Positions 1 through 64,000 of a stretch of 64,000 bases of DNA are shown piece after piece. The notes under the pieces were generated by a model. That model made no database searches. It saw only the letters and a list, made by a program, of their open reading frames with translations, and had not been told where the DNA came from. This stretch comes from Sphingobacteriaceae bacterium. GTDB lineage: Bacteria; Bacteroidota; Bacteroidia; Sphingobacteriales; Sphingobacteriaceae. A program made the translations under genes and the position numbers. Numbering within the stretch: position 1 is the first letter of the stretch; each line of letters starts with the position of its first letter. Where the stretch lies: contig JAGIAD010000001.1 in assembly GCA_017745075.1 (NCBI GenBank), positions 186,001 through 250,000 on the forward strand, in the 5' to 3' direction.

Positions 1-1448
1 AGGTTGTAAGTTACGTAGGTAACATCTATCAGCCGGAAAATACCGGACTGCAAAGCCATGTGGATATGATTAAAGCTCCAAGAAGTCCAGGAAGTACCCT
101 GAAACCCCTTCTATATGCCAGTATGCTGAATGATGGCTTTATATTGCCGCACACCCTAGTTCCAGATATTCCGACTCAAATAGCAGGCTATTCGCCACAA
201 AATTACGATCTTGGCTATGATGGTGCCATTGCTGCTGATAAAGCGCTGAGTCGCTCGCTAAATATCCCTGCTGTTAAAATGCTGCAGCAATACAAATACG
301 AACGTTTTTATGATAAGCTTAAGAAATTAGGAATCGGTACTTTAAACCAGCCGGCAGATCACTATGGGTTATCACTGATTTTAGGCGGTAGCGAGGTAAC
401 CATGTGGGATTTAGCTAACACCTATATGGGATTAGTACGTACGCTGAATCACTTCAACACCTATAAAGGTCTGTATAACCCAGAAGATTATAAACCTGCA
501 AGGTATTTCAATAGCAACAACAAAACTGAAAAAGATTATCAACGTACATCCTTTTTAGACCATGGCTCAATTTGGGCCACTTTTAACGCTATGGAAGAAG
601 TGATGAGACCCGGTGACGAAGGCTTATGGGAACAATTTTCTTCATCGCAAAGAGTGGCATGGAAAACAGGAACAAGTTTTGGTTTTCGTGATGCCTGGGC
701 CATTGGCTTAACACCAGATTATGTAGTTTGTGTTTGGGTGGGCAATGCCGATGGCGAAGGAAGACCTGGCCTTGTGGGAATAGAAGCGGCTGCACCTGTA
801 CTCTTTGATATTTTTAGGTTATTGCCCAACGGCAAATGGTTTGAAACACCCATAACCAAACTCAAAAAACTTAAAATTTGTAAACAAAGCGGTTACAAAG
901 CATCAGAATACTGTACCGATGTAATACAAGAGCTCGCCCCTGTTTCAGGAGAAAAGACTGCCATCTGTCCTTTTCATAAATTGGTTCATTTAGATAGGAC
1001 AGGTACTTATAGGGTTAACGACCAATGTGAAAGTATAAGCCACATGCAGCACAAAAGCTGGTTTATTTTACCACCAGCCATGGAATATTATTACAAAATA
1101 AAAAATAGTGATTATAAATCCCTCCCGCCCCTTAAAGATGGCTGTGACCTTTCTGGCGGAAATAATGTAATGGAGGTAATTTACCCAAAAAACAATGCAA
1201 CAGTTTATATCCCCTTAGAGCTTGATGGATCAAGGGGTAAAATTGTAATTAATGCGGCACACAGAAATCCGGGAGCTAAAATATACTGGCATATTGATAA
1301 TGAATATGTAAGCACCACCACTAACTTTCATCAATTGGCTGTTAGTCCGCCGCCTGGTAAACATACCTTAACCTTGGTTGACGAAAACGGAGAAAGGCTG
1401 GTACAAACCTTTACGGTTTTGGATAAAGAGAAAAAAGGCAGTAAGTAA
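1..1448 (+). CDS. pbpC: Penicillin-binding protein 1C, C-terminal part (5' end outside window)
   Basis: This is the transpeptidase half of a bifunctional class A penicillin-binding protein (PBP1C), which cross-links periplasmic peptidoglycan. The frame is open from the first bases, so the GTG near position 60 is an internal valine and not a start. Visible motifs are SPGSTLKP (SxxK with the catalytic Ser), SRSLN (SxN) and WKTGTS (KTG), in the correct order. The last ~90 residues look like the BiPBP_C domain typical of PBP1C. The glycosyltransferase domain must lie upstream of the window. The gene converges on trxB across a shared terminator. Confidence 0.93.
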   Translation, partial: VVSYVGNIYQPENTGLQSHVDMIKAPRSPGSTLKPLLYASMLNDGFILPHTLVPDIPTQIAGYSPQNYDLGYDGAIAADKALSRSLNIPAVKMLQQYKYERFYDKLKKLGIGTLNQPADHYGLSLILGGSEVTMWDLANTYMGLVRTLNHFNTYKGLYNPEDYKPARYFNSNNKTEKDYQRTSFLDHGSIWATFNAMEEVMRPGDEGLWEQFSSSQRVAWKTGTSFGFRDAWAIGLTPDYVVCVWVGNADGEGRPGLVGIEAAAPVLFDIFRLLPNGKWFETPITKLKKLKICKQSGYKASEYCTDVIQELAPVSGEKTAICPFHKLVHLDRTGTYRVNDQCESISHMQHKSWFILPPAMEYYYKIKNSDYKSLPPLKDGCDLSGGNNVMEVIYPKNNATVYIPLELDGSRGKIVINAAHRNPGAKIYWHIDNEYVSTTTNFHQLAVSPPPGKHTLTLVDENGERLVQTFTVLDKEKKGSK

Positions 1449-1574
1449 AAGACATCGATTATCTGAGTGCATCCTTTTTATCTGTGGTTAAATTGTGTCT
1501 ACATGTCGAGAGTTTAACTTAGCGACATTGCACTACACAAAACAGTGCGTAAAAACTCAGTTTGAACTGAACAA

Positions 1575-1604
1575 AAAAGAGAAATCATTGCTGATTTCTC
1601 TTTT
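1575..1604. terminator. Bidirectional terminator between pbpC and trxB
   Basis: A perfect 13-bp inverted repeat, AAAAGAGAAATCA / TGATTTCTCTTTT with a TTGC loop, lies between the convergent genes. The A and T runs at the ends of the arms would serve transcripts from both directions. Confidence 0.8.
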
Positions 1605-1622
1605 CAATAAGTTTAAATATTC

Positions 1623-2579
1623 TTAAGCCTCTACAGGATGCTCTTTAGCAGCCAAATACCTTTCGGCATCGAGTGCAGCCATACAACCAGAGCCTGCAGC
1701 CGTAATTGCCTGACGGTAATACATATCCTGCACATCGCCACAGGCGAAAACACCTTCGATATTGGTTAAGGTAGAGCCTGGTTTAGTAATTAAATAACCG
1801 GTTTCGTCCATATCTAACTGGCCTTTAAAAATATCGGTATTGGGTTTATGACCAATGGCTACAAAGAAACCTTCTACAGCGATATCAGACTCAACACCGG
1901 TTTTGTTATTGATAACTTTAACAGCAGTTACGTTTTTACCGTTACCCAAAATTTCCTGTGTTTCGGTATTATAGTGTACCACAATATTTGGGGTAGCCAA
2001 TACACGGCTTACCATTGCTTTAGATGCTCTGAATTCATCTCTGCGCACCAATAGATGCACGGTTTTACAAAGTTTGGCTAAGTAAGTAGCTTCTTCGGCA
2101 GCGGTATCGCCAGCACCTACAATAGCTACATCCTGGCCTTTGAAGAAGAAACCATCGCAAACCGCACATGCCGAAACACCAAAACCATTGTATTGCTGCT
2201 CACTTGGCAAACCTAACCATTTAGCGGTTGCCCCTGTGGCAATAATAACCGTATCGGCAGTAATGGTTTTGATTTCATCAACTACTACTTTATGTGGCGT
2301 TGAAGAAAAATCAACCGAACTTACATAACCAAAACGGATATCGGTACCGAAACGTTCTGCCTGCTTACGGAAATCTTCCATCATTTCTGGTCCCATGATA
2401 CCTTCCGGATAACCAGGAAAATTTTCTACATCAGTAGTTTGCGTTAACTGACCGCCAGCTTGCATACCTGTATACATAACTGGTTTTAAATCGGCTCTGG
2501 CCGCATAAATTGCAGCAGTGTAACCAGCAGGACCTGAACCTATAATTAAACACTGAACGTGTTCATTTTCTTGTGACAT
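1623..2579 (-). CDS. trxB: Thioredoxin-disulfide reductase
   Basis: This cytosolic NADPH-dependent flavoenzyme reduces thioredoxin. The 318-residue length is normal for bacterial TrxB. Visible features are the FAD-binding GSGPAG near the N-terminus, the redox-active CAVC in SACAVCDGFFF at about residues 136-140, the NADPH-binding GAGDTAAEEA, and the C-terminal FAD motif FACGDVQD. It stands alone, convergent with pbpC. Confidence 0.97.
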   Translation of the reverse strand: MSQENEHVQCLIIGSGPAGYTAAIYAARADLKPVMYTGMQAGGQLTQTTDVENFPGYPEGIMGPEMMEDFRKQAERFGTDIRFGYVSSVDFSSTPHKVVVDEIKTITADTVIIATGATAKWLGLPSEQQYNGFGVSACAVCDGFFFKGQDVAIVGAGDTAAEEATYLAKLCKTVHLLVRRDEFRASKAMVSRVLATPNIVVHYNTETQEILGNGKNVTAVKVINNKTGVESDIAVEGFFVAIGHKPNTDIFKGQLDMDETGYLITKPGSTLTNIEGVFACGDVQDMYYRQAITAAGSGCMAALDAERYLAAKEHPVEA

Positions 2580-2776
2580 TATATTGTGTGTTTGAAATTC
2601 ATTAATCGTAATGCAAATTTAACGCTTTAAACAATTGTTAACAAGCGCACATTGTCAACATAGTTTACTTATTAACAGCAAAGGGTGGAGCGCCTGGCGG
2701 AAATCGTTCGGAGAAGCGCTAAGTGTTTTGCGTATGGCGTTAAGTTCAGGTGGCTTAGATGGTGAAAGATAACCCC

Positions 2777-2798
2777 TGTCAGATGGTAACATCTGACA
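2777..2798. repeat. Intergenic hairpin upstream of trxB
   Basis: Perfect 9-bp inverted repeat TGTCAGATG / CATCTGACA with a 4-nt loop, just past the 3' end of the leftward carboxyltransferase gene. There is no clear T run, so it may be a weak terminator or an RNA-stabilising hairpin. Nothing else recognisable lies in 2580-2820. Confidence 0.5.
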
Positions 2799-2820
2799 AC
2801 ACTTAAACTTATCTGACACA

Positions 2821-4449
2821 TTAGGTCTGTATAACCCCAACATTAAATTTTTTGGTTATCGGCGATTGGTTAGCAGCCTCAATACCCATCGAAATTACTT
2901 TCCTGGTTTCCATTGGATCGATTACCCCATCTACCCAAAGCCTTGATGCAGCATAATAAGGGCTAGTTTGGCTATCGTATTTATCGGTAATTTCTTTTAA
3001 CAGCTCGGCTTCTTTTTCCGGTGTAATTATCTCTCCTTTTGCTTTTAAAGCGGCTTCCTGAATCTGCAGCAATGTTTTCGCAGCCTGAGCACCACCCATT
3101 ACGGCAATTTTTGCGGTTGGCCAGGCATAAATCAGCCGCGGATCGTAGGCCTTACCACACATGGCGTAATTACCGGCACCATAAGAGTTCCCCAAAACAA
3201 TGGTAAACTTCGGCACTACCGAATTGGCCACCGCATTAACCATCTTGGCGCCATCTTTAATAATACCACTATGTTCTGAGCGGCTTCCCACCATAAAACC
3301 GGTCACATCCTGTAAAAATACCAGGGGGATTTTCTTTTGGTTACAGTTCATGATAAACCTCGCAGCTTTATCGGCACTATCAGAATAAATTACCCCGCCA
3401 AACTGCATCTCCCCTTTTTTCGATTTTACCACTTTACGCTGGTTGGCCACAATACCTACCGCCCAGCCATCAATACGGCCTAAGCCGCAGATAATACTCT
3501 GACCGTAACCTTTTTTATATTCTTCAAATTCAGATCCATCAACCAAACGGTTAATTACATCCATCATTTCGTAAGGCTTATCCCTGTTTTCTGGGAAAAT
3601 ACCATAAAGCTCTTCTTCTTTTTCCTTCGGCTTAACCGCGGCAATGCGATCGAAACCAGCATTTTCCGGTGCGCCAAGCATGCTCATGATGTTCCTGATG
3701 CTGTCTAAACAGGCCTCATCATTAGGGTGTTTATAATCGGTAACGCCTGATATTTCGCAGTGTGTAGTTGCACCTCCCAGGGTTTCATTATCAACCTCTT
3801 CACCTATTGCCGACTTTACCAGGTAAGAGCCCGCTAAAAATACCGAGCCCGTTTTATCAACAATCATGGCTTCATCGCTCATAATTGGCAGATAAGCACC
3901 ACCAGCCACACAAGCTCCCATAATGGCCGAAATCTGCACAATACCTTCCGACGACATAATGGCATTGTTACGGAACATCCTTCCGAAATGCTCCTTATCG
4001 GGGAAAATTTCATCCTGCATTGGCAGGTATACCCCTGCGCTATCAACCAGGTAAATTACGGGCAAACGGTTTTCCATTGCAATCTCCTGTGCACGGAGAT
4101 TCTTCTTGGCAGTCATCGGAAACCAGGCCCCGGCTTTCACAGTTGCATCATTGGCCACAATCATACACTGCCTGCCGCTCACATAACCAATACCACATAC
4201 TACTCCTGCAGACGGGCACCCACCCTGCGCGGCATACATGCCATCAGCAGTGAAGGCACCAACCTCCAAAAAGTCAGAATCTTTATCGATTAAATAAGCA
4301 ATACGCTCCCTGGCCAAAAGTTTTCCCTTTTCTTTTTGCTTAGCAGCATTTTTTTCACCTCCACCGAGATAGATTTTTTTGAGCCTGGTTTTCAGTTCGT
4401 AAACCAGCTGTTTGTTCACATCTTCGTTTTTGTTGAATTCGATATTCAT
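2821..4449 (-). CDS. Acyl-CoA carboxylase, carboxyltransferase (beta) subunit
   Basis: This 542-residue protein belongs to the carboxyl transferase family that moves CO2 from biotin to an acyl-CoA. The N-terminal segment with KGKLLARERIAYLIDKDSDF, and the oxyanion-hole glycine clusters GACVAGGAYLP (N-terminal crotonase-like half) and GNSYGAGNYAM (C-terminal half), are typical. Overall resemblance is closest to 3-methylcrotonyl-CoA carboxylase beta subunits (leucine breakdown), but propionyl- or another acyl-CoA specificity cannot be excluded. No biotin carboxylase subunit is next to it, so its partner must be elsewhere. Confidence 0.88.
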   Translation of the reverse strand: MNIEFNKNEDVNKQLVYELKTRLKKIYLGGGEKNAAKQKEKGKLLARERIAYLIDKDSDFLEVGAFTADGMYAAQGGCPSAGVVCGIGYVSGRQCMIVANDATVKAGAWFPMTAKKNLRAQEIAMENRLPVIYLVDSAGVYLPMQDEIFPDKEHFGRMFRNNAIMSSEGIVQISAIMGACVAGGAYLPIMSDEAMIVDKTGSVFLAGSYLVKSAIGEEVDNETLGGATTHCEISGVTDYKHPNDEACLDSIRNIMSMLGAPENAGFDRIAAVKPKEKEEELYGIFPENRDKPYEMMDVINRLVDGSEFEEYKKGYGQSIICGLGRIDGWAVGIVANQRKVVKSKKGEMQFGGVIYSDSADKAARFIMNCNQKKIPLVFLQDVTGFMVGSRSEHSGIIKDGAKMVNAVANSVVPKFTIVLGNSYGAGNYAMCGKAYDPRLIYAWPTAKIAVMGGAQAAKTLLQIQEAALKAKGEIITPEKEAELLKEITDKYDSQTSPYYAASRLWVDGVIDPMETRKVISMGIEAANQSPITKKFNVGVIQT

Positions 4450-4536
4450 GGAGGCAATTTAAATTTAATTTTAGAAAAACAGTATTGACCAAATCGGTTT
4501 CTGGTCTACAGGGAGGTTTAATCCTCGAGTACCTGG

Positions 4537-4713
4537 CGCTGTTTTTTTTTAACCACCGAGATCACAGAGAAAAAGCACAGCGTACACAGAGTTATCACTT
4601 TAAAAACTTTGCGGTAATCTTCTTATATCTGCGGGAAAACAATAGCTTAATGTCTCTCACAAATGTCGCTGATTGACGCAGAATCCATGCAATCGCTTTA
4701 TATTTCTTCATTT
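4537..4713. repeat. Interspersed intergenic repeat, copy 1
   Basis: This ~175-bp element is almost identical to the copy at 4754-4928, offset 216-217 bp. It includes AACCACCGAGATCACAGAG, then CACAGCGTACACAGAG, then CTTTGCGGTAATCTTC. Spurious reading frames through it give NHRDHREKAQRTQS-type peptides. I recall such peptides as artefacts of dispersed non-coding repeats. It accounts for part of the gene-free stretch 4450-5016. Confidence 0.85.
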
Positions 4714-4753
4714 TATATCTACACATATGGTTTTTATAACCGCCAAGCCTTTA

Positions 4754-4928
4754 CGGCGTTGTTTTTTAACCACCGAGATCACAGAGAAAAAGCACAGCGT
4801 ACACAGAGTTATCACTTTAAAAACTTTGCGGTAATCTTCTTATATCTGCGGAAAACAATAGCTTAATGTCTCCCGCAAATGCCGCTGATTGGCGCAGAAC
4901 CCATGCAATCATCTTATATTCTGCATTT
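4754..4928. repeat. Interspersed intergenic repeat, copy 2
   Basis: Direct repeat of the element at 4537-4713. It differs by a 1-bp deletion (GCGGAAAAC against GCGGGAAAAC) and a few substitutions near the distal end. The rest of 4450-5016 shows no gene or RNA structure that I recognise. Confidence 0.85.
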
Positions 4929-5016
4929 TACAAACAATTGAGTGCAAAGCATGCAAAGAAATAGCATAAAGCTTTTATTTACACAGAAATTTAAATGCTA
5001 ACTGCACAGCGTCAAA

Positions 5017-5562
5017 CTAGCCTTTATAAACTACTCCGTCGATTTTTATTTTTTGATATTTCTCCGCCCAGCCTCTACCCTTGATATATTTTACTTCGTA
5101 AGGGTGGCCTTTTAGATTGGGATGATAAACAGGGTCGAAAGAAAATGTGATTTCCTTATCTGATTTTTGAACAACAGTTACTTCATTATCGTTTTCGTTT
5201 TTTTCTCCGGTGGTGAAAAATTTATCTCCTATTTTTGCGTTAAAATCTGCACGGATGTAGGTTTTATCCGGAGTATCCGGATAACTTTCCACTAACCTGT
5301 TCTGCTCATCAATGCGCAGGTAAACTACGCTGCCTGCATCGCCGCCAACTAAGGAATAAAATTTATAGAAAAGTTTTTTATTGATCCTTACGGTATCTTT
5401 TATCTCGGTATAAGATTGATCGTTCATATACCATAAATTACCGATCTTCATGGGCAAAAATGAATCGGCAGCAAGGTTTTGTCCCTTGTTTTTCTGACAG
5501 GAAAGCACAATCAAACTTGCTAAAACTAAAATGAGCGATGTACTGATCTTTTTCATCTGCAT
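5017..5562 (-). CDS. Hypothetical lipoprotein
   Basis: This is a 181-residue predicted outer-membrane or periplasmic lipoprotein. The N-terminus MKKISTSLILVLASLIVLS followed by CQKN is a signal peptide with a lipobox (VLSC). ATG codons occur at residues 1 and 3, and the second may be the true start. The mature part is charged and beta-rich, with aromatic-rich segments and no family I recognise. It lies upstream of maoC on the same strand, with ~50 bp between. Confidence 0.7.
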   Translation of the reverse strand: MQMKKISTSLILVLASLIVLSCQKNKGQNLAADSFLPMKIGNLWYMNDQSYTEIKDTVRINKKLFYKFYSLVGGDAGSVVYLRIDEQNRLVESYPDTPDKTYIRADFNAKIGDKFFTTGEKNENDNEVTVVQKSDKEITFSFDPVYHPNLKGHPYEVKYIKGRGWAEKYQKIKIDGVVYKG

Positions 5563-5615
5563 AATTGTTTTTATTAATAACGTTAAAAAATCAGCTATTC
5601 GCTACAGCTTTATAA

Positions 5616-6077
5616 CTAATTGTTAAAGTGATATAAGAAAACTACTTCTCCATTAAATGCAGGTTTTTTCTGGCCTTCAATTTCCATTTCAATAGCCATA
5701 TTTACCTTGGTTACGCCACGCAGGTTAATAATGGAAGCCAGTTTAGCTTTTAGCCTCACTTTACTGTTTACGGTAACCGCTTGTGCAAACCTTAAACTTT
5801 CAATACCATAATTGATTTCCATTTTTAAATTCTGAATATCAACAATCTGTTTCCATAAATAGGGAATTAACGATAAAGTTAAATAACCATGTGCAATTGT
5901 TGCCTTAAACGGACCTTCGTTCTGCGCGCGTTCTTCATCAACATGTATCCATTGATGGTCTAATGTAGCATCGGCGAATTTATTGATCTGTTCCTGTGTA
6001 ATGGTATGCCATGAAGAAACACCTAATTCCCTGCCAAGGTATTGTTCAAATTCTGCGTGCGATGTAATAATTTGCAT
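5616..6077 (-). CDS. MaoC-like (R)-specific enoyl-CoA hydratase
   Basis: This 153-residue single hot-dog protein belongs to the MaoC dehydratase family, which hydrates or dehydrates acyl-CoA intermediates. The hydratase-2 signature is visible: FADATLDHQWIHVDEERA followed by the glycine-proline of GPFKATIAHGYLTLSL. The Asp of ATLDHQWIH and the His of VD..IAHG are the expected catalytic region. It could act in fatty-acid or branched-chain catabolism together with the nearby carboxyltransferase, but nothing in the sequence proves that. Confidence 0.88.
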   Translation of the reverse strand: MQIITSHAEFEQYLGRELGVSSWHTITQEQINKFADATLDHQWIHVDEERAQNEGPFKATIAHGYLTLSLIPYLWKQIVDIQNLKMEINYGIESLRFAQAVTVNSKVRLKAKLASIINLRGVTKVNMAIEMEIEGQKKPAFNGEVVFLYHFNN

Positions 6078-6230
6078 TTTTTATAATTTTAGTTCCTTTG
6101 ATAAGGTATCTTATAATATTGTTATTTTTTCAGTATGTTGATCTATCGGATGGTTTGTAGTTGATGGTCAACAGCTTACAAGTGTAAACATCCTGGCAAT
6201 TAACTATCAACCATAAGCATCTTATAATAA

Positions 6231-6824
6231 TTAACTCAGGTTCCTTTCCCTAAACCAGACTTCGTCCGGAACGGCAGAAAAATTATCCATTTTATTGATC
6301 AGGTTTTCAGCATCTGCTTCGTTAAAAACGAGGTCGCGGTTGGCAGGTTTTAAGAATTTGCTTTGTACCATCATATCCATCTGAGCAAACAGCGGATCAT
6401 AAAAACCATTTACATTTAATACGCCGATGGGTTTGTTATGCAGGCCCAACTGTAACCAGGTAAGTACTTCAAAAAATTCTTCGAGTGTACCAAAACCACC
6501 AGGCAAAATCACAAATCCGTCACTTAAGTCGGCCATTTTCTGTTTTCGTTGGTGCATATTTTCAGTCACGATTATTTCGGTTATCCCTTTATGTCCAACT
6601 TCTTTATCCATTAAGAACTGCGGGATAATGCCGGTAACCACACCGCCGAGCTCCAGTACATCGTTGGCTAAAACGCCCATAACGCCTACACTACCTCCAC
6701 CATAAACGAGCTTAATTTGCTGTCTTACCAATGTTTCTGCCAGCTGTTTTATTGCATTTCGTAATTGTACATCGCCGTTAAAGTTTGAGCCACAGTATAC
6801 ACAAACAGAATTAAGCTTATTCAT
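6231..6824 (-). CDS. LOG/TIGR00730-family nucleoside 5'-monophosphate phosphoribohydrolase
   Basis: This is a 197-residue Rossmann-fold protein. YGGGSVGVMG near residue 40 and PGGFGTLEEFFEVLTW (the PGGxGTxxE motif) near residue 107 mark the LOG / lysine-decarboxylase-like family. Characterised members remove ribose 5-phosphate from cytokinin ribotides or other nucleoside monophosphates. The length is usual. The substrate here is unknown. Confidence 0.9.
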   Translation of the reverse strand: MNKLNSVCVYCGSNFNGDVQLRNAIKQLAETLVRQQIKLVYGGGSVGVMGVLANDVLELGGVVTGIIPQFLMDKEVGHKGITEIIVTENMHQRKQKMADLSDGFVILPGGFGTLEEFFEVLTWLQLGLHNKPIGVLNVNGFYDPLFAQMDMMVQSKFLKPANRDLVFNEADAENLINKMDNFSAVPDEVWFRERNLS

Positions 6825-6973
6825 TTTTTTAAAATTTACCGAAGTTAAGATTTTATCGGCTTTCTATAAATTTTAATTCTGCACAAAGCTGTTACAGGTT
6901 TCGAAAGGTATAGATGATTGCATGATTTTCTCGCCAAGAAGCACTGTTTTTGTTAAATAAATGAGGTTAACAC

Positions 6974-7003
6974 AAAAAAAGGAGCGGCATTACACCACTC
7001 CTT
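6974..7003 (-). terminator. Rho-independent terminator of the TonB receptor gene
   Basis: Read on the minus strand, AAGGAGTGG and CCGCTCCTT form a 9-bp stem (one G-U pair) with a 7-nt loop and a following run of T. It lies ~35 bp past the stop of the receptor gene. Confidence 0.8.
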
Positions 7004-7039
7004 CTAACCAAATATAAGAGAGAAAAGATAATTTAGATA

Positions 7040-9619
7040 TTAGAAAGCATAACGGATGGTTGCGCCATAAGTTCTAGGATCACCCAATACGCCGGCATAC
7101 AAACCGGAGTTACCTGCTGCCGCCTGTAATTGCTCATAATAGTTTCTATTTGCAATGTTTCTGCTCCAAACAAATAAAGAGAATTTATCCGATTTGAAGC
7201 CTAGCCTTGCATTGAATAAGGCATAACCTTTAACATTCAGTACACTTGATGGGGTTGGGTTAGAAGAATATTCAGAACGGTAACTGGCATCGCCCGCAAT
7301 AAAATATCTACCTTCCCTGGTAGCCAGCTTCCCAGCAGTGCTCAGTTCTGTACCACCAGAAATATTCCATTTTGAAATACCCGGTAATCTACCTCCCGAA
7401 GCATCTTTAAACGCCACTTGTGTAGCAACACCATTCACAAGTTCGGTATGTCCTGTTTCTTCCAAAGGAAGCGGAGCATTGGTGAATTTCACATATTTTC
7501 CATCCAGATAAGCCAAAGCAGCATTTAAAGTTAAAAATCTTTCCAGCTGATAAGATCCGTCTACTTCCAATCCTTTTACCCTTACTTTTTCAGCATTCGC
7601 CAAATATCCCCTGTTTACACCCAACTGCGGCGATTGAACATTGGTCTGGTAATCTTTAATATCGCTGTTAAATAAACTGATATTTACAATAGCGCCTTTA
7701 AATGGCTTTGTTTTGGCACCTAACTCATAATGTTGTACATACTCCGGTTTAACTACGGCTACCGATAAATCGGCCGCTCCTGTTGAAGTAGTTGGCAAAC
7801 CACCTACGTTAACACCAACCGGTTTGTAAGCGGTAGAGAAAGTTCCGTAAACATTTAAGTTTTGATTTGGACGGTACGATACAGTAAAGTTACCTGATAA
7901 ATTGTTGTTATCTACCTTTGTTGTAAACTGTTGGTTTGCATATACAGCCGCCTTAAGTGCCAATAATGCTGCATCGTTAGTTTGTAAACCACCATAAGTA
8001 GTTCTATCGTAGTCAACATCTTTTTTATCATAAGTATACCTCAAACCTGGTAATACGTGCAGGTTCTTTAAAACTTCCCAATCAACCTGTGCAAAAACAG
8101 CAGCACTTAACGATTTGATGGTAGAGTTGGTTTTAATACCAAAACCATCTAACAAACCTGGGGTCGAATATAAAGCCTGACTGCCGGTATTACTGGTTTG
8201 TACAAATCGCCACTGATCTTTACCAACTTCTTCTGTTTGCGCCAAACCTTTTAAATTTTGTCCAAGCAAATAAACACCGATTACTCCACTTAATTTATCG
8301 GTAATATTTCCTGCATACCTCACCTCCTGCGAGTATTGATCGTGGCGCGAATTACCCTGCGATTTGGTTAAAGCTGCTACTTCAGAGAAATCCCTGTCGT
8401 TGGTAGGATCCCAGTTCCAGAATCTCCAGGCAGTTGTTGAGGTAAGCGTTCCGTTACCGATTTTATAATCGACATTTAGCGAAATACCACCGATTGACTG
8501 GTTATGGCGCCAAGGTGTATTGGTATTGATTTCCCTTGAAAAAGGATCGATCTTAGGTTGTTGATAGCCTAAATCTGAAATAATTCTGGCATACTGACGA
8601 TAAGCACTTCTTTCAGTGGTGGTTACACCTGCAATTACCAGCGGATAACCTGCCGGGTGCTGGATGCTTACATCGCCGCTTAATAGTACCTGTAATCTCT
8701 CTGATGGAGTATAATACAACTGACCTTTAAAACCAAGGTTGTTCTGTCCGCTGTATCTGCGCTCTTCCCTGGTATTCCAGATGGTACCATCGCGCTGTGT
8801 TCCCGAAATTGAAATTTTTGCAGCAAGATCTTTAGCCAAAGCTCCTGAAACTGATGTTTTAGCCTGGATAAAATTATAATTACCTACACTTAATTCTACT
8901 TTTGCACTAGGTGTTAAAGTCGGTTTGGTGGTGGTGATGTTAAATGCACCTGCGGTGGTGTTTTTACCGAATAAGGTACCTTGAGGACCACGTAAGATTT
9001 CGATCTGCTCAATGTCAAGAAAATCGGTTGAGGTTGCTGCCGGACGGGCGTGGTAAACACCATCTACATAAAAACCTACACCAGGGTCAATTCCATCGTT
9101 GGTTAAACCAAAGGTAGAACCTAAACCCCTGATATTAAGCGTTGTATTTCTAGCGTTAGATGCATATAACTGCACCGAAGGGACCAATTCTTTTAAACGG
9201 TTAACATTAAATGCACCGGCATTTTCTGCTGCACGGCCTCCGATAACCGTAATTGGAATAGGAACATCCTGTAAAACTTCTGAACGCCTGCGTGAAGTTA
9301 CCACAATTTCATCTAAAAGGGCACTTTCTACCAAAACCAGCTCGATAGGTGTTTCCTGATACCTTAAAATCTGGAAATCCTGTGGTTTATAACCTACCGA
9401 ACTCACCTGAAGGTAAAATGGAGGTTCCTGTTTTGCATCAATTTTAAAAGCACCGTTATCATCGGCACTCACTGTAATATTGGTGCCCCTCACCTTAATG
9501 GTGGCCCGTGGTACCACCTCGCCGCTGGCACGTTTTACAATACCTGTTATTGGACTTTGGGCAAAGGCAATGCTTGCCAAAAGTGAAAATGAAAAGAAAA
9601 AGAGTAAAAGTTTGTTCAT
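7040..9619 (-). CDS. TonB-dependent outer-membrane receptor
   Basis: This 859-residue outer-membrane transporter has a signal peptide ending SIAFAQ. A carboxypeptidase-D-regulatory-like N-terminal domain (about residues 20-105, SPITGIVKRASGEVVP) is typical of Bacteroidota receptors. The plug domain follows (SRRRSEVLQDVPIPITVIGG ... RGPQGTLFGKNTTAGAFNI), then a ~600-residue beta-barrel. The last residues, ATIRYAF, end in Phe as expected of a barrel C-terminus. The barrel resembles siderophore/cobalamin-type receptors more than SusC, and no SusD partner is adjacent. The ligand is unknown. Confidence 0.93.
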   Translation of the reverse strand: MNKLLLFFFSFSLLASIAFAQSPITGIVKRASGEVVPRATIKVRGTNITVSADDNGAFKIDAKQEPPFYLQVSSVGYKPQDFQILRYQETPIELVLVESALLDEIVVTSRRRSEVLQDVPIPITVIGGRAAENAGAFNVNRLKELVPSVQLYASNARNTTLNIRGLGSTFGLTNDGIDPGVGFYVDGVYHARPAATSTDFLDIEQIEILRGPQGTLFGKNTTAGAFNITTTKPTLTPSAKVELSVGNYNFIQAKTSVSGALAKDLAAKISISGTQRDGTIWNTREERRYSGQNNLGFKGQLYYTPSERLQVLLSGDVSIQHPAGYPLVIAGVTTTERSAYRQYARIISDLGYQQPKIDPFSREINTNTPWRHNQSIGGISLNVDYKIGNGTLTSTTAWRFWNWDPTNDRDFSEVAALTKSQGNSRHDQYSQEVRYAGNITDKLSGVIGVYLLGQNLKGLAQTEEVGKDQWRFVQTSNTGSQALYSTPGLLDGFGIKTNSTIKSLSAAVFAQVDWEVLKNLHVLPGLRYTYDKKDVDYDRTTYGGLQTNDAALLALKAAVYANQQFTTKVDNNNLSGNFTVSYRPNQNLNVYGTFSTAYKPVGVNVGGLPTTSTGAADLSVAVVKPEYVQHYELGAKTKPFKGAIVNISLFNSDIKDYQTNVQSPQLGVNRGYLANAEKVRVKGLEVDGSYQLERFLTLNAALAYLDGKYVKFTNAPLPLEETGHTELVNGVATQVAFKDASGGRLPGISKWNISGGTELSTAGKLATREGRYFIAGDASYRSEYSSNPTPSSVLNVKGYALFNARLGFKSDKFSLFVWSRNIANRNYYEQLQAAAGNSGLYAGVLGDPRTYGATIRYAF

Positions 9620-9903
9620 GATTTGTTGATAGTTTGTTTGTTTATTATTGTTGATTAACGTCCCGTTCGAAAATATTCGATCACTGTTTTAGCATGGCAA
9701 CAACAATAAAAGCGTGATTTTTGATTTGTTCTCATAATTATTATATAAATCCTATAGATTTAGTCGACAAATATATTAAAAAAAACCAACTGCCAAATTT
9801 TATTTTGTGATTTTTATATCAATTACAGGGTTATAAACTCAATCTGTTCCCAAGAATCACTGTTTCGGGTTAAATAAACCTGATAGAACGGAAAGCCCGG
9901 AAT

Positions 9904-9920
9904 CCCGATTTTTCATCGGG
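9904..9920. repeat. Small intergenic hairpin repeat in the 9620-10068 gap
   Basis: CCCGAT / ATCGGG hairpin inside GGAATCCCGATTTTTCATCG, in the otherwise gene-free 9620-10170 stretch. A related half-element (AATCCCGATAAAAAAGGGA) lies near 59,707, so it may be a dispersed repeat. I see no gene in the interval. It should also hold the receptor's promoter, which I could not place. Confidence 0.5.
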
Positions 9921-10068
9921 AGAGGACTTGAAGGGATAGCAGGACTGCACACTCCGAAGCACTACAGCCGCTCATTTTCAAAATAAAATTGACCAGCTAA
10001 GACACCTTAGCTCACCTGAGTCATATATTTAAATTTCAGTCCGTGGCGACACGAACCTGGGCCATTTG

Positions 10069-10104
10069 AAAAAAAAACGGGGCTATCTTTAACCGATGCC
10101 CCGT
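10069..10104 (-). terminator. Terminator downstream of guaB
   Basis: On the minus strand ACGGGGC and GCCCCGT pair around a 14-nt loop and are followed by an uninterrupted run of about nine T. It lies ~65 bp past the guaB stop codon. Confidence 0.82.
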
Positions 10105-10170
10105 TTTCTATTTATCAATAAAGATAAGGAAGGTATTAACCTTTTACCCTCTTGCCTTATGCCTTAAACC

Positions 10171-11640
10171 TTACCTGGTATAATTAGGTGCTTCTTTGGT
10201 GATCGTAATATCATGCGGATGGCTTTCGCGCATACCTGCGGCAGTAATCTGTACAAACTGCGCTTCCTGTAAAGCTGCAATATCTGCTGCTCCGCAGTAA
10301 CCCATACTGGCGCGTAAACCACCAATATATTGGTACATTACTTCGGCCAGGGTTCCTTTAAACGGCACACGTCCTACAATACCTTCCGGAACCAGTTTTT
10401 TAATATCATCTTCCACATCCTGGAAATAACGGTCTTTAGATCCCTGTTCCATAGCCTCGATCGATCCCATCCCGCGGTAAGATTTAAATTTACGTCCTTC
10501 GTAGATAATGGTTTCACCCGGCGATTCTTCCACCCCTGCAAATAACGAACCTGCCATTACGGTACTTGCACCAGATGCAATGGCTTTTGCAATATCGCCG
10601 GTATGTTTAATACCACCATCAGCAATAACTGGTACACCGGTACCTTTTAATGCTTTAGCACATTCGTACACTGCATATAACTGAGGAACCCCAACACCAG
10701 CGATAATCCTTGTGGTACAGATAGAACCCGGACCAATACCTACTTTAACGGCATCAGCACCAGCATCAGCCAAAAATTTCGCAGCAGCGCCGGTAGCGAT
10801 ATTTCCAACAATAACCTGTAGATCAGGATATTTAGCTTTAACTTCTTTTAATTTATCAACTACTCCTTTCGAGTGTCCGTGTGCGGTATCGATGGTAATT
10901 ACGTCGACTCCAGCCGAAACCAAAGCATCAACCCTTAATATGGTATCGGCAGTTACTCCAACCGCAGCACCTACGCGTAAACGGCCGCGCTCATCTTTAC
11001 AGGCAACCGGGTAATTTTTAACTTTAGAAATATCCTTAAAAGTAATTAAACCGCTCAGGTAACCATCTTTGCTTACTACGGGAAGTTTCTCGATTTTATG
11101 GTTCTGAAGAATTTCTTCGGCCTGTACCAACGTTGTACCTTCTGGTGCAATGATGAGGTTTTCTTTCGTCATGACTTCAGAAATCGGTCTTTTCATATCC
11201 TTCTGAAAACGCAGATCCCTGTTTGTAATAATACCAACCAATTTATTGTCGCTGCTCACTACCGGGATACCACCTATTTTATGTTCTTTCATGATTTTGA
11301 AAGCATCAGCCACAACTGCCGTTTCCAATAAGGTAACAGGATCCTGAATCATACCACTTTCTGAACGTTTTACCTTACGTACCTCAGCAGCCTGTCTTTC
11401 AATCGTCATGTTTTTGTGCAACATCCCGATACCACCATTCTGCGCAATGGCAATGGCAAGTTCGGCTTCTGTTACAGTATCCATTGCTGCAGAAATCAAC
11501 GGAACGTTAAGTTTGATTTTTTTGGTTAAAAAAGTGGATGTATTTACTTCACGCGGCAGAATTTCTGAATAGGCAGGTACTAGAAGTACGTCGTCGTAAG
11601 TTAAACCTGTGGCAATAAATTTTGTGGAATCGAGTTGCAT
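10171..11640 (-). CDS. guaB: Inosine-5'-monophosphate dehydrogenase
   Basis: IMPDH oxidises IMP to XMP, the committed step of GTP synthesis. The 489-residue length is standard. Visible features are the N-terminal [16 protein letters not shown], two CBS domains at about residues 95-210, the catalytic-cysteine loop [17 protein letters not shown], the [16 protein letters not shown] phosphate site, and the flap with KRYF-like KDRYFQD. Its start codon is only 20 bp from the prophage attL repeat. The prophage therefore sits in its promoter (see 11,673-11,703). Confidence 0.97.
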
Positions 11641-11659
11641 AGCAAATAAATTAGGATTT

Positions 11660-11677
11660 ATTATTTGCCGGACAAAG
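11660..11677. other. attL core, left end of prophage
   Basis: The 18-bp sequence ATTATTTGCCGGACAAAG is repeated perfectly at 51,217-51,234. Flanking bases diverge at once on the prophage side. The integrase gene starts 145 bp inside. The two copies enclose integrase, structural genes and repressor, as expected for attL/attR of a 39.6-kb prophage. Confidence 0.88.
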
Positions 11678-11703
11678 TTACCATAAATAAAAGAAGTAGC
11701 AAA
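11673..11703 (-). promoter_or_regulatory. guaB promoter, partly supplied by the prophage
   Basis: On the minus strand TTTG (11,700-11,703), a 19-bp spacer and TAACTTTG (11,673-11,680) match the Bacteroidota TTTG-N19-TAnnTTTG consensus exactly. Only the last five bases (CTTTG) lie in the att core. The spacer, the -33 element and TAA of the -7 element lie on the prophage side. Confidence 0.75.
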
Positions 11704-11763
11704 TAGTTTAAATAAAACTAATCAAACCTTACACAAACAAAACAAACTAAAATATTTAGTATT

Positions 11764-11778
11764 ACTAATATTATTAGT
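11764..11778. promoter_or_regulatory. Palindromic site upstream of the integrase
   Basis: ACTAATA-T-TATTAGT is a perfect 7-bp inverted repeat in very AT-rich DNA 44 bp before the int start. A -7-like TAAATTTG follows at 11,795-11,802, but no good -33 element is present. It could be an operator or an accessory recombination site. Confidence 0.4.
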
Positions 11779-11821
11779 TTAAATATTTATTTTTTAAATT
11801 TGCTTACACTATACTTACACC

Positions 11822-12949
11822 ATGAGCGAGCCCAAAATTATTTTTTACAAACACAAGACTTATTCTGATGGAACAAGCCCCATCATAATTCAATATGTTG
11901 AAAGAGGCAAACCTTTTCGAAAAGTTATTTCTAAATGCCTACCAACTGAATGGCTTAAATCTAAAAATCGTGTCAGTTCGAAAAACATTCAATACGTTAG
12001 AATTAATGACGAAATTGAAAAAGCTCTAAAAGAATTTGGAACTCGTAAAAACCATACATTAAGCGACTACTGGGGTTCTTTTATAGAAAACCTTAAAAAG
12101 ACACAGCAAGTTTCATTATACAATGGCCATAATACTCTAAAAGATCAAGTTTTTGAATATTTCCCCAAAGTTGACTTCAGGCATCTAGATAAAGATTTTA
12201 TTATCGGATTTACTGAATTTCTTAAAATTAGAAAGGATAACAAAGAAGGAACTATACGCACAAAAATGCAACAAATGGGGAAGCTCCTAAAAGAAGCGAT
12301 CAAAGACAAGTTATTAAAAGAGCATCCAATGTCAGATTTAACGTTTCCAAAAGGCAAAAACAGAAAAGAAAAGCTCAATGTGGAAGAAATGAAAGCGATA
12401 AAAGAATTGGAGTACAGTCCGAAAATGGATTTAGTCCGCGACTTCTGTATGGCTGCATTTTACCTTCGAGGAATACGTGTTGGCGATCTTCTATGCCTCA
12501 CTGTAGAAGATATTAAGAATGGTCGTGTATCCTACTTCGAGATAAAAACAGGCAAGTTTAGAAACATTGCAATCGTACCCGAACTTAAGATCATATTTGA
12601 TAGACAATGCAAAAGTAAACACGGATATGTTTTTGATTTTATTAATGTTCCTAAAAGGGCGCTTAATAACAAGTTTTTACAAAAACGAGAAATTATGAAG
12701 GCTACAGCGAAAATTAGATACTGGATGCTTAAGATGGTAAAAGTTCTTGAAATCCACAAAAAGGTTTCGCCACATACAATTAGACACTCCTTTTCTAAGC
12801 TAGCCAATATTATTATCAAAAACACTGTGGTAACTAAAGACCTAGTCGGCCACAGTTCTTTAGAAATTCACGAAAATTACATTAGTGATATATCTGATGA
12901 TTTAGAAATGGATGAATATGCAGACAGTGTTATTGAAAAATTAAGATGA
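11822..12949 (+). CDS. Tyrosine recombinase/phage integrase
   Basis: This 375-residue site-specific recombinase should integrate and excise the prophage at the att repeat. An N-terminal arm-binding region and a SAM-like core-binding domain (about residues 80-170) precede the catalytic domain. Expected catalytic residues are visible: R219 in RGIRVGDLL, K242 in EIKTGK, H318/R321 in HTIRHSF, H344 in GHSSLEIH and the nucleophile Y353 in ENYISD. It overlaps the next small gene by 4 bp. Confidence 0.95.
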   Translation: MSEPKIIFYKHKTYSDGTSPIIIQYVERGKPFRKVISKCLPTEWLKSKNRVSSKNIQYVRINDEIEKALKEFGTRKNHTLSDYWGSFIENLKKTQQVSLYNGHNTLKDQVFEYFPKVDFRHLDKDFIIGFTEFLKIRKDNKEGTIRTKMQQMGKLLKEAIKDKLLKEHPMSDLTFPKGKNRKEKLNVEEMKAIKELEYSPKMDLVRDFCMAAFYLRGIRVGDLLCLTVEDIKNGRVSYFEIKTGKFRNIAIVPELKIIFDRQCKSKHGYVFDFINVPKRALNNKFLQKREIMKATAKIRYWMLKMVKVLEIHKKVSPHTIRHSFSKLANIIIKNTVVTKDLVGHSSLEIHENYISDISDDLEMDEYADSVIEKLR

Positions 12950-13140
12950 AAACGTTATATAACATCGTGCTTGACACTGCCAACGGTGTTTATTCGATAA
13001 TTTCGTTATATGATTATCTTAACGGTGGCTACCTCATTGGCCTAGAGAAAAGAAACCCATTTTTAAAGTCAGTGGACAGTCTTTTATCCGAAGAAGAAGC
13101 AAATAAAAAAATAAAGCTTCTAAATCAATCCGATATATAA
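12946..13140 (+). CDS. Small hypothetical phage protein
   Basis: A 64-residue protein whose ATG overlaps the integrase stop (ATGA), which suggests translational coupling. No family is recognised. The composition is ordinary, with a charged C-terminus (LSEEEANKKIKLL). The close coupling to int might suggest a role linked to recombination, but I have no motif to support one. Confidence 0.55.
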   Translation: MKTLYNIVLDTANGVYSIISLYDYLNGGYLIGLEKRNPFLKSVDSLLSEEEANKKIKLLNQSDI

Positions 13141-13184
13141 AAATATTACTTTTTTTAGTACATTTGTATTGAAATAGGTAATTT

Positions 13185-13622
13185 ATGGTATCAGTATTAA
13201 ATCTTACCGCTAAGGTAATCCAAAAGTACAAAAAGGAAAGTGTATCGAAGCTGATTAAATTAGCCGAGAAGCATTTTAATGCCTACATCCGCTTACGTGA
13301 TGACCGGGGCGGCTATTTCGTTTGTATTTCCTGTAATTCCACTAAAGCGATTACCACCGCGTATCATGCCGGACACTACCTATCCGCTGGCCACCATTCT
13401 TATCATAGGTTTAACGAACTTAACGTACATGGGCAATGCCTTCGGTGCAACTGCCACTTACATGGCAATTTAATTCCGTATCGAACAAATCTGGTTAAAA
13501 AGATTGGAGAACAGGCGGTACTAGAATTAGAATCAACAAAAAACCTTTCAATTAAATGGGATCGCTTAGACCTTATAGCAATCATCGAAACCTATAAATC
13601 AAAACTTAAACAAGCAGCGTAA
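13185..13622 (+). CDS. NinG/Rap-like recombination nuclease
   Basis: This 145-residue protein resembles phage lambda NinG (Rap), a Holliday-junction/D-loop endonuclease acting in phage recombination. The family pattern is clear: a zinc-like CISC pair, AGHYLSAGHHSYHRFNELN, then QCLRCNCHLHGNLIPYR (second CxxC and GN..YR). The gene sits between the integrase and the packaging genes, and its stop overlaps the start of the next small ORF. Confidence 0.88.
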   Translation: MVSVLNLTAKVIQKYKKESVSKLIKLAEKHFNAYIRLRDDRGGYFVCISCNSTKAITTAYHAGHYLSAGHHSYHRFNELNVHGQCLRCNCHLHGNLIPYRTNLVKKIGEQAVLELESTKNLSIKWDRLDLIAIIETYKSKLKQAA

Positions 13623-13783
13623 TGAGAATTTACATCTATTTATTATTCATTTATTTATGCGATTACATGGAGCCGAATAAGCCAGAGAACCTTTGGATTA
13701 TGATTGGAATGTTTGCATTAAGTGAGTTAGTCATTTTAAACGGAACACTTGCGGATTTAAAGCGCAAAAACAAAAACCAATGA
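13622..13783 (+). CDS. Small membrane protein (53 aa)
   Basis: The ATG overlaps the ninG stop (TAATG). It encodes MRIYIYLLFIYLCDYMEPNK, a short loop, a second hydrophobic stretch (WIMIGMFALSELVIL) and a basic tail (KRKNKNQ). That pattern is a two-helix membrane peptide of unknown role. Tight coupling on both sides favours a real gene. Confidence 0.55.
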   Translation: MRIYIYLLFIYLCDYMEPNKPENLWIMIGMFALSELVILNGTLADLKRKNKNQ

Positions 13784-13872
13784 TCCAATCTAAATCCCAT
13801 ACAGCAAACATTAAGCTTATCCTTTACTGGATACTTATTGGTTTGGCAGCATGGTTAACTAAAACAATATGA
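13780..13872 (+). CDS. Very small membrane peptide (30 aa), paralogue of 21,637-21,723
   Basis: ATGA overlaps join it to the genes on both sides (13,780-13,783 and 13,869-13,872). It encodes MIQSKSHTANIKLILYWILI followed by GLAAWLTKTI, a single hydrophobic helix. The unrelated-looking cassette at 21.6 kb encodes a peptide of the same pattern (MIQS...WWVLLALTAYLTK), which argues for a conserved peptide rather than a chance ORF. Confidence 0.5.
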   Translation: MIQSKSHTANIKLILYWILIGLAAWLTKTI

Positions 13873-14189
13873 AAGCAACAGAGTTAAGAATAGGTAATTT
13901 ACTTCGGGATAAATTAACCGGAGCAATTCTAAGGGTAGATGAGCTTAACAGTGAAGGTAAAATTGTAACCTATGTAATTGACAGATCCAAATACCCATTA
14001 CCTAAAGGTTGGCAGCTTGATTACATTCCATTAACAGAAGATGTGTTTAATAAATGCGTACATGGACAAGACAGCTATGAAACTTTCAAAAGAAAGCAAT
14101 CTTCTTTAGGTGATTGTCTTATTTACTTGCACCAACTACAAAATCTTGTTTTCTTCACGACAGGTAAAGAATTAGAAATAAATCTATAA
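13869..14189 (+). CDS. Hypothetical phage protein (RIGNL type)
   Basis: This 106-residue protein starts MKATELRIGNLL and contains IPLTEDVF and LIYLHQLQNLVFFTTGKEL. The combination of N-terminal ELRIGNL and C-terminal YLHQLQNL is one I recall from many uncharacterised Bacteroidota phage proteins. The biochemical role is unknown. It is coupled by ATGA to the peptide before it and by overlap to the gene after it. Confidence 0.7.
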   Translation: MKATELRIGNLLRDKLTGAILRVDELNSEGKIVTYVIDRSKYPLPKGWQLDYIPLTEDVFNKCVHGQDSYETFKRKQSSLGDCLIYLHQLQNLVFFTTGKELEINL

Positions 14190-14413
14190 TGAAATACTGG
14201 ACCACTCAAATAAAAGCCATTAACCCAAACACTAATCAGTTAGTGGAATGGATGGGGCCTTATATCCAGGCTGATTCATTAGAAGCTGCAGAAAGTTACT
14301 GCAAAGAAAACGGATTAGGTTATTGTAAGGTAATTGGCGAGTTTGACAGTGAAGTGCCTTATGATGTTTTAGACGGATTAAAAAACTTCGCTGAAAAAAT
14401 AAAACATAAGTAG
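14189..14413 (+). CDS. Hypothetical phage protein
   Basis: A 74-residue soluble acidic protein beginning MKYWTTQIKAINPNTNQLVE. Its start overlaps the previous stop by one base, and it ends 1 bp before the terminase small subunit. No domain is recognised. Confidence 0.6.
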   Translation: MKYWTTQIKAINPNTNQLVEWMGPYIQADSLEAAESYCKENGLGYCKVIGEFDSEVPYDVLDGLKNFAEKIKHK

Positions 14414-14414
14414 A

Positions 14415-14915
14415 ATGGAAAAGGCAAAGGTGAAAAAGGCGGGGCCAAAAAAAACTACTACAAAGAAAACAAAACCAGTACCAGTTAAACCAAAAGATTA
14501 TACTGAGGACTTTGAGTATATCTGTATGGAAATTGAAAAAGGGGTTGCAACCAGAACAGCGGTTCGCGCCTTTATGTCGTCTCAAACTTTTTATAGGTTG
14601 ATTAACGATAACCAGGATCTATCAAAACGATACGCGCGCGCGTGCGAGGCTCGTGCTGATGTGATTTTTGAGGACATACTCGAAATAGCTGACAACCGAG
14701 GCGGTGATACCTTCATTAATAGCGATGGTGTCGAAATGGTTGATCATGCAGTAATTCAAAGAGATCGACTTCGTGTCGATGCCCGTAAATGGATGGCTGG
14801 GAAAATGAATCCGAAAAAATATGGAGATAAGATAGACCTAACTTCGGATGGGGAGAAAATAAATACGGTTACGTTCTTTGAATTGCCAAAAAATGGTAGA
14901 GACGAGGGAAAATAG
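14415..14915 (+). CDS. Terminase small subunit
   Basis: 166 residues. The protein should recognise phage DNA (cos or pac) and load the large subunit for packaging. After a Lys-rich N-terminal tail, a helix-turn-helix-like segment (GVATRTAVRAFMSSQTFYRL) is followed by RYARACEARADVIFEDILEIAD and by a VIQRDRLRVDARKWMAGKM segment, which is typical of the Sf6-type small terminase family. It overlaps the large subunit gene by 38 bp. Confidence 0.85.
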   Translation: MEKAKVKKAGPKKTTTKKTKPVPVKPKDYTEDFEYICMEIEKGVATRTAVRAFMSSQTFYRLINDNQDLSKRYARACEARADVIFEDILEIADNRGGDTFINSDGVEMVDHAVIQRDRLRVDARKWMAGKMNPKKYGDKIDLTSDGEKINTVTFFELPKNGRDEGK

Positions 14916-16362
14916 AATAAGGCCGCAGGCTGGCTTTCAAATGCAATTCCTTTCCTCTCCAGCTGATATTGTTATCGGTGGGGCGGCGGCAGGAGTTGGC
15001 AAAACCTACGCCCTTTTGTTGGAAATACTCAGGCATAAAGATGTTAAAGATTTTGGAGCCGTTTGTTTTCGCCGCACAAGCCCACAGATTAAGGCAGAAG
15101 GAGCACTGTGGGATACCTCATCACAAATTTTTCCATTGGTAGGCGGTGTGCCGCGTGAAAGCACTTTAGAATGGCAGATCGATAAGGCTAAGGTTAAATT
15201 TTCCCATTTAGAATACGAAAAAAACATCTACGACTGGCAGGGTTCTCAGATACCGCTTATTCTTTATGATGAGCTTACCCACTTTACAAAAAAAATGTTT
15301 TTCTACCTACTTACCCGTAATCGATCGGTATGCGGTATAAGGCCGTATGTTAGAGCTACGTGTAACCCTGATCCAGAAAGCTGGTTAGCTGAATTTATAT
15401 CATGGTGGATTGATCAGGATTCCGGTTTCCCAATTCCAGAGCGAGAAGGAAAATTGAGATACCTGGTTGTTGATGGGGATAGCTATATATGGGGCGATTC
15501 CGCAGACGAAGTGATAGAAAAAGCTTGGTACATGTTGGAGGAAGTTGTAACCAGATCCGGCATAGATCCACGAGAATTTGTAAAATCAGTTACTTTCATT
15601 TCTGGCAGCATATACGATAATAAAGAGTTACTGAAAGTAAATCCAGCATATTTGGGGAACCTTTTAGCTCAGGATGCTGAAACCCAAGCAGCTCTTTTAA
15701 AAGGAAACTGGAAGGTGGTTATTTCTGATAAGGATATCTACAATTACAGTGATTTCGCTGGGATGTTTGTCAATAAGTACGAGGTTAACACCAATGGACG
15801 CTACATAACCGCCGATATCGCCATGAAAGGAAGTAACAAGTTTATTGCTGGAGTATGGTACGGGGATTCTCTGGAGGATTTACTAATAATGGATAAAAGT
15901 AAGGGCAATGAAGTGATTAACGGGATAATCAATCTCGCAAAAACACATAAAGTGCCCAACAATCATATTGCTTTCGATAATGACGGTGTAGGTCAATTCG
16001 TAGATGGGTTTATCGAGGGAGCAGTTGAGTTTAATAACGGTGCCAAAGCTGAATTAGAAGAAAATTATGCCAACCAAAAAACACAATGTTACTACCGATC
16101 TGGTGATTCAGTATCCAGAGGCGAAAAAAAGGTAAGCGAGCGAGTTGCGAACATGATGTATGATGATACCATGACCGTACGGCAACGGTTCATGTTTGAA
16201 AGAAAAGCGATTAAAAGAGATAAAGCAGATTACGACGGTAAGCTTAAAATAATAGGAAAAGACCAAATGAAATCAATGCTCAATGGTGAAAGTCCGGATT
16301 TAATGGATATGTTCATGATGAGAGAGAAGTTCAAGCTGGTTAAAGAATTTAAATTTTGGTAA
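14878..16362 (+). CDS. Terminase large subunit
   Basis: 494 residues. This is the packaging motor ATPase and nuclease. Visible features are Walker A GGAAAGVGKTYALLLEI near residue 35, Walker B IPLILYDELTHF near residue 125, and an RNase H-like nuclease with YITADIAMKGSNKF and HIAFDNDGVGQF supplying acidic residues. The start is uncertain. The next in-frame ATG (14,893) also precedes the conserved RPQAGFQMQFLSSPAD segment. Confidence 0.95.
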   Translation: MNCQKMVETRENRIRPQAGFQMQFLSSPADIVIGGAAAGVGKTYALLLEILRHKDVKDFGAVCFRRTSPQIKAEGALWDTSSQIFPLVGGVPRESTLEWQIDKAKVKFSHLEYEKNIYDWQGSQIPLILYDELTHFTKKMFFYLLTRNRSVCGIRPYVRATCNPDPESWLAEFISWWIDQDSGFPIPEREGKLRYLVVDGDSYIWGDSADEVIEKAWYMLEEVVTRSGIDPREFVKSVTFISGSIYDNKELLKVNPAYLGNLLAQDAETQAALLKGNWKVVISDKDIYNYSDFAGMFVNKYEVNTNGRYITADIAMKGSNKFIAGVWYGDSLEDLLIMDKSKGNEVINGIINLAKTHKVPNNHIAFDNDGVGQFVDGFIEGAVEFNNGAKAELEENYANQKTQCYYRSGDSVSRGEKKVSERVANMMYDDTMTVRQRFMFERKAIKRDKADYDGKLKIIGKDQMKSMLNGESPDLMDMFMMREKFKLVKEFKFW

Positions 16363-16363
16363 G

Positions 16364-17761
16364 ATGAATTTAGTGAGAGGGATTAAGAGTGCATTTAGTG
16401 CATTCTACAGGGGGATAACCAATAATGCAATGACCAGAGCTGTAAACAGCTGGGTTGTAAACGGCACGATATACGGTCAGTTTACCTGCATGGAGGAATA
16501 CATTACTGATGCATATCAAAAGAATGCGGATGTATACAGTATAGTATCCTTTATAGCTTCGAAAGTGGCATTAGCTCCGTTTAATCTGTACGAGGTTAAA
16601 AACGAAAAGGAATTTCGAAAATACAAGGCTTTAACAACGAACCCTACACAGGAAAGTTTAAGCAAGGCTAAAACGCTTCAAATTAAAGCGCTAGAAGAGA
16701 TTGGAGGGGATCACCCATTACTAACAATACTCAATACCTCCCCTAACGAGAACATGGATGGTTCGGAGTTTAAATATGCCTGTGCTGTTTATCGCCTTTT
16801 AACCGGAAACACCTACATTTATGGATTCGGACCAGAGACAGAAGATCCTGTGAAGAAATTTATCGAGCTTCACATCTTACCATCGCAACACACCAGCCCG
16901 GTAAGTGGCGGCGAATACCAGCCAGTTCGAGGTTATAAACTTTCATATCGTCCTGGAGAAGAAATACCAAAAGCTAATGTTGCGCATTACCGATACTTTA
17001 ATCCTGATTTCGATAATGGGGCTAATCCACATATTATTGGGCAGTCACCCGTACAAGCTGCATCAAATGCGTTGCTTGCGTCTAATAGCGGATACGAAGC
17101 TGAGGCACGGGCATTTCAAAACGGCGGTATGGTTGGTGTTCTTTACGAAGATGGAAACACTTCAATGACAGATACACAAAGAATCGAAATGCAAAAGCAC
17201 ATCGACCAGAAAATGGCCGGCTCATCAAACTTTAAACAGATAATTGCAGCATCATCTAAACTCGGATGGATACAGATCGGAACCTCTCCTATTGATTTGG
17301 GTATTCTTGAAGGAAGACAGGGTAATTTAAGGACGTTCTGTAATATCTTTCATGTTAACTCTGCAATATTTAATGATCCGGAGAACAAGACCTACAATAA
17401 CATGGTTGAGGCCAGAAAAGCGGCTATAACAGACGCCGTTTTGCCTGAGCTAACTGCTTTACGTGATGCGCTTAACAAATGGCTTGTGCCTGGCTGGTCT
17501 AAAGCCGACAATAAAAGATATTTCCTTGATTTCGATACCAGTGTATACGCGGAATTACAGGACGATATGAAGGCCCTGGCCGAATGGCTAGAAAAAGCAT
17601 GGTGGATTGATCCAAATGAGAAACGCGCGCAAATGAATTATGATGCTAAAGGGCCCGCGTTTGATGAATGTTTTATTCCGGCGGGCATCATGCCAATATC
17701 CCAAACGGTTGCACCGGATTTTGAAAAATCATTTGATAAGGTTGGAGATGTAGACTTTTAA
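16364..17761 (+). CDS. Phage portal protein (HK97 type)
   Basis: 465 residues. It forms the dodecameric DNA channel at the capsid vertex. The early segment VYSIVSFIASKVALAPFNLY, the HYRYFNPDFDNGANPHIIGQSP region, and RTFCNIFHVNSAIFNDPENKTYNNMVEA are typical of HK97/SPP1-like portals. The position directly after the terminase and before the MuF-like gene fits. The stop overlaps the next start by one base. Confidence 0.93.
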   Translation: MNLVRGIKSAFSAFYRGITNNAMTRAVNSWVVNGTIYGQFTCMEEYITDAYQKNADVYSIVSFIASKVALAPFNLYEVKNEKEFRKYKALTTNPTQESLSKAKTLQIKALEEIGGDHPLLTILNTSPNENMDGSEFKYACAVYRLLTGNTYIYGFGPETEDPVKKFIELHILPSQHTSPVSGGEYQPVRGYKLSYRPGEEIPKANVAHYRYFNPDFDNGANPHIIGQSPVQAASNALLASNSGYEAEARAFQNGGMVGVLYEDGNTSMTDTQRIEMQKHIDQKMAGSSNFKQIIAASSKLGWIQIGTSPIDLGILEGRQGNLRTFCNIFHVNSAIFNDPENKTYNNMVEARKAAITDAVLPELTALRDALNKWLVPGWSKADNKRYFLDFDTSVYAELQDDMKALAEWLEKAWWIDPNEKRAQMNYDAKGPAFDECFIPAGIMPISQTVAPDFEKSFDKVGDVDF

Positions 17762-19149
17762 TGAACAGGCAGCTTGATAAAATAGCAAGAAGGCAGGAAA
17801 ATAAAGGAGCCAGAGTATTTTTTACGGCCTTAAAAAGCCAAATTATTAAAGCAGCTTCTTTTATTTCTAATGGAGGTAGTATTGATAGATTAACTATTGA
17901 TGCTACTCCAATAAGATCTGCTATAATCAACTTTAATTATAACGTTCAGACCGAAAGCGCTAAATGGCAATACGCAGATTTACGCAAGAATAATCCCATT
18001 AAGGCTAGCATCGGCACAGGAGTTTCAACAGAACTTATCAGGCTTATTCAGGTATGGATCTTAAATAATACTGGTGATCGCATAACTAAAATAAACGATA
18101 CTACATTAGACCGAATAAGGTCAATTCATGCTGCTGCATTTGAGCAGGGATTGGGTCCTCGTGAAATCGGGGCGTTAATTAGAAGGGAATCGACGGCACC
18201 ATTTACTGTGCATAGATCTACAATGATCGCTAGAACTGAATCAACCCGAAATGCAAGCCAGGGCCATAAGTTTGGTGCCGAAGCGTGGGAAAAAGAAACT
18301 GGACAAAAGAAGTGGAAGCAATGGAGCGCAACAAATGACAGCCGAACACGTGATGCACACAGGGCTATGTTGACGCTGCAAGTTGTTCGTGGTGATCAAA
18401 AGTTTACAGTAGGTGGCGCACAAATGGAGTATCCAGGTGATCCTGCCGGAGGCGCAAGAAACTGTGTTAACTGTAGGTGTAGGGTTTATTACATAAGCGA
18501 GCGTATTGCAAAAAGATTGTTAGGTGAAGTTAAACCTGCTCCAGCAGATCCTAGAATTCCAATTAACCTCGATGAGTACGAAAAGCGAACCCGTGTAAAA
18601 GTTGATAGAACTATTTTTCAAAACCTTAACGAGATCATACCGATGACTAATACAGCCAAAGGATCGCATTATGATCCGAATACTAAAGTTGTTAACTTGC
18701 AAATTGGAGATCGGGCTAAAAAGAGTAGGTGGCAAGCTGAAAAAGTTGTTTACCATGAGTATGGGCACGCTATAGATTGGCAAAAAGGTATGCGTATGGA
18801 TGGCGAGGTAACCGCTTTGATGAACGAATTTAGAGCAATTCTATCAAAAAATAAAAATGCCGGGTATAAAGAGCTGCATGATAAATTTTATGACGATATT
18901 AAAATAGGTTATAAAACTAATAATCACGATGAAATAGAGAAGATAACTTCATTTGCGGATACTTTAATGTCATTAAACCCCAACTTCGGGGCTGGGCATA
19001 CTAAAGCTTATTTTAACATTGAGTACACAAAAGAAGCGGAATTTATAGCGCATGCTTTTGAAAATAAGTTTTTAGGTAACTCTTACTTTGAAAAAATTGC
19101 GCCAGAGCTTTATAAAGCAATGATTGTATATATAGAGAAATACCTCTAA
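17761..19149 (+). CDS. MuF (SPP1 gp7-like) head protein fused to a zinc metallopeptidase-like domain
   Basis: 462 residues. Residues ~130-260 carry the phage Mu F / SPP1 gp7 minor head domain: MIARTESTRNASQGH, then KQWSATNDSRTRDAHRAM, then PAGGARNCVNCRCRVYY. After a linker, the C-terminal ~190 residues hold H332-E-Y-G-H336 (HExxH) in VVYHEYGHAID and a downstream KEAEFIAHAFENKF that could give the third ligand. Known MuF proteins often carry C-terminal toxin or enzyme domains that are packaged in the capsid. Here a protease toxin or a host-targeting effector is plausible but unproven. Confidence 0.85.
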   Translation: MNRQLDKIARRQENKGARVFFTALKSQIIKAASFISNGGSIDRLTIDATPIRSAIINFNYNVQTESAKWQYADLRKNNPIKASIGTGVSTELIRLIQVWILNNTGDRITKINDTTLDRIRSIHAAAFEQGLGPREIGALIRRESTAPFTVHRSTMIARTESTRNASQGHKFGAEAWEKETGQKKWKQWSATNDSRTRDAHRAMLTLQVVRGDQKFTVGGAQMEYPGDPAGGARNCVNCRCRVYYISERIAKRLLGEVKPAPADPRIPINLDEYEKRTRVKVDRTIFQNLNEIIPMTNTAKGSHYDPNTKVVNLQIGDRAKKSRWQAEKVVYHEYGHAIDWQKGMRMDGEVTALMNEFRAILSKNKNAGYKELHDKFYDDIKIGYKTNNHDEIEKITSFADTLMSLNPNFGAGHTKAYFNIEYTKEAEFIAHAFENKFLGNSYFEKIAPELYKAMIVYIEKYL

Positions 19150-19361
19150 ACCAATTTCATGCCAGTAGGATCGCCTTCTACTTCTAGATCCTCAATAAGT
19201 TCTATTTTTCTGCCTTCTCTTTCGGCTTGTTCAAGCATCGTATATACTTTGTCGCCAAATAGCGCTAATGATGTTTGAAGTGTCTGGGCATACTGATCTT
19301 TTTCGTTACCGCTATGGTCACGTAATGAGGCGTATTTTTCAAATAATTGTCTCCCTGTCAT
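19146..19361 (-). CDS. Small hypothetical protein
   Basis: 71 residues, starting MTGRQLFEKYASLRDHSGNE, acidic and soluble, with no known domain. Its stop overlaps the end of the convergent MuF gene by 4 bp. It is the most downstream member of the leftward small-gene cassette that interrupts the head genes. Confidence 0.6.
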   Translation of the reverse strand: MTGRQLFEKYASLRDHSGNEKDQYAQTLQTSLALFGDKVYTMLEQAEREGRKIELIEDLEVEGDPTGMKLV

Positions 19362-19382
19362 TTTTATATTTTTTGAATTATA

Positions 19383-19736
19383 TCAATGCGATTTTTTCTT
19401 TCTAAACTTCCGATCACCATTACCAGCAATAGCGCTTAAACCTACAGATGATTTCTTGCCGCTTTGGGTGAACTCGTAATACTTTTCGTTGAATAGGCCG
19501 GATCTTTCGGCTTCTAACCATTCAGCTACATTAAACTTCTTAATGATCTGCTTGCCGTATATAGTGCAGAAAAACAGGATGTCTGCATTATCCATTCCAG
19601 CATCTTTAAAAGTACATTCTTTATAGAACTGTTGAAGCTTTGCCCGGATCTTATTCCTGAGCTTCTTATACTCATCAATAGAAATCCGGATATCTTCGCT
19701 GTCATTCTTTTTTACTATGAATGTTTCTTCTGCCAT
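19383..19736 (-). CDS. Hypothetical phage protein
   Basis: 117 residues: an acidic N-terminus, a charged helical middle (YKKLRNKIRAKLQQFYKECT), and a basic tail with GNGDRKFRKKKSH. Not recognised. Same strand as and 21 bp upstream of the 71-residue gene. Confidence 0.6.
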   Translation of the reverse strand: MAEETFIVKKNDSEDIRISIDEYKKLRNKIRAKLQQFYKECTFKDAGMDNADILFFCTIYGKQIIKKFNVAEWLEAERSGLFNEKYYEFTQSGKKSSVGLSAIAGNGDRKFRKKKSH

Positions 19737-19750
19737 GATCTACAATATAC

Positions 19751-19784
19751 AAAAAGTGAGCCGAATAATCAAGCTAATCGGCTC
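19751..19784 (-). terminator. Terminator-like hairpin inside the small-gene cassette
   Basis: On the minus strand GAGCCGA / TCGGCTC (7 bp) is followed by CAC and five T. It lies just past the stop of the 73-residue gene, so part of the cassette may be transcribed separately. Confidence 0.55.
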
Positions 19785-19816
19785 AATATATCGGTTTAAG
19801 TTCTGGTGTTATTGGT

Positions 19817-20038
19817 TTAATCTAAGTCCATCATTGATAAACCTATTTTATTTTTAAATCTTTCCAAATGATTTTGAGCATCATTGCACATCATTTCAAT
19901 GTGGTGGCTGTGTCTATCTATTAATTCGGCTAATTCTTGTTTAGTCTGGCATGAATCGATATAATCAGCCTCCAAAAGCCCACCACCAAATAAGTCCCTA
20001 AACTCCTTCATTTGCTTTTTAATTTCTTGATTTTTCAT
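19817..20038 (-). CDS. Small hypothetical protein
   Basis: 73 residues, mostly helical and charged (MKNQEIKKQMKEFRDLFGGG; RHSHHIEMMCNDAQNHLERF). Its ATG overlaps the stop of the upstream 146-residue gene. No family is recognised. Confidence 0.6.
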   Translation of the reverse strand: MKNQEIKKQMKEFRDLFGGGLLEADYIDSCQTKQELAELIDRHSHHIEMMCNDAQNHLERFKNKIGLSMMDLD

Positions 20039-20475
20039 GATTCTTTAGGGTTAAATAAAATAATACTGTTGCCTGTTCTTTCTTGGGCTGATTGCCATTT
20101 TACTTTAAAGGCATTGAATATTATTTCTGCTTCCACAGCTTGACCTTTGTGAAAATAAACAGATTTTGGTAATTCGAGACCATATGGATTAACCTCATAC
20201 ACCTCATTAGCTTGCATTACGCGCTTAAAATGTTCTAGGTTGTCAAATCCAATCATCTTAGCTTGCTTATCGGTAACCTCGCTTAAAGGATCGATTAGTT
20301 GCCAATCTGCTTTCGGTAGTTTATGTCTGATAGTTTTATATCCTTTATCAGACTTTTTCTTATAAATCAAGTAAGATGAATTGCTTTCATTTATCACCAT
20401 AGGTTTAAAATATGGCTCAAACTTTAGCTTAACAGCGAGTATTTCGCCTTGATTTGTTTTTATTGTGACTTGCAT
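20035..20475 (-). CDS. Hypothetical phage protein
   Basis: 146 residues. A beta-rich N-terminus (MQVTIKTNQGEILAVKLKFE) precedes a mixed C-terminal half. No motif is recognised. It overlaps the next gene by 4 bp and follows the Cys-rich gene by 3 bp, so this is a compact leftward operon. Confidence 0.6.
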   Translation of the reverse strand: MQVTIKTNQGEILAVKLKFEPYFKPMVINESNSSYLIYKKKSDKGYKTIRHKLPKADWQLIDPLSEVTDKQAKMIGFDNLEHFKRVMQANEVYEVNPYGLELPKSVYFHKGQAVEAEIIFNAFKVKWQSAQERTGNSIILFNPKES

Positions 20476-20478
20476 AGG

Positions 20479-20688
20479 TTAATCCTCCGATTCAGGTTTG
20501 TTTTCCAGTGGACAGTTAAAATATATGCTTCCATGTTTTCGACTTATTTTGGCATGATAAACATTTTTATTTTTCTGGTCTTCGTGATCGCAATAAATAC
20601 CGAACAAATCACAATCATTTGGCAATCCTGAATTGTCTATTTCATGATGCGGACAATCAACGCAAGAATTTATTTGTAATAATGGCAT
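20479..20688 (-). CDS. Small Cys-rich (probably zinc-binding) protein
   Basis: 69 residues with CVDCPHHE, CDLFGIYCDHED and FNCPLE. Six cysteines and paired His residues suggest one or two structural metal sites. I recall similar small Cys-rich proteins in Bacteroidota phages, but without a known function. Confidence 0.65.
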   Translation of the reverse strand: MPLLQINSCVDCPHHEIDNSGLPNDCDLFGIYCDHEDQKNKNVYHAKISRKHGSIYFNCPLENKPESED

Positions 20689-20690
20689 AA

Positions 20691-21032
20691 TTATACTTTG
20701 TCTTTAAGTGAAGGGGTTATTGACTTTGGCTTAAATCCATCTTCCCTCGTTAGATCTGTCTCGTTTGGCTGAACTTCATACCCAAGCGCTTTCATTGTTG
20801 GGATATCTTCATCGATAACCCCAATAAATGGCGGCAAGTAATTATGTCCGCAACAACAACCTGTTGTTGATATGCCTAAGCCCCATAGCATTCGGATCTC
20901 TTCGGACAAACAAGCATCAACGCATATAATTTCATTTGCAGATCCATAAGCTTGACCGATCATGTGATTAGGCCTGGGAAGGGAAACCTGGTTCCCATAA
21001 CTTCCCGCCTCTATATTTACACAATTACACAT
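20691..21032 (-). CDS. Cys-rich hypothetical phage protein (CCCGH motif)
   Basis: 113 residues with N-terminal MCNCVN, then CVDACLSEEIRMLWGLGIST, GCCCGHNYLPPFIGV and a KALGYEV segment. The pattern of a Cys pair, a helix ending LWGLGI, and CCGH next to IGV is one I recall from widespread phage proteins of unknown function. It is probably a metal-binding domain. Confidence 0.68.
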   Translation of the reverse strand: MCNCVNIEAGSYGNQVSLPRPNHMIGQAYGSANEIICVDACLSEEIRMLWGLGISTTGCCCGHNYLPPFIGVIDEDIPTMKALGYEVQPNETDLTREDGFKPKSITPSLKDKV

Positions 21033-21037
21033 AGTAT

Positions 21038-21268
21038 TTATTTCACTTTTGATTTTTGTTTTTTAGCATAATCCCTGATTGCTTCCTTTGATTTGTAATC
21101 AGCATATAAATCAGCTGCTTTTTGTAGAAATTCATTTATAACTCTATGTCCATTCAAAACTTTGGAATAGAAATCATAAAAGTCTTTGAAATCGACCCAT
21201 TGTTTTCTGATTGCAACCAAGTCCTTAAAATCATTAAAGGTTTTGCAATATTTGATAGCTCCTTTCAT
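21038..21268 (-). CDS. Small hypothetical protein
   Basis: 76 residues, rich in Lys and Phe/Tyr (FNDFKDLVAIRKQWVDFKDF), helical, with a basic C-terminus (YAKKQKSKVK). No known family. It starts 1 bp after the stop of the next gene upstream. Confidence 0.55.
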   Translation of the reverse strand: MKGAIKYCKTFNDFKDLVAIRKQWVDFKDFYDFYSKVLNGHRVINEFLQKAADLYADYKSKEAIRDYAKKQKSKVK

Positions 21269-21269
21269 A

Positions 21270-21467
21270 TCAGTCGTTAAAAATTGTCAAATCGATTCCA
21301 AATTCTTCTAAAACTACTTTATAACACGATTTATAACTCGGTCTTTCAATTGTTTTACCATTAAAAGATAAATGCGTGCCGCAATTAGTTTTAGGCTTAC
21401 CTAAGTAAAGGGTTTCTATCCCAGCCTCATTTAGAAGCTGATTGAGTGATTTTTCTGTATGAATCAT
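21270..21467 (-). CDS. Small hypothetical protein
   Basis: 65 residues, MIHTEKSLNQLLNEAGIETL, with YLGKPKTNCGTHLSFNGKTI and RPSYKSCYKVVLEEFGIDL. Not recognised. It may be a small DNA- or protein-binding moron product. Confidence 0.55.
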   Translation of the reverse strand: MIHTEKSLNQLLNEAGIETLYLGKPKTNCGTHLSFNGKTIERPSYKSCYKVVLEEFGIDLTIFND

Positions 21468-21471
21468 ATGT

Positions 21472-21636
21472 TTAATATTTTAAATCAGTCCAGTGAATTA
21501 ATTGCCCAGTAAAGTCTTTATTGAAGTATTCGAAAAATGCTTCTACAGAATCGAAACCATCGTTGATGGCCAAGGCTGAAAAGTCATTGTGTGATAATTG
21601 GCGTTTATATGTAACTCGTTTGCGTTGATCATATAG
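21472..21636 (-). pseudogene. Small reading frame without a start codon (probable remnant)
   Basis: The frame reads RVTYKRQLSHNDFSALAIND, then GFDSVEAFFEYFN and a C-terminus GQLIHWTDLKY before TAA. That looks like a real protein end, and I recall similar C-termini ending IHWTDLKY in Bacteroidota phage proteins. Upstream it runs into the TAA of the 28-residue peptide without an ATG, GTG or TTG in frame. A nearby ATG (ATGATCAACGC) is in another frame. A 1- or 2-base indel at the start would explain this. Confidence 0.45.
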
Positions 21637-21723
21637 TTATTTAGTTAAGTATGCAGTTAGTGCAAGCAGCACCCACCAAAGGACATGCTTTGCGTTTGTT
21701 AGGGGGGTGTTGGATTGGATCAT
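21637..21723 (-). CDS. Very small membrane peptide (28 aa), paralogue of 13,780-13,872
   Basis: Encodes MIQSNTPLTNAKHVLWWVLL then ALTAYLTK. The ATG overlaps the TGA of the preceding gene (ATGA). The shared pattern with the 30-residue peptide at 13.8 kb (MIQS at the start, W-x-L-L/I hydrophobic core, LTK end) supports expression. Confidence 0.5.
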   Translation of the reverse strand: MIQSNTPLTNAKHVLWWVLLALTAYLTK

Positions 21724-21980
21724 GGCTTAAACTGTCCTTTAATGCCATCCAGCCATATTTTGGCGTAATCAGGATTTTTTAGTTTTTCGAATAGCTTTTC
21801 GAAATCGGCCTGTTTATCACCTTGCCATCTAAGCGTTGCGGAAGTGTATCCGTTTACATACTCATACCAGAACTTAATTGTTAATTCGTGCTCATCAGTA
21901 TCATGATTAAATGTTGTATCAACCAAAAATTGGCTCCCATCAATCACATGAAGGATGGCGAAATCGTCTCTGTTTTCCAT
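21720..21980 (-). CDS. Hypothetical phage protein
   Basis: 86 residues, MENRDDFAILHVIDGSQFLV; acidic N-terminus, aromatic-rich centre (LTIKFWYEYVNGYTSATLRW) and a C-terminal LDGIKGQFKP. It is the first gene after the terminator that ends the RNA island and so heads the leftward small-gene operon. Function unknown. Confidence 0.6.
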   Translation of the reverse strand: MENRDDFAILHVIDGSQFLVDTTFNHDTDEHELTIKFWYEYVNGYTSATLRWQGDKQADFEKLFEKLKNPDYAKIWLDGIKGQFKP

Positions 21981-22013
21981 AAAATATACTTTGTGCCTTC
22001 CGGCGATGTGTCT

Positions 22014-22046
22014 TAAAAAAAGTAGCCGGGGAACCAGCCCGACTAC
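22014..22046 (-). terminator. Strong terminator ending the RNA island transcript
   Basis: On the minus strand GTAGTCGGG and CCCGGCTAC pair (9 bp, one G-U) around a 7-nt loop and are followed by at least seven T. This separates the untranslated island (22.05-22.82 kb) from the small genes downstream. Confidence 0.85.
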
Positions 22047-22066
22047 TAAACCAACCTCAAACTAAA

Positions 22067-22209
22067 CCCGCCAAAACGGGCGAACTATGAAAAGTTTCTT
22101 TTGCCCCATCCTATTGGATTACCCAGCGGATGGGGACTTTGCGCCGATTCGTAATTCGGACTTTATAAGTTGCCCACTAATTGTGGGTATGGTGCGGACT
22201 ATTGGCACC
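22067..22209 (-). ncRNA. String of five hairpins, putative structured RNA
   Basis: Consecutive stem-loops (+ coordinates): CCCG/CGGG near 22,067-22,080; CCCCATCC/GGATGGGG at 22,104-22,135; CCGA/TCGG at 22,144-22,159; CCCAC/GTGGG at 22,173-22,187; GGTGC/GCACC at 22,191-22,209. There is no open reading frame of note. It lies on the same predicted leftward transcript as the tRNAs and is followed directly by a terminator. The family is unknown; the pairing is visible and the RNA function is inferred. Confidence 0.5.
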
Positions 22210-22283
22210 CGATTAACAAAGTTCTTTATGCAATTTCACTCACCTAAATAACATCGTTTCTAAATGTACTCGTCCAGTCCATG

Positions 22284-22403
22284 TGAACAACCCCTGATTT
22301 GAACAGGGATGAAGCAAGCCGTTTTTTCGATTGAGTTTTACACCGTGTTACCGATGGGCATTCTTCTTAACTCATTAGCGTCTACCAATTCCGCCAGTTG
22401 CTC
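22284..22403 (-). tRNA. tRNA-Leu-like element with an expanded anticodon region
   Basis: On the minus strand GAGCAAC pairs with GTTGTTC as a 7-bp acceptor stem. GGCGGAATTGGTAGACGC is a class II (Leu-type) D arm, and CCCTG-TTCAAAT-CAGGG is a normal T arm. The element spans 120 nt, ~35 nt more than a usual tRNA-Leu. No normal 5-bp anticodon stem follows the D arm. Instead TGAGTT and AACTCA could pair around a ~31-nt loop. No CCA is encoded. It may be a degenerate tRNA, an interrupted tRNA, or a tRNA mimic. Confidence 0.5.
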
Positions 22404-22463
22404 AACGCAACAATGTAGCCTGTTGCCGCTTGGTTCCGTTCGTCCGCAATTGAACTAATAGGA

Positions 22464-22539
<76 letters not shown>

Positions 22540-22548
22540 ATTTCAATA

Positions 22549-22660
22549 AACCTTAACAACCCAGGGTATCTATGACGATTTTTTGGCGCCATCCAGATGG
22601 GTTTATCTGGCCTTCTTTGTTCCTTTTACATCACCCCAACTCGTGGGGATTGTTAAGGTT
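22549..22660 (-). ncRNA. 112-nt structured RNA with an 11-bp closing stem
   Basis: AACCTTAACAA (22,549-22,559) pairs perfectly with TTGTTAAGGTT (22,650-22,660). Inside are two good hairpins, CCCCA/TGGGG and CCAGAT/ATCTGG, consistent with a multi-branched fold. It lies 9 nt upstream (in transcript order) of the tRNA-Met. No known RNA family is recognised, and the role is unknown. Confidence 0.55.
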
Positions 22661-22733
22661 AAAAGGTCGCATGTGCGTCCGATATTTTTACCTCCGCTTT
22701 TTGGATCGCCCAGCGCTAAGAGGAGATTTTGAA

Positions 22734-22766
22734 TAAAAAAGCGGTGTTGATTTAATCCCCACCGCT
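22734..22766 (-). terminator. Terminator/attenuator near the start of the RNA island transcript
   Basis: On the minus strand AGCGGTG and CACCGCT form a perfect 7-bp stem with a 13-nt loop, followed by T6. It lies ~50 nt after the predicted start site. It could produce a short RNA of ~80 nt or attenuate the tRNA transcript. Confidence 0.6.
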
Positions 22767-22823
22767 CCAGCTAACACCCAAATTAAAAACCGAAAAAAAT
22801 CAATACCCAAAACTTTCGATACA

Positions 22824-22854
22824 CAAATCTAAAAATAATATTATTTATTTCAAA
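22824..22854 (-). promoter_or_regulatory. Leftward promoter of the RNA island
   Basis: On the minus strand TTTG (22,851-22,854), exactly 19 bp, then TAGATTTG (22,824-22,831) match the Bacteroidota consensus perfectly. It points into the tRNA/structured RNA region. Confidence 0.78.
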
Positions 22855-22857
22855 ACA

Positions 22858-22889
22858 TTTGTATTAAAATAAATAATATTTTATCTTTG
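22858..22889 (+). promoter_or_regulatory. Rightward promoter for the HNH and capsid genes
   Basis: TTTG (22,858-22,861), a 20-bp spacer and TATCTTTG (22,882-22,889) form a near-consensus promoter. It is back-to-back with the leftward one. The two cores are arms of an AT-rich inverted repeat (AATATTATTTATTT / AAATAAATAATATT), so a single protein could control both. Confidence 0.7.
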
Positions 22890-22994
22890 AATGTGCTTAG
22901 GAATTTGTGTGATTGATTGAAGGCTTACCAATTGCAAAAAGGAGATTAGAGAGATCGGGCGCAATTAGGTAGGCTTTTTTTTGTGAGGTGGATT

Positions 22995-23540
22995 ATGCTG
23001 GAGAATTGGAAAGATGTATTAGGGTATGAGGGGCTTTACCAGGTTAGTGACCAAGGTAATGTTAAATCGTTAGATAGAACTTTGCCGCATGGAATTACAA
23101 AAAAGTTTTACCCTTCCAAAATACTAAAAGCAGAGCCGTGTGGATCAGGCTACCTAACAGTTTGTCTCTATATCAAAGGCATTCAAAAAAGACATATGAT
23201 TCACCGGCTTGCAGCAAAAGCCTTCATTCCTAATCCAGAAGAAAAACGCTGTGTGAATCATAAAGATGGTATCAAAACCAATAATAGTATTGAAAATCTT
23301 GAATGGGCCACGCACTCAGAAAACAATTATCATGCCTTTGAAAATGGATTAAAGAAGCCGTCAGAAAAGCAAAGGCATAGTATTATTTCGCGTAACAGCA
23401 AACTTGTTCTTGACACAATTTCCGGCGTTTTCTTCGACAGCTGCAAAGATGCTGCTACGGCATTGGGGTATAACCATAGCACGCTTAAAACATACCTAAA
23501 TGGTGCGTTACCAAACAAATCTAATTTAATATATGCCTAA
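22995..23540 (+). CDS. HNH homing endonuclease (NUMOD4-HNH-NUMOD1)
   Basis: About 181 residues from the ATG at 22,995; an upstream GTG at 22,983 is in frame, but the ATG fits the family start (MLENWKDVLGYEGLYQVSD). Domains in order are NUMOD4 (WKDVLGYEGLYQVSDQGNVK), HNH (MIHRLAAKAFIPNPEE ... CVNHKDGIKTNNSIENLEW) and a C-terminal NUMOD1-like DNA-binding repeat (FFDSCKDAATALGYNHSTLK). It is a free-standing selfish endonuclease inserted between head genes, and it overlaps the protease gene by 8 bp. Confidence 0.92.
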   Translation: MLENWKDVLGYEGLYQVSDQGNVKSLDRTLPHGITKKFYPSKILKAEPCGSGYLTVCLYIKGIQKRHMIHRLAAKAFIPNPEEKRCVNHKDGIKTNNSIENLEWATHSENNYHAFENGLKKPSEKQRHSIISRNSKLVLDTISGVFFDSCKDAATALGYNHSTLKTYLNGALPNKSNLIYA

Positions 23541-24234
23541 GATGAATAATATAGAAACTAAAAGCTTAGAGCAAGTAATAAAAGATGTAGATAATACTGG
23601 TATTGTTACCATGTATGTTTCAGCGTTTGGAAATTTAGATTCCGATGGTGATGTAACTATGCCTGGAGCGTTTACAAAAACCATAAAAGAGAATGCAAAT
23701 AGAGTTCGTCATTTCTTGAATCACGATAGCAGGCTGTTGATCGGGGTTCCGTTGGAAATGAAGGAGGATTCATTCGGATTGCTGGTTAGATCCAAATTAA
23801 ACCTTAATAAAGGCATAGCTAAAGATGCTTATGAGGATTACAAGCTATACAAAGAGAATGACCGCTCTTTGGAGCATAGTATAGGATTTAATGTCGTACG
23901 CCGAGATCAAAAAGATAAAGCTAAAATTCTCGAATATAAGCTTTGGGAATATTCTACTTTGACAGCATGGGCAGCTAACCCTTTGGCATTAACAGTTGAC
24001 TTGAAATCATTCAAGAACGCTGATGAGGTTATCGTAAAAATCAAAGAATTAACAGAAATGTACAACCGGAACTATTCAGATGGCCGGTTGACTGAAATAG
24101 AAAAGCAGCTAAAAGCACTTGATCTAATTGCGCCGTCCGTAAAAGACACCCCATTAGATGAGCCGCAGATAATCGATGCTTTAAAACAATTCAAGTTTCA
24201 AATACAACTAGAAAACTACAAAAATGGAATTTAA
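23533..24234 (+). CDS. Prohead protease (HK97 family)
   Basis: 233 residues. This serine protease cleaves capsid proteins during maturation. The fold markers are visible: YVSAFGNLDSDGDVTMPGAF, then RHFLNHD (catalytic His) and SLEHSIGFNV (catalytic Ser), with the following EYKLWEYSTLTAWAANPLA. The C-terminal ~70 residues are helical. It overlaps the capsid gene by 11 bp. Confidence 0.92.
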   Translation: MPKMNNIETKSLEQVIKDVDNTGIVTMYVSAFGNLDSDGDVTMPGAFTKTIKENANRVRHFLNHDSRLLIGVPLEMKEDSFGLLVRSKLNLNKGIAKDAYEDYKLYKENDRSLEHSIGFNVVRRDQKDKAKILEYKLWEYSTLTAWAANPLALTVDLKSFKNADEVIVKIKELTEMYNRNYSDGRLTEIEKQLKALDLIAPSVKDTPLDEPQIIDALKQFKFQIQLENYKNGI

Positions 24235-25423
24235 AGACATTAAAGAGCTTTTAGATGGCCTAAAGTCTGACTTAGAAAAGTCATTAGACGAAAAAATTAA
24301 AGCTGGTCTGGCTGATCAGATTAAATCATTGGAAGAAAAGATAACTGAGTTAGAAGGCAAAGGCAATGATTCCGAATTAGCTGAAATCAAAAGCGCCGCT
24401 GAATTACTTAAAACACAAGTTGAAAAACTTGATGTTAAGTTGCAGAAGGTAACAATTGCCGCGCCAGAAGCTGGTACGAAATCATTCAACGAGTGCTTGA
24501 AAGAAACCATTGAAGCAAACGCGGATGCCATCAAAGGTCACAAGCCGAATTCTGGTATTGTTAACCTGGATTTAAAAGCTGTTGGTGATATGGGTATCGC
24601 AGCCAACTTCCCTGCTGCCACTGCATTGTATCAAGACACAAGAACTGGCCTGTTAATCAACCCATACGAAAGAACCTTTTTAGGGGATATTCTCCCGAGT
24701 GGTACATCTACCGGAACTCAAATTGTGTATCCACAAGAAAATGGTGGTGAAGGTGGCATTGGAGAGTGGACCAGTGGAGATAAACCACAGGTAGATTACG
24801 ATTTCACCACTCAAACCGTATCATTCGCATGGTTAGCCGGCGTGTGTATTGTTGAGCGAGCGATGCTGGATGATATTCCGTGGTTGATCAGCTATTTGCA
24901 AAACCGCTTGTTGCTTGACTTAAAAGCAAAAGAAAACGATTACATCTTGAACAAAGCTGTAATTGGTTTGCTTGCCAAAGCTACTGCTTATAACGGTGCA
25001 TTTACCAGTGCTGTAGATCGTATTATCGACGCCTCATGGGGTCAGATCGTGGAGGATACAAAAGATATGTATTCGCCTACCCACGTAATCATGAAACCGC
25101 GTGAAGCTGTGAAAATCGGTTTGAATAAAGCTGATGGATCAGGTGAATACGATTTACCACAAGGTTCAGTAGCATTCTCAAACGGTAAACTTCAGGTTGG
25201 CGGATTAGATGTGATAGGTACTACCTCAATGGCAGCAAATAACTTCCTTGCAATGGATGTAAGAGCAACTCAATTCGTTAAACGCTTAGCTCCTGAGCTA
25301 AGAATGTTCGAAGATGCTGCCTTAGCTAAGCAAAACAAAGTTATGTTCCGTATCGAGGAACGCGTAGCGCTTGCTACATACAACACTAATGCGTTGGTTA
25401 AAGGGTTATTAATCCCGGCCTAA
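24224..25423 (+). CDS. Major capsid protein (HK97 fold)
   Basis: 399 residues. Residues ~1-85 are a strongly charged coiled coil (LDGLKSDLEKSLDEKIKAGL ... LKTQVEKLDVKLQKV). This is the delta/scaffold domain expected to be removed by the upstream protease. The core follows, with TALYQDTRTGLLINPYERTF, the E-loop/P-domain region and the C-terminal RIEERVALATYNTNALVKG, typical of HK97-like shells. Confidence 0.93.
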   Translation: MEFKDIKELLDGLKSDLEKSLDEKIKAGLADQIKSLEEKITELEGKGNDSELAEIKSAAELLKTQVEKLDVKLQKVTIAAPEAGTKSFNECLKETIEANADAIKGHKPNSGIVNLDLKAVGDMGIAANFPAATALYQDTRTGLLINPYERTFLGDILPSGTSTGTQIVYPQENGGEGGIGEWTSGDKPQVDYDFTTQTVSFAWLAGVCIVERAMLDDIPWLISYLQNRLLLDLKAKENDYILNKAVIGLLAKATAYNGAFTSAVDRIIDASWGQIVEDTKDMYSPTHVIMKPREAVKIGLNKADGSGEYDLPQGSVAFSNGKLQVGGLDVIGTTSMAANNFLAMDVRATQFVKRLAPELRMFEDAALAKQNKVMFRIEERVALATYNTNALVKGLLIPA

Positions 25424-25434
25424 GGTAAAACGGA

Positions 25435-25461
25435 TTTAGCCGGGATCGTTACCCGGCTTAC
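25435..25461 (+). other. Intercistronic hairpin after the capsid gene
   Basis: AGCCGGG and CCCGGCT pair around a 7-nt loop in the 55-bp gap after the capsid gene, without a T run. It may stabilise the abundant capsid mRNA or partially terminate transcription. Confidence 0.5.
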
Positions 25462-25478
25462 CTTCAAAATTTCAGATT

Positions 25479-25751
25479 ATGATAATCAGATTTGACAAAG
25501 ATCACCTAGACTTTAAAAAGGATGGTGAGTACGATGTAACACCAGATTCGGTAGCGATTTATTTGGTCCGCTTAAAAGTGGCCAAAGAAGTTACTGGACT
25601 GGATGGCAAGCCACCAGTTAAGAAGGCTGCAGCTAAACCGAAAACTCATGCTAAACCAAAAGTTAAAAAGGAAAAGGCACCGGCCAAAGCGAAACAAGCC
25701 AAAGCACCGGTTGAAACCAAAGAGTTAAAAACAACAGTAGAAAATAAGTAA
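25479..25751 (+). CDS. Small head protein with a Lys/Ala-rich tail
   Basis: 90 residues. The first ~45 form a small folded region (MIIRFDKDHLDFKKDGEYDV). The rest is low-complexity Lys-Ala-Pro, like histone tails. The position between the capsid and connector genes suggests a virion or DNA-binding accessory protein, but no family was recognised. Confidence 0.65.
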   Translation: MIIRFDKDHLDFKKDGEYDVTPDSVAIYLVRLKVAKEVTGLDGKPPVKKAAAKPKTHAKPKVKKEKAPAKAKQAKAPVETKELKTTVENK

Positions 25752-26200
25752 TGATTTATCCTAAAGACAAACCAAAAGAGCCCGTAATCACCTACATAAT
25801 TACTGAACCAGTGGCTGAAGAAGTATTGTCTTTAGATGAGGTTAAATCTTTTCTTGTTGTTGATTATGACGATTTCGATACTCTTTTAACCAGGCTAATT
25901 AAGGCCGTTAGGATCAACTTTGAAAGATGGACCGGTATCGCCATTGGTGAAAGACAAATCGAGCTTAAAGGCGATTATGAAAGTGAATATGCTTACATGC
26001 CCTTGGAGCCAATAACCACGCAGGCCGGAGCGAATCAAACTGTAGGTTATACCCGAGAGAATTGCCCTGATGATATTATTATCGCAATGCAAGAAGTTAT
26101 ACATACATGCTTTGAAAATCGGGATAATTCTTCAAAATACAACATTTCCGATTTATGCCAGGAAGCATCGAAAGGATTTAGGAGAAGGGTCGGAATATGA
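25751..26200 (+). CDS. Head-tail connector (gp6-like)
   Basis: 149 residues. LSLDEVKSFLVVDYDDFDTL followed by LLTRLIKAVRINFERWTGIA is the usual start of HK97 gp6 / phage connector proteins, which extend the portal ring. The C-terminal IIIAMQEVIHTCFENRD also fits. Overlaps of 1 and 4 bp link it to its neighbours. Confidence 0.85.
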   Translation: MIYPKDKPKEPVITYIITEPVAEEVLSLDEVKSFLVVDYDDFDTLLTRLIKAVRINFERWTGIAIGERQIELKGDYESEYAYMPLEPITTQAGANQTVGYTRENCPDDIIIAMQEVIHTCFENRDNSSKYNISDLCQEASKGFRRRVGI

Positions 26201-26523
26201 ATGGTGGCAGCTTAACAAAAAAGGTAAAGTTCTTTGAATATAGCTACCAACCAGATGATGCAGGCGGGCAAATTGCCACACCTGTGACTGTTCTTGAAAC
26301 ATTCGGAAAGGTTAAATCCATTACCAGTAGTAAAACACTGGAGGCTTTAAAGGAAGGATTAAACCAGGCGTTCGAATTGCGTATCAGGATGAGAAAAGGA
26401 TTTACACCCAAATCTCATTACTCTATTGAATATAAAGGCCGTGAAATGGTGATTTTAAAAGTCATTAGTGACGAAGAGAGTAGTAAAGAGTGGATTATAA
26501 TCATTGCTAATCGTGAAAGTTAA
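26197..26523 (+). CDS. Head-tail joining / head closure protein
   Basis: 108 residues, beta-rich, with KKVKFFEYSYQPDDAGGQIA, an FELRIRMRKGFTPKSHYSIE barrel segment and an end EWIIIIANRES. It resembles SPP1 gp16 / HK97 stopper proteins by size, composition and position right after the connector. Confidence 0.8.
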   Translation: MNGGSLTKKVKFFEYSYQPDDAGGQIATPVTVLETFGKVKSITSSKTLEALKEGLNQAFELRIRMRKGFTPKSHYSIEYKGREMVILKVISDEESSKEWIIIIANRES

Positions 26524-26932
26524 AGGATTTGATGCATTCGTTAGAAAGCTTAAGCGGTTGCCAGTTGATGTTCAACGGGAAATAAAGGAGCGTATTGAGG
26601 ATACTGCAGACTTAATAGTAATGGATGCGGGTAATGCCGCCCCTGTCGATTTAGGGTATTTAAAAAATAGCATAAGAAGTTTTCCTGAGCAAAAGGGATT
26701 TAACTATGTAATTCAAGTCGGTGCAGATTACGCTGCTTATGTAGAATTTGGTACGGGATCGAAGGTTAAAGTTCCAAAAGAGGTAGTGGATTATGCCGCT
26801 CAGTTTAAAGGGAAAGGTGAAAGAGTAGTAAACATGCCAGCGAGGCCGTTTTTTTTTCCGGCCTACTTCAAACATAGAAATGAGTTGATAAGAAATATAA
26901 AGCGTGTTTTAAAGGAAAATCTAAATCGATGA
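26513..26932 (+). CDS. Tail completion protein, HK97 gp10 family
   Basis: ~139 residues. GTG at 26,513 (MKVKGFDAF) is preferred over the TTG nine bases earlier. The family pattern is clear: DLIVMDAGNAAPVDLGYLKN, then YAAYVEFGTGSKV and MPARPFFFPAY. It lies between the head closure and tail terminator genes, as usual. Confidence 0.88.
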   Translation: MKVKGFDAFVRKLKRLPVDVQREIKERIEDTADLIVMDAGNAAPVDLGYLKNSIRSFPEQKGFNYVIQVGADYAAYVEFGTGSKVKVPKEVVDYAAQFKGKGERVVNMPARPFFFPAYFKHRNELIRNIKRVLKENLNR

Positions 26933-27348
26933 AAGATATACAGTTGCCAACCAGAGTTGCCTACGTTTCAAAACTAACTGATTTAGGTTTGACTGTGTAT
27001 GAGATGGACGCCGTTCCTGATGAGGCAAACGCTCCTTATGTCATAATCGGCGATACAGATTCTAATGAAATCAGTAATAAAACGGATTTCGGGCACACAT
27101 TGAGAATTCTTTTGGACATAGTTACAGAATTCCCAAAGAATGTGGTTGGAGGAAGTAAAGGAGCGGATTTAATCGCCAATCAAATTTTAGGAATTATAAA
27201 CAGCAAAACCAAATTCATAATTAACGAAGACCTTCAATCCGTAAATGTGAAATTGATTCAAGATAGAAAGCTTAATGGTGTAACTGATACAACAAGGGTA
27301 TTCAGAAGGTTATTAAGATTTGAGCATATTATTAAACAAATAAATTAA
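26929..27348 (+). CDS. Tail terminator-like protein (gp17/DUF3168 type)
   Basis: 139 residues, with LTDLGLTVYEMDAVPDEANA, PYVIIGDTDSNEISNKTDFG and a C-terminal FRRLLRFEHIIKQ. Size, the PYVxxG pattern and position between the gp10-like and tail tube genes match tail terminators. The call rests on synteny more than on specific residues. Confidence 0.78.
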   Translation: MKDIQLPTRVAYVSKLTDLGLTVYEMDAVPDEANAPYVIIGDTDSNEISNKTDFGHTLRILLDIVTEFPKNVVGGSKGADLIANQILGIINSKTKFIINEDLQSVNVKLIQDRKLNGVTDTTRVFRRLLRFEHIIKQIN

Positions 27349-27354
27349 AAAGAA

Positions 27355-27792
27355 ATGGCGACAAGGGCTTATTATGACGGGAAAGATGTACTTCTTTTTA
27401 TTAAGCGAGCAGCTGATACTAACTTCAGAGCTGTGGCGTGTTTGGACACGAATTCATTTAACCATGAAAGAGAATTAAAGGAAGTAACCAACAAATGCAC
27501 AGGGGGCTATCGTGATGGTATTGCCGGTAAAGGTACATGGGGTTTTGAAGGATCTGGGCAGGCAATTAGTGATGTTCAAACCGCTGAAGCTAATTTTCAG
27601 GAGTTATTAGAAATCTCAGTTTCTGGCGAAAAGTTACAGGCAAAAATGGCTAATGCTGACGGATCAGTATACCGCGCTGGAGAAATTATAATTACTTCTT
27701 ATTCAGAGGATGCAAATTCAGAAGATCCTATGGGGTTCACAGCGACATTCTCGGGTCTAGGTGTTCCAGTAATTGAAGCACCAACGCCATAA
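27355..27792 (+). CDS. Major tail tube protein
   Basis: 145 residues. It forms the stacked rings of the tail tube. LDTNSFNHERELKEVTNKCT, AGKGTWGFEGSGQAISD and MGFTATFSGLGVP are typical of TP901-1-like tube proteins. Its stop overlaps the chaperone start by one base. Confidence 0.86.
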   Translation: MATRAYYDGKDVLLFIKRAADTNFRAVACLDTNSFNHERELKEVTNKCTGGYRDGIAGKGTWGFEGSGQAISDVQTAEANFQELLEISVSGEKLQAKMANADGSVYRAGEIIITSYSEDANSEDPMGFTATFSGLGVPVIEAPTP

Positions 27793-28109
27793 TGAAGGGG
27801 TATATCAGTATTAATATTGGCGGAAAATTTCGCGGTATTAAATTCGGGAACATGGCTCTTTTGGATCTCATTTCAAAAGGCAAAATAGGCGATAAAACTG
27901 AATTCTCTTTTGATTTGATAGTCGACCTGGTTTATTCTGGATTGGTAAATAACTGCTTTAACAAAAAAGAAGATGTAGACTTTGATTTTGAGGCGGTTGC
28001 CGTATGGGTTGATGATGCTGATTTTTCCGATTTGATGAAGGTATTCGAAACATTCCAATCTAGTTATGTTTTGGAGGGAGGCAGCAAAGAATCCGCAGGA
28101 AAAAAGTAA
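27792..28109 (+). CDS. Tail assembly chaperone, short form (gpG-like)
   Basis: 105 residues, starting MKGYISINIGGKFRGIKFG and ending GSKESAGKK before TAA. Tail assembly chaperones bind the tape measure protein during tail assembly and are absent from the virion. The last codons GGA AAA AAG form a -1 slippery site, so part of translation should continue into the downstream frame. Confidence 0.82.
   Translation: MKGYISINIGGKFRGIKFGNMALLDLISKGKIGDKTEFSFDLIVDLVYSGLVNNCFNKKEDVDFDFEAVAVWVDDADFSDLMKVFETFQSSYVLEGGSKESAGKK
28100..28106 (+). promoter_or_regulatory. Programmed -1 ribosomal frameshift site
   Basis: The heptamer A-AAA-AAG, the classical slippery sequence, sits in phase with the upstream gene and directly before its stop (TAA at 28,107). 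Shifting back one base gives an open frame that runs without stop to 28,426. Confidence 0.85.
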
Positions 28110-28426
28110 AAGGTTTCCCGGCGATCAGTGAAATTATTGCCAGTGTCGGGGAACTTGGTGTTTCTCTAGATCATTTTTATTCTATGACCTGGGCTGAATG
28201 GGCGTACTATTCGGAAGGTTTGAGAAAGCGTGATTTAAAACAATGGGAACATACCAGGGCAATAAATTGGATGGTATATAAAACCAATTCAGACCCTAAA
28301 AAACAAGCAAAAAATATAACCACATGGTGGCCCCTCCCAACTGACGTGAAGAGGCAACCAAAAAAAAGGTTAGGCAAAAGAATTACGAAGAAGGAATTCG
28401 ATGAATTTCTGAAGAGGATGAGGTGA
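28101..28426 (+). CDS. Tail assembly chaperone, frameshift extension (gpT-like)
   Basis: The -1 frame continues from the slippery site: KVKGFPAISEIIASVGELGV, then SMTWAEWAYYSEGLRKRDLK and a basic C-terminus with FDEFLKRMR. An internal ATG at 28,184 exists, but 26 open codons before it and the phase match show that the main product is the fusion with the 105-residue protein. The fused form would be ~212 residues. The Trp/Tyr-rich EWAYY region resembles the T domain of other tail chaperones. Confidence 0.82.
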
Positions 28427-30567
28427 TGGCGGAGATATTAAGAACAGAGCTGATAGCAAAGGTTTCTAACTTTATTAAAGGTATGCGTGATGCTGCCCTT
28501 GAAAGCGAATCTGTAGCTAACCGAATTGACAAAGCAACAGATAAAATATCGAAAGCAGTTACCTCTAATATTTCCGGTGTATTTTCAACAGCCGCAATTG
28601 TAAGTTTTGGTAAAGCTGTTTTAGACGCTACAGCTGAATATCAAAAGTTCGGGGCTGTATTAAGCAACACTTTGGGTAGCGCAGCCCTATCAAACCTTAA
28701 GTTAAAGGAAATCCAACAATTCGCAGCAGAAACCCCTTTTGGCGTTAATGAGCTAACCGGCGCGTTTGTAAAATTAGCAAATGCCGGCTTTAAGCCTACT
28801 GGCGATCAAATGCGAAAGCTAGGTGATTTGGCATCGTCTACTGGTAAATCTTTTGATCAACTTGCTGAGGCGATTATAGATGCCCAGACCGGAGAATTTG
28901 AGCGGTTAAAAGAGTTCGGTGTCAGAGCTAAAGATGCTGGCGATTCAGTTATATTCACTTATAAAGGTGTTCAAACACAGGTAGAAAAAACATCCGGATC
29001 GATTAGAAACTACATCACCAGCCTTGGTGCAGCAGAAGGTACATCTGGATCTATGGCTAAGATTTCTGAAACCTTAGAGGGCAAAATAAGCAATCTAGGA
29101 GATTCATGGGATCAGATGCTAATCTCTTTTGGAAAAAATACATCAGGTGTTTTCAGCTTTGCCATCGGGCAATTAAATACACTATTAAGTAAAATAACCG
29201 AGTATAACGAGCAGATAAATAGGGTTTCTAAATATAAACTAGGATCTAATACAGCTGAATTTTTTAGGGGTATTAATAGGACAATAAACCCTTTTGCTGA
29301 TAGGGTAACTGAAATTGAAAAGGCAAATTACGACATTGCTCAGTTAGAAAAAACAACTGGAGCGTTTGTTTCTAAGACTTCAGAGGGCGCCAAATCTGTT
29401 GCTGATTTTGGAAAAGCTTTAGCTAGGCTAAAAAAAGAATCCGACGATCGAAGAGCAGAGTTTGCTCCACCCGATTTATTAGGCGGAAGAGATAATTCCG
29501 ATGCTGTTTTACTGTTTAAACGGAAGCAGAATGCCATTCAAAGAGTATATCAGGATGCAATTGACGCTATCATAGACGCTAGGAAAAATTATATAAAAGA
29601 AGCTAATACCCCAGATGCAAATTTTGGTACCAAAAAAGGTGACAAAGATGAAATTGCTGAAATATACAAAAGACTGGCCAGCGAACTAAAGAGCAACCCT
29701 TTAGATTTTGGTGCTACAAAGATTGAAATTGCAATAGCAAACATCCAATCGTACCAAACAGCTATAAAAGGGTTAATAGCAAATGGGTTTGATCCTGCGA
29801 GTAAGGCAATCTCGGAGCTAATTGCAAAACAAGATGCGCTTGCTGCTAGTTTTCGCGGAGGTGATTTACAGGCTCAAAAATTAGACATACCTGCATTATT
29901 GGGTGTAAAGGATAAGGAATTCTCAATAAAACCAGTTTTAAATATTGCTCCAATAGTTGTTGGAGTAAGTGAGTTCCAAAAAAGGATGGAGGATTTCGGT
30001 AATTCTGTTTCTACTACACTAAGTGCAGCTATCGTAGATGGCTTAGCTGGTATTGGCGAAGCTATAGGGGCCGCGTTAGCAGCAGGAACAAGTGTAATAA
30101 ACGCCGTTGGATTGTCAATGTTAGAGTCGCTAGGAAATTTACTAACTCAACTAGGTAAAATTGCAATACAAGCAGGAGTTGGGCTTCTTGCTATAAAAGA
30201 GGCGTTCGAATCACTTAATCCATTTATAGCTATCGCTGCCGGAGTGGCATTAGTGGCGTTTGGGTCACTAATAAGAGGATCGATTTCAAATCTTGGAAAA
30301 AATAATTCAACTTCATCAAACAAGAATAATAGTGTCCAATTCAAACCCTTTGCTAAGGGAGGTATTGTATACGGTCCGACGTTCGCCCAGGTTGGCGAGT
30401 ATGCAGGGGCGTCATCAAATCCTGAAGTTATCGCGCCGCTTAATAAACTAAAAGATTTGATACCTGGTAATCAATCACCAAGTGTTAGCGCCTCTATTGG
30501 TATATCTATGCGCGAATTAGTTGTAAAGATCAGGCAAGAAGAAAAGTTAATGGGGAGGATGGGATAA
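28426..30567 (+). CDS. Tape measure protein
   Basis: ~713 residues (ATG at 28,426, overlapping the previous stop; a GTG lies one codon earlier). It sets tail length and passes through the tube. The N-terminal half has the TP901-type core (ETPFGVNELTGAFVKLANAG, then QLAEAIIDAQTGEFERLKEF). Alternating helices follow, and a hydrophobic segment at about 540-630 (AIVDGLAGIGEAIGAALAAG) is the usual membrane-active part. A ~700-residue tape predicts a tail of roughly 100 nm. Confidence 0.92.
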   Translation: MAEILRTELIAKVSNFIKGMRDAALESESVANRIDKATDKISKAVTSNISGVFSTAAIVSFGKAVLDATAEYQKFGAVLSNTLGSAALSNLKLKEIQQFAAETPFGVNELTGAFVKLANAGFKPTGDQMRKLGDLASSTGKSFDQLAEAIIDAQTGEFERLKEFGVRAKDAGDSVIFTYKGVQTQVEKTSGSIRNYITSLGAAEGTSGSMAKISETLEGKISNLGDSWDQMLISFGKNTSGVFSFAIGQLNTLLSKITEYNEQINRVSKYKLGSNTAEFFRGINRTINPFADRVTEIEKANYDIAQLEKTTGAFVSKTSEGAKSVADFGKALARLKKESDDRRAEFAPPDLLGGRDNSDAVLLFKRKQNAIQRVYQDAIDAIIDARKNYIKEANTPDANFGTKKGDKDEIAEIYKRLASELKSNPLDFGATKIEIAIANIQSYQTAIKGLIANGFDPASKAISELIAKQDALAASFRGGDLQAQKLDIPALLGVKDKEFSIKPVLNIAPIVVGVSEFQKRMEDFGNSVSTTLSAAIVDGLAGIGEAIGAALAAGTSVINAVGLSMLESLGNLLTQLGKIAIQAGVGLLAIKEAFESLNPFIAIAAGVALVAFGSLIRGSISNLGKNNSTSSNKNNSVQFKPFAKGGIVYGPTFAQVGEYAGASSNPEVIAPLNKLKDLIPGNQSPSVSASIGISMRELVVKIRQEEKLMGRMG

Positions 30568-33053
30568 TGGCTTGGATTATTGACGAATTCGGTTGTAAGC
30601 CTTCTGGTTTTTTGGCAGGATGGCAATATGGAAGGGTTTACGTTGATGAAAACGGAAACGTAACCCACGGGGATGTACCAGGTAAGGATGGTTTTGGCCG
30701 TCAATGCATCGATGACTATAAAAAAAATGATCGCAGGTATAGTGACGGACAATTAATAACAGAATTCTGCAACCTGGAAACACATACGTTTTACCGGGCG
30801 TATGCTATGAACTGCAGACCGTTTGCCTATACTGAAGCAGATATTAACGCGCCTCGCTGTGGATATGAAGAGCCATTGCCAGAACCAGCAGTCCCTCCTA
30901 ACCCATTCGGGAATCCTAATTATGGGTTGTACAGGACTTTTGAGTTTTGCGATGAATACAATGTGCCGTGCAAGGTTTCTATTGAAATGAAAAATTACAC
31001 TGGTGCCGTCATTCCTTTAGAGATAGGCGATGCAAGCCCTGTTAAATTAAACTATAAAATTGTAGATTACAAGTTCGATCCGATCAGGCCAATAGAATGT
31101 ACGCTTTCGTTTGTTGTCGGTGATAATTTCCTGCTAAACGAATTTTATACCAATGATGAAAGAACTTTTCGGGTAACTGTTGAAAAAGACAGTAAGGTTG
31201 AATTTAAAGGTTATATCATTCCAGACACTTGCGCTGAACCTTTTGAGGCCCCGCCTTATGCAGTATCTATTCGCGCTACTGATGCAATAGGAGGATTAAA
31301 AGCTGTAACCTACCCTGTTCCTGTTGGAAGTGATATTGACATATCACAATCTTTCGTGGATGTTTTGGCCTATTGTTTTGCAATGACTAATCTAAACTTA
31401 AACATTGCAACTATTTGCAATTTATATGATGTTTCGATGCCTAATGCTATTGATAACGATCCAATGGCTATGGCAACGATTAACCCATTGCGCTTATCAA
31501 AAGACAATAACACAGTTTTATCGGTATACGACGTGTTAGTAAATGTCGCAAAGGCTTGGGGCGCGTACATTGTGCAGTCTTCCGGGTCATGGTGTTTTGT
31601 TAGAGTTAATGAACTAGCTAATTCTGCTATTAGAATGAGATTATACAATTATAAAGGTTTATATCTCAGGTCGCAGAATTTAGATAATCAAAGAACTATT
31701 GGCGGAAGTGTTGAGAACATAATAGTGTCTGAAGGTGGAGAAATAAGTATTCAGAATGCCTACAAAAGAATCGTTGTAGAATCTGTTTTTGGTTCTGTAC
31801 CCTCATTAATTTATAATGGTGATTTCGAGCAATGGGATGGACATAATTTCAACTACTGGACAAGGTACGGAGGCTTTGATTTTAGCCGCGTTAAAAGAAC
31901 AGTTACGAACTCCAGTGGTGAAAAAATACCAATTGAAAATTATGCAATCAGATTTAATGTTCAGGCTGATAGTGGCAAATTTTTACGATCAAACGCTATT
32001 CCGGTTCAAAAAAACGACACATTAAAGCTTCAGTATCGAGTTGATACTACAGATACCTCAATAAATACAGAGGTTTCGATGCACTATACTAAAACCTATA
32101 CGACTTATTGTCTTATAAAGTTAAGGGTAGTTTTATCGATACAAGATGAAAACGGCGTAGTAATCAAAAGTTATTGGTTAGCAAACCCAGATAATGGAAC
32201 AAACTTTCAGTGGAATACAAGCCTCTCCTATGTCGGTAACAAGGTAGAAAATTCAAAGGGAGACATAAACAACTTCTCCGTTAATTTTCAGATACCTGAA
32301 TGTCCGGAAAGCGGCTTGATAAACATTGAGCTTTACGGTGCGGAATATTTTTCTTCGGTTGACCAGGTTGGAACCCTTGAAGGGTCGCCTGATTTTGGCG
32401 TTCATACTGGCAGTACAATCAAAGGTCCTTATAGCAAAACAACTATTGACGATATATCGGTCTCAAAAAGTAGCCAAAACTCAGATAACGATATGACCGG
32501 ATTATTATCTGTGTCAGAAAATTTAGCATATCATACCGAAAACCCGGAAAAAACGGAAATCCTTTTTGGTGATTATTACCCGCCACAAGGCGCACAGCTT
32601 TTGAATAGCTTATACGCTATCAAAGTTGGCAATAAGACGACTACGGGCTGGTATGAGTATGGTATTACCTCTGGCGGTGTTCCTTTCGGTCTTGCCTTAG
32701 CTAAAAGTATTTTAAGAGCTTATCAAAAACCATTTAGATTATATAATGGTGAATTAAGATTAAAGCCGGGTCAAAGGTTTTTTAACTACCTGGATACTTT
32801 CAGTTTTAATATTCCACACTCCGGAAGCTTTAATAACAAGTTATTTTCAATAATGGGTGGTGATTTTGACTTGAAGTATAATAGTTTAAGTAATGTGGTG
32901 CTTGCAGAATTATTTGACAAACCAGCCAGATCCCAAGACATCACTACACCAAGTTACCCAGGAGGAAACGAGCCTGTATTTACCCAGGACCCAAATTACA
33001 ATAATAATGTATTCGGAATATTCACAGAGGAATTCACAGAACAATTTAAGTAA
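30567..33053 (+). CDS. Large tail tip/baseplate protein
   Basis: 828 residues. Directly follows the tape measure gene, where the distal tail or tail-hub protein belongs. The N-terminal ~130 residues are Cys-rich (FCNLETHTFYRAYAMNCRPF). A middle region (FYTNDERTFRVTVEKDSKVE; GYIIPDTCAEPFEAPPY) resembles baseplate hub proteins. Residues ~415-640 (LIYNGDFEQWDGHNFNYWTR) look like a carbohydrate-binding-type beta sandwich. The exact role is inferred from position. Confidence 0.7.
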   Translation: MAWIIDEFGCKPSGFLAGWQYGRVYVDENGNVTHGDVPGKDGFGRQCIDDYKKNDRRYSDGQLITEFCNLETHTFYRAYAMNCRPFAYTEADINAPRCGYEEPLPEPAVPPNPFGNPNYGLYRTFEFCDEYNVPCKVSIEMKNYTGAVIPLEIGDASPVKLNYKIVDYKFDPIRPIECTLSFVVGDNFLLNEFYTNDERTFRVTVEKDSKVEFKGYIIPDTCAEPFEAPPYAVSIRATDAIGGLKAVTYPVPVGSDIDISQSFVDVLAYCFAMTNLNLNIATICNLYDVSMPNAIDNDPMAMATINPLRLSKDNNTVLSVYDVLVNVAKAWGAYIVQSSGSWCFVRVNELANSAIRMRLYNYKGLYLRSQNLDNQRTIGGSVENIIVSEGGEISIQNAYKRIVVESVFGSVPSLIYNGDFEQWDGHNFNYWTRYGGFDFSRVKRTVTNSSGEKIPIENYAIRFNVQADSGKFLRSNAIPVQKNDTLKLQYRVDTTDTSINTEVSMHYTKTYTTYCLIKLRVVLSIQDENGVVIKSYWLANPDNGTNFQWNTSLSYVGNKVENSKGDINNFSVNFQIPECPESGLINIELYGAEYFSSVDQVGTLEGSPDFGVHTGSTIKGPYSKTTIDDISVSKSSQNSDNDMTGLLSVSENLAYHTENPEKTEILFGDYYPPQGAQLLNSLYAIKVGNKTTTGWYEYGITSGGVPFGLALAKSILRAYQKPFRLYNGELRLKPGQRFFNYLDTFSFNIPHSGSFNNKLFSIMGGDFDLKYNSLSNVVLAELFDKPARSQDITTPSYPGGNEPVFTQDPNYNNNVFGIFTEEFTEQFK

Positions 33054-33958
33054 TGAATTATACATCACAAATAGCTACGTACAAGGCCCTGGTTAATTTA
33101 CTTGTGGGTTCGAAAAATACTGTGAACAGCATTGAACCGTCAGACGTAGCCGATATTGGTTTGGAGCTGGCAGATTTGTTATTGCCTATTTTAAATATTA
33201 TCAATGATTTCGCAATTACCGGCGGCACACTTAATCCGAGTAACTCAAATGGTAACGACCTTGATCTATACATCCAGGGAGGTACGAAGTTAACGTTTTG
33301 GAGAAAAAGAAACGGATCATGGGTTAAGGAAGCGGAAGTTGATTTGGGCATTCAAATCGTCGATGGAAATATTTCTTTACAGGCTAGCGTAAATGGCTCG
33401 GTGGTTACGGTTTCTGCCGGAAGCTGGGGTATTAATAATGTTGTTTACTCAAAAAGCACACAAACGCAATTAACCTTAACTCCTGGTGATGCAAACTACA
33501 ACAGAATAGATGCCGTGTTTGCAAATACATCTGGTGGAATTATTTTGTCAAATGGTTTAGCCAATAGCAATCCGGTTCCGCCTTCAAAGCCATCAAATTC
33601 CGTAATCGTGGCGTACGTATATGTGCCATCAATTGCAAGCGGTGATCTTCCTTATATATCTGACAGCAACGCACCGATAGTGGTGGTTAATGGGGATAAT
33701 GTAAAATCTAAAATTAATGTTCTAGAAGGTAATAAGGAAATAGACTGGCAGAATGAATCAGCGCCAAATGATCCAGAAAACAGAACATATGCCCAAAAAC
33801 ATGGAAACAGTATAGGAAGAATAGAAGGCCATCAAGATATAGGGAGTGGAACTATGTTAGGATATTCTCCTAACTACACTTACACTTTGAACGGCGACGG
33901 AACTATCAATTTACTCAAAATAACGGACCTATTTGCAGGAACTATAACAATAATTTAA
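33053..33958 (+). CDS. Tail fibre/baseplate protein
   Basis: 301 residues. The early LYIQGGTKLTFWRKRNGSWV and the later Gly/Ser/Asn-rich beta segments (GSWGINNVVYSKSTQTQLTL; TPGDANYNRIDAVFA) resemble upper-baseplate or fibre-base modules in Bacteroidota phages. It starts on the stop of the tail tip gene. The function comes from position and composition. Confidence 0.65.
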   Translation: MNYTSQIATYKALVNLLVGSKNTVNSIEPSDVADIGLELADLLLPILNIINDFAITGGTLNPSNSNGNDLDLYIQGGTKLTFWRKRNGSWVKEAEVDLGIQIVDGNISLQASVNGSVVTVSAGSWGINNVVYSKSTQTQLTLTPGDANYNRIDAVFANTSGGIILSNGLANSNPVPPSKPSNSVIVAYVYVPSIASGDLPYISDSNAPIVVVNGDNVKSKINVLEGNKEIDWQNESAPNDPENRTYAQKHGNSIGRIEGHQDIGSGTMLGYSPNYTYTLNGDGTINLLKITDLFAGTITII

Positions 33959-33959
33959 A

Positions 33960-35936
33960 ATGAAAAGATTACTATCAATTTTACTAGTATTTATAAGCTT
34001 GAGCACATTTTCCCAGACTTATGACACTTTGCCTACAGGGTCAAAGCCTTATGGCAATCAGCTCTATATTACTCCGACTGGCCTTATCATTGGTGGTACA
34101 GGATCGGCTAAGTTCCGGGTTTTAGGTACAAAAAAATATGTGGATTCATTGCTGGATTTAAAGCAAGATGTTTTAACATTTAGTAATGGATTGACTAAGA
34201 CTGGAAGCAATGTATCAGCTGACCTATCTTATTTAAATGGCCGTTACGTTCAGATAGATCCTACAACTAAACAAAGCGGAGGCATAAACATAGACGGAGG
34301 TATAAATGTTGGCTTAAATACTTATTTAGGTAACCTGTCTTTAAGTTCATTGTATCTAAATATAGATGACGGGAGGGGTAATAAAATAGCAAATTTCGGG
34401 GGATATGGTGGAAGTGTTGGTTTAGGTGGAAGCAGTTTCATTAATCAAAGCACTTATATATCGGATAGATTGTCCAATCCATCTTCTAACAATGCCAGAA
34501 GTCTTTTTGATGTAAAAGGACTAATTACAACTGATGGAATTACAACTACCCAGCCAATAAAGGGAACTGAATTGTTCGCCGTGTCCGATCCTATGGATTA
34601 TATACAATCTGGCAATTTAGGTATATCCGCTATTCAGAATAACAATACAGGGACACCTCAGAGTGCCAGTTTCAATATTAATGGAAGTGGCCGATTTGAC
34701 AGCCCTACTTCCTCCACCCTACTCGGTCCAGGGCTTGGTAACTTCGCAACGGGTACAGGATTAACAAGCATAAACGGTGGTAATGTTAATGTTGGGACTG
34801 AGCTTTTAACTCCATCTTTATCCACGTCTGACAGTACTAATAAGGCGGCTAATACAAAGTTTGTTAAGCAGCTGCTAAAAAATTATGCTTCTTTGGATGT
34901 CAACGGGAAAGTGCCTATAGGTCAAATGCCAGATGCTTTAGTTGGAGCAGTGGTTTATCAGGGCAATTATGATGCTTCAAATAACACCCCTACTTTACCT
35001 ACAGCTACAGGTAATAAGGGGAAATATTATGTCGTATCAGTTGCTGGAACTCAACAAGGTTTAAACTTTGAAAACGGGGACTGGATAATTTCAAACGGCA
35101 CGATTTGGCAAAAGGTTGATAACAGCACTAAGGTTGCCAGTGTCAACGGTATGACTGGCGCTGTAAATATTACTGATATTACTGGTAACGCAGGTTCTGC
35201 GAACAATTGGGGCAGCTCTCAAGCAGACTTCACCAGTCCAGCAACAGGTACATTAAATTGGATAGCAGGATTTGATCAGTCAGCAGCAAAGGTTAGGCCA
35301 TTCTTTGATTATCAAGTAAAGTCATTTTTAGGGGTTAATGAAAATAATTCATCAAATACGATCGTTCAACGTGGATCAGGTGGGGAGATTTATGGTGGAA
35401 CTATATTTGGAGATAATATTCAATCAAGTTCACTTGTTGGAACTGGCGACAGGTCAATTGTGGCTGATCCCACAGGTGTTTTAAAAATTACCTCCACCCC
35501 TTACGCAAAGTTAACAGGCGGCAATACATTCAGCGGAACTCAGACATTTAACAATGATAATATACATTCAAATTCTTATGATTATTATAATCCAGGATCA
35601 GGAACGTACCCATACGCTAGGGTAGGCCAAGGTGGACTATATACTTATAAATCGGGTACAGAACAAATGGTTTTTGATTCTCAAAACCAAGTGATCACAT
35701 GGGGTAAACAGGGCAATTTTATATCATTAAGACCGCCGAATAACCTAACTGCATTTAGAGATATATACCTTCCTAATCTAGATGGAACAGTTGCTTTAGC
35801 GCCAGTTATTGGTGCCTCGGCCCCAACCCCAACAAGCACCGGCGAAAAAGGACAGGTAATTATTACAGGTGGTTATAGGTATGAATGTACATCTACCAAT
35901 ACCTGGGTTAGGTCAGCTTTAGAAACATCTTGGTAA
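33960..35936 (+). CDS. Fibre-like protein with an N-terminal signal peptide
   Basis: 658 residues, rich in Gly, Ser, Thr and Asn, with repeats (GGINIDGGINVGLNTYLGNL; KYVDSLLDLKQD) and a C-terminal GEKGQVIITGGYRYECTSTN typical of phage fibres. The N-terminus MKRLLSILLVFISLSTFSQT is a clear Sec signal peptide of Bacteroidota type, which is unexpected for a virion part assembled in the cytoplasm. It may be a fibre, or an exported surface protein made from fibre modules. Confidence 0.72.
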   Translation: MKRLLSILLVFISLSTFSQTYDTLPTGSKPYGNQLYITPTGLIIGGTGSAKFRVLGTKKYVDSLLDLKQDVLTFSNGLTKTGSNVSADLSYLNGRYVQIDPTTKQSGGINIDGGINVGLNTYLGNLSLSSLYLNIDDGRGNKIANFGGYGGSVGLGGSSFINQSTYISDRLSNPSSNNARSLFDVKGLITTDGITTTQPIKGTELFAVSDPMDYIQSGNLGISAIQNNNTGTPQSASFNINGSGRFDSPTSSTLLGPGLGNFATGTGLTSINGGNVNVGTELLTPSLSTSDSTNKAANTKFVKQLLKNYASLDVNGKVPIGQMPDALVGAVVYQGNYDASNNTPTLPTATGNKGKYYVVSVAGTQQGLNFENGDWIISNGTIWQKVDNSTKVASVNGMTGAVNITDITGNAGSANNWGSSQADFTSPATGTLNWIAGFDQSAAKVRPFFDYQVKSFLGVNENNSSNTIVQRGSGGEIYGGTIFGDNIQSSSLVGTGDRSIVADPTGVLKITSTPYAKLTGGNTFSGTQTFNNDNIHSNSYDYYNPGSGTYPYARVGQGGLYTYKSGTEQMVFDSQNQVITWGKQGNFISLRPPNNLTAFRDIYLPNLDGTVALAPVIGASAPTPTSTGEKGQVIITGGYRYECTSTNTWVRSALETSW

Positions 35937-35956
35937 AATTCAAAAACCACTCTTAA

Positions 35957-36232
35957 ATGGTTATGACGGCAGATGAGAAAACACGTTTTCAGAATATGGA
36001 AGGTCAATTGAATGAAATAGGCGATAAAGTAGATGAGATTTTAGGCGCTTTAAAAGGTGATTCAATGGGCACCAGCACTGGACTTATTGCAGATTTCAAA
36101 GATCTAAAAATCAGGGTTCGTAAAATGGAAGATTTTAAAAACAAAATGATATGGGTTGCAATGGGTGCCGGTTTAGCTGCCGGATTTACCATGGATAAAG
36201 TGGGTGATATAATAACAAAGATTTTAAAGTAA
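35957..36232 (+). CDS. XhlA-like membrane protein of the lysis module
   Basis: 91 residues: a charged coiled-coil N-terminal half (FQNMEGQLNEIGDKVDEILG ... FKDLKIRVRKMEDFK) and a single C-terminal hydrophobic helix (MIWVAMGAGLAAGFTM). That architecture matches XhlA/haemolysin-type holin partners. It overlaps the endolysin gene by one base. Confidence 0.68.
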   Translation: MVMTADEKTRFQNMEGQLNEIGDKVDEILGALKGDSMGTSTGLIADFKDLKIRVRKMEDFKNKMIWVAMGAGLAAGFTMDKVGDIITKILK

Positions 36233-36807
36233 TGGCAAGTTTTGATGTAGCATATAAAATCACCTTGGGGCATGAAGGTGGTTATGTAAATGATCCGGAT
36301 GATACCGGAGGAGAAACAATTTTTGGTGTAACTAGGAGAGACTGGCCTAAATCACCTATATGGCCACGGGTTGATCTTTTAAAAAAACAGTATGGATTAT
36401 CCAAAGCTATTCCGATCATGAATTCCGACGCTCAACTATTGGCATGGGCTAAGGATTTGTTTAAAAAGAACTATTGGGATGTAAATAATTTGGATAGGGT
36501 TTCTAACCAGAGTATAGCTAACGAGGTGTTTGATACGGGGGTAAATATGGGGATAGGAACAGCTGCAAGGTTCTTACAAAGGGGACTAAACGCTACCAAT
36601 CGCAACCAAGTGCTTTATAAAGACGTTGCTGTTGATGGCGCAATAGGCAATGGTACGCTAGCTGTTTTAAATTCCCATCCGAACACACCCCTGCTTTATA
36701 AAGTTCTAAATGTATTACAAGGCGCGCGATACATTGATATTATGGAATCTAACAGTAAACAGGAAAAGTTTGCGGTTAGCTGGTTTTCACGAGTAAAAAT
36801 TAATTAA
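36232..36807 (+). CDS. Endolysin, glycoside hydrolase family 108
   Basis: 191 residues. It cleaves peptidoglycan at lysis. The catalytic motif EGGYVNDPDDTGGETIFGVT near residue 13 (Glu of EGGY) defines GH108. The C-terminal half (FDTGVNMGIGTAARFLQRGL ... VDGAIGNGTLAVLN) matches the peptidoglycan-binding domain normally attached. No signal peptide is present, so a holin is required. Confidence 0.92.
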   Translation: MASFDVAYKITLGHEGGYVNDPDDTGGETIFGVTRRDWPKSPIWPRVDLLKKQYGLSKAIPIMNSDAQLLAWAKDLFKKNYWDVNNLDRVSNQSIANEVFDTGVNMGIGTAARFLQRGLNATNRNQVLYKDVAVDGAIGNGTLAVLNSHPNTPLLYKVLNVLQGARYIDIMESNSKQEKFAVSWFSRVKIN

Positions 36808-36813
36808 AATAAT

Positions 36814-37053
36814 ATGGAAACTAAAACACAATTCGGCTTAGGTAGTATAGCAAAACACTCCCCAAAATGGCTGGTGCCCGCTTTTGCTGGTTCAATCATC
36901 GTAATCGGTGTGGCATCATTTTTAATAACCGGAGATCCTGCAATAAGTGATCCGGTTAAGGTTAGGGTTAACCACTATCTTACTGGTCTTACAATGTTAA
37001 TATCAGGTTTAGCGCCATTATTTGGTGTAGACTTAAAACCAAAGAAACAATGA
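36814..37053 (+). CDS. Putative holin
   Basis: 79 residues with two hydrophobic helices (WLVPAFAGSIIVIGVASFLI and LTGLTMLISGLAPLFGV) joined by a polar loop and ending in a basic tail (KPKKQ). The position right after the endolysin fits a class II holin. Its stop overlaps the next small ORF. Confidence 0.7.
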   Translation: METKTQFGLGSIAKHSPKWLVPAFAGSIIVIGVASFLITGDPAISDPVKVRVNHYLTGLTMLISGLAPLFGVDLKPKKQ

Positions 37054-37223
37054 GAAGAAGAAGAGAATTAGATTTAAGATACGACATTGAGGATGTCGTT
37101 AAATCAAAGGGTAAGGGGCTTTTAGGATGGTTGATTAAGGGGTTGCTTTCTGCGTTAGTGGATGCTATCCTTAATATGCTTAAAGAAAAACAATGGGTTG
37201 AACTACCTGAAGAAGAATTTTAG
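37050..37223 (+). CDS. Small amphipathic/membrane protein of the lysis module (57 aa)
   Basis: ATGA overlap with the holin gene. It encodes MRRRRELDLRYDIEDVVKSK followed by GLLGWLIKGLLSALVDAIL and an acidic end (LPEEEF). A basic N-terminus plus one hydrophobic helix suggests a membrane-associated lysis accessory. No family is recognised. Confidence 0.55.
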   Translation: MRRRRELDLRYDIEDVVKSKGKGLLGWLIKGLLSALVDAILNMLKEKQWVELPEEEF

Positions 37224-37256
37224 TATATTAGCATTACCGCAAAGTGCCCAACATTA

Positions 37257-37284
37257 AAGCCCTTCAGAAATGAGGGGCTTTTTT
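37257..37284 (+). terminator. Terminator of the late operon
   Basis: AAGCCCTTC and GAGGGGCTT form a 9-bp stem (one G-U) with a 6-nt loop, followed by T4-T6. It ends the structural/lysis transcript 30 bp past the last lysis gene. Confidence 0.85.
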
Positions 37285-37336
37285 ACGTTGTAAAGATTAT
37301 TTGCAATTACTAAAAATATTAGCAAACTTTGCTTTT

Positions 37337-37708
37337 ATGAATGGTGGTTATGAATTTCGTGTGCCTAATCCTAGGTTTTTAAATATTGGGCATGTTATTG
37401 CCGAGGCCAGAGAAAGCTACTGTTGGATCTTTAATAAAGAATCTTTAAGGTGGTGGACACCTGATGAATTCTATGATGAATTTCACGAAAAGGATCAAAA
37501 CAGCGTTAAAATGCTCAATTTTTTAACACAAATATCAATTCGTGATCCTCGTACCGGCATAACTGCTGCTTTCAAACAGCTTTCCGAAATGGAAACAAGG
37601 CATAGCGAAGAAAAGAAAGAATTAATTAATAGAATCGAGGATTTCAATAAAAAAGTAATTACTTATTATCAGAATATGGCTAAGCCAAAATTAAGAAAGC
37701 AAAACTAA
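37337..37708 (+). CDS. Hypothetical phage protein
   Basis: About 123 residues from ATG 37,337 (MNGGYEFRVPNPRFLNIGHV); a TTG at 37,301 is also in frame. A promoter-like TTTG-N19-AAACTTTG lies at ~37,299-37,329, just before the ATG. The C-terminal half is a charged coiled coil (EMETRHSEEKKELINRIEDF). Function unknown. Confidence 0.55.
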   Translation: MNGGYEFRVPNPRFLNIGHVIAEARESYCWIFNKESLRWWTPDEFYDEFHEKDQNSVKMLNFLTQISIRDPRTGITAAFKQLSEMETRHSEEKKELINRIEDFNKKVITYYQNMAKPKLRKQN

Positions 37709-37749
37709 ATTTATAATTATTGTGTTAAATTTAAGTTAAACCCCAAATT

Positions 37750-38199
37750 ATGCATACCAGAACATTCACTTATATACCTACAAAAATTGGTTCGCCTATG
37801 CTGGTGACCATTGACCAAGACGACGAAGTTTTAAATGTCACCATCGGAGACACCTATTTGGGTTCAATGGTTGAAGATGAAAAGTCAGAATACGGATGGC
37901 AAACAGACGATCCATTATTGTTGGACGAATTACCAGATTTATCAATGGCCCTTAAAGAAGAGGAAGCAATGGCAAATTTACCATATGCAATCAAAGACTT
38001 ATTCGGTGAGAGCATAATTAATTGGGAGTGGGAAGATGACCAAAATTTAAAGTTAATTGCTCATCAGGATTTAGATATTTCGGAGTTTGCAGATGCAATC
38101 AGGGACCAGGTTAATGAGCTTGTGTTGTTTGACAAAACAATGGTTATTAGCTTAACACAGGAAGATATTTCGAAAGTTGAAGAAATTTATATAAATTAA
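37750..38199 (+). CDS. Hypothetical acidic phage protein
   Basis: 149 residues, strongly acidic, starting MHTRTFTYIPTKIGSPMLVT. It contains LDELPDLSMALKEEEAMANL and a C-terminus LTQEDISKVEEIYIN. No known domain. It groups with the 90-residue gene and the SRAP gene (9- and 15-bp gaps). Confidence 0.6.
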   Translation: MHTRTFTYIPTKIGSPMLVTIDQDDEVLNVTIGDTYLGSMVEDEKSEYGWQTDDPLLLDELPDLSMALKEEEAMANLPYAIKDLFGESIINWEWEDDQNLKLIAHQDLDISEFADAIRDQVNELVLFDKTMVISLTQEDISKVEEIYIN

Positions 38200-38208
38200 A
38201 AAAAAATC

Positions 38209-38481
38209 ATGGAAGATCTAACAGTACAGCAAGCAGAAGAGTTTATGGCTTATTATAGAGATAATGAGATTAGCTCGCAATTCAGCGAAGACAAACAAAC
38301 TTTAAACATCAACGTTAAAAACGAAGTAGATATTGAAAAGGCTGTAAAAGGTGCTGAAATATATTGGTACGATCAAGGTGAATACCCGATGAGTTTTACG
38401 GGAGTTCTTAAAACAGAAGACGGTAGTAAAACGGCTACATTTGAATATGAGGCTTCAGGAGATTTCATTTTTGGTGAATAA
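38209..38481 (+). CDS. Hypothetical acidic phage protein
   Basis: 90 residues, MEDLTVQQAEEFMAYYRDNE, acidic, with alternating strand/helix pattern and a C-terminus FEYEASGDFIFGE. Not recognised. It lies immediately before the SRAP gene. Confidence 0.55.
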   Translation: MEDLTVQQAEEFMAYYRDNEISSQFSEDKQTLNINVKNEVDIEKAVKGAEIYWYDQGEYPMSFTGVLKTEDGSKTATFEYEASGDFIFGE

Positions 38482-38496
38482 TACCTAATTTAGTGT

Positions 38497-39213
38497 ATGT
38501 GTTACAGAGCTACCCAAACTAACAAAGCATACGAATACGCAGAATACTATTCTGCTCAATTGATAAATGAATTAGATTTGAACGAGCAAATTTACTATCA
38601 TGCAAATGGTTTTGCCCACCCAAATCTGGTTACTATTGCTGCAAAAGATGGCGCCCGTCAAGCAGAAAGGATGCAATGGGGGTTAATGCCAAACTGGAAA
38701 AAGCCGCTTACGGATATGCTGAAACTAAGTAATAACACGCTAAATGCCAAATCTGAAACTATATTCGATTTAACTTCATTTAAAGGGTCAATTATGACTA
38801 AACGATGTATTTTGCCTGTTAACGGATTTTTTGAGTATAAGGAGGTTAACAAGGACAAATTACCTTACTTTATTCATCCAAAAGAACACCCGTTTTTTAA
38901 TTTAGCATGTATCTACGCTTTTTATCAGGACCCTGAAAATCAGCAATGGCATAAATCATTTTCAATTGTTACCGCTCCAGCAAATGAATTAATGGCCAGC
39001 ATCCACAATGTTAAATTGAGACAACCTGTAATTATCTCGAACGAGCAAATTAATTCCTGGCTTGATCCATCTACAAGCAAAGAAGAGGTTATCCATTTAA
39101 TGCAGCCTTGTGACGATAGGAATATGGCTGCATACAGGGTAGATCGAGATTTAATTAAAATTGGCAATGAGCCTGAGGCATTAGCTGAAGTGCCGGAAAC
39201 AACATTATTATAA
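38497..39213 (+). CDS. SRAP/HMCES-family protein (YedK-like)
   Basis: 238 residues. SRAP proteins form a covalent thiazolidine link to abasic sites in single-stranded DNA and protect them. The invariant Cys2 follows Met1 (MCYRA). NAKSETI, then RCILPVNGFFEYKE (active-site Glu) and MASIHNVKLRQPVI (active-site His) are in the expected order. Phage copies may protect replicating or reverse-transcribed DNA. It converges on the 72-residue gene by 6 bp. Confidence 0.93.
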   Translation: MCYRATQTNKAYEYAEYYSAQLINELDLNEQIYYHANGFAHPNLVTIAAKDGARQAERMQWGLMPNWKKPLTDMLKLSNNTLNAKSETIFDLTSFKGSIMTKRCILPVNGFFEYKEVNKDKLPYFIHPKEHPFFNLACIYAFYQDPENQQWHKSFSIVTAPANELMASIHNVKLRQPVIISNEQINSWLDPSTSKEEVIHLMQPCDDRNMAAYRVDRDLIKIGNEPEALAEVPETTLL

Positions 39214-39426
39214 ATTAGCCTCAATCAATAACTTCAATGTTTTAAGACGATAGATAATAGGTGCGTTTATTTTACTAGCAGGGTCATGTCTTAAGGAAAT
39301 AAACTGAGCCTCCAGGAACTTGTTTACATCTGCTATTTCAGTTCCCTGGAATAGCATTATAGGAGCCTTTGGTAATTCAACATTTTTAAACCAATCTTCC
39401 AATTCAGTTACTTCTTGTGGTGTCAT
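39208..39426 (-). CDS. Small hypothetical phage protein (DUF6965-like)
   Basis: 72 residues: MTPQEVTELEDWFKNVELPK, then IADVNKFLEAQFISL and a terminal RLKTLKLLIEANL. I recall the pattern (LEDWF..., I.DV.KFLE.Q, RL..L) from small Bacteroidota phage proteins grouped as DUF6965, but I cannot confirm it here. It overlaps the SRAP gene tail to tail. Confidence 0.55.
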   Translation of the reverse strand: MTPQEVTELEDWFKNVELPKAPIMLFQGTEIADVNKFLEAQFISLRHDPASKINAPIIYRLKTLKLLIEANL

Positions 39427-39467
39427 GCCGCGAAGTTAAACCAAATTTTATATATTTGATCAGAGAG

Positions 39468-39510
39468 CGTTAATAAACGGGTACTGGTATTCTATCAGGC
39501 CCGTTTTTTA
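39468..39510 (+). terminator. Terminator downstream of the SRAP operon
   Basis: TAAACGGG and CCCGTTT(T) pair, with an internal CTG/CAG match, followed by a T run. It faces transcripts from the 37.3-39.2 kb genes. The 22-bp palindrome follows directly. Confidence 0.55.
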
Positions 39511-39532
39511 ATATCGGGTAATTACCCGATAT
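39511..39532. repeat. Perfect 22-bp palindrome
   Basis: ATATCGGGTA followed by ATTACCCGATAT reads identically on both strands. It touches the stop codon of the last DGR gene. It could be a terminator stem, a dimeric protein operator, or an RNA 3'-end structure of the DGR transcript. Confidence 0.6.
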
Positions 39533-39834
39533 CATGTAAATTTATAGCATTTATTGTCTTTTACAATTGTTGTGGTGAAAGGAAAATCTTCCGGAGTAGT
39601 TTTAGAAATTAAATCCATTAACACACCTGATCCGGTAAATAATATATGTTCTTTCCCATCTAAATCGAATTGTAGGTTAAGGCGTTTTCCGTTTCCTTTG
39701 TCTGAGAATTTACTTGGTTCTATTTTATAGTTTTTTACCGTTATCTCCCTGTTAATGATATTGTAGATTTCTATTTTATCTCCAGTTAAAAAATTACTTG
39801 TTGATTTGATGTTTAGGTCTTTGAATGTTTTCAT
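39532..39834 (-). CDS. Small protein downstream of and overlapping the DGR reverse transcriptase
   Basis: 100 residues, MKTFKDLNIKSTSNFLTGDK, beta-rich, with KIEIYNIINREITVKNYKIE, LILFTGSGVLMDLI-like HILFTGSGVLMDLI, and an end FPFTTTIVKDNKCYKFT. It overlaps the RT 3' end by 41 bp, so it is co-transcribed. It is not similar to the four-helix Avd accessory protein. I recall similar proteins beside reverse transcriptases in Bacteroidota phages. An accessory role is possible but unproven. Confidence 0.62.
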   Translation of the reverse strand: MKTFKDLNIKSTSNFLTGDKIEIYNIINREITVKNYKIEPSKFSDKGNGKRLNLQFDLDGKEHILFTGSGVLMDLISKTTPEDFPFTTTIVKDNKCYKFT

Positions 39835-40783
39835 TAGGTATGAGCGTTTTAAGTAAGTGTCGGCTATTACAGTGTATGGCCCAGCCTTTATAAGCTGCTA
39901 TCGATTGAGGGTTTTTATTTTTCGATAGCATCTTGGCGAAGCGTTTTTTAATTGATTTTCTAAGTAATTTGTGAGTGTGGTAATGAACGTATCCAACAAA
40001 GTCTATACCCCTTGCAGCGATAGGAAATACCTGATAATTTCCTTTAACGGACAATTTTAAATTATCCTGTAAATAAGCTCGTATTTCAGATAATAAATTA
40101 TGAAGGTAGTCTTTGCTGTCAGAAAGTATTACGAGGTCATCAGCGTAGCGAAAGTAATGTTTTACGCCTTTTGTTTCCTTTATCCAATGATCAAAATAAG
40201 AAAGATAAAAGTTAGCAAAATATTGACTTAAGTAATTACCTATGGGAAGCCCATCTGCGCTATTTATAATTTCATCGAGTAGCCAAAGTAAATCCTGATC
40301 TTTAAACTTTCTTCTTAAAAGTGATTTTAAAATATCATGGTTAACACTTGGGTAGAACTTTGTTATATCCAGCTTAAGGCAATAAGTCGTATTTTCTGTA
40401 TCTGACAGTGATTTACTTAATGATTTGCTGGCAGCGTGTATTCCCTTGCCTTTAATGCAACTGTAAGTGTCTGTTGTGAAGTTTGCAACGAATATAGGTT
40501 CAAGGATGTTCATTATTGCATGATGGGTAATCCTATCCGGCCAATATGGAAGCCTGTAAACATCGCGTTCTTTCGGTTCGTAAACCTTGAAAGTTTCGTA
40601 GTTTGATGTTTTGTAAGTTTTATCGATCAGCATATTTTGAAGCTTAAACAGGTTCATTTCTTCGTTTTTCATATGAGAAATGACACCATATTGCTTCTTT
40701 TTGCCTTTTCTGGCAAGTGAATCGGCCAATTCCAGGTTACTGATATCGTATATTTTTGGATATAGATTATTTAATCTTTTCAT
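39794..40783 (-). CDS. Diversity-generating retroelement reverse transcriptase
   Basis: 329 residues. It copies TR RNA into cDNA with adenine-specific misincorporation. Palm motifs are visible: the first aspartate D139 in LKLDITKFYPS, IGNYLSQ at 181-187, the DGR-type version of RT motif 4 that replaces QGxxxSP, and YADD at 213-216 in YFRYADDLVIL. The fingers region has VYEPKERDVYRLPYWPDRIT. No maturase, endonuclease or retron-type C-terminal domain is present. The TR lies 110 bp upstream on the same strand. Confidence 0.96.
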   Translation of the reverse strand: MKRLNNLYPKIYDISNLELADSLARKGKKKQYGVISHMKNEEMNLFKLQNMLIDKTYKTSNYETFKVYEPKERDVYRLPYWPDRITHHAIMNILEPIFVANFTTDTYSCIKGKGIHAASKSLSKSLSDTENTTYCLKLDITKFYPSVNHDILKSLLRRKFKDQDLLWLLDEIINSADGLPIGNYLSQYFANFYLSYFDHWIKETKGVKHYFRYADDLVILSDSKDYLHNLLSEIRAYLQDNLKLSVKGNYQVFPIAARGIDFVGYVHYHTHKLLRKSIKKRFAKMLSKNKNPQSIAAYKGWAIHCNSRHLLKTLIPNENIQRPKHQINK

Positions 40784-40892
40784 GCCTTTGTTTTATTAGG
40801 TCGTTTTCGGTTACCCTACTAACGCCCTTTTAAAAATTAGTTGTCTTTTGCCGTGCGGGCACGGTCTGCAGCATTAATAAGTTTATTAACAC
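40784..40892 (-). ncRNA. Structured spacer between TR and RT
   Basis: This non-coding stretch contains two perfect hairpins: CCGTGC-GG-GCACGG (+ 40,851-40,864) and TTAATAA-GT-TTATTAA (40,874-40,889). In the studied BPP-1 DGR the RNA just downstream of TR is needed for priming and RT binding. The same role is inferred here. Confidence 0.6.
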
Positions 40893-40960
40893 AGGTGGGA
40901 ACTGACATTCGAATTCGTGTTATCGTTATCGTAGTTTTTGTACGAAAAACTGGCACCTGA
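40893..40960 (-). repeat. DGR template repeat (TR)
   Basis: A 68-bp core aligns without gaps to three VRs. On the coding (minus) strand it holds 22 adenines. All 46 other positions are identical in all three VRs. In the VR reading frame the TR reads GSGASFSYKNYDNDNTNSNV then SSH, rich in AAY codons as in other DGR templates. Homology with the VR at 41,458 continues five more bases (to 40,965). Confidence 0.95.
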
Positions 40961-40998
40961 ACCAAACTACAGCCCTAATGCTGCACCACCTTTTTATT

Positions 40999-41376
40999 TT
41001 ACTTCATGAAGCATTTATATTCTTCAAGAAATGTTTGACCTGCAAACTCCGCGATTTCTCGTGTTTTATAAACGAGGCGGGAACCGACAGCCGAATACGC
41101 GCGACCGTAAACGTAGTAGTTGCACGAAAAACCGGCACCCGATTGCCCCTCATAATCTTCCATATCGAACCATGGGTAATATTTACGTTCTTCGTAATTA
41201 TTCCAATCTGGTTTCCAGCCATCATTAAGCACACGGTTAATCCTGATTACCTTTGCAAAGCTGTTTACTGCAGTTTCTTCGCTGTCTGTAGCGTTCGGGT
41301 ATGGAAGAGATTTAATTGGATCAACACCATCAATTTTGCAGATATCTTCGTATGTTTTAATATTTTCTAAGTTCAT
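40999..41376 (-). CDS. DGR target protein 3 (short)
   Basis: 125 residues. The VR covers residues ~79-101 (GAGFSCNYYVYGRAYSAV then GSRL), preceded by the conserved RKYYPWFDMED and followed by a constant C-terminus (VYKTREIAEFAGQTFLEEY). It lacks ~30 N-terminal residues present in the two paralogues upstream. There is no signal peptide or membrane helix. It begins 2 bp after the target 2 stop. Function unknown. Confidence 0.85.
   Translation of the reverse strand: MNLENIKTYEDICKIDGVDPIKSLPYPNATDSEETAVNSFAKVIRINRVLNDGWKPDWNNYEERKYYPWFDMEDYEGQSGAGFSCNYYVYGRAYSAVGSRLVYKTREIAEFAGQTFLEEYKCFMK
41075..41142 (-). repeat. Variable repeat VR3 (in target 3)
   Basis: Aligned to TR it has 16 substitutions in 68 bp, all at template adenines. 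Directly 3' of the repeat (minus strand) CTCGT/ACGAG can form a small hairpin, a feature reported to assist homing in other DGRs. Confidence 0.93.
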
Positions 41377-41378
41377 GA

Positions 41379-41852
41379 CTAACCGTTTATATAATCGTTA
41401 TAAATTTGAGTGAATTGTTTTCCGGCGTAGATTGCTACATCTGATTTTCTAAAACAAAGGCGGGAACCGACAGCCGAAAACGAGTAAGCGAGACCGTAGT
41501 CCTTGCACGAAAAACCGGCACCCGAACCAACGGAGTTAAACCATGGGTAGTACTTGTATTCCTTTACATTATTGTAATTCATCTGAACGCCTTCATTTAA
41601 GGCCAAAACAATCTGCTTTAATGCTCTATACGCTGCTTCATCTTTTGGAAGCTCAGAGTTAACCTTAATGAATGTATTGTAATCAATTCCGTTATATTCA
41701 CAGGCATCTTGAAGCGTTTTTATTCTCTCTTTAATGTCCGTGATCAGAAATTTTTCACCACCAACCAGGTTGGCAATAGCTTTTTTAATTTCTGCATTGC
41801 CATCGTTATAAGCTTTGATGGCGTTTTCTGATTTTATTTCTATAATTTTCAT
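41379..41852 (-). CDS. DGR target protein 2
   Basis: 157 residues. An N-terminal helical domain (IKAYNDGNAEIKKAIANLVG ... IKERIKTLQDACEYNGI) is shared with target 1. Then come KYYPWFNSVGSGAGFSC, the variable segment (residues ~110-131: KDYGLAYSFSAV) and a constant C-terminal GSRLCFRKSDVAIYAGKQF. Unlike many DGR targets, ~25 residues follow the VR. No export signal is visible. Confidence 0.88.
   Translation of the reverse strand: MKIIEIKSENAIKAYNDGNAEIKKAIANLVGGEKFLITDIKERIKTLQDACEYNGIDYNTFIKVNSELPKDEAAYRALKQIVLALNEGVQMNYNNVKEYKYYPWFNSVGSGAGFSCKDYGLAYSFSAVGSRLCFRKSDVAIYAGKQFTQIYNDYING
41458..41525 (-). repeat. Variable repeat VR2 (in target 2)
   Basis: Aligned to TR it has 17 substitutions, all at template adenines. 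Homology to TR extends five bases further at the 5' side than in the other copies. Confidence 0.93.
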
Positions 41853-41858
41853 AGTAGA

Positions 41859-42329
41859 TTAGATGTTAAAGTATTCGTTAATTTCTGTAGTGAAGTTTTT
41901 GCCGAAGTATTGAGCTAATTCAAGCGTTTTAAAGTGGAGGCGGGAACCGACATCCGAATACGCGCAATCGTAACCGTAGACACTGCACGAAAAACCGGCA
42001 CCCGAATTTTTGTACCATACGTAATACTTAGACTGATCATCATCACTCCAATCTGGAACCCATCCTTCGTTTAAGGACCTGATAATCGTAACTACCTTAT
42101 GAGCAGCGAAAGCATGTACCCTGTCAATTTCCGGAAGAAATGAAAAATAGCCAACATTTAATGGTGTTATACCCTGGTGCTCGCATGCATCCTGATAGGA
42201 TTTAATACGCTCTGTAATGTTTAACAGATGCTCCTTACCAACAAGGTTAAGGATAGCGGTCTTTACTTCGCCGGAAGCTTCTTGGTAGCACTTCAAGGCA
42301 TTTTCTTTTGTGATTGATAAAGTGTTCAT
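41859..42329 (-). CDS. DGR target protein 1
   Basis: 156 residues, the promoter-proximal copy. The N-terminal domain LKCYQEASGEVKTAILNLVG ... ITERIKSYQDACEHQGI is homologous to target 2. KYYVWYKNSGAGFSC leads into the variable segment (residues ~109-131: SVYGYDCAYSDV), then GSRLHFKTLELAQYFGKNF. The conserved C-terminal pattern (GSRL.F.t.e.a.y.GK.F) resembles DGR targets I recall from Bacteroidota phages. The ligand is unknown. Confidence 0.88.
   Translation of the reverse strand: MNTLSITKENALKCYQEASGEVKTAILNLVGKEHLLNITERIKSYQDACEHQGITPLNVGYFSFLPEIDRVHAFAAHKVVTIIRSLNEGWVPDWSDDDQSKYYVWYKNSGAGFSCSVYGYDCAYSDVGSRLHFKTLELAQYFGKNFTTEINEYFNI
41938..42005 (-). repeat. Variable repeat VR1 (in target 1)
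   Basis: Aligned to TR it has 16 substitutions, all at template adenines. It is the only copy altered at core positions 43 and 46 (+ strand numbering from the low-coordinate end). Confidence 0.93.
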
Positions 42330-42362
42330 TCTTTCTAGTTTTTAAATTGTTATTTAATCGAA

Positions 42363-42419
42363 TGCAATTATAAGCACTTATTATTGCATTTTAAAATATA
42401 TTTGCAATTATATGCACTT
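42363..42419. promoter_or_regulatory. Repeated motif upstream of the DGR targets
   Basis: TGCAATTATAAGCACTT (42,363-42,379) and TGCAATTATATGCACTT (42,403-42,419) are 17-bp direct repeats with one mismatch, 40 bp apart. They lie between the divergent DGR targets and the 42.4-kb gene. A weak leftward promoter (TTTA-N19-TATAATTG) overlaps the first copy. They are likely regulator binding sites. Confidence 0.5.
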
Positions 42420-42438
42420 TTATTTGCACATTTGTTTT

Positions 42439-42648
42439 ATGAATGAGAGAGTAAGCAAGCTCTACGTAGCCATAGTAAATAATGAGGTAGTATGTTTTGA
42501 GACCAACCTCAAAAGATTTGCTATGCTTATGGTTAAAATTGAACCCTCGTCACGTAATTATGATTGGTTTTTTAGGTCCTTTAAAAAGGATGCTAAATTT
42601 CAGCTTACAGTAAATGATAAGGTTTACTATTTTCAGCAGCTGGTTTAA
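42439..42648 (+). CDS. Small hypothetical protein
   Basis: 69 residues from ATG 42,439 (MNERVSKLYVAIVNNEVVCF); an ATG at 42,412 lies inside the repeated regulatory motif and is less likely. It is basic and soluble, ending FQLTVNDKVYYFQQLV. It is divergent from the DGR operon and is the only rightward gene in this part. Function unknown. Confidence 0.55.
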   Translation: MNERVSKLYVAIVNNEVVCFETNLKRFAMLMVKIEPSSRNYDWFFRSFKKDAKFQLTVNDKVYYFQQLV

Positions 42649-42848
42649 ATAACGCCAATCTGCAAATTATACCCAAACCTTTCACCGAGTTCATTTAACC
42701 ACTTTGATTTCTGTTTCGAAAGTTGTGGAGCAGTAGCCGGTATATCTACTTGCTTTTGCCGTGTATCAACATTGAATACATCCTTTAATTTCTGTTTGAG
42801 ATAATATCTTCTTCTGTTTGCCCTGGTAGTAGCTTTTAAATCTTTCAT
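42645..42848 (-). CDS. Small basic hypothetical protein
   Basis: 67 residues, very basic N-terminus (MKDLKATTRANRRRYYLKQK), end GERFGYNLQIGVI. Probably DNA- or RNA-binding by charge alone. It is the last gene of the leftward early operon and overlaps the convergent 42.4-kb gene by 4 bp. Confidence 0.55.
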   Translation of the reverse strand: MKDLKATTRANRRRYYLKQKLKDVFNVDTRQKQVDIPATAPQLSKQKSKWLNELGERFGYNLQIGVI

Positions 42849-42870
42849 TCTTCTGGTTTTTAATTATTGT

Positions 42871-43164
42871 TTAAATTTTAACTTGTTCTCTCTTTACGTG
42901 AAATCGGCCGTTCATTCCTTCTAATACCAGAAGTGGGCCGCCAGCGTTGGCTATTATTTTACAGGATTCTCCCTTAATGCCATATAGCCCTTTATTCATT
43001 TTACTGTGTATATCCTCTAGTAAAATCGCCTCACCTAATTTTGGATGGCCTACGGTGAACTCTTTGTTAACTAATGGCTCGTAAACTTTTTGTTGAGGCT
43101 TTAATTTAATCTCGATTTTTGGAGCTGGTGGATTGTAATCCGATAGCTGACTGAATAGATCCAT
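42871..43164 (-). CDS. Hypothetical phage protein
   Basis: 97 residues, MDLFSQLSDYNPPAPKIEIK, with a Pro/Lys-rich start and a small beta-rich C-terminal domain (GEAILLEDIHSKMNKGLYGI; GRFHVKREQVKI). It starts 1 bp before the HTH gene's stop. No known family. Confidence 0.55.
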   Translation of the reverse strand: MDLFSQLSDYNPPAPKIEIKLKPQQKVYEPLVNKEFTVGHPKLGEAILLEDIHSKMNKGLYGIKGESCKIIANAGGPLLVLEGMNGRFHVKREQVKI

Positions 43165-43165
43165 G

Positions 43166-43360
43166 TTATTTGATTAATTGATCAACGGTTATTTTAAATA
43201 GATTGGCCATTTCTATTATTAGGTCCAGTTTGGGAACCGCTCGGCCTTCCTCATAGCTTCCTATTGTCTTTTGGTTTACATTAAGCAAATCGGCTAACTC
43301 CTGTTGTGATAATTTTATTTTTTGCCTTTGTAGTATGAGGTTGGTTCTGAAGTTGTTCAT
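43166..43360 (-). CDS. XRE-family HTH regulator (Cro-like size)
   Basis: 64 residues with one HTH_3 domain: LILQRQKIKLSQQELADLLN, then VNQKTIGSYEEGRAVPKLD. The size and compact form resemble Cro-like regulators. Its start overlaps the previous gene by 80 bp in another frame. The target operator is unknown. Confidence 0.82.
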   Translation of the reverse strand: MNNFRTNLILQRQKIKLSQQELADLLNVNQKTIGSYEEGRAVPKLDLIIEMANLFKITVDQLIK

Positions 43361-43574
43361 TTATTGCTGATTGAATGATGATTACTTTTTGCCTGTGTTT
43401 TGGAACTATGCCGTAAAAATGCCTGTGTATATAGTTGAATATGGTTGACCTGGCTACATTGTGAATTCCTGCAATAACTTCAAAGCTCTCTCCATTTGCA
43501 TAACGCTCAAGGATGTCGGCCATTTGTTCACCGGTAACCCTTGAAAATCTATGAATTGAATTATACTTTTTCAT
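43281..43574 (-). CDS. Putative HTH protein overlapping the XRE gene
   Basis: ~97 residues from ATG 43,574 (MKKYNSIHRFSRVTGEQMAD). ILERYANGESFEVIAGIHNV followed by ARSTIFNYIHRHF looks like a resolvase/homeodomain-type HTH that could bind DNA. The last ~27 codons overlap the XRE gene out of frame, so either the C-terminus or one start may be misjudged. Confidence 0.55.
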   Translation of the reverse strand: MKKYNSIHRFSRVTGEQMADILERYANGESFEVIAGIHNVARSTIFNYIHRHFYGIVPKHRQKVIIIQSAINEQLQNQPHTTKAKNKIITTGVSRFA

Positions 43575-44352
43575 GGTATTCAACTATCCGGTTATACTGA
43601 CTTTGCTTGAATTGTAAATATTCGTTTATATCCATGTGCCTACCGTATTTTTTAATAAACCTACTTGAATTACCATCATCCTGTTGCAAAAGAATCTCTC
43701 TAAACCGTTGTATCCATGTTTGAACCATATCATTCACTGGGTTTGACTTTCTTGCAATTTTTTCTTCAGGTTTAACTGTTTTTTCAAACATTTTTTTCAT
43801 ACTTTCTTTAAACCATTCAGGCATTGCCACACCGCCTTCAACTTCTTTTTCAGTAGGGAGTTCAGAAGCTTGTTTTTTAAATAAATGATTTTCCTTTTCA
43901 CGGTAGTGCTCTATTTCGTCTGATTTTTCAAACTCATATTGCTGCAGCCATTCAAAAATTACCATTCCATCTATCCTGTCGTAAGATTTACCGAAGTAGC
44001 CCTTTTTCGCACGAGTGAAGCAAAGTTTAAAATCATCCGGTTTTAGGTGGCTGTAATCTTCCAATATCAAATCCACCGTTTTCATAACCTGGTCAGCATT
44101 CATGGTTTTCCCCACACTCAAAAAATTTACCACGTCAGTAACCAAAATTGAAAGAATTGCCCTTACTGCTGTTTGCCCATCCTCTTTTAAAACTGCCCTT
44201 AATTTTGAAAATGATGGTGAATTGCTCTTAAGCACATCCAATGCCGTGTTTGGCCGCAATGTTTGCAAGAATATTTCCGGCGTAGTTAACAAGCTCATTA
44301 CGTTCTGCTCGCTTCTGCTCAATTGTAGATCCTGTTTTTCCATCGTTATCAA
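43561..44352 (-). CDS. Hypothetical replication-associated protein
   Basis: 263 residues. The central DYSHLKPDDFKLCFTRAKKG YFGKSYDRIDG region (about 95-130) is one I recall from an uncharacterised family (possibly DUF6633) found near replication initiators in Bacteroidota phages. The C-terminal half is charged and helical. Its first 125 bp overlap the upstream replication gene in another frame. A helicase-loader-like job is possible but unproven. Confidence 0.6.
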   Translation of the reverse strand: MITMEKQDLQLSRSEQNVMSLLTTPEIFLQTLRPNTALDVLKSNSPSFSKLRAVLKEDGQTAVRAILSILVTDVVNFLSVGKTMNADQVMKTVDLILEDYSHLKPDDFKLCFTRAKKGYFGKSYDRIDGMVIFEWLQQYEFEKSDEIEHYREKENHLFKKQASELPTEKEVEGGVAMPEWFKESMKKMFEKTVKPEEKIARKSNPVNDMVQTWIQRFREILLQQDDGNSSRFIKKYGRHMDINEYLQFKQSQYNRIVEYHEKV

Positions 44353-45052
44353 AAATTAGTTCGTCTTTCCAGCCCTGGTTATTTAAAAATGTTTCGGGGT
44401 TTTTTCTGAATTTTTTATTTGGTTGAGCCAACTTGTACTTAGGTAAAAAATCCCTGATCAGCTCCCTGTCTAAATCTTTTAATTTTTGCCACTTTGGGAT
44501 TAATTTTTCTTTTTTACCAACTTTTTTATCGTAATCATCCCAAAAATCATCGAAAGAATAATTGATGATGATATCAGGAGCTTGCTCCGGTTTATTGTTA
44601 CCTGTTATAGGTTTAAGGTTATAGGTTATAGGTTTTATATTATGGGTACCCTGTGGTTCGTGTAGTTGTTCGTCCAGTTGTTCAGTAGATTCCTCTTCAG
44701 TGGTGCTGTTGAAGTTCTGTTGAGGTTCGCATTGAGGTACAGTAGAGGTGTCTTTTAGTACCTCTAGTCTGATCAATGGTGCGCGCCAAGCATTGGCCCC
44801 TTTTTCATAACTTATAAGTTTCCATTCCATAAGATCATCAAGGCAGCTGTAATATGTTTTTTTGCTTGATATACAGCTGCCTGCCATAGCTAAATCAAAC
44901 GGCATTTTAAACCACTCAATCCAGTTATTTCTATTATTCTGGTTGACCATAAAGATGTATAGGCTCACATGTTGAGGCTTTACGTTCTTATCTTGGTTTT
45001 CAAAAACCCATGAATAAAAACCTTTAATTTGTTCAAATCCGTTAATTCTCAT
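44228..45052 (-). CDS. Phage replication initiation-like protein (winged helix)
   Basis: 274 residues. The N-terminal ~100 residues (VSLYIFMVNQNNRNNWIEWF; CISSKKTYYSCLDDLMEWKL) look like the winged-helix domain of DnaD/replication-initiator-type phage proteins. A low-complexity Gln/Thr/Glu linker follows. The C-terminal YSFDDFWDDYDKKVGKKEKL segment is a DnaD/IstB-adjacent pattern common in phage replication proteins. Between the SSB-like gene and the 263-residue gene, replication initiation is the likely role. Confidence 0.7.
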   Translation of the reverse strand: MRINGFEQIKGFYSWVFENQDKNVKPQHVSLYIFMVNQNNRNNWIEWFKMPFDLAMAGSCISSKKTYYSCLDDLMEWKLISYEKGANAWRAPLIRLEVLKDTSTVPQCEPQQNFNSTTEEESTEQLDEQLHEPQGTHNIKPITYNLKPITGNNKPEQAPDIIINYSFDDFWDDYDKKVGKKEKLIPKWQKLKDLDRELIRDFLPKYKLAQPNKKFRKNPETFLNNQGWKDELIFDNDGKTGSTIEQKRAERNELVNYAGNILANIAAKHGIGCA

Positions 45053-45065
45053 TAGCTATTATTTG

Positions 45066-45491
45066 TTAAAATGGTAGATCTTCTTTTGGCTGATCCGGAG
45101 TGATTTCAGCAGCCCGTTGCTCGTAATACTCTGCAGGGATTTCATTTGATGCCGGTTTCTGTCCTGGTGAAAGAAATTCGATACTTGCAAGGTTTATGTT
45201 AACCATGTAACCGATAGATTGATCTTTTTTAGATTGGTACTGATTTGATCGGATATATACTTCTGTTTTTACTTTAGCTCCTACACGGTTGTTGTGTATA
45301 TTAAATTTGTCTACCGCGGTTCCTATTAAGGAGATTTGCCATAATTCATCTTCACCTTGTTTTTCACCAAATTGATTGGTCCATGCAGGCACACGAACAA
45401 CGATCAATTGTTTTGCTGTCGTTCCGCTGGTGCCTACGAAGTGGATGCCCCCCACTTCCTCTAAAAATCCGTTTAATTGTAATTTTGCCAT
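45066..45491 (-). CDS. Single-stranded DNA-binding-like protein
   Basis: 141 residues. A beta-rich OB-fold-like body (LIVVRVPAWTNQFGEKQGED; GAKVKTEVYIRSNQYQ) is followed by an acidic flexible tail ending PKEDLPF, which mimics the D-x-P-F tip by which SSBs recruit partners. It lies between the RecE-like nuclease and the replication gene. Confidence 0.75.
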   Translation of the reverse strand: MAKLQLNGFLEEVGGIHFVGTSGTTAKQLIVVRVPAWTNQFGEKQGEDELWQISLIGTAVDKFNIHNNRVGAKVKTEVYIRSNQYQSKKDQSIGYMVNINLASIEFLSPGQKPASNEIPAEYYEQRAAEITPDQPKEDLPF

Positions 45492-45502
45492 GATATTAAT
45501 AT

Positions 45503-46669
45503 TTAATCTTCTAAGTCTATTGGTTGAAGCAATTTAGCTGCCCACTCTGGCTGGTTTAGTTCAATAATCCCATAGTTTCCTGATTCCGCTAATGATTCAA
45601 AGCCTGGGTATAAACCTGTTCGTTTACATTCGGCAATGGTATCAAGAGCGTAGTGGTATTTGTATTTACCGTTAGCCAGATTTTCACCGCTCCATATAAA
45701 CACCGCAGGAAGAAAAGGGGCTACTGTTTGAAGCACTACCATTATAGTTACGTTAAAGTTCCTTCCGGTAACCTCAGACATCACTTCCTGGTACATTCCT
45801 TCTGATAGCTCGTATTTGTATTTGGCGCTGTCGTATACGAATTTTCCCATATCCTCTGCGCTCGTTGTTTTGAAGCTTATAACCGCATTAACCCCTATGT
45901 TCTCAGCGATGTTAAAAGCATCTGGACGAACCCGCACATCAATACCGGTAGATGGGTCTTTACCGTAAAATGAATGCTCTACTTGCGCACCTTTCAAAAT
46001 CATTGGGATGATTCCTCCGCCATACATGTAGTAATTTCTTTTAATCACATCGATAATTGCTTTGTGCTGTGATTTTATAGCGGTATGTCCGGAAACTTCC
46101 TTAAGGCAATCGATGTAATATTTCATCCCGGCAAGTTTTTTAACATCCAGCTTCGCGGCATCCACATGCTCCATAGCCTCATTTAATTTTTTGTCGGCAA
46201 CCCCCTGGTATTTGTATTTTGAAAAAATAAGGTTCTCCCAGAAGCTTACCATCTCATTACAGCCTTCAATACTTGCTCTATTAGCCTCAGGCTCCACAAC
46301 AACCAAATCAAAAAGGTGAGGTTCTAAAAATGCCTGATGGCAGAAGGTACCAAGTTCAAAATGACTTTTTTCTTTTTCTTTGAAGTTTTCCCTATCGTTC
46401 ATATAAAAGAAGTATGAAGCAGGATTTTTAAGTACCTGTTTTAGTGCAGAACTAGAATTTGACTTGCTTGCCAGGTACTTTTCCATTTTATCAGCAGCAA
46501 CCCTTCCGTTTACTGATAGCTCCTTTGGAGTTAACGAAACAGGTGCATCGGCCTGTCTCGTTAAAATTCCCTCAATAACATCGCTTGCAGTTGGATAGTC
46601 TGCCGGGTTGTAATCCAAAGGATTCATTTCAAAATCCTCTATTTCTGCATTGCTTAAATCGAAGTTCAT
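45503..46669 (-). CDS. RecE-like PD-(D/E)XK exonuclease (DUF3799 type)
   Basis: 388 residues. SNSSSALKQVLKNPASYFFY and FELGTFCHQAFLEP are typical of RecE/DUF3799 nucleases of phage recombination systems. GIDVRVRPDAF provides the metal-binding Asp. VISFKTTSAEDMGKF matches the usual VDxKTT strand except that the expected acidic residue is Ser, so activity is uncertain. The QEVMSEV helix (Q-x-x-x-Y-like) follows. It pairs with the neighbouring 46.7-kb protein. Confidence 0.83.
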   Translation of the reverse strand: MNFDLSNAEIEDFEMNPLDYNPADYPTASDVIEGILTRQADAPVSLTPKELSVNGRVAADKMEKYLASKSNSSSALKQVLKNPASYFFYMNDRENFKEKEKSHFELGTFCHQAFLEPHLFDLVVVEPEANRASIEGCNEMVSFWENLIFSKYKYQGVADKKLNEAMEHVDAAKLDVKKLAGMKYYIDCLKEVSGHTAIKSQHKAIIDVIKRNYYMYGGGIIPMILKGAQVEHSFYGKDPSTGIDVRVRPDAFNIAENIGVNAVISFKTTSAEDMGKFVYDSAKYKYELSEGMYQEVMSEVTGRNFNVTIMVVLQTVAPFLPAVFIWSGENLANGKYKYHYALDTIAECKRTGLYPGFESLAESGNYGIIELNQPEWAAKLLQPIDLED

Positions 46670-46671
46670 AA

Positions 46672-47097
46672 TTAAGCTATGTTTAAGCGTAATGGTTTAA
46701 TACTCCAGTTATCTGATTGAAACTGATTGGTTCTGTTCTTTTTCTTTCCTAAAAAAGTAATCAGTAAAGGGGTTCCTTGCTGGATAGAGTGGGCTTCTAA
46801 AGCTCCAACCAATCTTTTTGAACCATTCGCTATTGTTTTAAAGCCGTCTTTGCTAGGCTCTATAAACAAAGCGCATTCTAGCTCAATAATATCTCCTGTT
46901 TGTTGGTCCTGCACCGGACGGGTAGCTATTTTATCAAAGAACACCCTTTTGCTTTCCATTGGTAATTCTGGTGTCCAATAATCTGCCATTAAATCAAACG
47001 GGTATTCTGTTGCTGATGATAAGTCAGGTAGTTTGCCACTTAGGTCTACTACTGATAATTGGTTTTCTGTTGTGGTAGTGATTTCTTGTGTTTTCAT
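46672..47097 (-). CDS. Hypothetical protein next to the RecE-like nuclease
   Basis: ~141 residues from ATG 47,097 (MKTQEITTTTENQLSVVDLS); a longer frame to 47,169 starts in non-coding-like sequence. A beta-rich domain with LECALFIEPSKDGFKTIANG and PLLITFLGKKKNRTNQFQSD ends in LRLNIA. A recombination partner or OB-fold DNA-binding role would fit the position, but no family is recognised. Confidence 0.62.
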   Translation of the reverse strand: MKTQEITTTTENQLSVVDLSGKLPDLSSATEYPFDLMADYWTPELPMESKRVFFDKIATRPVQDQQTGDIIELECALFIEPSKDGFKTIANGSKRLVGALEAHSIQQGTPLLITFLGKKKNRTNQFQSDNWSIKPLRLNIA

Positions 47098-47108
47098 TCT
47101 TTTGATGA

Positions 47109-47216
47109 TTAAATAAATATTAAGTGATAAATGAATGTTGTTATTACTGATCCGAAAGCGGTAATCCAAAATATTTTAGTGAATTGCCTTACTGTTAAGT
47201 CTTTTATTTTTTTCAT
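47109..47216 (-). CDS. Very small membrane peptide (35 aa)
   Basis: Encodes MKKIKDLTVRQFTKIFWITA then FGSVITTFIYHLIFI, a basic N-terminus and one transmembrane helix. The start overlaps the TGA of the 72-residue gene (ATGA), which suggests translational coupling. Role unknown. Confidence 0.45.
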   Translation of the reverse strand: MKKIKDLTVRQFTKIFWITAFGSVITTFIYHLIFI

Positions 47217-47431
47217 GATATGATTTTTATTAAGGCGATCAGGTCAATTATTATCGCTATGATGATAAGCTTACGTACAAACCGCTCTTTATCAGATCTG
47301 CGTTTTTTTGTGATGATTTTTTTAGATATTTCCAACAATTCGTTTTGTTGCTCGGAATACCATAAGCCGCCATCTTTTATTTTATTTTCAGCTCTCCCCG
47401 GGGGATATACTGTTGATTGAATTCTAAGCAT
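47213..47431 (-). CDS. Small C-tail membrane protein
   Basis: 72 residues: a soluble charged part (NELLEISKKIITKKRRSDKE) and a C-terminal hydrophobic helix (LIIIAIIIDLIALIKIIS). Possibly a membrane-anchored small effector such as a superinfection exclusion protein, but there is no direct evidence. Confidence 0.55.
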   Translation of the reverse strand: MLRIQSTVYPPGRAENKIKDGGLWYSEQQNELLEISKKIITKKRRSDKERFVRKLIIIAIIIDLIALIKIIS

Positions 47432-47433
47432 GA

Positions 47434-47568
47434 TTAGCCTCCATTCCCATTATAAGATTCATATTCAGAACGATCATCATCAAGTTGTGCCCTTTGTTGC
47501 ATTCTTAATTCTGAAGCTTGTTCCTCTTCCCAGATTTCCTTTAATTGCTCATCTGTTAACTCTTCCAT
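47434..47568 (-). CDS. Small acidic protein (44 aa)
   Basis: Encodes MEELTDEQLKEIWEEEQASE and an acidic, Gln-rich remainder ending NGNGG. It starts inside the end of the 77-residue gene (20-bp overlap) and stops 2 bp before the next gene. A highly acidic, DNA-mimic-like composition is notable but proves nothing. Confidence 0.5.
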   Translation of the reverse strand: MEELTDEQLKEIWEEEQASELRMQQRAQLDDDRSEYESYNGNGG

Positions 47569-47782
47569 GACTTAGTTTTAAAGATTTTCTAATCGGATTG
47601 GAAATGCTCATGTATTCCCTTAATGCCTCTATTGCTGTTGAAATTCCTTCGGCGTAAGAAGCAGAACCTACTCCAATAGCATTATGCCATTCCTTATCAT
47701 TTTGCATTTGTGTTAGGTTGGCTATCAATCCATTTAATGTGCTATTTGGATTGTCAGTTAGTTTTGTTACTTTTGTATTCAT
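47549..47782 (-). CDS. Small hypothetical protein
   Basis: 77 residues, MNTKVTKLTDNPNSTLNGLI, with a GVGSASYAEGISTAIEALRE segment and a basic C-terminus. Not recognised. Member of the leftward early operon. Confidence 0.55.
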   Translation of the reverse strand: MNTKVTKLTDNPNSTLNGLIANLTQMQNDKEWHNAIGVGSASYAEGISTAIEALREYMSISNPIRKSLKLSHGRVNR

Positions 47783-47865
47783 TCTTTTGGCGATTTAATT
47801 TGTCAAAGTGAAAGGGGTAAGTTGGTAGCTTCCCCTTTTTTCATTCTTAGGGCTCAGCTCTTTGG

Positions 47866-48144
47866 CTAATATTTTCTGTAGTAATCTTTCATGATATATT
47901 CATCAATTCCTGCAACAGGAAAAACTATCTCCCCTCCTATTGTCGTAAACCCTATATCTTTTTTTTTCTTATATACCCATTGTGGGTTTTTGTTTAGATA
48001 TTCCGCTGTTTCCTTAACCGTTAAAAATTTTTTAATCTTTTCTTTTGGTAAAAGCAACAGGCTTGCAACTTGCTCCTTAAGGGATTCTATAGAGCTGATA
48101 AGCTCATTAAATTTTGCCGTCTCAATAATTGTTACTGCTTCCAT
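47866..48144 (-). CDS. Helix-turn-helix (excisionase-type) DNA-binding protein
   Basis: 92 residues. After a coiled-coil-like N-terminus, LTVKETAEYLNKNPQWVYKK, then GGEIVFPVAGIDEYI is the MerR/Xis-like HTH_17 pattern. It may be the excision factor working with the integrase, or an early regulator. Starts on the stop of the 71-residue gene. Confidence 0.78.
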   Translation of the reverse strand: MEAVTIIETAKFNELISSIESLKEQVASLLLLPKEKIKKFLTVKETAEYLNKNPQWVYKKKKDIGFTTIGGEIVFPVAGIDEYIMKDYYRKY

Positions 48145-48359
48145 TAGGCTACTCTTTTAATTTTTAAAAATCTCCTTTTACCATCCTTAATGGTTTCTGT
48201 TTCGAACTCCATTTCGCATCCGCTGTTAGGTAGAGATCTACTAATTGCCTGTCTGGCTGCTGAACTAGCAGAAATATCTGCAGTCAGCTCTTGTCCCAAC
48301 ACCATAGCTTTTAATCTGTCTGGCCAGGTGATGGGCTTTTGTGTAGTGATTACTTCCAT
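48144..48359 (-). CDS. Small hypothetical protein
   Basis: 71 residues, MEVITTQKPITWPDRLKAMV, with a helical ISASSAARQAISRSLPNSG region and a basic end (DGKRRFLKIKRVA). Possibly a DNA-binding small protein. Overlaps its neighbours by 10 bp and 1 bp. Confidence 0.55.
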   Translation of the reverse strand: MEVITTQKPITWPDRLKAMVLGQELTADISASSAARQAISRSLPNSGCEMEFETETIKDGKRRFLKIKRVA

Positions 48360-48901
48360 TGTTTTGCTTTTTCAGTTACCATTAATATTACTTGCCCTTT
48401 TCGGGTTGTTTTTAATTTTTTATTAATACTTCTTATGTGACTTTTTACCGTATGAACAGATATAAAAAGCTTTTCCCCTATTTCCTTATTTGAGAGATGC
48501 ATGAAAGGGATTAATGTTTGTTCACGCTTTGAAAGCTGCACATCTTGTTTGGTTGGCAAACACCCTACTCCAACGTATTTACAATAGTGTCTTTTACCGC
48601 ACTCAACGTATTCCGGATTAACAGAGCCATCTAAAGCAAAATCCGGTGTGTTGTCAAGGTTGCCGAACATACATCTGGCACATTGTACAAGCTGATCCAT
48701 TTCATTGTTCCCGGCCATTGCCTTGTAAGCGGCTTTTCTCTTTGGACAGGCAAACGCAAAATCTCTAAGTCTTGAAATAATGGATTGATCCGCCTGTGGT
48801 AGATCTGGGATCAATCCGTTTTGTATTACCTTGGTATTATAGCCATAAACGAATATCTCTATTCCGTTTCCTGATAATATACCTTGTAGTGTAGTTTTCA
48901 T
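48350..48901 (-). CDS. LuxR-type HTH regulator with a Cys-rich N-terminus
   Basis: 183 residues. The C-terminal ~60 residues are a GerE/LuxR HTH (LSKREQTLIPFMHLSNKEIG then VHTVKSHIRSINKKL). The N-terminal part has Cys pairs (CARCMFGN ... ECGKRHYCKYVGVGCLP) that could bind a metal. It is the first gene of the leftward early operon, opposite the repressor, so it is likely an early regulator. Confidence 0.85.
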   Translation of the reverse strand: MKTTLQGILSGNGIEIFVYGYNTKVIQNGLIPDLPQADQSIISRLRDFAFACPKRKAAYKAMAGNNEMDQLVQCARCMFGNLDNTPDFALDGSVNPEYVECGKRHYCKYVGVGCLPTKQDVQLSKREQTLIPFMHLSNKEIGEKLFISVHTVKSHIRSINKKLKTTRKGQVILMVTEKAKQWK

Positions 48902-48956
48902 TCTTTTGGACTATTGGTGTATCGGTTAAATATTTATTATCTTTGTTTGTGTGATA

Positions 48957-49019
48957 CAAATATATAACGAATATATAACTTATAAAATAGGTTATATAAA
49001 ATATTTTATTAGTTATATT
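48957..49019. promoter_or_regulatory. Early/lysogeny control region with repeated operators
   Basis: Between the divergent LuxR-type and repressor genes, TATATAAC occurs at 48,961 and 48,972, and its complement GTTATATA (or GTTATATT) at 48,991 and 49,012. A leftward promoter (TTTT-N19-TATATTTG, -7 at 48,957-48,964) overlaps the first copies. These are the natural binding sites for the S24 repressor. Confidence 0.6.
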
Positions 49020-49037
49020 ATAACTTACTGAAAATCA

Positions 49038-49679
49038 ATGACAAAAAATCAACGACTTAAAATTTCAAGGGTGAAAGCTGGTTTAAGTCAGGCTGAATTA
49101 GCTGAAAAGCTCGATTCTAAGCAGCCATATATAGCTAAGCTGGAGAAATCAGATGATTTTAGTGAAGCTCAGGGCAAGAAATTAGCGATAATCCTCGGTG
49201 TAGATCCCGAGTGGCTTATGAATGGGGATGAGAAAGATATTAGGAAAGAAGAAAGAAATATAACCAAAGGGGTGCCATATTACGATTCGGATATAACAGG
49301 TTCAATAGTCGGTAGCTTTTCTGATATAAAGGAAAGACCAGCATTTTTTATAGACTTCAAACCATTTAATGACTGCGATGCATATTTCACAATTCATGGG
49401 GATAGTATGTTTCCAAAATATCAAAGTGGGGATATTTTAGGTATAAAGAAGTGGAATAACCCAAATACTCTGCTTTGGGGCGAAAGTTATTTGGTTATTA
49501 CCGATGCTACCGAAAACGAGATGAAAACAGTAAAAAATGTTCATCCAAATGATAAGGACGACAGTACAATAATACTTAGGGCTTCAAATCCAAATTTTAA
49601 AGGTGATACGATAATAAAAAAGGAAGCCATATTGGTAATGGCTATAATAAAAGGAAAAATTAGAAAAGACCAAATTTAG
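49038..49679 (+). CDS. S24-family phage repressor (CI-like)
   Basis: 213 residues. The N-terminal XRE domain (AGLSQAELAEKLDSKQPYIA) is followed by a LexA/CI-type S24 peptidase-like domain with the nucleophile in IHGDSMFPKYQSGD and the general-base Lys in the EMKTVKNVH region. RecA-stimulated self-cleavage would induce the prophage after DNA damage. It heads the rightward lysogeny operon. Confidence 0.93.
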   Translation: MTKNQRLKISRVKAGLSQAELAEKLDSKQPYIAKLEKSDDFSEAQGKKLAIILGVDPEWLMNGDEKDIRKEERNITKGVPYYDSDITGSIVGSFSDIKERPAFFIDFKPFNDCDAYFTIHGDSMFPKYQSGDILGIKKWNNPNTLLWGESYLVITDATENEMKTVKNVHPNDKDDSTIILRASNPNFKGDTIIKKEAILVMAIIKGKIRKDQI

Positions 49680-49682
49680 CAT

Positions 49683-50279
49683 ATGAAAAAATTAATTCTC
49701 TTAGCTTTTATTTTAATGCCAGCCTTCACATTCGCGCAAGACGATGTGTATGGTAAGTCGCCTGAAAAACCTGCGCTGTTCATGCCGGGCGAATTTCCGC
49801 TCAAAGAAGGAAAAGTTATTTATGAAAATATTGAAAGTGCTCCTGGAAAAACCAAAAGCCAAATTTTTGCTGCTAGCAAAAAGTGGATTGCTGACAGGTT
49901 TAATAGCGGGAAAGCTGTAATTCAAACTTCCGAAATCGAAACCGGACAGATTGTTGGGAATGCGTATGGAGATGTAACCCTTAAAGAGGGAGATGTGTTT
50001 ATAACTAGGATCAACCTTAGGTTTAGTATCCAGGTTGATTGCAAAGATGATAAATATCGTATTCGATTCTATGATATTATGGTTCATGAGCCAGGAAATG
50101 CTTATGTTTCTTCGTATGATACACCGATCGAAAGACATCCGGCATTATTAATGAATCCGAAAAAGCCCAAACAGAACGAAAGGAAAAAATCACACATATA
50201 CAGTATCAACAATTATTTTGATGCTGTTATATCCGATTTTAAAAATAGCATTCTTAAATCAACTAATGACGATTTCTAA
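49683..50279 (+). CDS. Exported DUF4468-like protein (moron)
   Basis: 198 residues. The signal peptide MKKLILLAFILMPAFTFAQD predicts export. The mature part (KVIYENIESAPGKTKSQIFA ... AASKKWIADRFNSGKAVIQT) matches the DUF4468 TBP-like fold of Bacteroidota. It lies 3 bp after the repressor stop, so it is expressed in the lysogen. It probably alters the host surface or periplasm, but the function is unknown. Confidence 0.78.
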   Translation: MKKLILLAFILMPAFTFAQDDVYGKSPEKPALFMPGEFPLKEGKVIYENIESAPGKTKSQIFAASKKWIADRFNSGKAVIQTSEIETGQIVGNAYGDVTLKEGDVFITRINLRFSIQVDCKDDKYRIRFYDIMVHEPGNAYVSSYDTPIERHPALLMNPKKPKQNERKKSHIYSINNYFDAVISDFKNSILKSTNDDF

Positions 50280-50312
50280 AAATTAATGATTAACATTAAA
50301 AACTATCAATCA

Positions 50313-50720
50313 ATGAAAAAACTAGCACTCTTAACAAGCATTGTATTATTTATTGCAATCAATGGATGTAAAAAAGAAAAAGTAGAAGATCCTCCAAAAA
50401 CAACTGCTCAAAAAATTCAAGGCAAATGGAATATCACAAGTATAATCGAAAAAGAAGTGTCGACGAACGGGACATTCACCAACAACCATAGTGGAACATC
50501 AGGGGAATATGTAGAATTTAAAACTGATGGAAAGGTTTATACAAAAAGGGATGGCCAATCTTTGGAATCACTAACCTATACTGTCAATAGCGATACCCAA
50601 ATTACAATCGATGGTGACGTTCACGATATAAAAACATTAACGGAAAATTCCTTTGTTATTTATCATAAGTCTACATTTCAATCTGGATATAATGAAATTA
50701 CTGTAACGCTGTCGAAATAA
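50313..50720 (+). CDS. Lipocalin-like lipoprotein (moron)
   Basis: ~135 residues from ATG 50,313 (MKKLALLTSIVLFIAINGC), with a lipobox at INGC. KIQGKWNITSIIEKEV and EYVEFKTDGKVYTKRDG are typical of small lipocalin-like (DUF/Lipocalin_4-type) Bacteroidota lipoproteins. It is within the repressor operon. Surface-located lysogenic conversion, such as superinfection exclusion, is a reasonable guess. Confidence 0.75.
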   Translation: MKKLALLTSIVLFIAINGCKKEKVEDPPKTTAQKIQGKWNITSIIEKEVSTNGTFTNNHSGTSGEYVEFKTDGKVYTKRDGQSLESLTYTVNSDTQITIDGDVHDIKTLTENSFVIYHKSTFQSGYNEITVTLSK

Positions 50721-51139
50721 TGCCAGTCCATAGCAAAATTAGAGAAGCCCGTAAAGCTGCTGGTTTAACTCAGATCGAGTTGGCCCAAAAGCTGAATGTT
50801 GACCAGTCTTTTATATCCGCTATAGAAAACGGCAAGGGCTTCCTAATGGATACTGCAGAAGCCTTGGGATCAGCCTTAAACATCGATCCTAAAGAACTAC
50901 TATCGGATGCCAATGGTGATTTTGTTCAAGTAGATCCTGAGACGGCAAAAAACAATATATTAGCCTTCTTAAAAAGAAATGGAAAACCTGTGGGAGAGTT
51001 TACCAAAAATATGAATACTTCCAGGGCTACGTTTTATTATCAGATCCGAGCTAACCCGATTAAACAGTCATTTATCGACCGGTTCAAAGAAGTTACAGGG
51101 GATAGCATATTTGACGTAATAAATGGTAAAATAATATAG
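50720..51139 (+). CDS. XRE-family HTH protein with a second HTH-like region
   Basis: 139 residues. The N-terminal HTH_3 (AGLTQIELAQKLNVDQSFIS) is followed by a C-terminal region (FLKRNGKPVGEFTKNMNTSR then ATFYYQIRANP) that resembles another HTH. It ends 77 bp before attR and is the last phage gene. It may regulate the lysogeny genes or integrase. Starts on the lipoprotein stop. Confidence 0.82.
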   Translation: MPVHSKIREARKAAGLTQIELAQKLNVDQSFISAIENGKGFLMDTAEALGSALNIDPKELLSDANGDFVQVDPETAKNNILAFLKRNGKPVGEFTKNMNTSRATFYYQIRANPIKQSFIDRFKEVTGDSIFDVINGKII

Positions 51140-51216
51140 AAACTTACACCATACGTACACCGCCTAATCCAATTCAGACACAAATAACTGTAAAACAAAT
51201 AGTTAAAAAAACTAAA

Positions 51217-51234
51217 ATTATTTGCCGGACAAAG
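51217..51234. other. attR core, right end of prophage
   Basis: Perfect 18-bp copy of the sequence at 11,660-11,677. The bases to its right (ATACGG) differ from those right of attL (TTACCA). They would have been the original guaB upstream DNA. No gene lies in 51,140-51,475; it holds attR and the upstream region of the DUF3857 operon. Confidence 0.88.
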
Positions 51235-51475
51235 ATACGGAAATAACACGAAAATAAAAGCATAAGCATAAAAATACTTAAATATTGAGCTCGCCTGACA
51301 ATTGCATTAATTGGAACGGTTATGCCCCAATGCTTAAGCATCGTTATAAAAGAAGTATAACAGCAAAAGCTGAAGGTTTAACATCCCTTTTTAAATCAGG
51401 CACTGGGCTGCAATTATTTCTGAATAATTAAAAGATTGTTTTTATAATTGCACCTACAAACAAACTATTTACATC

Positions 51476-53482
51476 ATGCAGAAAAATGCTCTCAGATTTC
51501 TGACTTTAATGCTTTGCATTGGAGTTGGTACTCTCTATGCCCAAACAGGCCAAAACGTTAAAAGAGAATTTAAATTCGGAAAAATTGCCCCGGCAGAATT
51601 TGAAACGAAGATTTCTGGCCCGGATTCTTCCGCATCGGCTGTTAAATTGTTCGATGTGGGCGAATGTTATTTTGAAATCAGTCCTACTACAAACAATTTT
51701 ATTTATGTTTTCGAAAGGCATATCCGCTACAAAATCCTGAACAAAAACGGTTATGATCTGGCCAATTTTAGAGTAGAACTTTATAAAAACAGCGGATCTG
51801 CTAAAGAAGACCTTAACTACATGGACGCTGCAACCTATAACATGGTTGATGGTAAAATGGTTACGAGTAAGCTAAACAAGGACGCCAAATTTACCGAGGA
51901 GTTCAATAAAAACTACGTGATCAAGAAATTTGCCCTCCCAAATGTGAAGGAAGGATCGATCATCGAATTTAAATACAAAATCAAATCAGATTTTATATTT
52001 CAGCTGCACGGATGGAAATTCCAGGCGAATGTTCCAACGCTCTGGTCTGAATATAATGTAAGAATACCTGAGTACTTTAATTATAAAACCAATATGAGCG
52101 GGTATTACCAGATCGATCATCCGCTTCATCAAAATGTGAATGCCTCATATATATCAGGCCTAAATTCAAATGCAGTATACGATAAATACTGCGTAGCTAA
52201 TGTTCCTGCATTAAAGGATGAGCCCTATGTTACAACAATGGACGACTACAACCCAAAAATAGAATTTGAGCTGAGGGCAACCAACTTCCCAAATGATGTT
52301 TACCGCGACTACAATGGTTCGTGGTCTAAAATTATCAATGAACTGGCACAGGATGAAAAATTTGGGACTTATATCAATAAAAACAGTTATGCGAAATCGG
52401 TGCTTCCGGGCATTTTAAAAGGGGAAAAAGATACACTGGCAAGCGTAAAGCTTATTTTGAACCATGTTAAAAATAGTGTTAAATGGGATAAAAACTATGC
52501 AATGTATTCGAGTGGAACCAATCCTAAAGCACTCTTCGAAAAGAAAACAGGTTCATCTGGCGATATCAACCTGGCCTTGTTGAGTTTATTAAAAGAGGCA
52601 AAAATCGAAGCTTATCCGGTGCTGATTAGTACAAGGGAAAACGGGATGCATCCAGGTTATCCTTTGATATCGGCATTTAACAATGTGATTGCTGTTACCG
52701 AAATCGGGAACCAGCTGTATTTCCTTGACGCCACCGATAAGGATCTGCCTGCCGGGATGCTGGATTACGAAAACCTGAGTCATCAGGGCTATTATATGGA
52801 TTTTAAGTCCCTGAATGGAAAATGGCTTTCTACCGAACCAAGTATTTCAAGCGAAAAGGTTTTTGTATACAATATGGTGCTCGATAAAGCGAATAAGCTA
52901 TCGGGAAAAATCAACCAGTATTCAAAAGGTTATGCAGCTTTAAACCTGCGTAGCAGATACCGTAAAACCAATAATGAGACTGAATTTATTAAAGCTTTCA
53001 AAAAAGATAAAACCGGTCTTGAAGTTTCTGCCTATAAAATAGACAACCTTGACAACCTCGATGAGTTACTAAGCGAAAGCATGGATGTGGTAATTGAGGA
53101 TAATGTGGAAGAAGCCGGTAACCTGGTATATTTTACCCCGCTGCTTTTCGAAAGGACAAAAGAAAATCTCTTCAAACTGGAGCAACGCAAATTCCCTGTT
53201 GATTTTGCCTTTCCATTTAAGGAAAGTTACCGCATTACCGTAAACTTTCCTGAAGATTATGAGATTGATAAACTTCCAAAGGGCGGCATTTACAAACTTC
53301 CTGAAGAAAACGGTACTTTTACCATTAATTATATAGCAGAAGGTAAAACCCTTATGGTAAAAAGTACCATCAATGTTAATAAATCATTTTATACCCCTGA
53401 AGAATATTTCGATTTAAAAGAATTGTTTAAAACTGTAGTAGAAAAACAGGCGGAGCAGATTGTGTTTAAGAAGAAAGTCTAA
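51476..53482 (+). CDS. DUF3857/transglutaminase-like protein, degenerate active site
   Basis: 668 residues. Signal peptide MQKNALRFLTLMLCIGVGTL...AQ. The DUF3857 domain at ~60-230 (ERHIRYKILNKNGYDLANFR; FALPNVKEGSIIEFKY) precedes a transglutaminase-like core near 350-430. In the core the usual G-x-C-x-D is GSSGD (no Cys) and the His position reads FNNVIAV, so it should be catalytically dead. It overlaps its active-looking paralogue by 1 bp. Confidence 0.85.
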   Translation: MQKNALRFLTLMLCIGVGTLYAQTGQNVKREFKFGKIAPAEFETKISGPDSSASAVKLFDVGECYFEISPTTNNFIYVFERHIRYKILNKNGYDLANFRVELYKNSGSAKEDLNYMDAATYNMVDGKMVTSKLNKDAKFTEEFNKNYVIKKFALPNVKEGSIIEFKYKIKSDFIFQLHGWKFQANVPTLWSEYNVRIPEYFNYKTNMSGYYQIDHPLHQNVNASYISGLNSNAVYDKYCVANVPALKDEPYVTTMDDYNPKIEFELRATNFPNDVYRDYNGSWSKIINELAQDEKFGTYINKNSYAKSVLPGILKGEKDTLASVKLILNHVKNSVKWDKNYAMYSSGTNPKALFEKKTGSSGDINLALLSLLKEAKIEAYPVLISTRENGMHPGYPLISAFNNVIAVTEIGNQLYFLDATDKDLPAGMLDYENLSHQGYYMDFKSLNGKWLSTEPSISSEKVFVYNMVLDKANKLSGKINQYSKGYAALNLRSRYRKTNNETEFIKAFKKDKTGLEVSAYKIDNLDNLDELLSESMDVVIEDNVEEAGNLVYFTPLLFERTKENLFKLEQRKFPVDFAFPFKESYRITVNFPEDYEIDKLPKGGIYKLPEENGTFTINYIAEGKTLMVKSTINVNKSFYTPEEYFDLKELFKTVVEKQAEQIVFKKKV

Positions 53483-55374
53483 TGAAATACTATTTAAGTT
53501 TAGCATTTGGAATCCTGGCAACGGGTGCATTTGCACAAACAGATTACGATACAGCCAAAATTCCTGAAAACCTAAAAACAGACGCCGCAGTGGTAATCAG
53601 GAATGAAGAATCTTTTTTTGATGTAAAAGGTTTAGGCGCCGCAAGAATGGATTATAAGGTGGCCATCACCATTTTGAATAAAGCCGGTGATGAATATGGT
53701 GAAATGGCTGAGGTTTATGATAAATTCAGCAGCATTTATAACATCAAGGCTACTCTTTACGATGCCAACGGTAAAAAAGTTAAGGATTATAAAAGTTCAG
53801 ATATTAAAGACCAAAGCCTGATCTCTGATTTCTCGATATTTGAGGACAACAGGTTAAAGCTATTAAAATTTGTAAGTGTAAATTATCCTTACACCATAGA
53901 ATATAGCTACAGCCAGGACTTTAATGGTTTGCTTTCCTTCCCTTCCTGGAGCGATATTAAAGGTTTTGGCGTATCAGTAGAAAAATCGGCCTATACCATA
54001 CAAAAGGCAAAAAACTATAAAATGCGTTACCTTACCAGCCGTAATTTACCGACTGATTCGGTAATCATCGGCGAAAAGGTGCAGTACAAGTGGAAAAGCG
54101 CCAATGTTGCCGCCATTTCCAGCGAGCCCCTAAGTACCGGAATCGATAATGTTTCTGCCTGGGTTAAAGCAGCCCCTAACCAGTTTGAGTATGATGGTTC
54201 GTCGGGAAATTTTGATAACTGGAAAAATTTCGGTTCGTGGTTATATAACCTGAACCAGGGAGGAAATAAACTTCCGGAGGCCACCAGGGCGATGGTGCAG
54301 AATTTGATTAAGGATGCCAAAACACCTAAAGAAAAAATCAGGATATTATACAACCATTTGCAGCAGAATACCCGCTATGTAAGTGTTCAGCTGGGGATTG
54401 GTGGTTTTAGACCAATTTTAGCAGAAAAAGTAGCACAGGTAAATTACGGAGACTGTAAAGCTTTGTCTAACTATATGAAGGCCCTGCTTAACGAGGCCGG
54501 TATTCCTTCAAATCTGATTGTAATCGGAAACGATATGCCCAGTTTAAATCCTGATTATTCGAGCATTGGACAGGCTAACCATATGATTTTATGTATTCCG
54601 CTTGAAAAGGATACTACTTTTTTAGAGTGTACCAGCCAATATACCCCAATGGGTTTTATTGGTTACAGTAATTCTGACCGTAATGTTCTGATGGTCACCG
54701 AAAACGGCGGTAAAATTGTACATACCCCTGTGTATAATGCGAAGGCAAACTACCAGATCAGAAAAACCAAAATTATTTTGGCCGAGGATGGTACTGCAGA
54801 TTCTGAAATCAGATCTACTTATGCCAATGCGCAATTTGAAGAAAATCTTTCAATGACCCTGATGGAACCTGTTGAACTCAGGAAAAAAATTATAGAGGGC
54901 AGCCCGATTCCGATGGCGCAACTTACCAGTTACAAGTATGTACAACCCGACAAAACGGTACCTGTACTTACAGAAGAAATCAATTTTAAAACCAATCCTA
55001 TACTAACCAGGGGCGGCGATAAGTTGTTTTTGGTGGTAAACCAGATTAACCGCCATGAGAATGTGCCGCTGAAGGTAGAAAACCGGAAAACCTATTTTGC
55101 CGTTCCTTTTGGCTATAATGATGATGATGAAATCAGTTATATCCTGCCTAAAGGTTATAATGTAGAGTTTTTACCAAAAGATATCACCATTACTTCCGAA
55201 TTTGGATCGTATACAGCGAAATTCAGCGTTAAAGACAACACTATTGTTTATAACCGTACACAAACCATGAACAATAAGAAGTATGCTCCCGAAAAATATG
55301 GCGAATACGTCGATTTTTACAAAAAAATATACCAGGCTGATAAACAAAAGGCGGTATTGGCAAAAACTTTATAA
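53482..55374 (+). CDS. DUF3857/transglutaminase-like protein
   Basis: 630 residues. Signal peptide MKYYLSLAFGILATGAFAQT. DUF3857 (AARMDYKVAITILNKAGDEY; SYSQDFNGLLSFPSW), then a transglutaminase-like core with Cys in NYGDCKALSNYMKALLNEAG and His in IGQANHMILCIPL, i.e. the catalytic pair is intact. Periplasmic location is likely. The substrate is unknown. It probably works with the inactive paralogue upstream. Confidence 0.87.
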   Translation: MKYYLSLAFGILATGAFAQTDYDTAKIPENLKTDAAVVIRNEESFFDVKGLGAARMDYKVAITILNKAGDEYGEMAEVYDKFSSIYNIKATLYDANGKKVKDYKSSDIKDQSLISDFSIFEDNRLKLLKFVSVNYPYTIEYSYSQDFNGLLSFPSWSDIKGFGVSVEKSAYTIQKAKNYKMRYLTSRNLPTDSVIIGEKVQYKWKSANVAAISSEPLSTGIDNVSAWVKAAPNQFEYDGSSGNFDNWKNFGSWLYNLNQGGNKLPEATRAMVQNLIKDAKTPKEKIRILYNHLQQNTRYVSVQLGIGGFRPILAEKVAQVNYGDCKALSNYMKALLNEAGIPSNLIVIGNDMPSLNPDYSSIGQANHMILCIPLEKDTTFLECTSQYTPMGFIGYSNSDRNVLMVTENGGKIVHTPVYNAKANYQIRKTKIILAEDGTADSEIRSTYANAQFEENLSMTLMEPVELRKKIIEGSPIPMAQLTSYKYVQPDKTVPVLTEEINFKTNPILTRGGDKLFLVVNQINRHENVPLKVENRKTYFAVPFGYNDDDEISYILPKGYNVEFLPKDITITSEFGSYTAKFSVKDNTIVYNRTQTMNNKKYAPEKYGEYVDFYKKIYQADKQKAVLAKTL

Positions 55375-55382
55375 ATTAACAT

Positions 55383-55664
55383 ATGATTACTCAAAACCAA
55401 TATTTTGATGGCAACGTTAAATCGTTAGGCTATGAAACCGCTGAAGGAAAATCGACTGTTGGCGTTATAAATCCCGGAGAATATACCTTTGGAACAGCTC
55501 AGAAAGAAATAATGCATGTGATAGAAGGTGAACTTACAGCGCTTTTACCAGGTGAACCGGACTGGCAAAGTATTAAAGCAGGCAGCAATTTTGAAGTACC
55601 TGCAAACTCATCATTTAAAATAAAAACAACCGTACAAACGGCATATTTATGCCAGTATAGGTAG
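55383..55664 (+). CDS. ppnP: Pyrimidine/purine nucleoside phosphorylase
   Basis: 93 residues, a single small cupin. PpnP (YaiE/DUF1255) phosphorolyses several nucleosides. The pattern ITQNQYFDGNVKSLGYETAE, VGVINPGEYTFGTAQKEIMH, VIEGELTALLPGEPDW and FEVPANSSFKIK matches the family throughout, at the usual length. Confidence 0.95.
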   Translation: MITQNQYFDGNVKSLGYETAEGKSTVGVINPGEYTFGTAQKEIMHVIEGELTALLPGEPDWQSIKAGSNFEVPANSSFKIKTTVQTAYLCQYR

Positions 55665-55678
55665 ATTTAGGTTAGGAT

Positions 55679-55787
55679 CGTCATCTCGACTGGAACGCAG
55701 TGAAATGGAGAGATCTATCTCGGTAGATTTAGCTTCGCTGAGCACTAACGTGGTTCTCGACCTCGTTGCACTCCGCTCGAAATGACG
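55679..55787. repeat. Interspersed inverted-repeat element
   Basis: CGTCATCTCGA at the left pairs with TCGAAATGACG at the right, and the middle contains GGAACGCAGTGAAATGGAGA. I recall this as a common dispersed intergenic element of Bacteroidota (REP-like). It could also terminate the ppnP operon or the opposing M16 operon. Confidence 0.75.
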
Positions 55788-55809
55788 CATTCCAGAGAAC
55801 AATTGAAAT

Positions 55810-57081
55810 TTATTTCTTCCCTATCACCACCTCAGTAAACTGATCGGTTGTGAGGTATTTATTCGCCAGGGCAAGTAATTCTTGCGCAGTAACGGTTTTA
55901 ACCTTCTCTATATATTTGGTGTAGTAATCGTAATCCAAGCCAGAGAAATAAATATTCTTAAACTTATCGGCATGTGAGAATACATTTTCCAAACTGCCGA
56001 GCATTGAGCCCAGCATATAGTTACGTACCAGGTTAAGCTCTTCTTCCCCTATCAGTTCATTTTTCAGGATATCTATTTCCTTATAAATCTCTGTAAGGGC
56101 TGCAGTGCAAACATCAGCACCTACTTCTGTAGCAATAAAAAGATAACCTGCCTGTTGCAATGATGAAATACCAGAACCAATGCCGTAAGTGTAGCCCTTA
56201 TCTTCGCGGATATTGTTCATCAAACGCGATCCAAAGTAACCACCCAAAACCGTATTTAAAATCTGAAGTCCTGAAAAATCTTCGTGTTTACGGTTAATCG
56301 CCACTTGTCCGATCCTGATAGCAGATTGCAAGGCCTCTGGTTTTTCGATGTAAATAGTCTTTTTATCGTTAGCGCCGAAATTAAAACTGTTTTTTACAGC
56401 ACTGCTTTTTTCCCAATCCTTTCCAAAAACATCATTCAGCAGATTAAAACCGGCATCGTTAAATTTCCCCGAAACCACAATGGTGCAGTTATTTGGGGCA
56501 TAAGCAGCTTTAAAATACTCGATCAGGTCTTCACGTTTTAAAGCATCGTAATGCTCAGCTTTTATATTTACGCCATAAGCTGTATCACCAAATAAAGCAT
56601 GGGCAAATTCTTTTCTAGAAAGAACATCGTTCTTCTTTAGATTTACCTGGAGTTTTTGCTTCTGGTTCTGGATATAGATATCAAGCTCGCGCTGAGGAAA
56701 CTGGCTGGCAGATAAAACGTCTTTAACGATCGGCAGTACCGAATGCAAATGTTTATTTAGCGTGTAGAGTGTAACCAACGATTGGTCCTGCACATATTCA
56801 GTTTGAAAAAATGCACCGTAAAAATCAATCTGCTCAGCTATTTCTTTTGAAGTTAATTTATTTGTTCCATTATTGATCAGAGTACTCACTGCAATTGCCT
56901 GTAAAGGCTTTTCGAGTTTCCAGTTTACATTTTCAAAAATGAATTCGATGCGCACAAGGTCCTGCTCTCCTGAATAAATAGTAAAAACGGGCACACCGTT
57001 ATCTAACACTCTTTTTTCCGGCTGGATAAAATGTATAGTCGATACCTGCTTAAAATCAGGTGGCTGTTGTCTGTTAAGCAT
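55810..57081 (-). CDS. M16-family peptidase-like subunit without HxxEH
   Basis: 423 residues. M16 fold throughout (LINNGTNKLTSKEIAEQIDF, GYTYGIGSGISSL), but the zinc-binding HxxEH is absent. This is the non-catalytic partner, as in the paired mitochondrial processing peptidase-like proteins. It overlaps the active subunit gene by 8 bp, so the two probably form a heterodimer. Confidence 0.9.
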   Translation of the reverse strand: MLNRQQPPDFKQVSTIHFIQPEKRVLDNGVPVFTIYSGEQDLVRIEFIFENVNWKLEKPLQAIAVSTLINNGTNKLTSKEIAEQIDFYGAFFQTEYVQDQSLVTLYTLNKHLHSVLPIVKDVLSASQFPQRELDIYIQNQKQKLQVNLKKNDVLSRKEFAHALFGDTAYGVNIKAEHYDALKREDLIEYFKAAYAPNNCTIVVSGKFNDAGFNLLNDVFGKDWEKSSAVKNSFNFGANDKKTIYIEKPEALQSAIRIGQVAINRKHEDFSGLQILNTVLGGYFGSRLMNNIREDKGYTYGIGSGISSLQQAGYLFIATEVGADVCTAALTEIYKEIDILKNELIGEEELNLVRNYMLGSMLGSLENVFSHADKFKNIYFSGLDYDYYTKYIEKVKTVTAQELLALANKYLTTDQFTEVVIGKK

Positions 57082-58318
57082 TTTTTTCGGTTAAATAATA
57101 TAAAGTTGATGATGAGTTTGGGTTAAAAGTTTCGTTCGATATCCTTTTGATATCTTCTGCACGAACCTTTAAAAATGCTTCTGTTTCCCGGTTCAATAAA
57201 GCGGCATCGCCAAGTAATTCATAATACGCCAGGTTCATCGCTTTATCCAGCAAGCTCATTTCTGAAAAAACGAGTACCGATTCTACTTTATTCTTTACTT
57301 TGGTCAATTCGGTTTCAGAAACCAGCTCCGTTTTTAACTTTTCCAGTTCAGCCCAAATTGCCTTTTCTGCTGTTTCAATGGCAACACCTTCTACCAGTTT
57401 ACCTTCAATAATAAACAAACCTGGGTCCAAACTACTTGAAATATAGGCGTTGATATCGCTAAAAAGCTGTTGTTCCTTTAACAGACTGTTATATAAACGG
57501 GAAGATTGCCCGCGCGATAAAATATCCGATAACAGGTCGAAAGCGTAATAATCTTCATTTAAACGTCCGGGCATTTTAAAAGCCAAATAAATGGCGTTGA
57601 GCGGTACATTTGCCTTTACAGTTTCCTGCCTGGCTTCCGTTTGTGGATCTTCCTGAATTAAATTTCGGTTATATTTTTCGCCCGCAGGGATCGGTTCGAA
57701 CCATTTTTCGGCCAGTTTTTTTACATCTTCCGTCTTCACATTTCCACCAACAACCAAAATGGCATTTTGTGGCGTATAATGTTTCTTAAAAAATGCCTTC
57801 ACATCGTCCATTGTTGCATTTTCGATATGAGAAAGTTCTTTTCCGATTGTGGCCCACCGGTACGAATGCTTTTTATAGGCCAGCGGACGCAGCTTTAACC
57901 AAACATCACCATAAGGCTGGTTAAGGTAACGTTGTTTAAATTCCTCACTTACTACATTTCGTTGCGTATCTAAACTTTTTTCAGAAAAAGCCAAACTTAA
58001 CATCCGGTCACTTTCCAACCAAAATGCAGTTTCGATATTTTCGGAAGGAAGGGTAATGTAATAATTGGTTATATCATTACTCGTAAACGCATTGTTTTCG
58101 CCTCCCACCCTTTGTAAAGGCTCATCGTAACTTGGAATATTAACCGATCCGCCGAACATTAAATGCTCGAATAAATGTGCAAAACCGGTTTTGTTCGGGT
58201 CCTCATCGCGGGCTCCCACGTCATATAAAATATTTAAAACAGCCATTGGGGTTGTTGGATCTTCATGTACCAAAACCTTCAATCCGTTGGCCAGTGTAAA
58301 ACGATTAAAATCTACCAT
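57074..58318 (-). CDS. M16-family zinc peptidase, catalytic subunit
   Basis: 414 residues. The inverted zinc motif HLFEH (HxxEH) in GFAHLFEHLMFGGS, with a downstream Glu in ESDRMLSLAFSEKSLDTQRN, marks an active M16 peptidase. No signal peptide, so cytosolic. It is translated first and coupled to the inactive partner. Confidence 0.93.
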   Translation of the reverse strand: MVDFNRFTLANGLKVLVHEDPTTPMAVLNILYDVGARDEDPNKTGFAHLFEHLMFGGSVNIPSYDEPLQRVGGENNAFTSNDITNYYITLPSENIETAFWLESDRMLSLAFSEKSLDTQRNVVSEEFKQRYLNQPYGDVWLKLRPLAYKKHSYRWATIGKELSHIENATMDDVKAFFKKHYTPQNAILVVGGNVKTEDVKKLAEKWFEPIPAGEKYNRNLIQEDPQTEARQETVKANVPLNAIYLAFKMPGRLNEDYYAFDLLSDILSRGQSSRLYNSLLKEQQLFSDINAYISSSLDPGLFIIEGKLVEGVAIETAEKAIWAELEKLKTELVSETELTKVKNKVESVLVFSEMSLLDKAMNLAYYELLGDAALLNRETEAFLKVRAEDIKRISNETFNPNSSSTLYYLTEKNA

Positions 58319-58526
58319 ATCTAATTTTAGAACCGTAAAGATATTATTTTAAGGGAGAATGGCTGATGTAAAATAACAAAAGGTGGATAATGTGAGATGG
58401 AAATGGATGATGGCAATTCCTCTCCATTCGCCAGTTGCCTGTCTCTTGCCACTCACTGCTTATTTTTTTTACAAACCTTAAACCATACACCTTCAACCTT
58501 CACTCCCTTTTCCCTATCTTTGTGTT

Positions 58527-59651
58527 ATGAATACAGCCGATTTACTGCAACGGGCATTACATTTTGATTTTTTAAGCCTCGAAGAGGGGGTACATCTATA
58601 CCATCATGCCGATACGGCATCCTTGATGTTCGTAGCCAATGAGCTAAGAAAAATTCAAGTGCCCAGTGGCAAAGTAACCTGGCAGATCGACCGTAATGTA
58701 AACACCACCAATGTTTGTATTGCAAATTGCAAATTTTGTAATTTCTTCCGCAGGCCAGGCCACGAAGAAAGTTATATTACCGATATTGAAACTTATAAGG
58801 TTAAAATTGAAGAAACTTTCCGCCTGGGAGGAGATCAATTGTTACTACAAGGCGGCCATCACCCCGATTTAGGCCTGGCCTTTTATGCTGATCTATTTAA
58901 AAAATTAAAAGAATTATATCCTGATTTAAAACTCCATGCTTTAGGTCCGCCTGAAATTGCTCATGTGACCAAACTGGAAGGAATGACACATACTGAAGTA
59001 TTAAAAGCATTAAAAGAAGCCGGAATGGACTCTTTACCAGGTGCTGGTGCCGAAATATTAAACGACCGCGTAAGGCGTTTAATCTCTAAGGGTAAATGCG
59101 GCGGACAGGAATGGCTGGATGTAATGCGGGCCTGCCACCAATTGGATATCACCACCTCTGCAACGATGATGTTCGGCCATGTCGAAACCATCGAAGAACG
59201 TTTTGAACATTTGGTATGGATTCGCCAGGTACAAAGTGAAAAACCTGCTGATGCAAATGGATTTTTGGCTTTTATTCCGTGGCCTTTCCAGGATGATGGC
59301 ACTTTACTAAAAAGGCTCCGCGGAATCAGCAACACTGTAACTGCTGATGAATATATCCGTATGATTGCCCTGAGCCGGATCATGTTGCCAAACATTAAAA
59401 ATATTCAGGCCAGCTGGTTAACCGTTGGAAAAACAACGGCACAGCTTTGCTTACATGCAGGCGCAAATGATTTCGGATCAATCATGATCGAAGAAAATGT
59501 AGTATCAGCTGCTGGTGCACCACATCGTTTCACCGCAAAAGGTATACAGGAATCAATCAGGGCAGCCGGTTTCGAGCCCCAGTTACGTGGACAGAAATAC
59601 AATTACAGGGATTTACCAGAACATCTTGAAGAGCAGGTAATTACCTATTAA
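58527..59651 (+). CDS. mqnC: Cyclic dehypoxanthinyl futalosine synthase
   Basis: 374 residues. A radical SAM enzyme of the futalosine route to menaquinone that cyclises dehypoxanthinyl futalosine. CIANCKFCNFFR is the CxxxCxxC [4Fe-4S] cluster. QLLLQGGHHPDL and SLPGAGAEILNDRVRRLISK follow, as in MqnC. The C-terminal HRFTAKGIQESIRAAGFEPQ fits. It is solitary here. MqnE is a paralogue, but the motifs favour MqnC. Confidence 0.93.
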   Translation: MNTADLLQRALHFDFLSLEEGVHLYHHADTASLMFVANELRKIQVPSGKVTWQIDRNVNTTNVCIANCKFCNFFRRPGHEESYITDIETYKVKIEETFRLGGDQLLLQGGHHPDLGLAFYADLFKKLKELYPDLKLHALGPPEIAHVTKLEGMTHTEVLKALKEAGMDSLPGAGAEILNDRVRRLISKGKCGGQEWLDVMRACHQLDITTSATMMFGHVETIEERFEHLVWIRQVQSEKPADANGFLAFIPWPFQDDGTLLKRLRGISNTVTADEYIRMIALSRIMLPNIKNIQASWLTVGKTTAQLCLHAGANDFGSIMIEENVVSAAGAPHRFTAKGIQESIRAAGFEPQLRGQKYNYRDLPEHLEEQVITY

Positions 59652-59714
59652 TGATAAAAAATGGATGGATGTGAGATGGAAAATGTAAAGATCCTACGTC
59701 CCTGAAATCCCGAT

Positions 59715-59748
59715 AAAAAAGGGAAGTAGAACCAAAGCGCTACTTCCC
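59715..59748 (-). terminator. Terminator of the ferritin-like gene pair
   Basis: On the minus strand GGGAAGTAG / CTACTTCCC (9-bp stem) is followed by T6, 45 bp past the stop of the second ferritin-like gene. Confidence 0.82.
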
Positions 59749-59793
59749 CTACCTTAAACTAAACATTACCTAATCAATAATGTTAATATCTTA

Positions 59794-60639
59794 TTAAGCT
59801 AATTTTTTACCGGTTTTGATAAATAGGTTTGCAATTGTTTTAACGGCTGCACCAGTTAGAAATTCGTCGAAACTTTCTGCTGCCTGAGTTTGCGATGCTC
59901 CGCCTAAACCATTAATTTCAACACCTGCTTGTACAGTATTTTGCTCACCTGCATAAACGGCATCAACGGCCGAAATTCCGGTATCGTTACCATTAGCAGC
60001 ATAACTGATCCATGGTTTTAGAGACACACCTAAAGAAGCTGCAACCATTTGACGGATATGCGACGCGTGACGCGCTTCTACTGAATGAATCTGTAAAGCA
60101 GTAGTTAAAACTGGCATACCTTTTAAAATCGGTGCTTGTCCTTTATAGGCACGTACACCAGTATCTTCAAATGCTAAAGCAACTTTTAAGAAAGTTTGGT
60201 AATTACTAAAAACATCACCAAACGCTCCTCCAGCTGTAAAATCAAAATCGGCATCTACATAACCATCAGCACCAGTAATCTGTAATGCACCTTTTAATAA
60301 ATCAACGTGTGCTCTTTCGTGGTTTCTAATCGTGGTGATCGCTGCATTTGAAGCTGCAGTAGGAAAAGTGATCGTAGAGTTTGTTAAAGCATGATTGTAA
60401 TAATTGTATTCCAGATATTCTAACGCTAATGCAAAGTTTAATACATCATTAACAGAACTAGGGTTAGTTTGCCCGTAAGCTTTTTGGAACATAGAACCCA
60501 ATGCAAGCGGTAATGCTGCCATTGATATTTTTTTACCAACATTGAAAAAATCTTTCATTGCTGATCTACGCGGACTTAATCTTTCATAGATCTCACCGTC
60601 CACTTTTTCTATTTCGTCTAATATATTTAAGATATTCAT
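59794..60639 (-). CDS. Ferritin-like domain protein (desiccation-type)
   Basis: 281 residues. An unusual N-terminus ends in SRRSAMKDFFNVGKKISMAA (Arg pair then a hydrophobic run), a possible Tat-type signal. The body has the Ferritin_2 four-helix pattern: ALALEYLEYNYYNHAL, NHERAHVDLLKGAL, FEDTGVRAYKGQAP and HSVEARHASHIRQM (metal-binding Glu and His). Likely di-iron; possibly oxidative or desiccation stress. It follows the related gene at 60,659 in an operon. Confidence 0.85.
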   Translation of the reverse strand: MNILNILDEIEKVDGEIYERLSPRRSAMKDFFNVGKKISMAALPLALGSMFQKAYGQTNPSSVNDVLNFALALEYLEYNYYNHALTNSTITFPTAASNAAITTIRNHERAHVDLLKGALQITGADGYVDADFDFTAGGAFGDVFSNYQTFLKVALAFEDTGVRAYKGQAPILKGMPVLTTALQIHSVEARHASHIRQMVAASLGVSLKPWISYAANGNDTGISAVDAVYAGEQNTVQAGVEINGLGGASQTQAAESFDEFLTGAAVKTIANLFIKTGKKLA

Positions 60640-60658
60640 GATTGTTGAGTTTTAAAGA

Positions 60659-61390
60659 TTAAAGGTTGATTACGTTAATTTTAGTTTTGATATATTTACC
60701 TGCAGCAGCTAATACTTTATCAGGTGTTAATGCAGCATCTAATCCTGCAGAATTGTTGGCACCCAATGCTGCCAAGCTATTTAAATCTGCAAATGTTCCA
60801 TTAGAGATCTGATCTCTAACCCATGCAGCGTGACGAGCTTCTACTGAAACGATTTTACCTGCTAACACAAGATAATCAGTGGTGGTAATACGTACACCAG
60901 CGCCATTGTAAGCAGCTACACCTAAATCTTCAAACGCCTGTGCTGCGGCTAAAACACCTGAAGCACTTGTGAAATCGATACTTGAAAAATCAACTTCTAA
61001 GCTACCGATTGCTGCTGTGCTCAATGCTTTTTTAAAGAACTCTCTATGTGCAATTTCATGAAACTGAACGTCTTGGAAATATGCTTTTTGCGCGGCTGTG
61101 AAGCTTGCAGGTGGAGCAGAAGCAACTTTGATATAAAATGCAGCTTCCAATTGTTCTAAAGCGTAGGCATAATTCAACACACCAACATCAGTTTTAAAAT
61201 CTAATGTTGCGCCATCCATTGTTGGATTTTCGTAGCCGCGATCCTTTTTACAACCAGCAGCAACCAGTGCAATAGCCGCAGCACTAGCACCTGCGTACTG
61301 AAGAAAAGATCTTCTGCCGACAGTGCTGTTCAATAAACGTTCATCATGAAGTTCATTTTTTGTTTCTAGTTCATTGTTTTTCATAATCAT
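60659..61390 (-). CDS. Ferritin-like Tat lipoprotein
   Basis: 243 residues. The N-terminus holds GRRSFLQYAGASAAAIALVA then AGCKKD: a twin-arginine motif followed by a lipobox. Ferritin_2 helices carry YAYALEQLEAAFYIKV, HEIAHREFFKKALS, FEDLGVAAYNGAG and VSVEARHAAWVRDQ. A folded metal cofactor exported by Tat fits a di-iron protein. It is paralogous to the downstream gene. Confidence 0.87.
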   Translation of the reverse strand: MIMKNNELETKNELHDERLLNSTVGRRSFLQYAGASAAAIALVAAGCKKDRGYENPTMDGATLDFKTDVGVLNYAYALEQLEAAFYIKVASAPPASFTAAQKAYFQDVQFHEIAHREFFKKALSTAAIGSLEVDFSSIDFTSASGVLAAAQAFEDLGVAAYNGAGVRITTTDYLVLAGKIVSVEARHAAWVRDQISNGTFADLNSLAALGANNSAGLDAALTPDKVLAAAGKYIKTKINVINL

Positions 61391-61509
61391 CTAATGTTTA
61401 GTGGTTTTGAATTCATTTGATGATACATACGTGACAATCTGAACACCGGTTTTTTTGATTTGCATTTTTTTTTGTAAGACCATTTTAATACATTCACCAA
61501 CCTGTAGCT

Positions 61510-62295
61510 ATGACCATATTAAAAGCCATTATTGTTGATGATGAGGAATTTGCCCGCTCATCGTTATTTTTTTTACTGCAACAGAACTGTCCGCAGGTAG
61601 AAATTACCGGTATAGCAAGATCTGTAAGCGAGGCAAAAGATATTTTGGCCCATCACCCTATTGATTTGATTTTTCTCGATATCGCCATGCCCGGAGGCAA
61701 TGGTTTTGAATTGATTCCTGATGCGCAAAAGCACAATGCAGCCGTAATATTTACCACCGCTTACGATCAGTATGCGTTAAAAGCAATTAAGGCTAATGCA
61801 CTCGATTATCTTTTAAAACCAATTGATATTGATGAACTTAAAACTGCTGTTGAGAAGGTTTTTCAACACATTAAACTGTTTAAAGTTCAAAATGAAAACG
61901 ACGAAAGGATTAATAATTTGGTCTCCAGTTTGAGCTCAAAGGCCGAAATCAGGAAACTGACTTTACCTTATGGACAAGGTTTTAAAATGATCGATATTGA
62001 TGATATTATCTATATCGAAGCTGATAGTAATTATTCTATCGTACACTTAAACAACCATGATAAAATTACCGTTTCTAAAGTTTTAAGGGAGTTTGAAGAA
62101 CTGCTGCCAACCGATCAGTTCGTGAGGATACATAAATCGAGCATCATCAATCTCAACCACTTAAAAGAATATAATTCGAAGAACGGACTACAGGTTTTCC
62201 TGAAAAACGGCGAAAGCATCAATATCTCAAGAAGAAGAGCGAGCGATTTTTTTGAAAAAATAAAATTATTTACCAAAGCAAACAGTGATCATTAA
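61510..62295 (+). CDS. LytTR-family response regulator
   Basis: 261 residues. REC domain with VDDEEFARSS and the phospho-acceptor Asp in LIFLDIAMPGGNGFEL; conserved TTAYDQYALKAIKANALDYL. The C-terminal LytTR DNA-binding domain begins near residue 155 (FKMIDIDDIIYIEADSNYSI; IHKSSIINLNHLKEY). It overlaps the start of the sensor gene, so they form a two-component pair. Confidence 0.95.
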   Translation: MTILKAIIVDDEEFARSSLFFLLQQNCPQVEITGIARSVSEAKDILAHHPIDLIFLDIAMPGGNGFELIPDAQKHNAAVIFTTAYDQYALKAIKANALDYLLKPIDIDELKTAVEKVFQHIKLFKVQNENDERINNLVSSLSSKAEIRKLTLPYGQGFKMIDIDDIIYIEADSNYSIVHLNNHDKITVSKVLREFEELLPTDQFVRIHKSSIINLNHLKEYNSKNGLQVFLKNGESINISRRRASDFFEKIKLFTKANSDH

Positions 62296-64000
62296 TCTGC
62301 AGCTAAAAGTGAGGCCATTAGCTCAAAAAGCTATCCTGAAGTTCAGCTTCAGCCGCACTTTTATTGCTTTTTTATTTTTAACACTGGGATTTGTCGCTTC
62401 TGAAAATCTTTTTGCCCAAACCACCTATCTCCCCCATTACAATACCAAAAACGGGCTGGCCAGCAATAACTGTTATTACATTTTACAGGATAAAAAAGGT
62501 TTTATATGGATTGCTACCGATAATGGATTGAGCCGTTTTGATGGGACGAATTTTCAGAATTTCACGATTGAAGACGGCCTTCCGGATACCCAGATTCTTC
62601 AGATGAGGGAAGATAAAGAAGGCCGCTTATGGTTTTTTGCGTTAAACGGTCAGTTGAGCTACTTAAAAGAAGGAAAGTTTTACAACCAGGATAACGATGA
62701 ATTACTTAAAAAACTAAATTTTAATACCGTAATTGTCTCCTTCCTGGTTGATAAAAGCGGGAGGATCTGGCTCGGTACCAATGCCAACCTCATTGTATGC
62801 TGGGATGGAAAAACGATCAAAAAATACATCTCCCCTAACCAGAACGATAAGTTTATCAACGCTTTTATCCATGAAGATGAACGGGGAAATATTTTTGCAT
62901 ACAGCGATTTAAGCGTGCAGCAGTTTAATGGAAAAACTTTTTCGCTGGTGAAATCGAAGGTACAGCCACTTTCTTATATGACTGCTGCAAATAGTTCGCA
63001 TCGGTCGTTATTTTATTTAGACAGTGGCGGATTAAAGCAATACAGGCATGGCATCATCAACGATCTGATCCCGATTCCTCAGAACCTGATCAAAAATATG
63101 TCGGGATATTTTTATTACGACGTTACCAGCAAAGAAGTATGGTTATCAAATGCGAATGGTGCTTTTGCCCTCGATAAGAATGGCAAAACCGTTCAATATT
63201 TACAGGACATTGCCGTTAACCAGGTAATAAAAGATAATAACCAGAACATCTGGTTTGCCACCAACCAGGGAATTTACATGCTGCCGAATGCGAATAACCG
63301 TTTATCGATTATTGATGCAGAATCAGGCCTTAGCAGTAACGTCATCAAAAGCATTACCAAAGATGGCAAAAACCGCTTGTGGTTGGGTACTGACGATGCC
63401 GTTATTGATATACTAAGCATCAATAACTACCAGGTTAATGAAGTTGGTCTCGATGATTTTAAAAAGTATAAAACCATTAAACAGATTACATTCGATCCAA
63501 AAGATCAATCGATCTATTTTGCATCCGATTACGGCATGGGGGTTTTTAAAAATATTTACAGCGGTAAGGACGAAGTAAGTTATTTAAAGGAATCGAACAA
63601 CTCCATGTTTGTGATCAAACATTTTAGTCTTGGCCAAAATAATGATCATTTAGCCCTTGCACTATCATCAGGTGTGGTTTTCTTGTCCGATAAGCGAAAT
63701 AAATTTGAGTTTAATGCTGCAAAATACCGGGAAAAGGAAGACTTTTTTAAAGATCGCTCCTACCATGTTTTTTACGATCGCGAGGGCAGCTTATGGTTTT
63801 CGAACGTAAACGGTTTATCGCAGTTTGCAAAAGGTAAGCTCATTAAACATTACGAAAATAACCCGCTGCTTACCAAAAGGATAAATGATATACAAGAACT
63901 GGCTGATGGTACACTTGTCCTGGCAACAGATGGTTATGGATTAATTTTTTATAAAAATAACCGCATTACAACTCAAATTACCCAAAAAGATGGTTTAACC
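62285..64000 (+). CDS. Two-component propeller sensor, N-terminal part (3' end outside window)
   Basis: At least 572 codons are open to the window end. Start GTG at 62,285 overlaps the regulator stop; a second in-frame GTG is seven codons on. A hydrophobic signal/anchor (FIAFLFLTLGFVASENLFAQ) precedes Reg_prop beta-propeller repeats (NNCYYILQDKKGFIWIATDN, GLSRFDG, WLGTDDAV). The family continues with a Y_Y_Y domain, a membrane helix and a histidine kinase, which are outside the window. The pairing with LytTR suggests a LytS-type kinase. Confidence 0.85.
   Translation, partial: MIINLQLKVRPLAQKAILKFSFSRTFIAFLFLTLGFVASENLFAQTTYLPHYNTKNGLASNNCYYILQDKKGFIWIATDNGLSRFDGTNFQNFTIEDGLPDTQILQMREDKEGRLWFFALNGQLSYLKEGKFYNQDNDELLKKLNFNTVIVSFLVDKSGRIWLGTNANLIVCWDGKTIKKYISPNQNDKFINAFIHEDERGNIFAYSDLSVQQFNGKTFSLVKSKVQPLSYMTAANSSHRSLFYLDSGGLKQYRHGIINDLIPIPQNLIKNMSGYFYYDVTSKEVWLSNANGAFALDKNGKTVQYLQDIAVNQVIKDNNQNIWFATNQGIYMLPNANNRLSIIDAESGLSSNVIKSITKDGKNRLWLGTDDAVIDILSINNYQVNEVGLDDFKKYKTIKQITFDPKDQSIYFASDYGMGVFKNIYSGKDEVSYLKESNNSMFVIKHFSLGQNNDHLALALSSGVVFLSDKRNKFEFNAAKYREKEDFFKDRSYHVFYDREGSLWFSNVNGLSQFAKGKLIKHYENNPLLTKRINDIQELADGTLVLATDGYGLIFYKNNRITTQITQKDGLT

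Follow-up and report, generated by a model that had tools for sequence, protein, structure and literature searches.

An avd-less diversity-generating retroelement with one template repeat, three paralogous targets and a predicted OB-fold partner gene in a Sphingobacteriaceae prophage region

A leftward array of small genes and repeats in a prophage region of a Sphingobacteriaceae bacterium raises the question of what kind of element it forms, how its repeats come to differ and where its variable products act. The array lies in a stretch of 64,000 nucleotides (contig JAGIAD010000001.1, positions 186,001 to 250,000; here denoted the window). We found that it is a diversity-generating retroelement (DGR) without a recognisable avd, consisting of one template repeat (TR), three paralogous targets each with a variable repeat (VR), a DGR-type reverse transcriptase (RT) and, next to it, a small gene predicted to encode an OB fold and here called its partner.

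One template, three variable repeats and a reverse transcriptase

The features, in window coordinates, are as follows.

39532..39834, minus strand: partner gene, 100 amino acids, predicted OB fold, 41-nt overlap with the end of the RT gene
39794..40783, minus strand: DGR-type RT, 329 amino acids
40778..40866, minus strand: structured spacer resembling Rfam RT-17 RNA
40863..40874, minus strand: 3' strand of the TR-closing stem, from covariation
40893..40960, minus strand: TR, 68 nt, non-coding, adjoining the RT gene
40978..40990, minus strand: 5' strand of the TR-closing stem, from covariation
40999..41376, minus strand: target 3, 125 amino acids, phrog_11581
41142-41075, minus strand: VR of target 3
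41379..41852, minus strand: target 2, 157 amino acids, phrog_11581
41525-41458, minus strand: VR of target 2
41859..42329, minus strand: target 1, 156 amino acids, phrog_11581 (unknown function)
42005-41938, minus strand: VR of target 1

The TR is composed of 22 adenines and 46 other bases. When it was recounted against the three VRs, none of the 138 non-adenine cells differed, as against 49 of the 66 adenine cells (16, 17 and 16 of 22 per VR), and 20 of the 22 template adenines were variable in at least one VR. A sequence-only reading had described a complete DGR with adenine-specific variation over a 68-bp core; the recount reproduced the core, its 46 identical positions, the substitutions per VR and every coordinate, and realignment uncovered no change at a non-adenine template position. 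The order is target-TR-RT, with 38 nt between target 3 and the TR. The template resembles repeats that lie within coding genes and differ from it at template adenines, which is what marks a DGR. An adenine-biased repeat scan of window positions 1-62000 on both strands, in overlapping 8-kb pieces, picked up the TR, the three VRs that match it and pairings among VRs, and nothing else; it covers repeats no further apart than one such piece, the last 2 kb of the window lying outside it.

DGR reverse transcriptases carry the motifs IGxxxSQ and YxDD. The window enzyme has both beside a non-coding TR, as IGNYLSQ and YADD, confirming what had been read from the sequence. It matched the reverse transcriptase family phrog_1423 with 410 bits, and 111 phage records, five of them Bordetella. 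A phmmer search of the PDB ranked 8ub7 first (151 bits) and a group II intron RT second (59 bits); the PDB listing titles 8ub7 only 'Reverse transcriptase', and we take it to be the RT of the BPP-1 DGR. The top NCBIfam model was a group II RT at 112 bits against a cut-off of 300, with no DGR RT model listed. The placement outside group II introns and retrons, one of similarity only, stands on the PDB match and the Bordetella records, and is qualified by that sub-cut-off group II model. The SQ motif of DGR RTs is described in passages of PMC3521204.

Scanning loci with related RTs, we found a TR and VR at 76 of the 80 from viruses and 61 of the 68 from genomes; 55 of the 61 genome sets were kept after removal of 6 duplicates. 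The 125 distinct related sets carry two VRs in 94 cases, one in 20 and three in 11. Three targets per template had been called unusual, a view that these counts do not support: pairs of tandem targets are the norm in this RT clade, and sets of three occur repeatedly. Elsewhere, several VRs were reported in 271 of 948 DGRs (passages of the survey PMC6642488), and two to seven targets in Treponema denticola isolates (passages of PMC4891356).

Two near-identical contigs, L079 and L082, have identical TR and VR2 and differ at 11 positions of VR1, all of them at TR adenines. This pair, from relatives of the window phage, shows natural activity in the family and is indirect evidence of directional homing. 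We put a probability of roughly 0.9 on the DGR mechanism, in which the RT would copy the TR with errors at adenines and the cDNA would replace a VR, as seen in the family in this one pair. The figure covers adenine miscopying and VR replacement; the steps that concern the template loop, the partner and intracellular targets are weaker.

Outcome at template adenines

What a template adenine becomes in natural VRs varies with the template base that follows it. The counts are for VRs with a clear frame, 6 others being excluded along with those that run off a contig start. At fourfold synonymous CAG sites G was seen in 186 of 191, whereas synonymous GAA sites were mixed (11 T, 8 C, 7 G and 7 A). 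Deep within the tract, all 10 synonymous AG sites gave G; for AG sites inside the tract in general, the outcome was G in 32/34 when the next base was C, G or T, against 4/10 when it was A. While copying the TR and misreading its adenines, the RT itself may be the cause of this next-base dependence.

At somewhat below even odds, the G at A-before-G sites instead reflects selection for glycine and arginine together with VR ends that were not overwritten, and not reading by the RT. Most A-before-G sites lie at VR ends, where conserved residues are switched from Ser to Gly or from His to Arg; just beyond the VR 3' end, plainly unconverted differences (CTA vs CTT) occur at 102/102 sites; and A is kept at some internal CAG sites (L136, L153 and L156). 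Against this reading stand the synonymous CAG sites with their contrast to GAA, the synonymous AG sites deep in the tract and the dependence of internal AG sites on the base that follows. End arms that escaped overwriting, considered as the sole cause of the fixed A-to-G changes, are weakened by synonymous internal sites in distant relatives. A pure CAG rule is weakened by the kept adenines, and the rule is therefore stated as 'AG not followed by A'. Taken as they are, the natural VRs suggest that error patterns vary among DGR enzymes, which is relevant to their use as mutators.

Targets, partner gene and template RNA

The three targets are paralogous small genes (125-157 amino acids) with internal VRs, lack signal or membrane segments, and belong to a leftward early run on the strand opposite to the late genes. 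By hydropathy, none of 119 distinct targets from the first set of relatives has a hydrophobic N-terminus or membrane-like stretch. In related loci, the upstream genes are for transposition or recombination, and portal or neck genes follow downstream on the opposite strand. Being small, soluble by hydropathy and placed with early genes, the targets may work inside the host cell, at slightly less than even odds, as fast-changing proteins that bind those of the host or of rival phages, perhaps defence proteins; this would be the last step of the proposed mechanism. Phage DGRs are mostly known for varying tail proteins that touch the host exterior, and intracellular targets would mean that phages aim directed hypermutation at intracellular factors. 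Within the phage collection, relatives of the targets came from Bacteroides phages only, and target P0002 had no relatives among the viral contigs. The predicted target structure is poor in the VR, and fold searches, in which a C-type lectin fold was looked for, gave no informative match.

A rather unlikely alternative is that the targets serve as interchangeable adhesins of the tail tip or virion, like Mtd of BPP-1, through which the element shifts host range. Phage DGR targets are usually tail proteins, according to passages of PMC8144416 and PMC12629997; more distant relatives of the window RT have targets of 430-480 amino acids with C-terminal VRs, and in crAssphage LMMB and LoVEphage the RT-adjacent target is annotated as a tail-collar fibre. 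The window targets are much shorter and lie in an early run opposite to the late genes, and the neighbours of their relatives, given above, also count against this reading. Moreover, a single TR of LoVEphage serves two separate VR genes, one for the tail collar and one homologous to a window target.

Of 148 related loci, 131 carry the partner gene, which in relatives either overlaps the end of the RT gene or directly adjoins it. When viral loci were instead found by the partner (n=80, at least 30 of the contigs being shared by name with the RT-found set), the RT lay directly upstream in 79, and the remaining contig starts too close to tell. In a Methanosarcinales virus, the partner again adjoins the RT. 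Nucleic-acid binding is predicted for the partner product, which, judging from linkage and predicted fold, may bind RNA or single-stranded cDNA in the role of Avd. No Avd-like Pfam domain was detected among the 10 proteins scanned. In eight distant relatives, the gap between VR and TR was where an Avd would be expected; instead, the ORFs there weakly resemble the partner (hhalign E 0.001, probability 22; hmmsearch E 0.0003 to 0.09 against a small test set), and only one of them, L145 (E 0.002), matched it when the full ORF set was searched. It is improbable that the partner is a passenger, a standard single-strand-binding or replication gene of the phage that happens to travel with the RT. Its OB fold is predicted and it is absent from some distant loci, but the junction with the RT end in relatives, the RT upstream in nearly all partner-found viral loci and the Methanosarcinales case argue against a mere passenger. 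In the literature surveyed, no accessory protein is named for avd-less DGRs, and the linked OB-fold gene is a concrete candidate.

The flanks of the TR form a covarying 12-pair stem, with 97.3% of 1020 cells paired and 171 two-sided changes, compared with 34-48% paired and 9-21 two-sided changes when the strands were slid in the fixed alignment. This alignment comprises 85 of 108 short-TR sets; the other 23 were dropped because the 3' motif was missing, the spacer length was out of range, the flank was short or the set was identical. The stem result rests on the slid control, since dealing flanks between loci (mean 19.3 vs 15.9, sd 2.8; 12/105 exceeding its 95th percentile) is a weak control because relatives share stems. 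The stem, computed from covariation, would hold the TR RNA in a closed loop beside the structured spacer. That spacer scored 33.6 bits against Rfam RT-17 (RF03020), below the gathering score of 40.4, and RT-17 exceeded the threshold in 4 of 14 relatives tried.

That the window element is an inactive remnant is very improbable, as the reading frames of the RT, the partner and the three targets are uninterrupted and the VRs are unlike one another at template adenines.

Comparison with named systems

Tentatively, and with the odds against it, the element may represent a separate DGR branch, with an OB-fold partner in place of Avd, a stem-closed template loop, an early intracellular repertoire that disarms host or rival-phage proteins, and an RT that reads A before G as G unless A follows. 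If so, the template itself would fix invariant codons among random ones.

The likeness to BPP-1 drawn in the sequence-only reading holds for the adenine-specific variation. It fails for avd, for targets that are not tail genes and for the overlapping small gene, a near-constant partner of the RT. The BPP-1 DGR (mtd, avd, brt) shares with the window element the placement of the TR, upstream of the RT, as well as VR variation confined to A and a related RT. In contrast, BPP-1 has avd, where the window element has no avd-like gene and an OB-fold gene after the RT; its VR is at the C-terminus, whereas the three small non-tail targets carry theirs internally; and the window TR is closed by a stem, unlike that of BPP-1. 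A following C affects A-to-C change oppositely in the two systems, provided that the figures in PMC12875486 are cDNA bases.

RF03020 likewise spans the spacer between TR and RT, and its match to the window copy starts after the TR, so that the 5' strand of the closing stem falls outside it. Lineage 3 of Wu et al., which includes crAssphage LMMB, has the same target-TR-RT order and no avd, a likeness by gene order and not by tree. A further likeness is the VR ending: SRLC is described for lineage 3 in passages of PMC7290462, and the window targets read GSRL. LMMB has a single tail-collar target of 486 amino acids against three small ones, and its gene after the RT does not match the partner profile.

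LoVEphage, a Bacteroides phage, encodes a protein of 194 amino acids that is homologous to target 2 (29% identity, E 7e-7); its VR is longer than those of the window targets. There the homologue is a distal second target, 15.5 kb away, of the one TR that also matches the tail-collar gene; in the window, the small targets lie next to the TR and no others were found, as with the two or three in its relatives.

A diversity-generating retroelement in a prophage

The element consists of three targets, a template repeat (TR), a reverse transcriptase (RT) and a small partner gene, all on the minus strand and in one direction:

42329-41859, minus strand, target 1
41852-41379, minus strand, target 2
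41376-40999, minus strand, target 3
40960-40893, minus strand, TR (68 nt)
40783-39794, minus strand, RT
39834-39532, minus strand, partner gene (100 aa), overlapping the RT end

The sequence-only reading had named this a diversity-generating retroelement (DGR) with one TR serving three targets. A recount showed its hand alignment to be exact: over 68 nt, all 46 non-adenines of the TR are identical in the three variable repeats (VRs), whereas 16, 17 and 16 of the 22 adenines are changed, 20 of them in at least one VR. The identification from raw sequence was correct and the window element is a genuine DGR. Just upstream of target 1 we noticed two 26-nt direct repeats (42363-42388 and 42403-42428), 85% alike and spaced 40 nt apart, which may serve the target genes as operator or promoter.

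The DGR sits inside a prophage, landmarks of which are:

11822-12949, integrase
13185-13622, NinG
49038-49679, CI-like repressor

Terminase, portal, head and tail genes occupy the plus strand. The DGR lies near the end of a leftward early run that includes exonuclease VIII and a replication initiation protein, and this run and the rightward genes meet head to head. An SOS response associated peptidase (SRAP) gene (PF02586, 38497-39213, plus strand) adjoins the DGR on the opposite strand, and a tRNA-Met gene (22464-22539, minus strand) lies within the late-gene region. Another contig of the same genome carries a second DGR of this kind (L090, G000:C30:216000-235999; RT at locus positions 11613-12587, minus strand) with its own TR and two VRs; its RT and partner gene are 65% and 66% identical to those of the window. 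Such RTs were found in 4 of 119 genomes sampled from the genus, its own genome counted.

Related loci, the template stem and evidence of natural homing

The comparison drew on 80 viral-contig loci, the best among 319 relatives, and on 68 loci from genomes. An ungapped, adenine-biased search near the RT detected a TR and VRs in 76 and 61 of them, respectively. In ten of the 11 misses the sequence upstream of the RT is shorter than 350 nt; the remaining one is L160 (36% identity). Removal of duplicates left a first set of 70, in which the two elements of the window's genome are counted, and a second set of 55 from genome loci. Two VRs are present in 94 of these 125, one in 20 and three in 11, the commonest form being one TR that serves a long target (about 150 aa) and a short one (about 125-138 aa). 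Three VRs also occur in named Flavobacterium, Pedobacter and Chryseobacterium records (L100, L102, L125, L132, L151, L152). Distant relatives with longer TRs make up 16 of the 20 single-VR sets, and their targets are in nearly all cases 430-480 aa long. In an Ignavibacteria record (L118), the third VR is well separated from the other two, lying some 3.5 kb upstream of the RT.

Of the 108 short-TR sets, 85 were aligned over the stretch that begins 45 nt ahead of the TR and ends where the RT starts; RNAalifold then gave a consensus 12-pair stem joining both TR flanks, together with a short hairpin adjoining it and a longer one before the RT start. In the TR-closing stem (40990-40978 with 40874-40863 in the window), 97.3% of 1020 cells are paired and 171 are changed on both sides, against 34-48% and 9-21 when the partner is shifted by 1-3 columns, figures favoured by kinship among the sequences and by picking the structure on the same alignment; a control across loci gave a weaker contrast. 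The window spacer resembles Rfam RT-17 with a score under the cut-off, which is exceeded in 4 of 14 relatives.

Two IMG/VR contigs (L079 and L082) are 99.8% identical along 11,122 aligned bases. Of their 25 differences, 14 lie near the alignment edge, past which the contigs diverge. The other 11 are in VR1, all on template adenines, and the TR and VR2 are identical. As read from these sequences, the pair is natural, though indirect, evidence of homing, for the family and not for the window's phage.

Outcomes at template adenines

In both sets the outcome at an adenine varies with the next template base; p-values here are guides, the VRs being partly non-independent. The second A became C at 10 of 543 AAC sites versus 126 of 609 AAT sites, with the same amino acid (p 1e-26, 233 VRs). 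In the first set the contrast held within the same alignment columns (odds ratio 0.19, p 3e-8), and 55 loci went the same way, 3 the opposite way and 11 were equal. The passages of PMC12875486 consulted give, for the Bordetella phage BPP-1, G opposite A at 26.8% when C follows and at 2.5% in NAT; provided that these figures are cDNA bases, the following-C effect in the family would be opposite in sign. The main AAC products in those passages are Tyr, Ser and Asp, which are not easily reconciled with the cDNA-base reading.

An adenine before G is nearly always G in the VRs. For CAG this holds in 98% of 368, 96% of 207 and 96% of 46 cases in three groups, and in 186 of 191 at fourfold synonymous sites; in the window, each VR has G at all three AG sites of the TR. 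Selection for glycine accounts for many such sites, not for the synonymous ones. Un-overwritten ends may account for AG sites at the ends, not for inner ones: inside the tract, AG gave G in 32 of 34 cases if C, G or T came next and in 4 of 10 if A did.

Targets, partner gene and known systems

Targets 1-3 all belong to phrog_11581 (unknown function) and have zero matches in Pfam. The first set holds 119 distinct targets; a simple hydropathy scan found a hydrophobic N-terminus or membrane-like segment in none of them. In the target structure model, helices surround a poorly predicted VR. Of 82 related loci, annotated through one representative per cluster, 22 have a Mu-like transposition protein and 28 a Sak4-like ATPase among the co-directional neighbours upstream, and 28 have neck and 22 portal proteins among the opposite-strand neighbours downstream. 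Target 2, the one target compared with a phage collection, matched six records there, each from a Bacteroides phage: LoVEphage (four), BI-TP1 and BT-TP2 (partial). The LoVEphage TR matches two VRs, one in a tail-collar gene (13 of 27 adenines and 1 of 91 non-adenines differ) and one in a distal 194-aa gene (19 of 26 and 0 of 87). The latter gene, on the opposite strand, is 15.5 kb distant and has a cytosine methyltransferase less than 2 kb away. In one LoVEphage record (L245, MW660583.1, near 48000-49120) RT profile matches fall in three frames and the RT frame looks interrupted. In four gut prophage species, unnamed in the passages of PMC12629997 consulted, distal second VRs are reported close to genes for counter-defence. 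The window targets are therefore probably proteins of the kind encoded by the LoVEphage distal gene, split from the tail target and multiplied. We infer that they may act inside the cell, perhaps in counter-defence.

Among 10 proteins scanned there was no Avd-like Pfam match (Avd being the BPP-1 accessory protein), and the gap between target 3 and TR is only 38 nt. The partner profile matched in 131 of 148 related loci, and wherever placed (71 loci) the partner gene starts at the RT end. Conversely, among the best 80 of 88 viral relatives of the partner, a set sharing at least 30 contigs by name with the RT-found one, the RT is directly upstream in 79 and the remaining gene starts too near the contig end; a Methanosarcinales virus carries the same pair. 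The partner structure model is confident (pLDDT 91.6), and its ranked matches include, at moderate scores, nucleic-acid-binding proteins, which we take to be OB folds. The survey of Wu et al. reportedly names a further conserved hypothetical family. It lies outside the portions of the DGR literature covered here, in which no such partner is named, so that an earlier mention is possible; the accessory proteins named in the passages of PMC10053308 consulted are Avd, HRDC and MSL.

Viewed as a DGR alone, the element is ordinary. Its novelty, and the reason to study it, lies in its belonging to an avd-less branch in which a nearly constant partner with a predicted OB fold is joined by a template closed by a stem and by small targets among early genes. 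In the 17 loci where the partner profile had no match, three contigs stop at the RT (L023, L065, L150) and no partner was found in six (L073, L153, L155, L157, L159, L160). The other eight, all distant (L127, L129, L138, L140, L141, L142, L145, L156), have targets of 440-480 aa. Their VR and TR are separated by a gene for 112-120 aa whose similarity to the partner is weak and whose position is that of avd in BPP-1.
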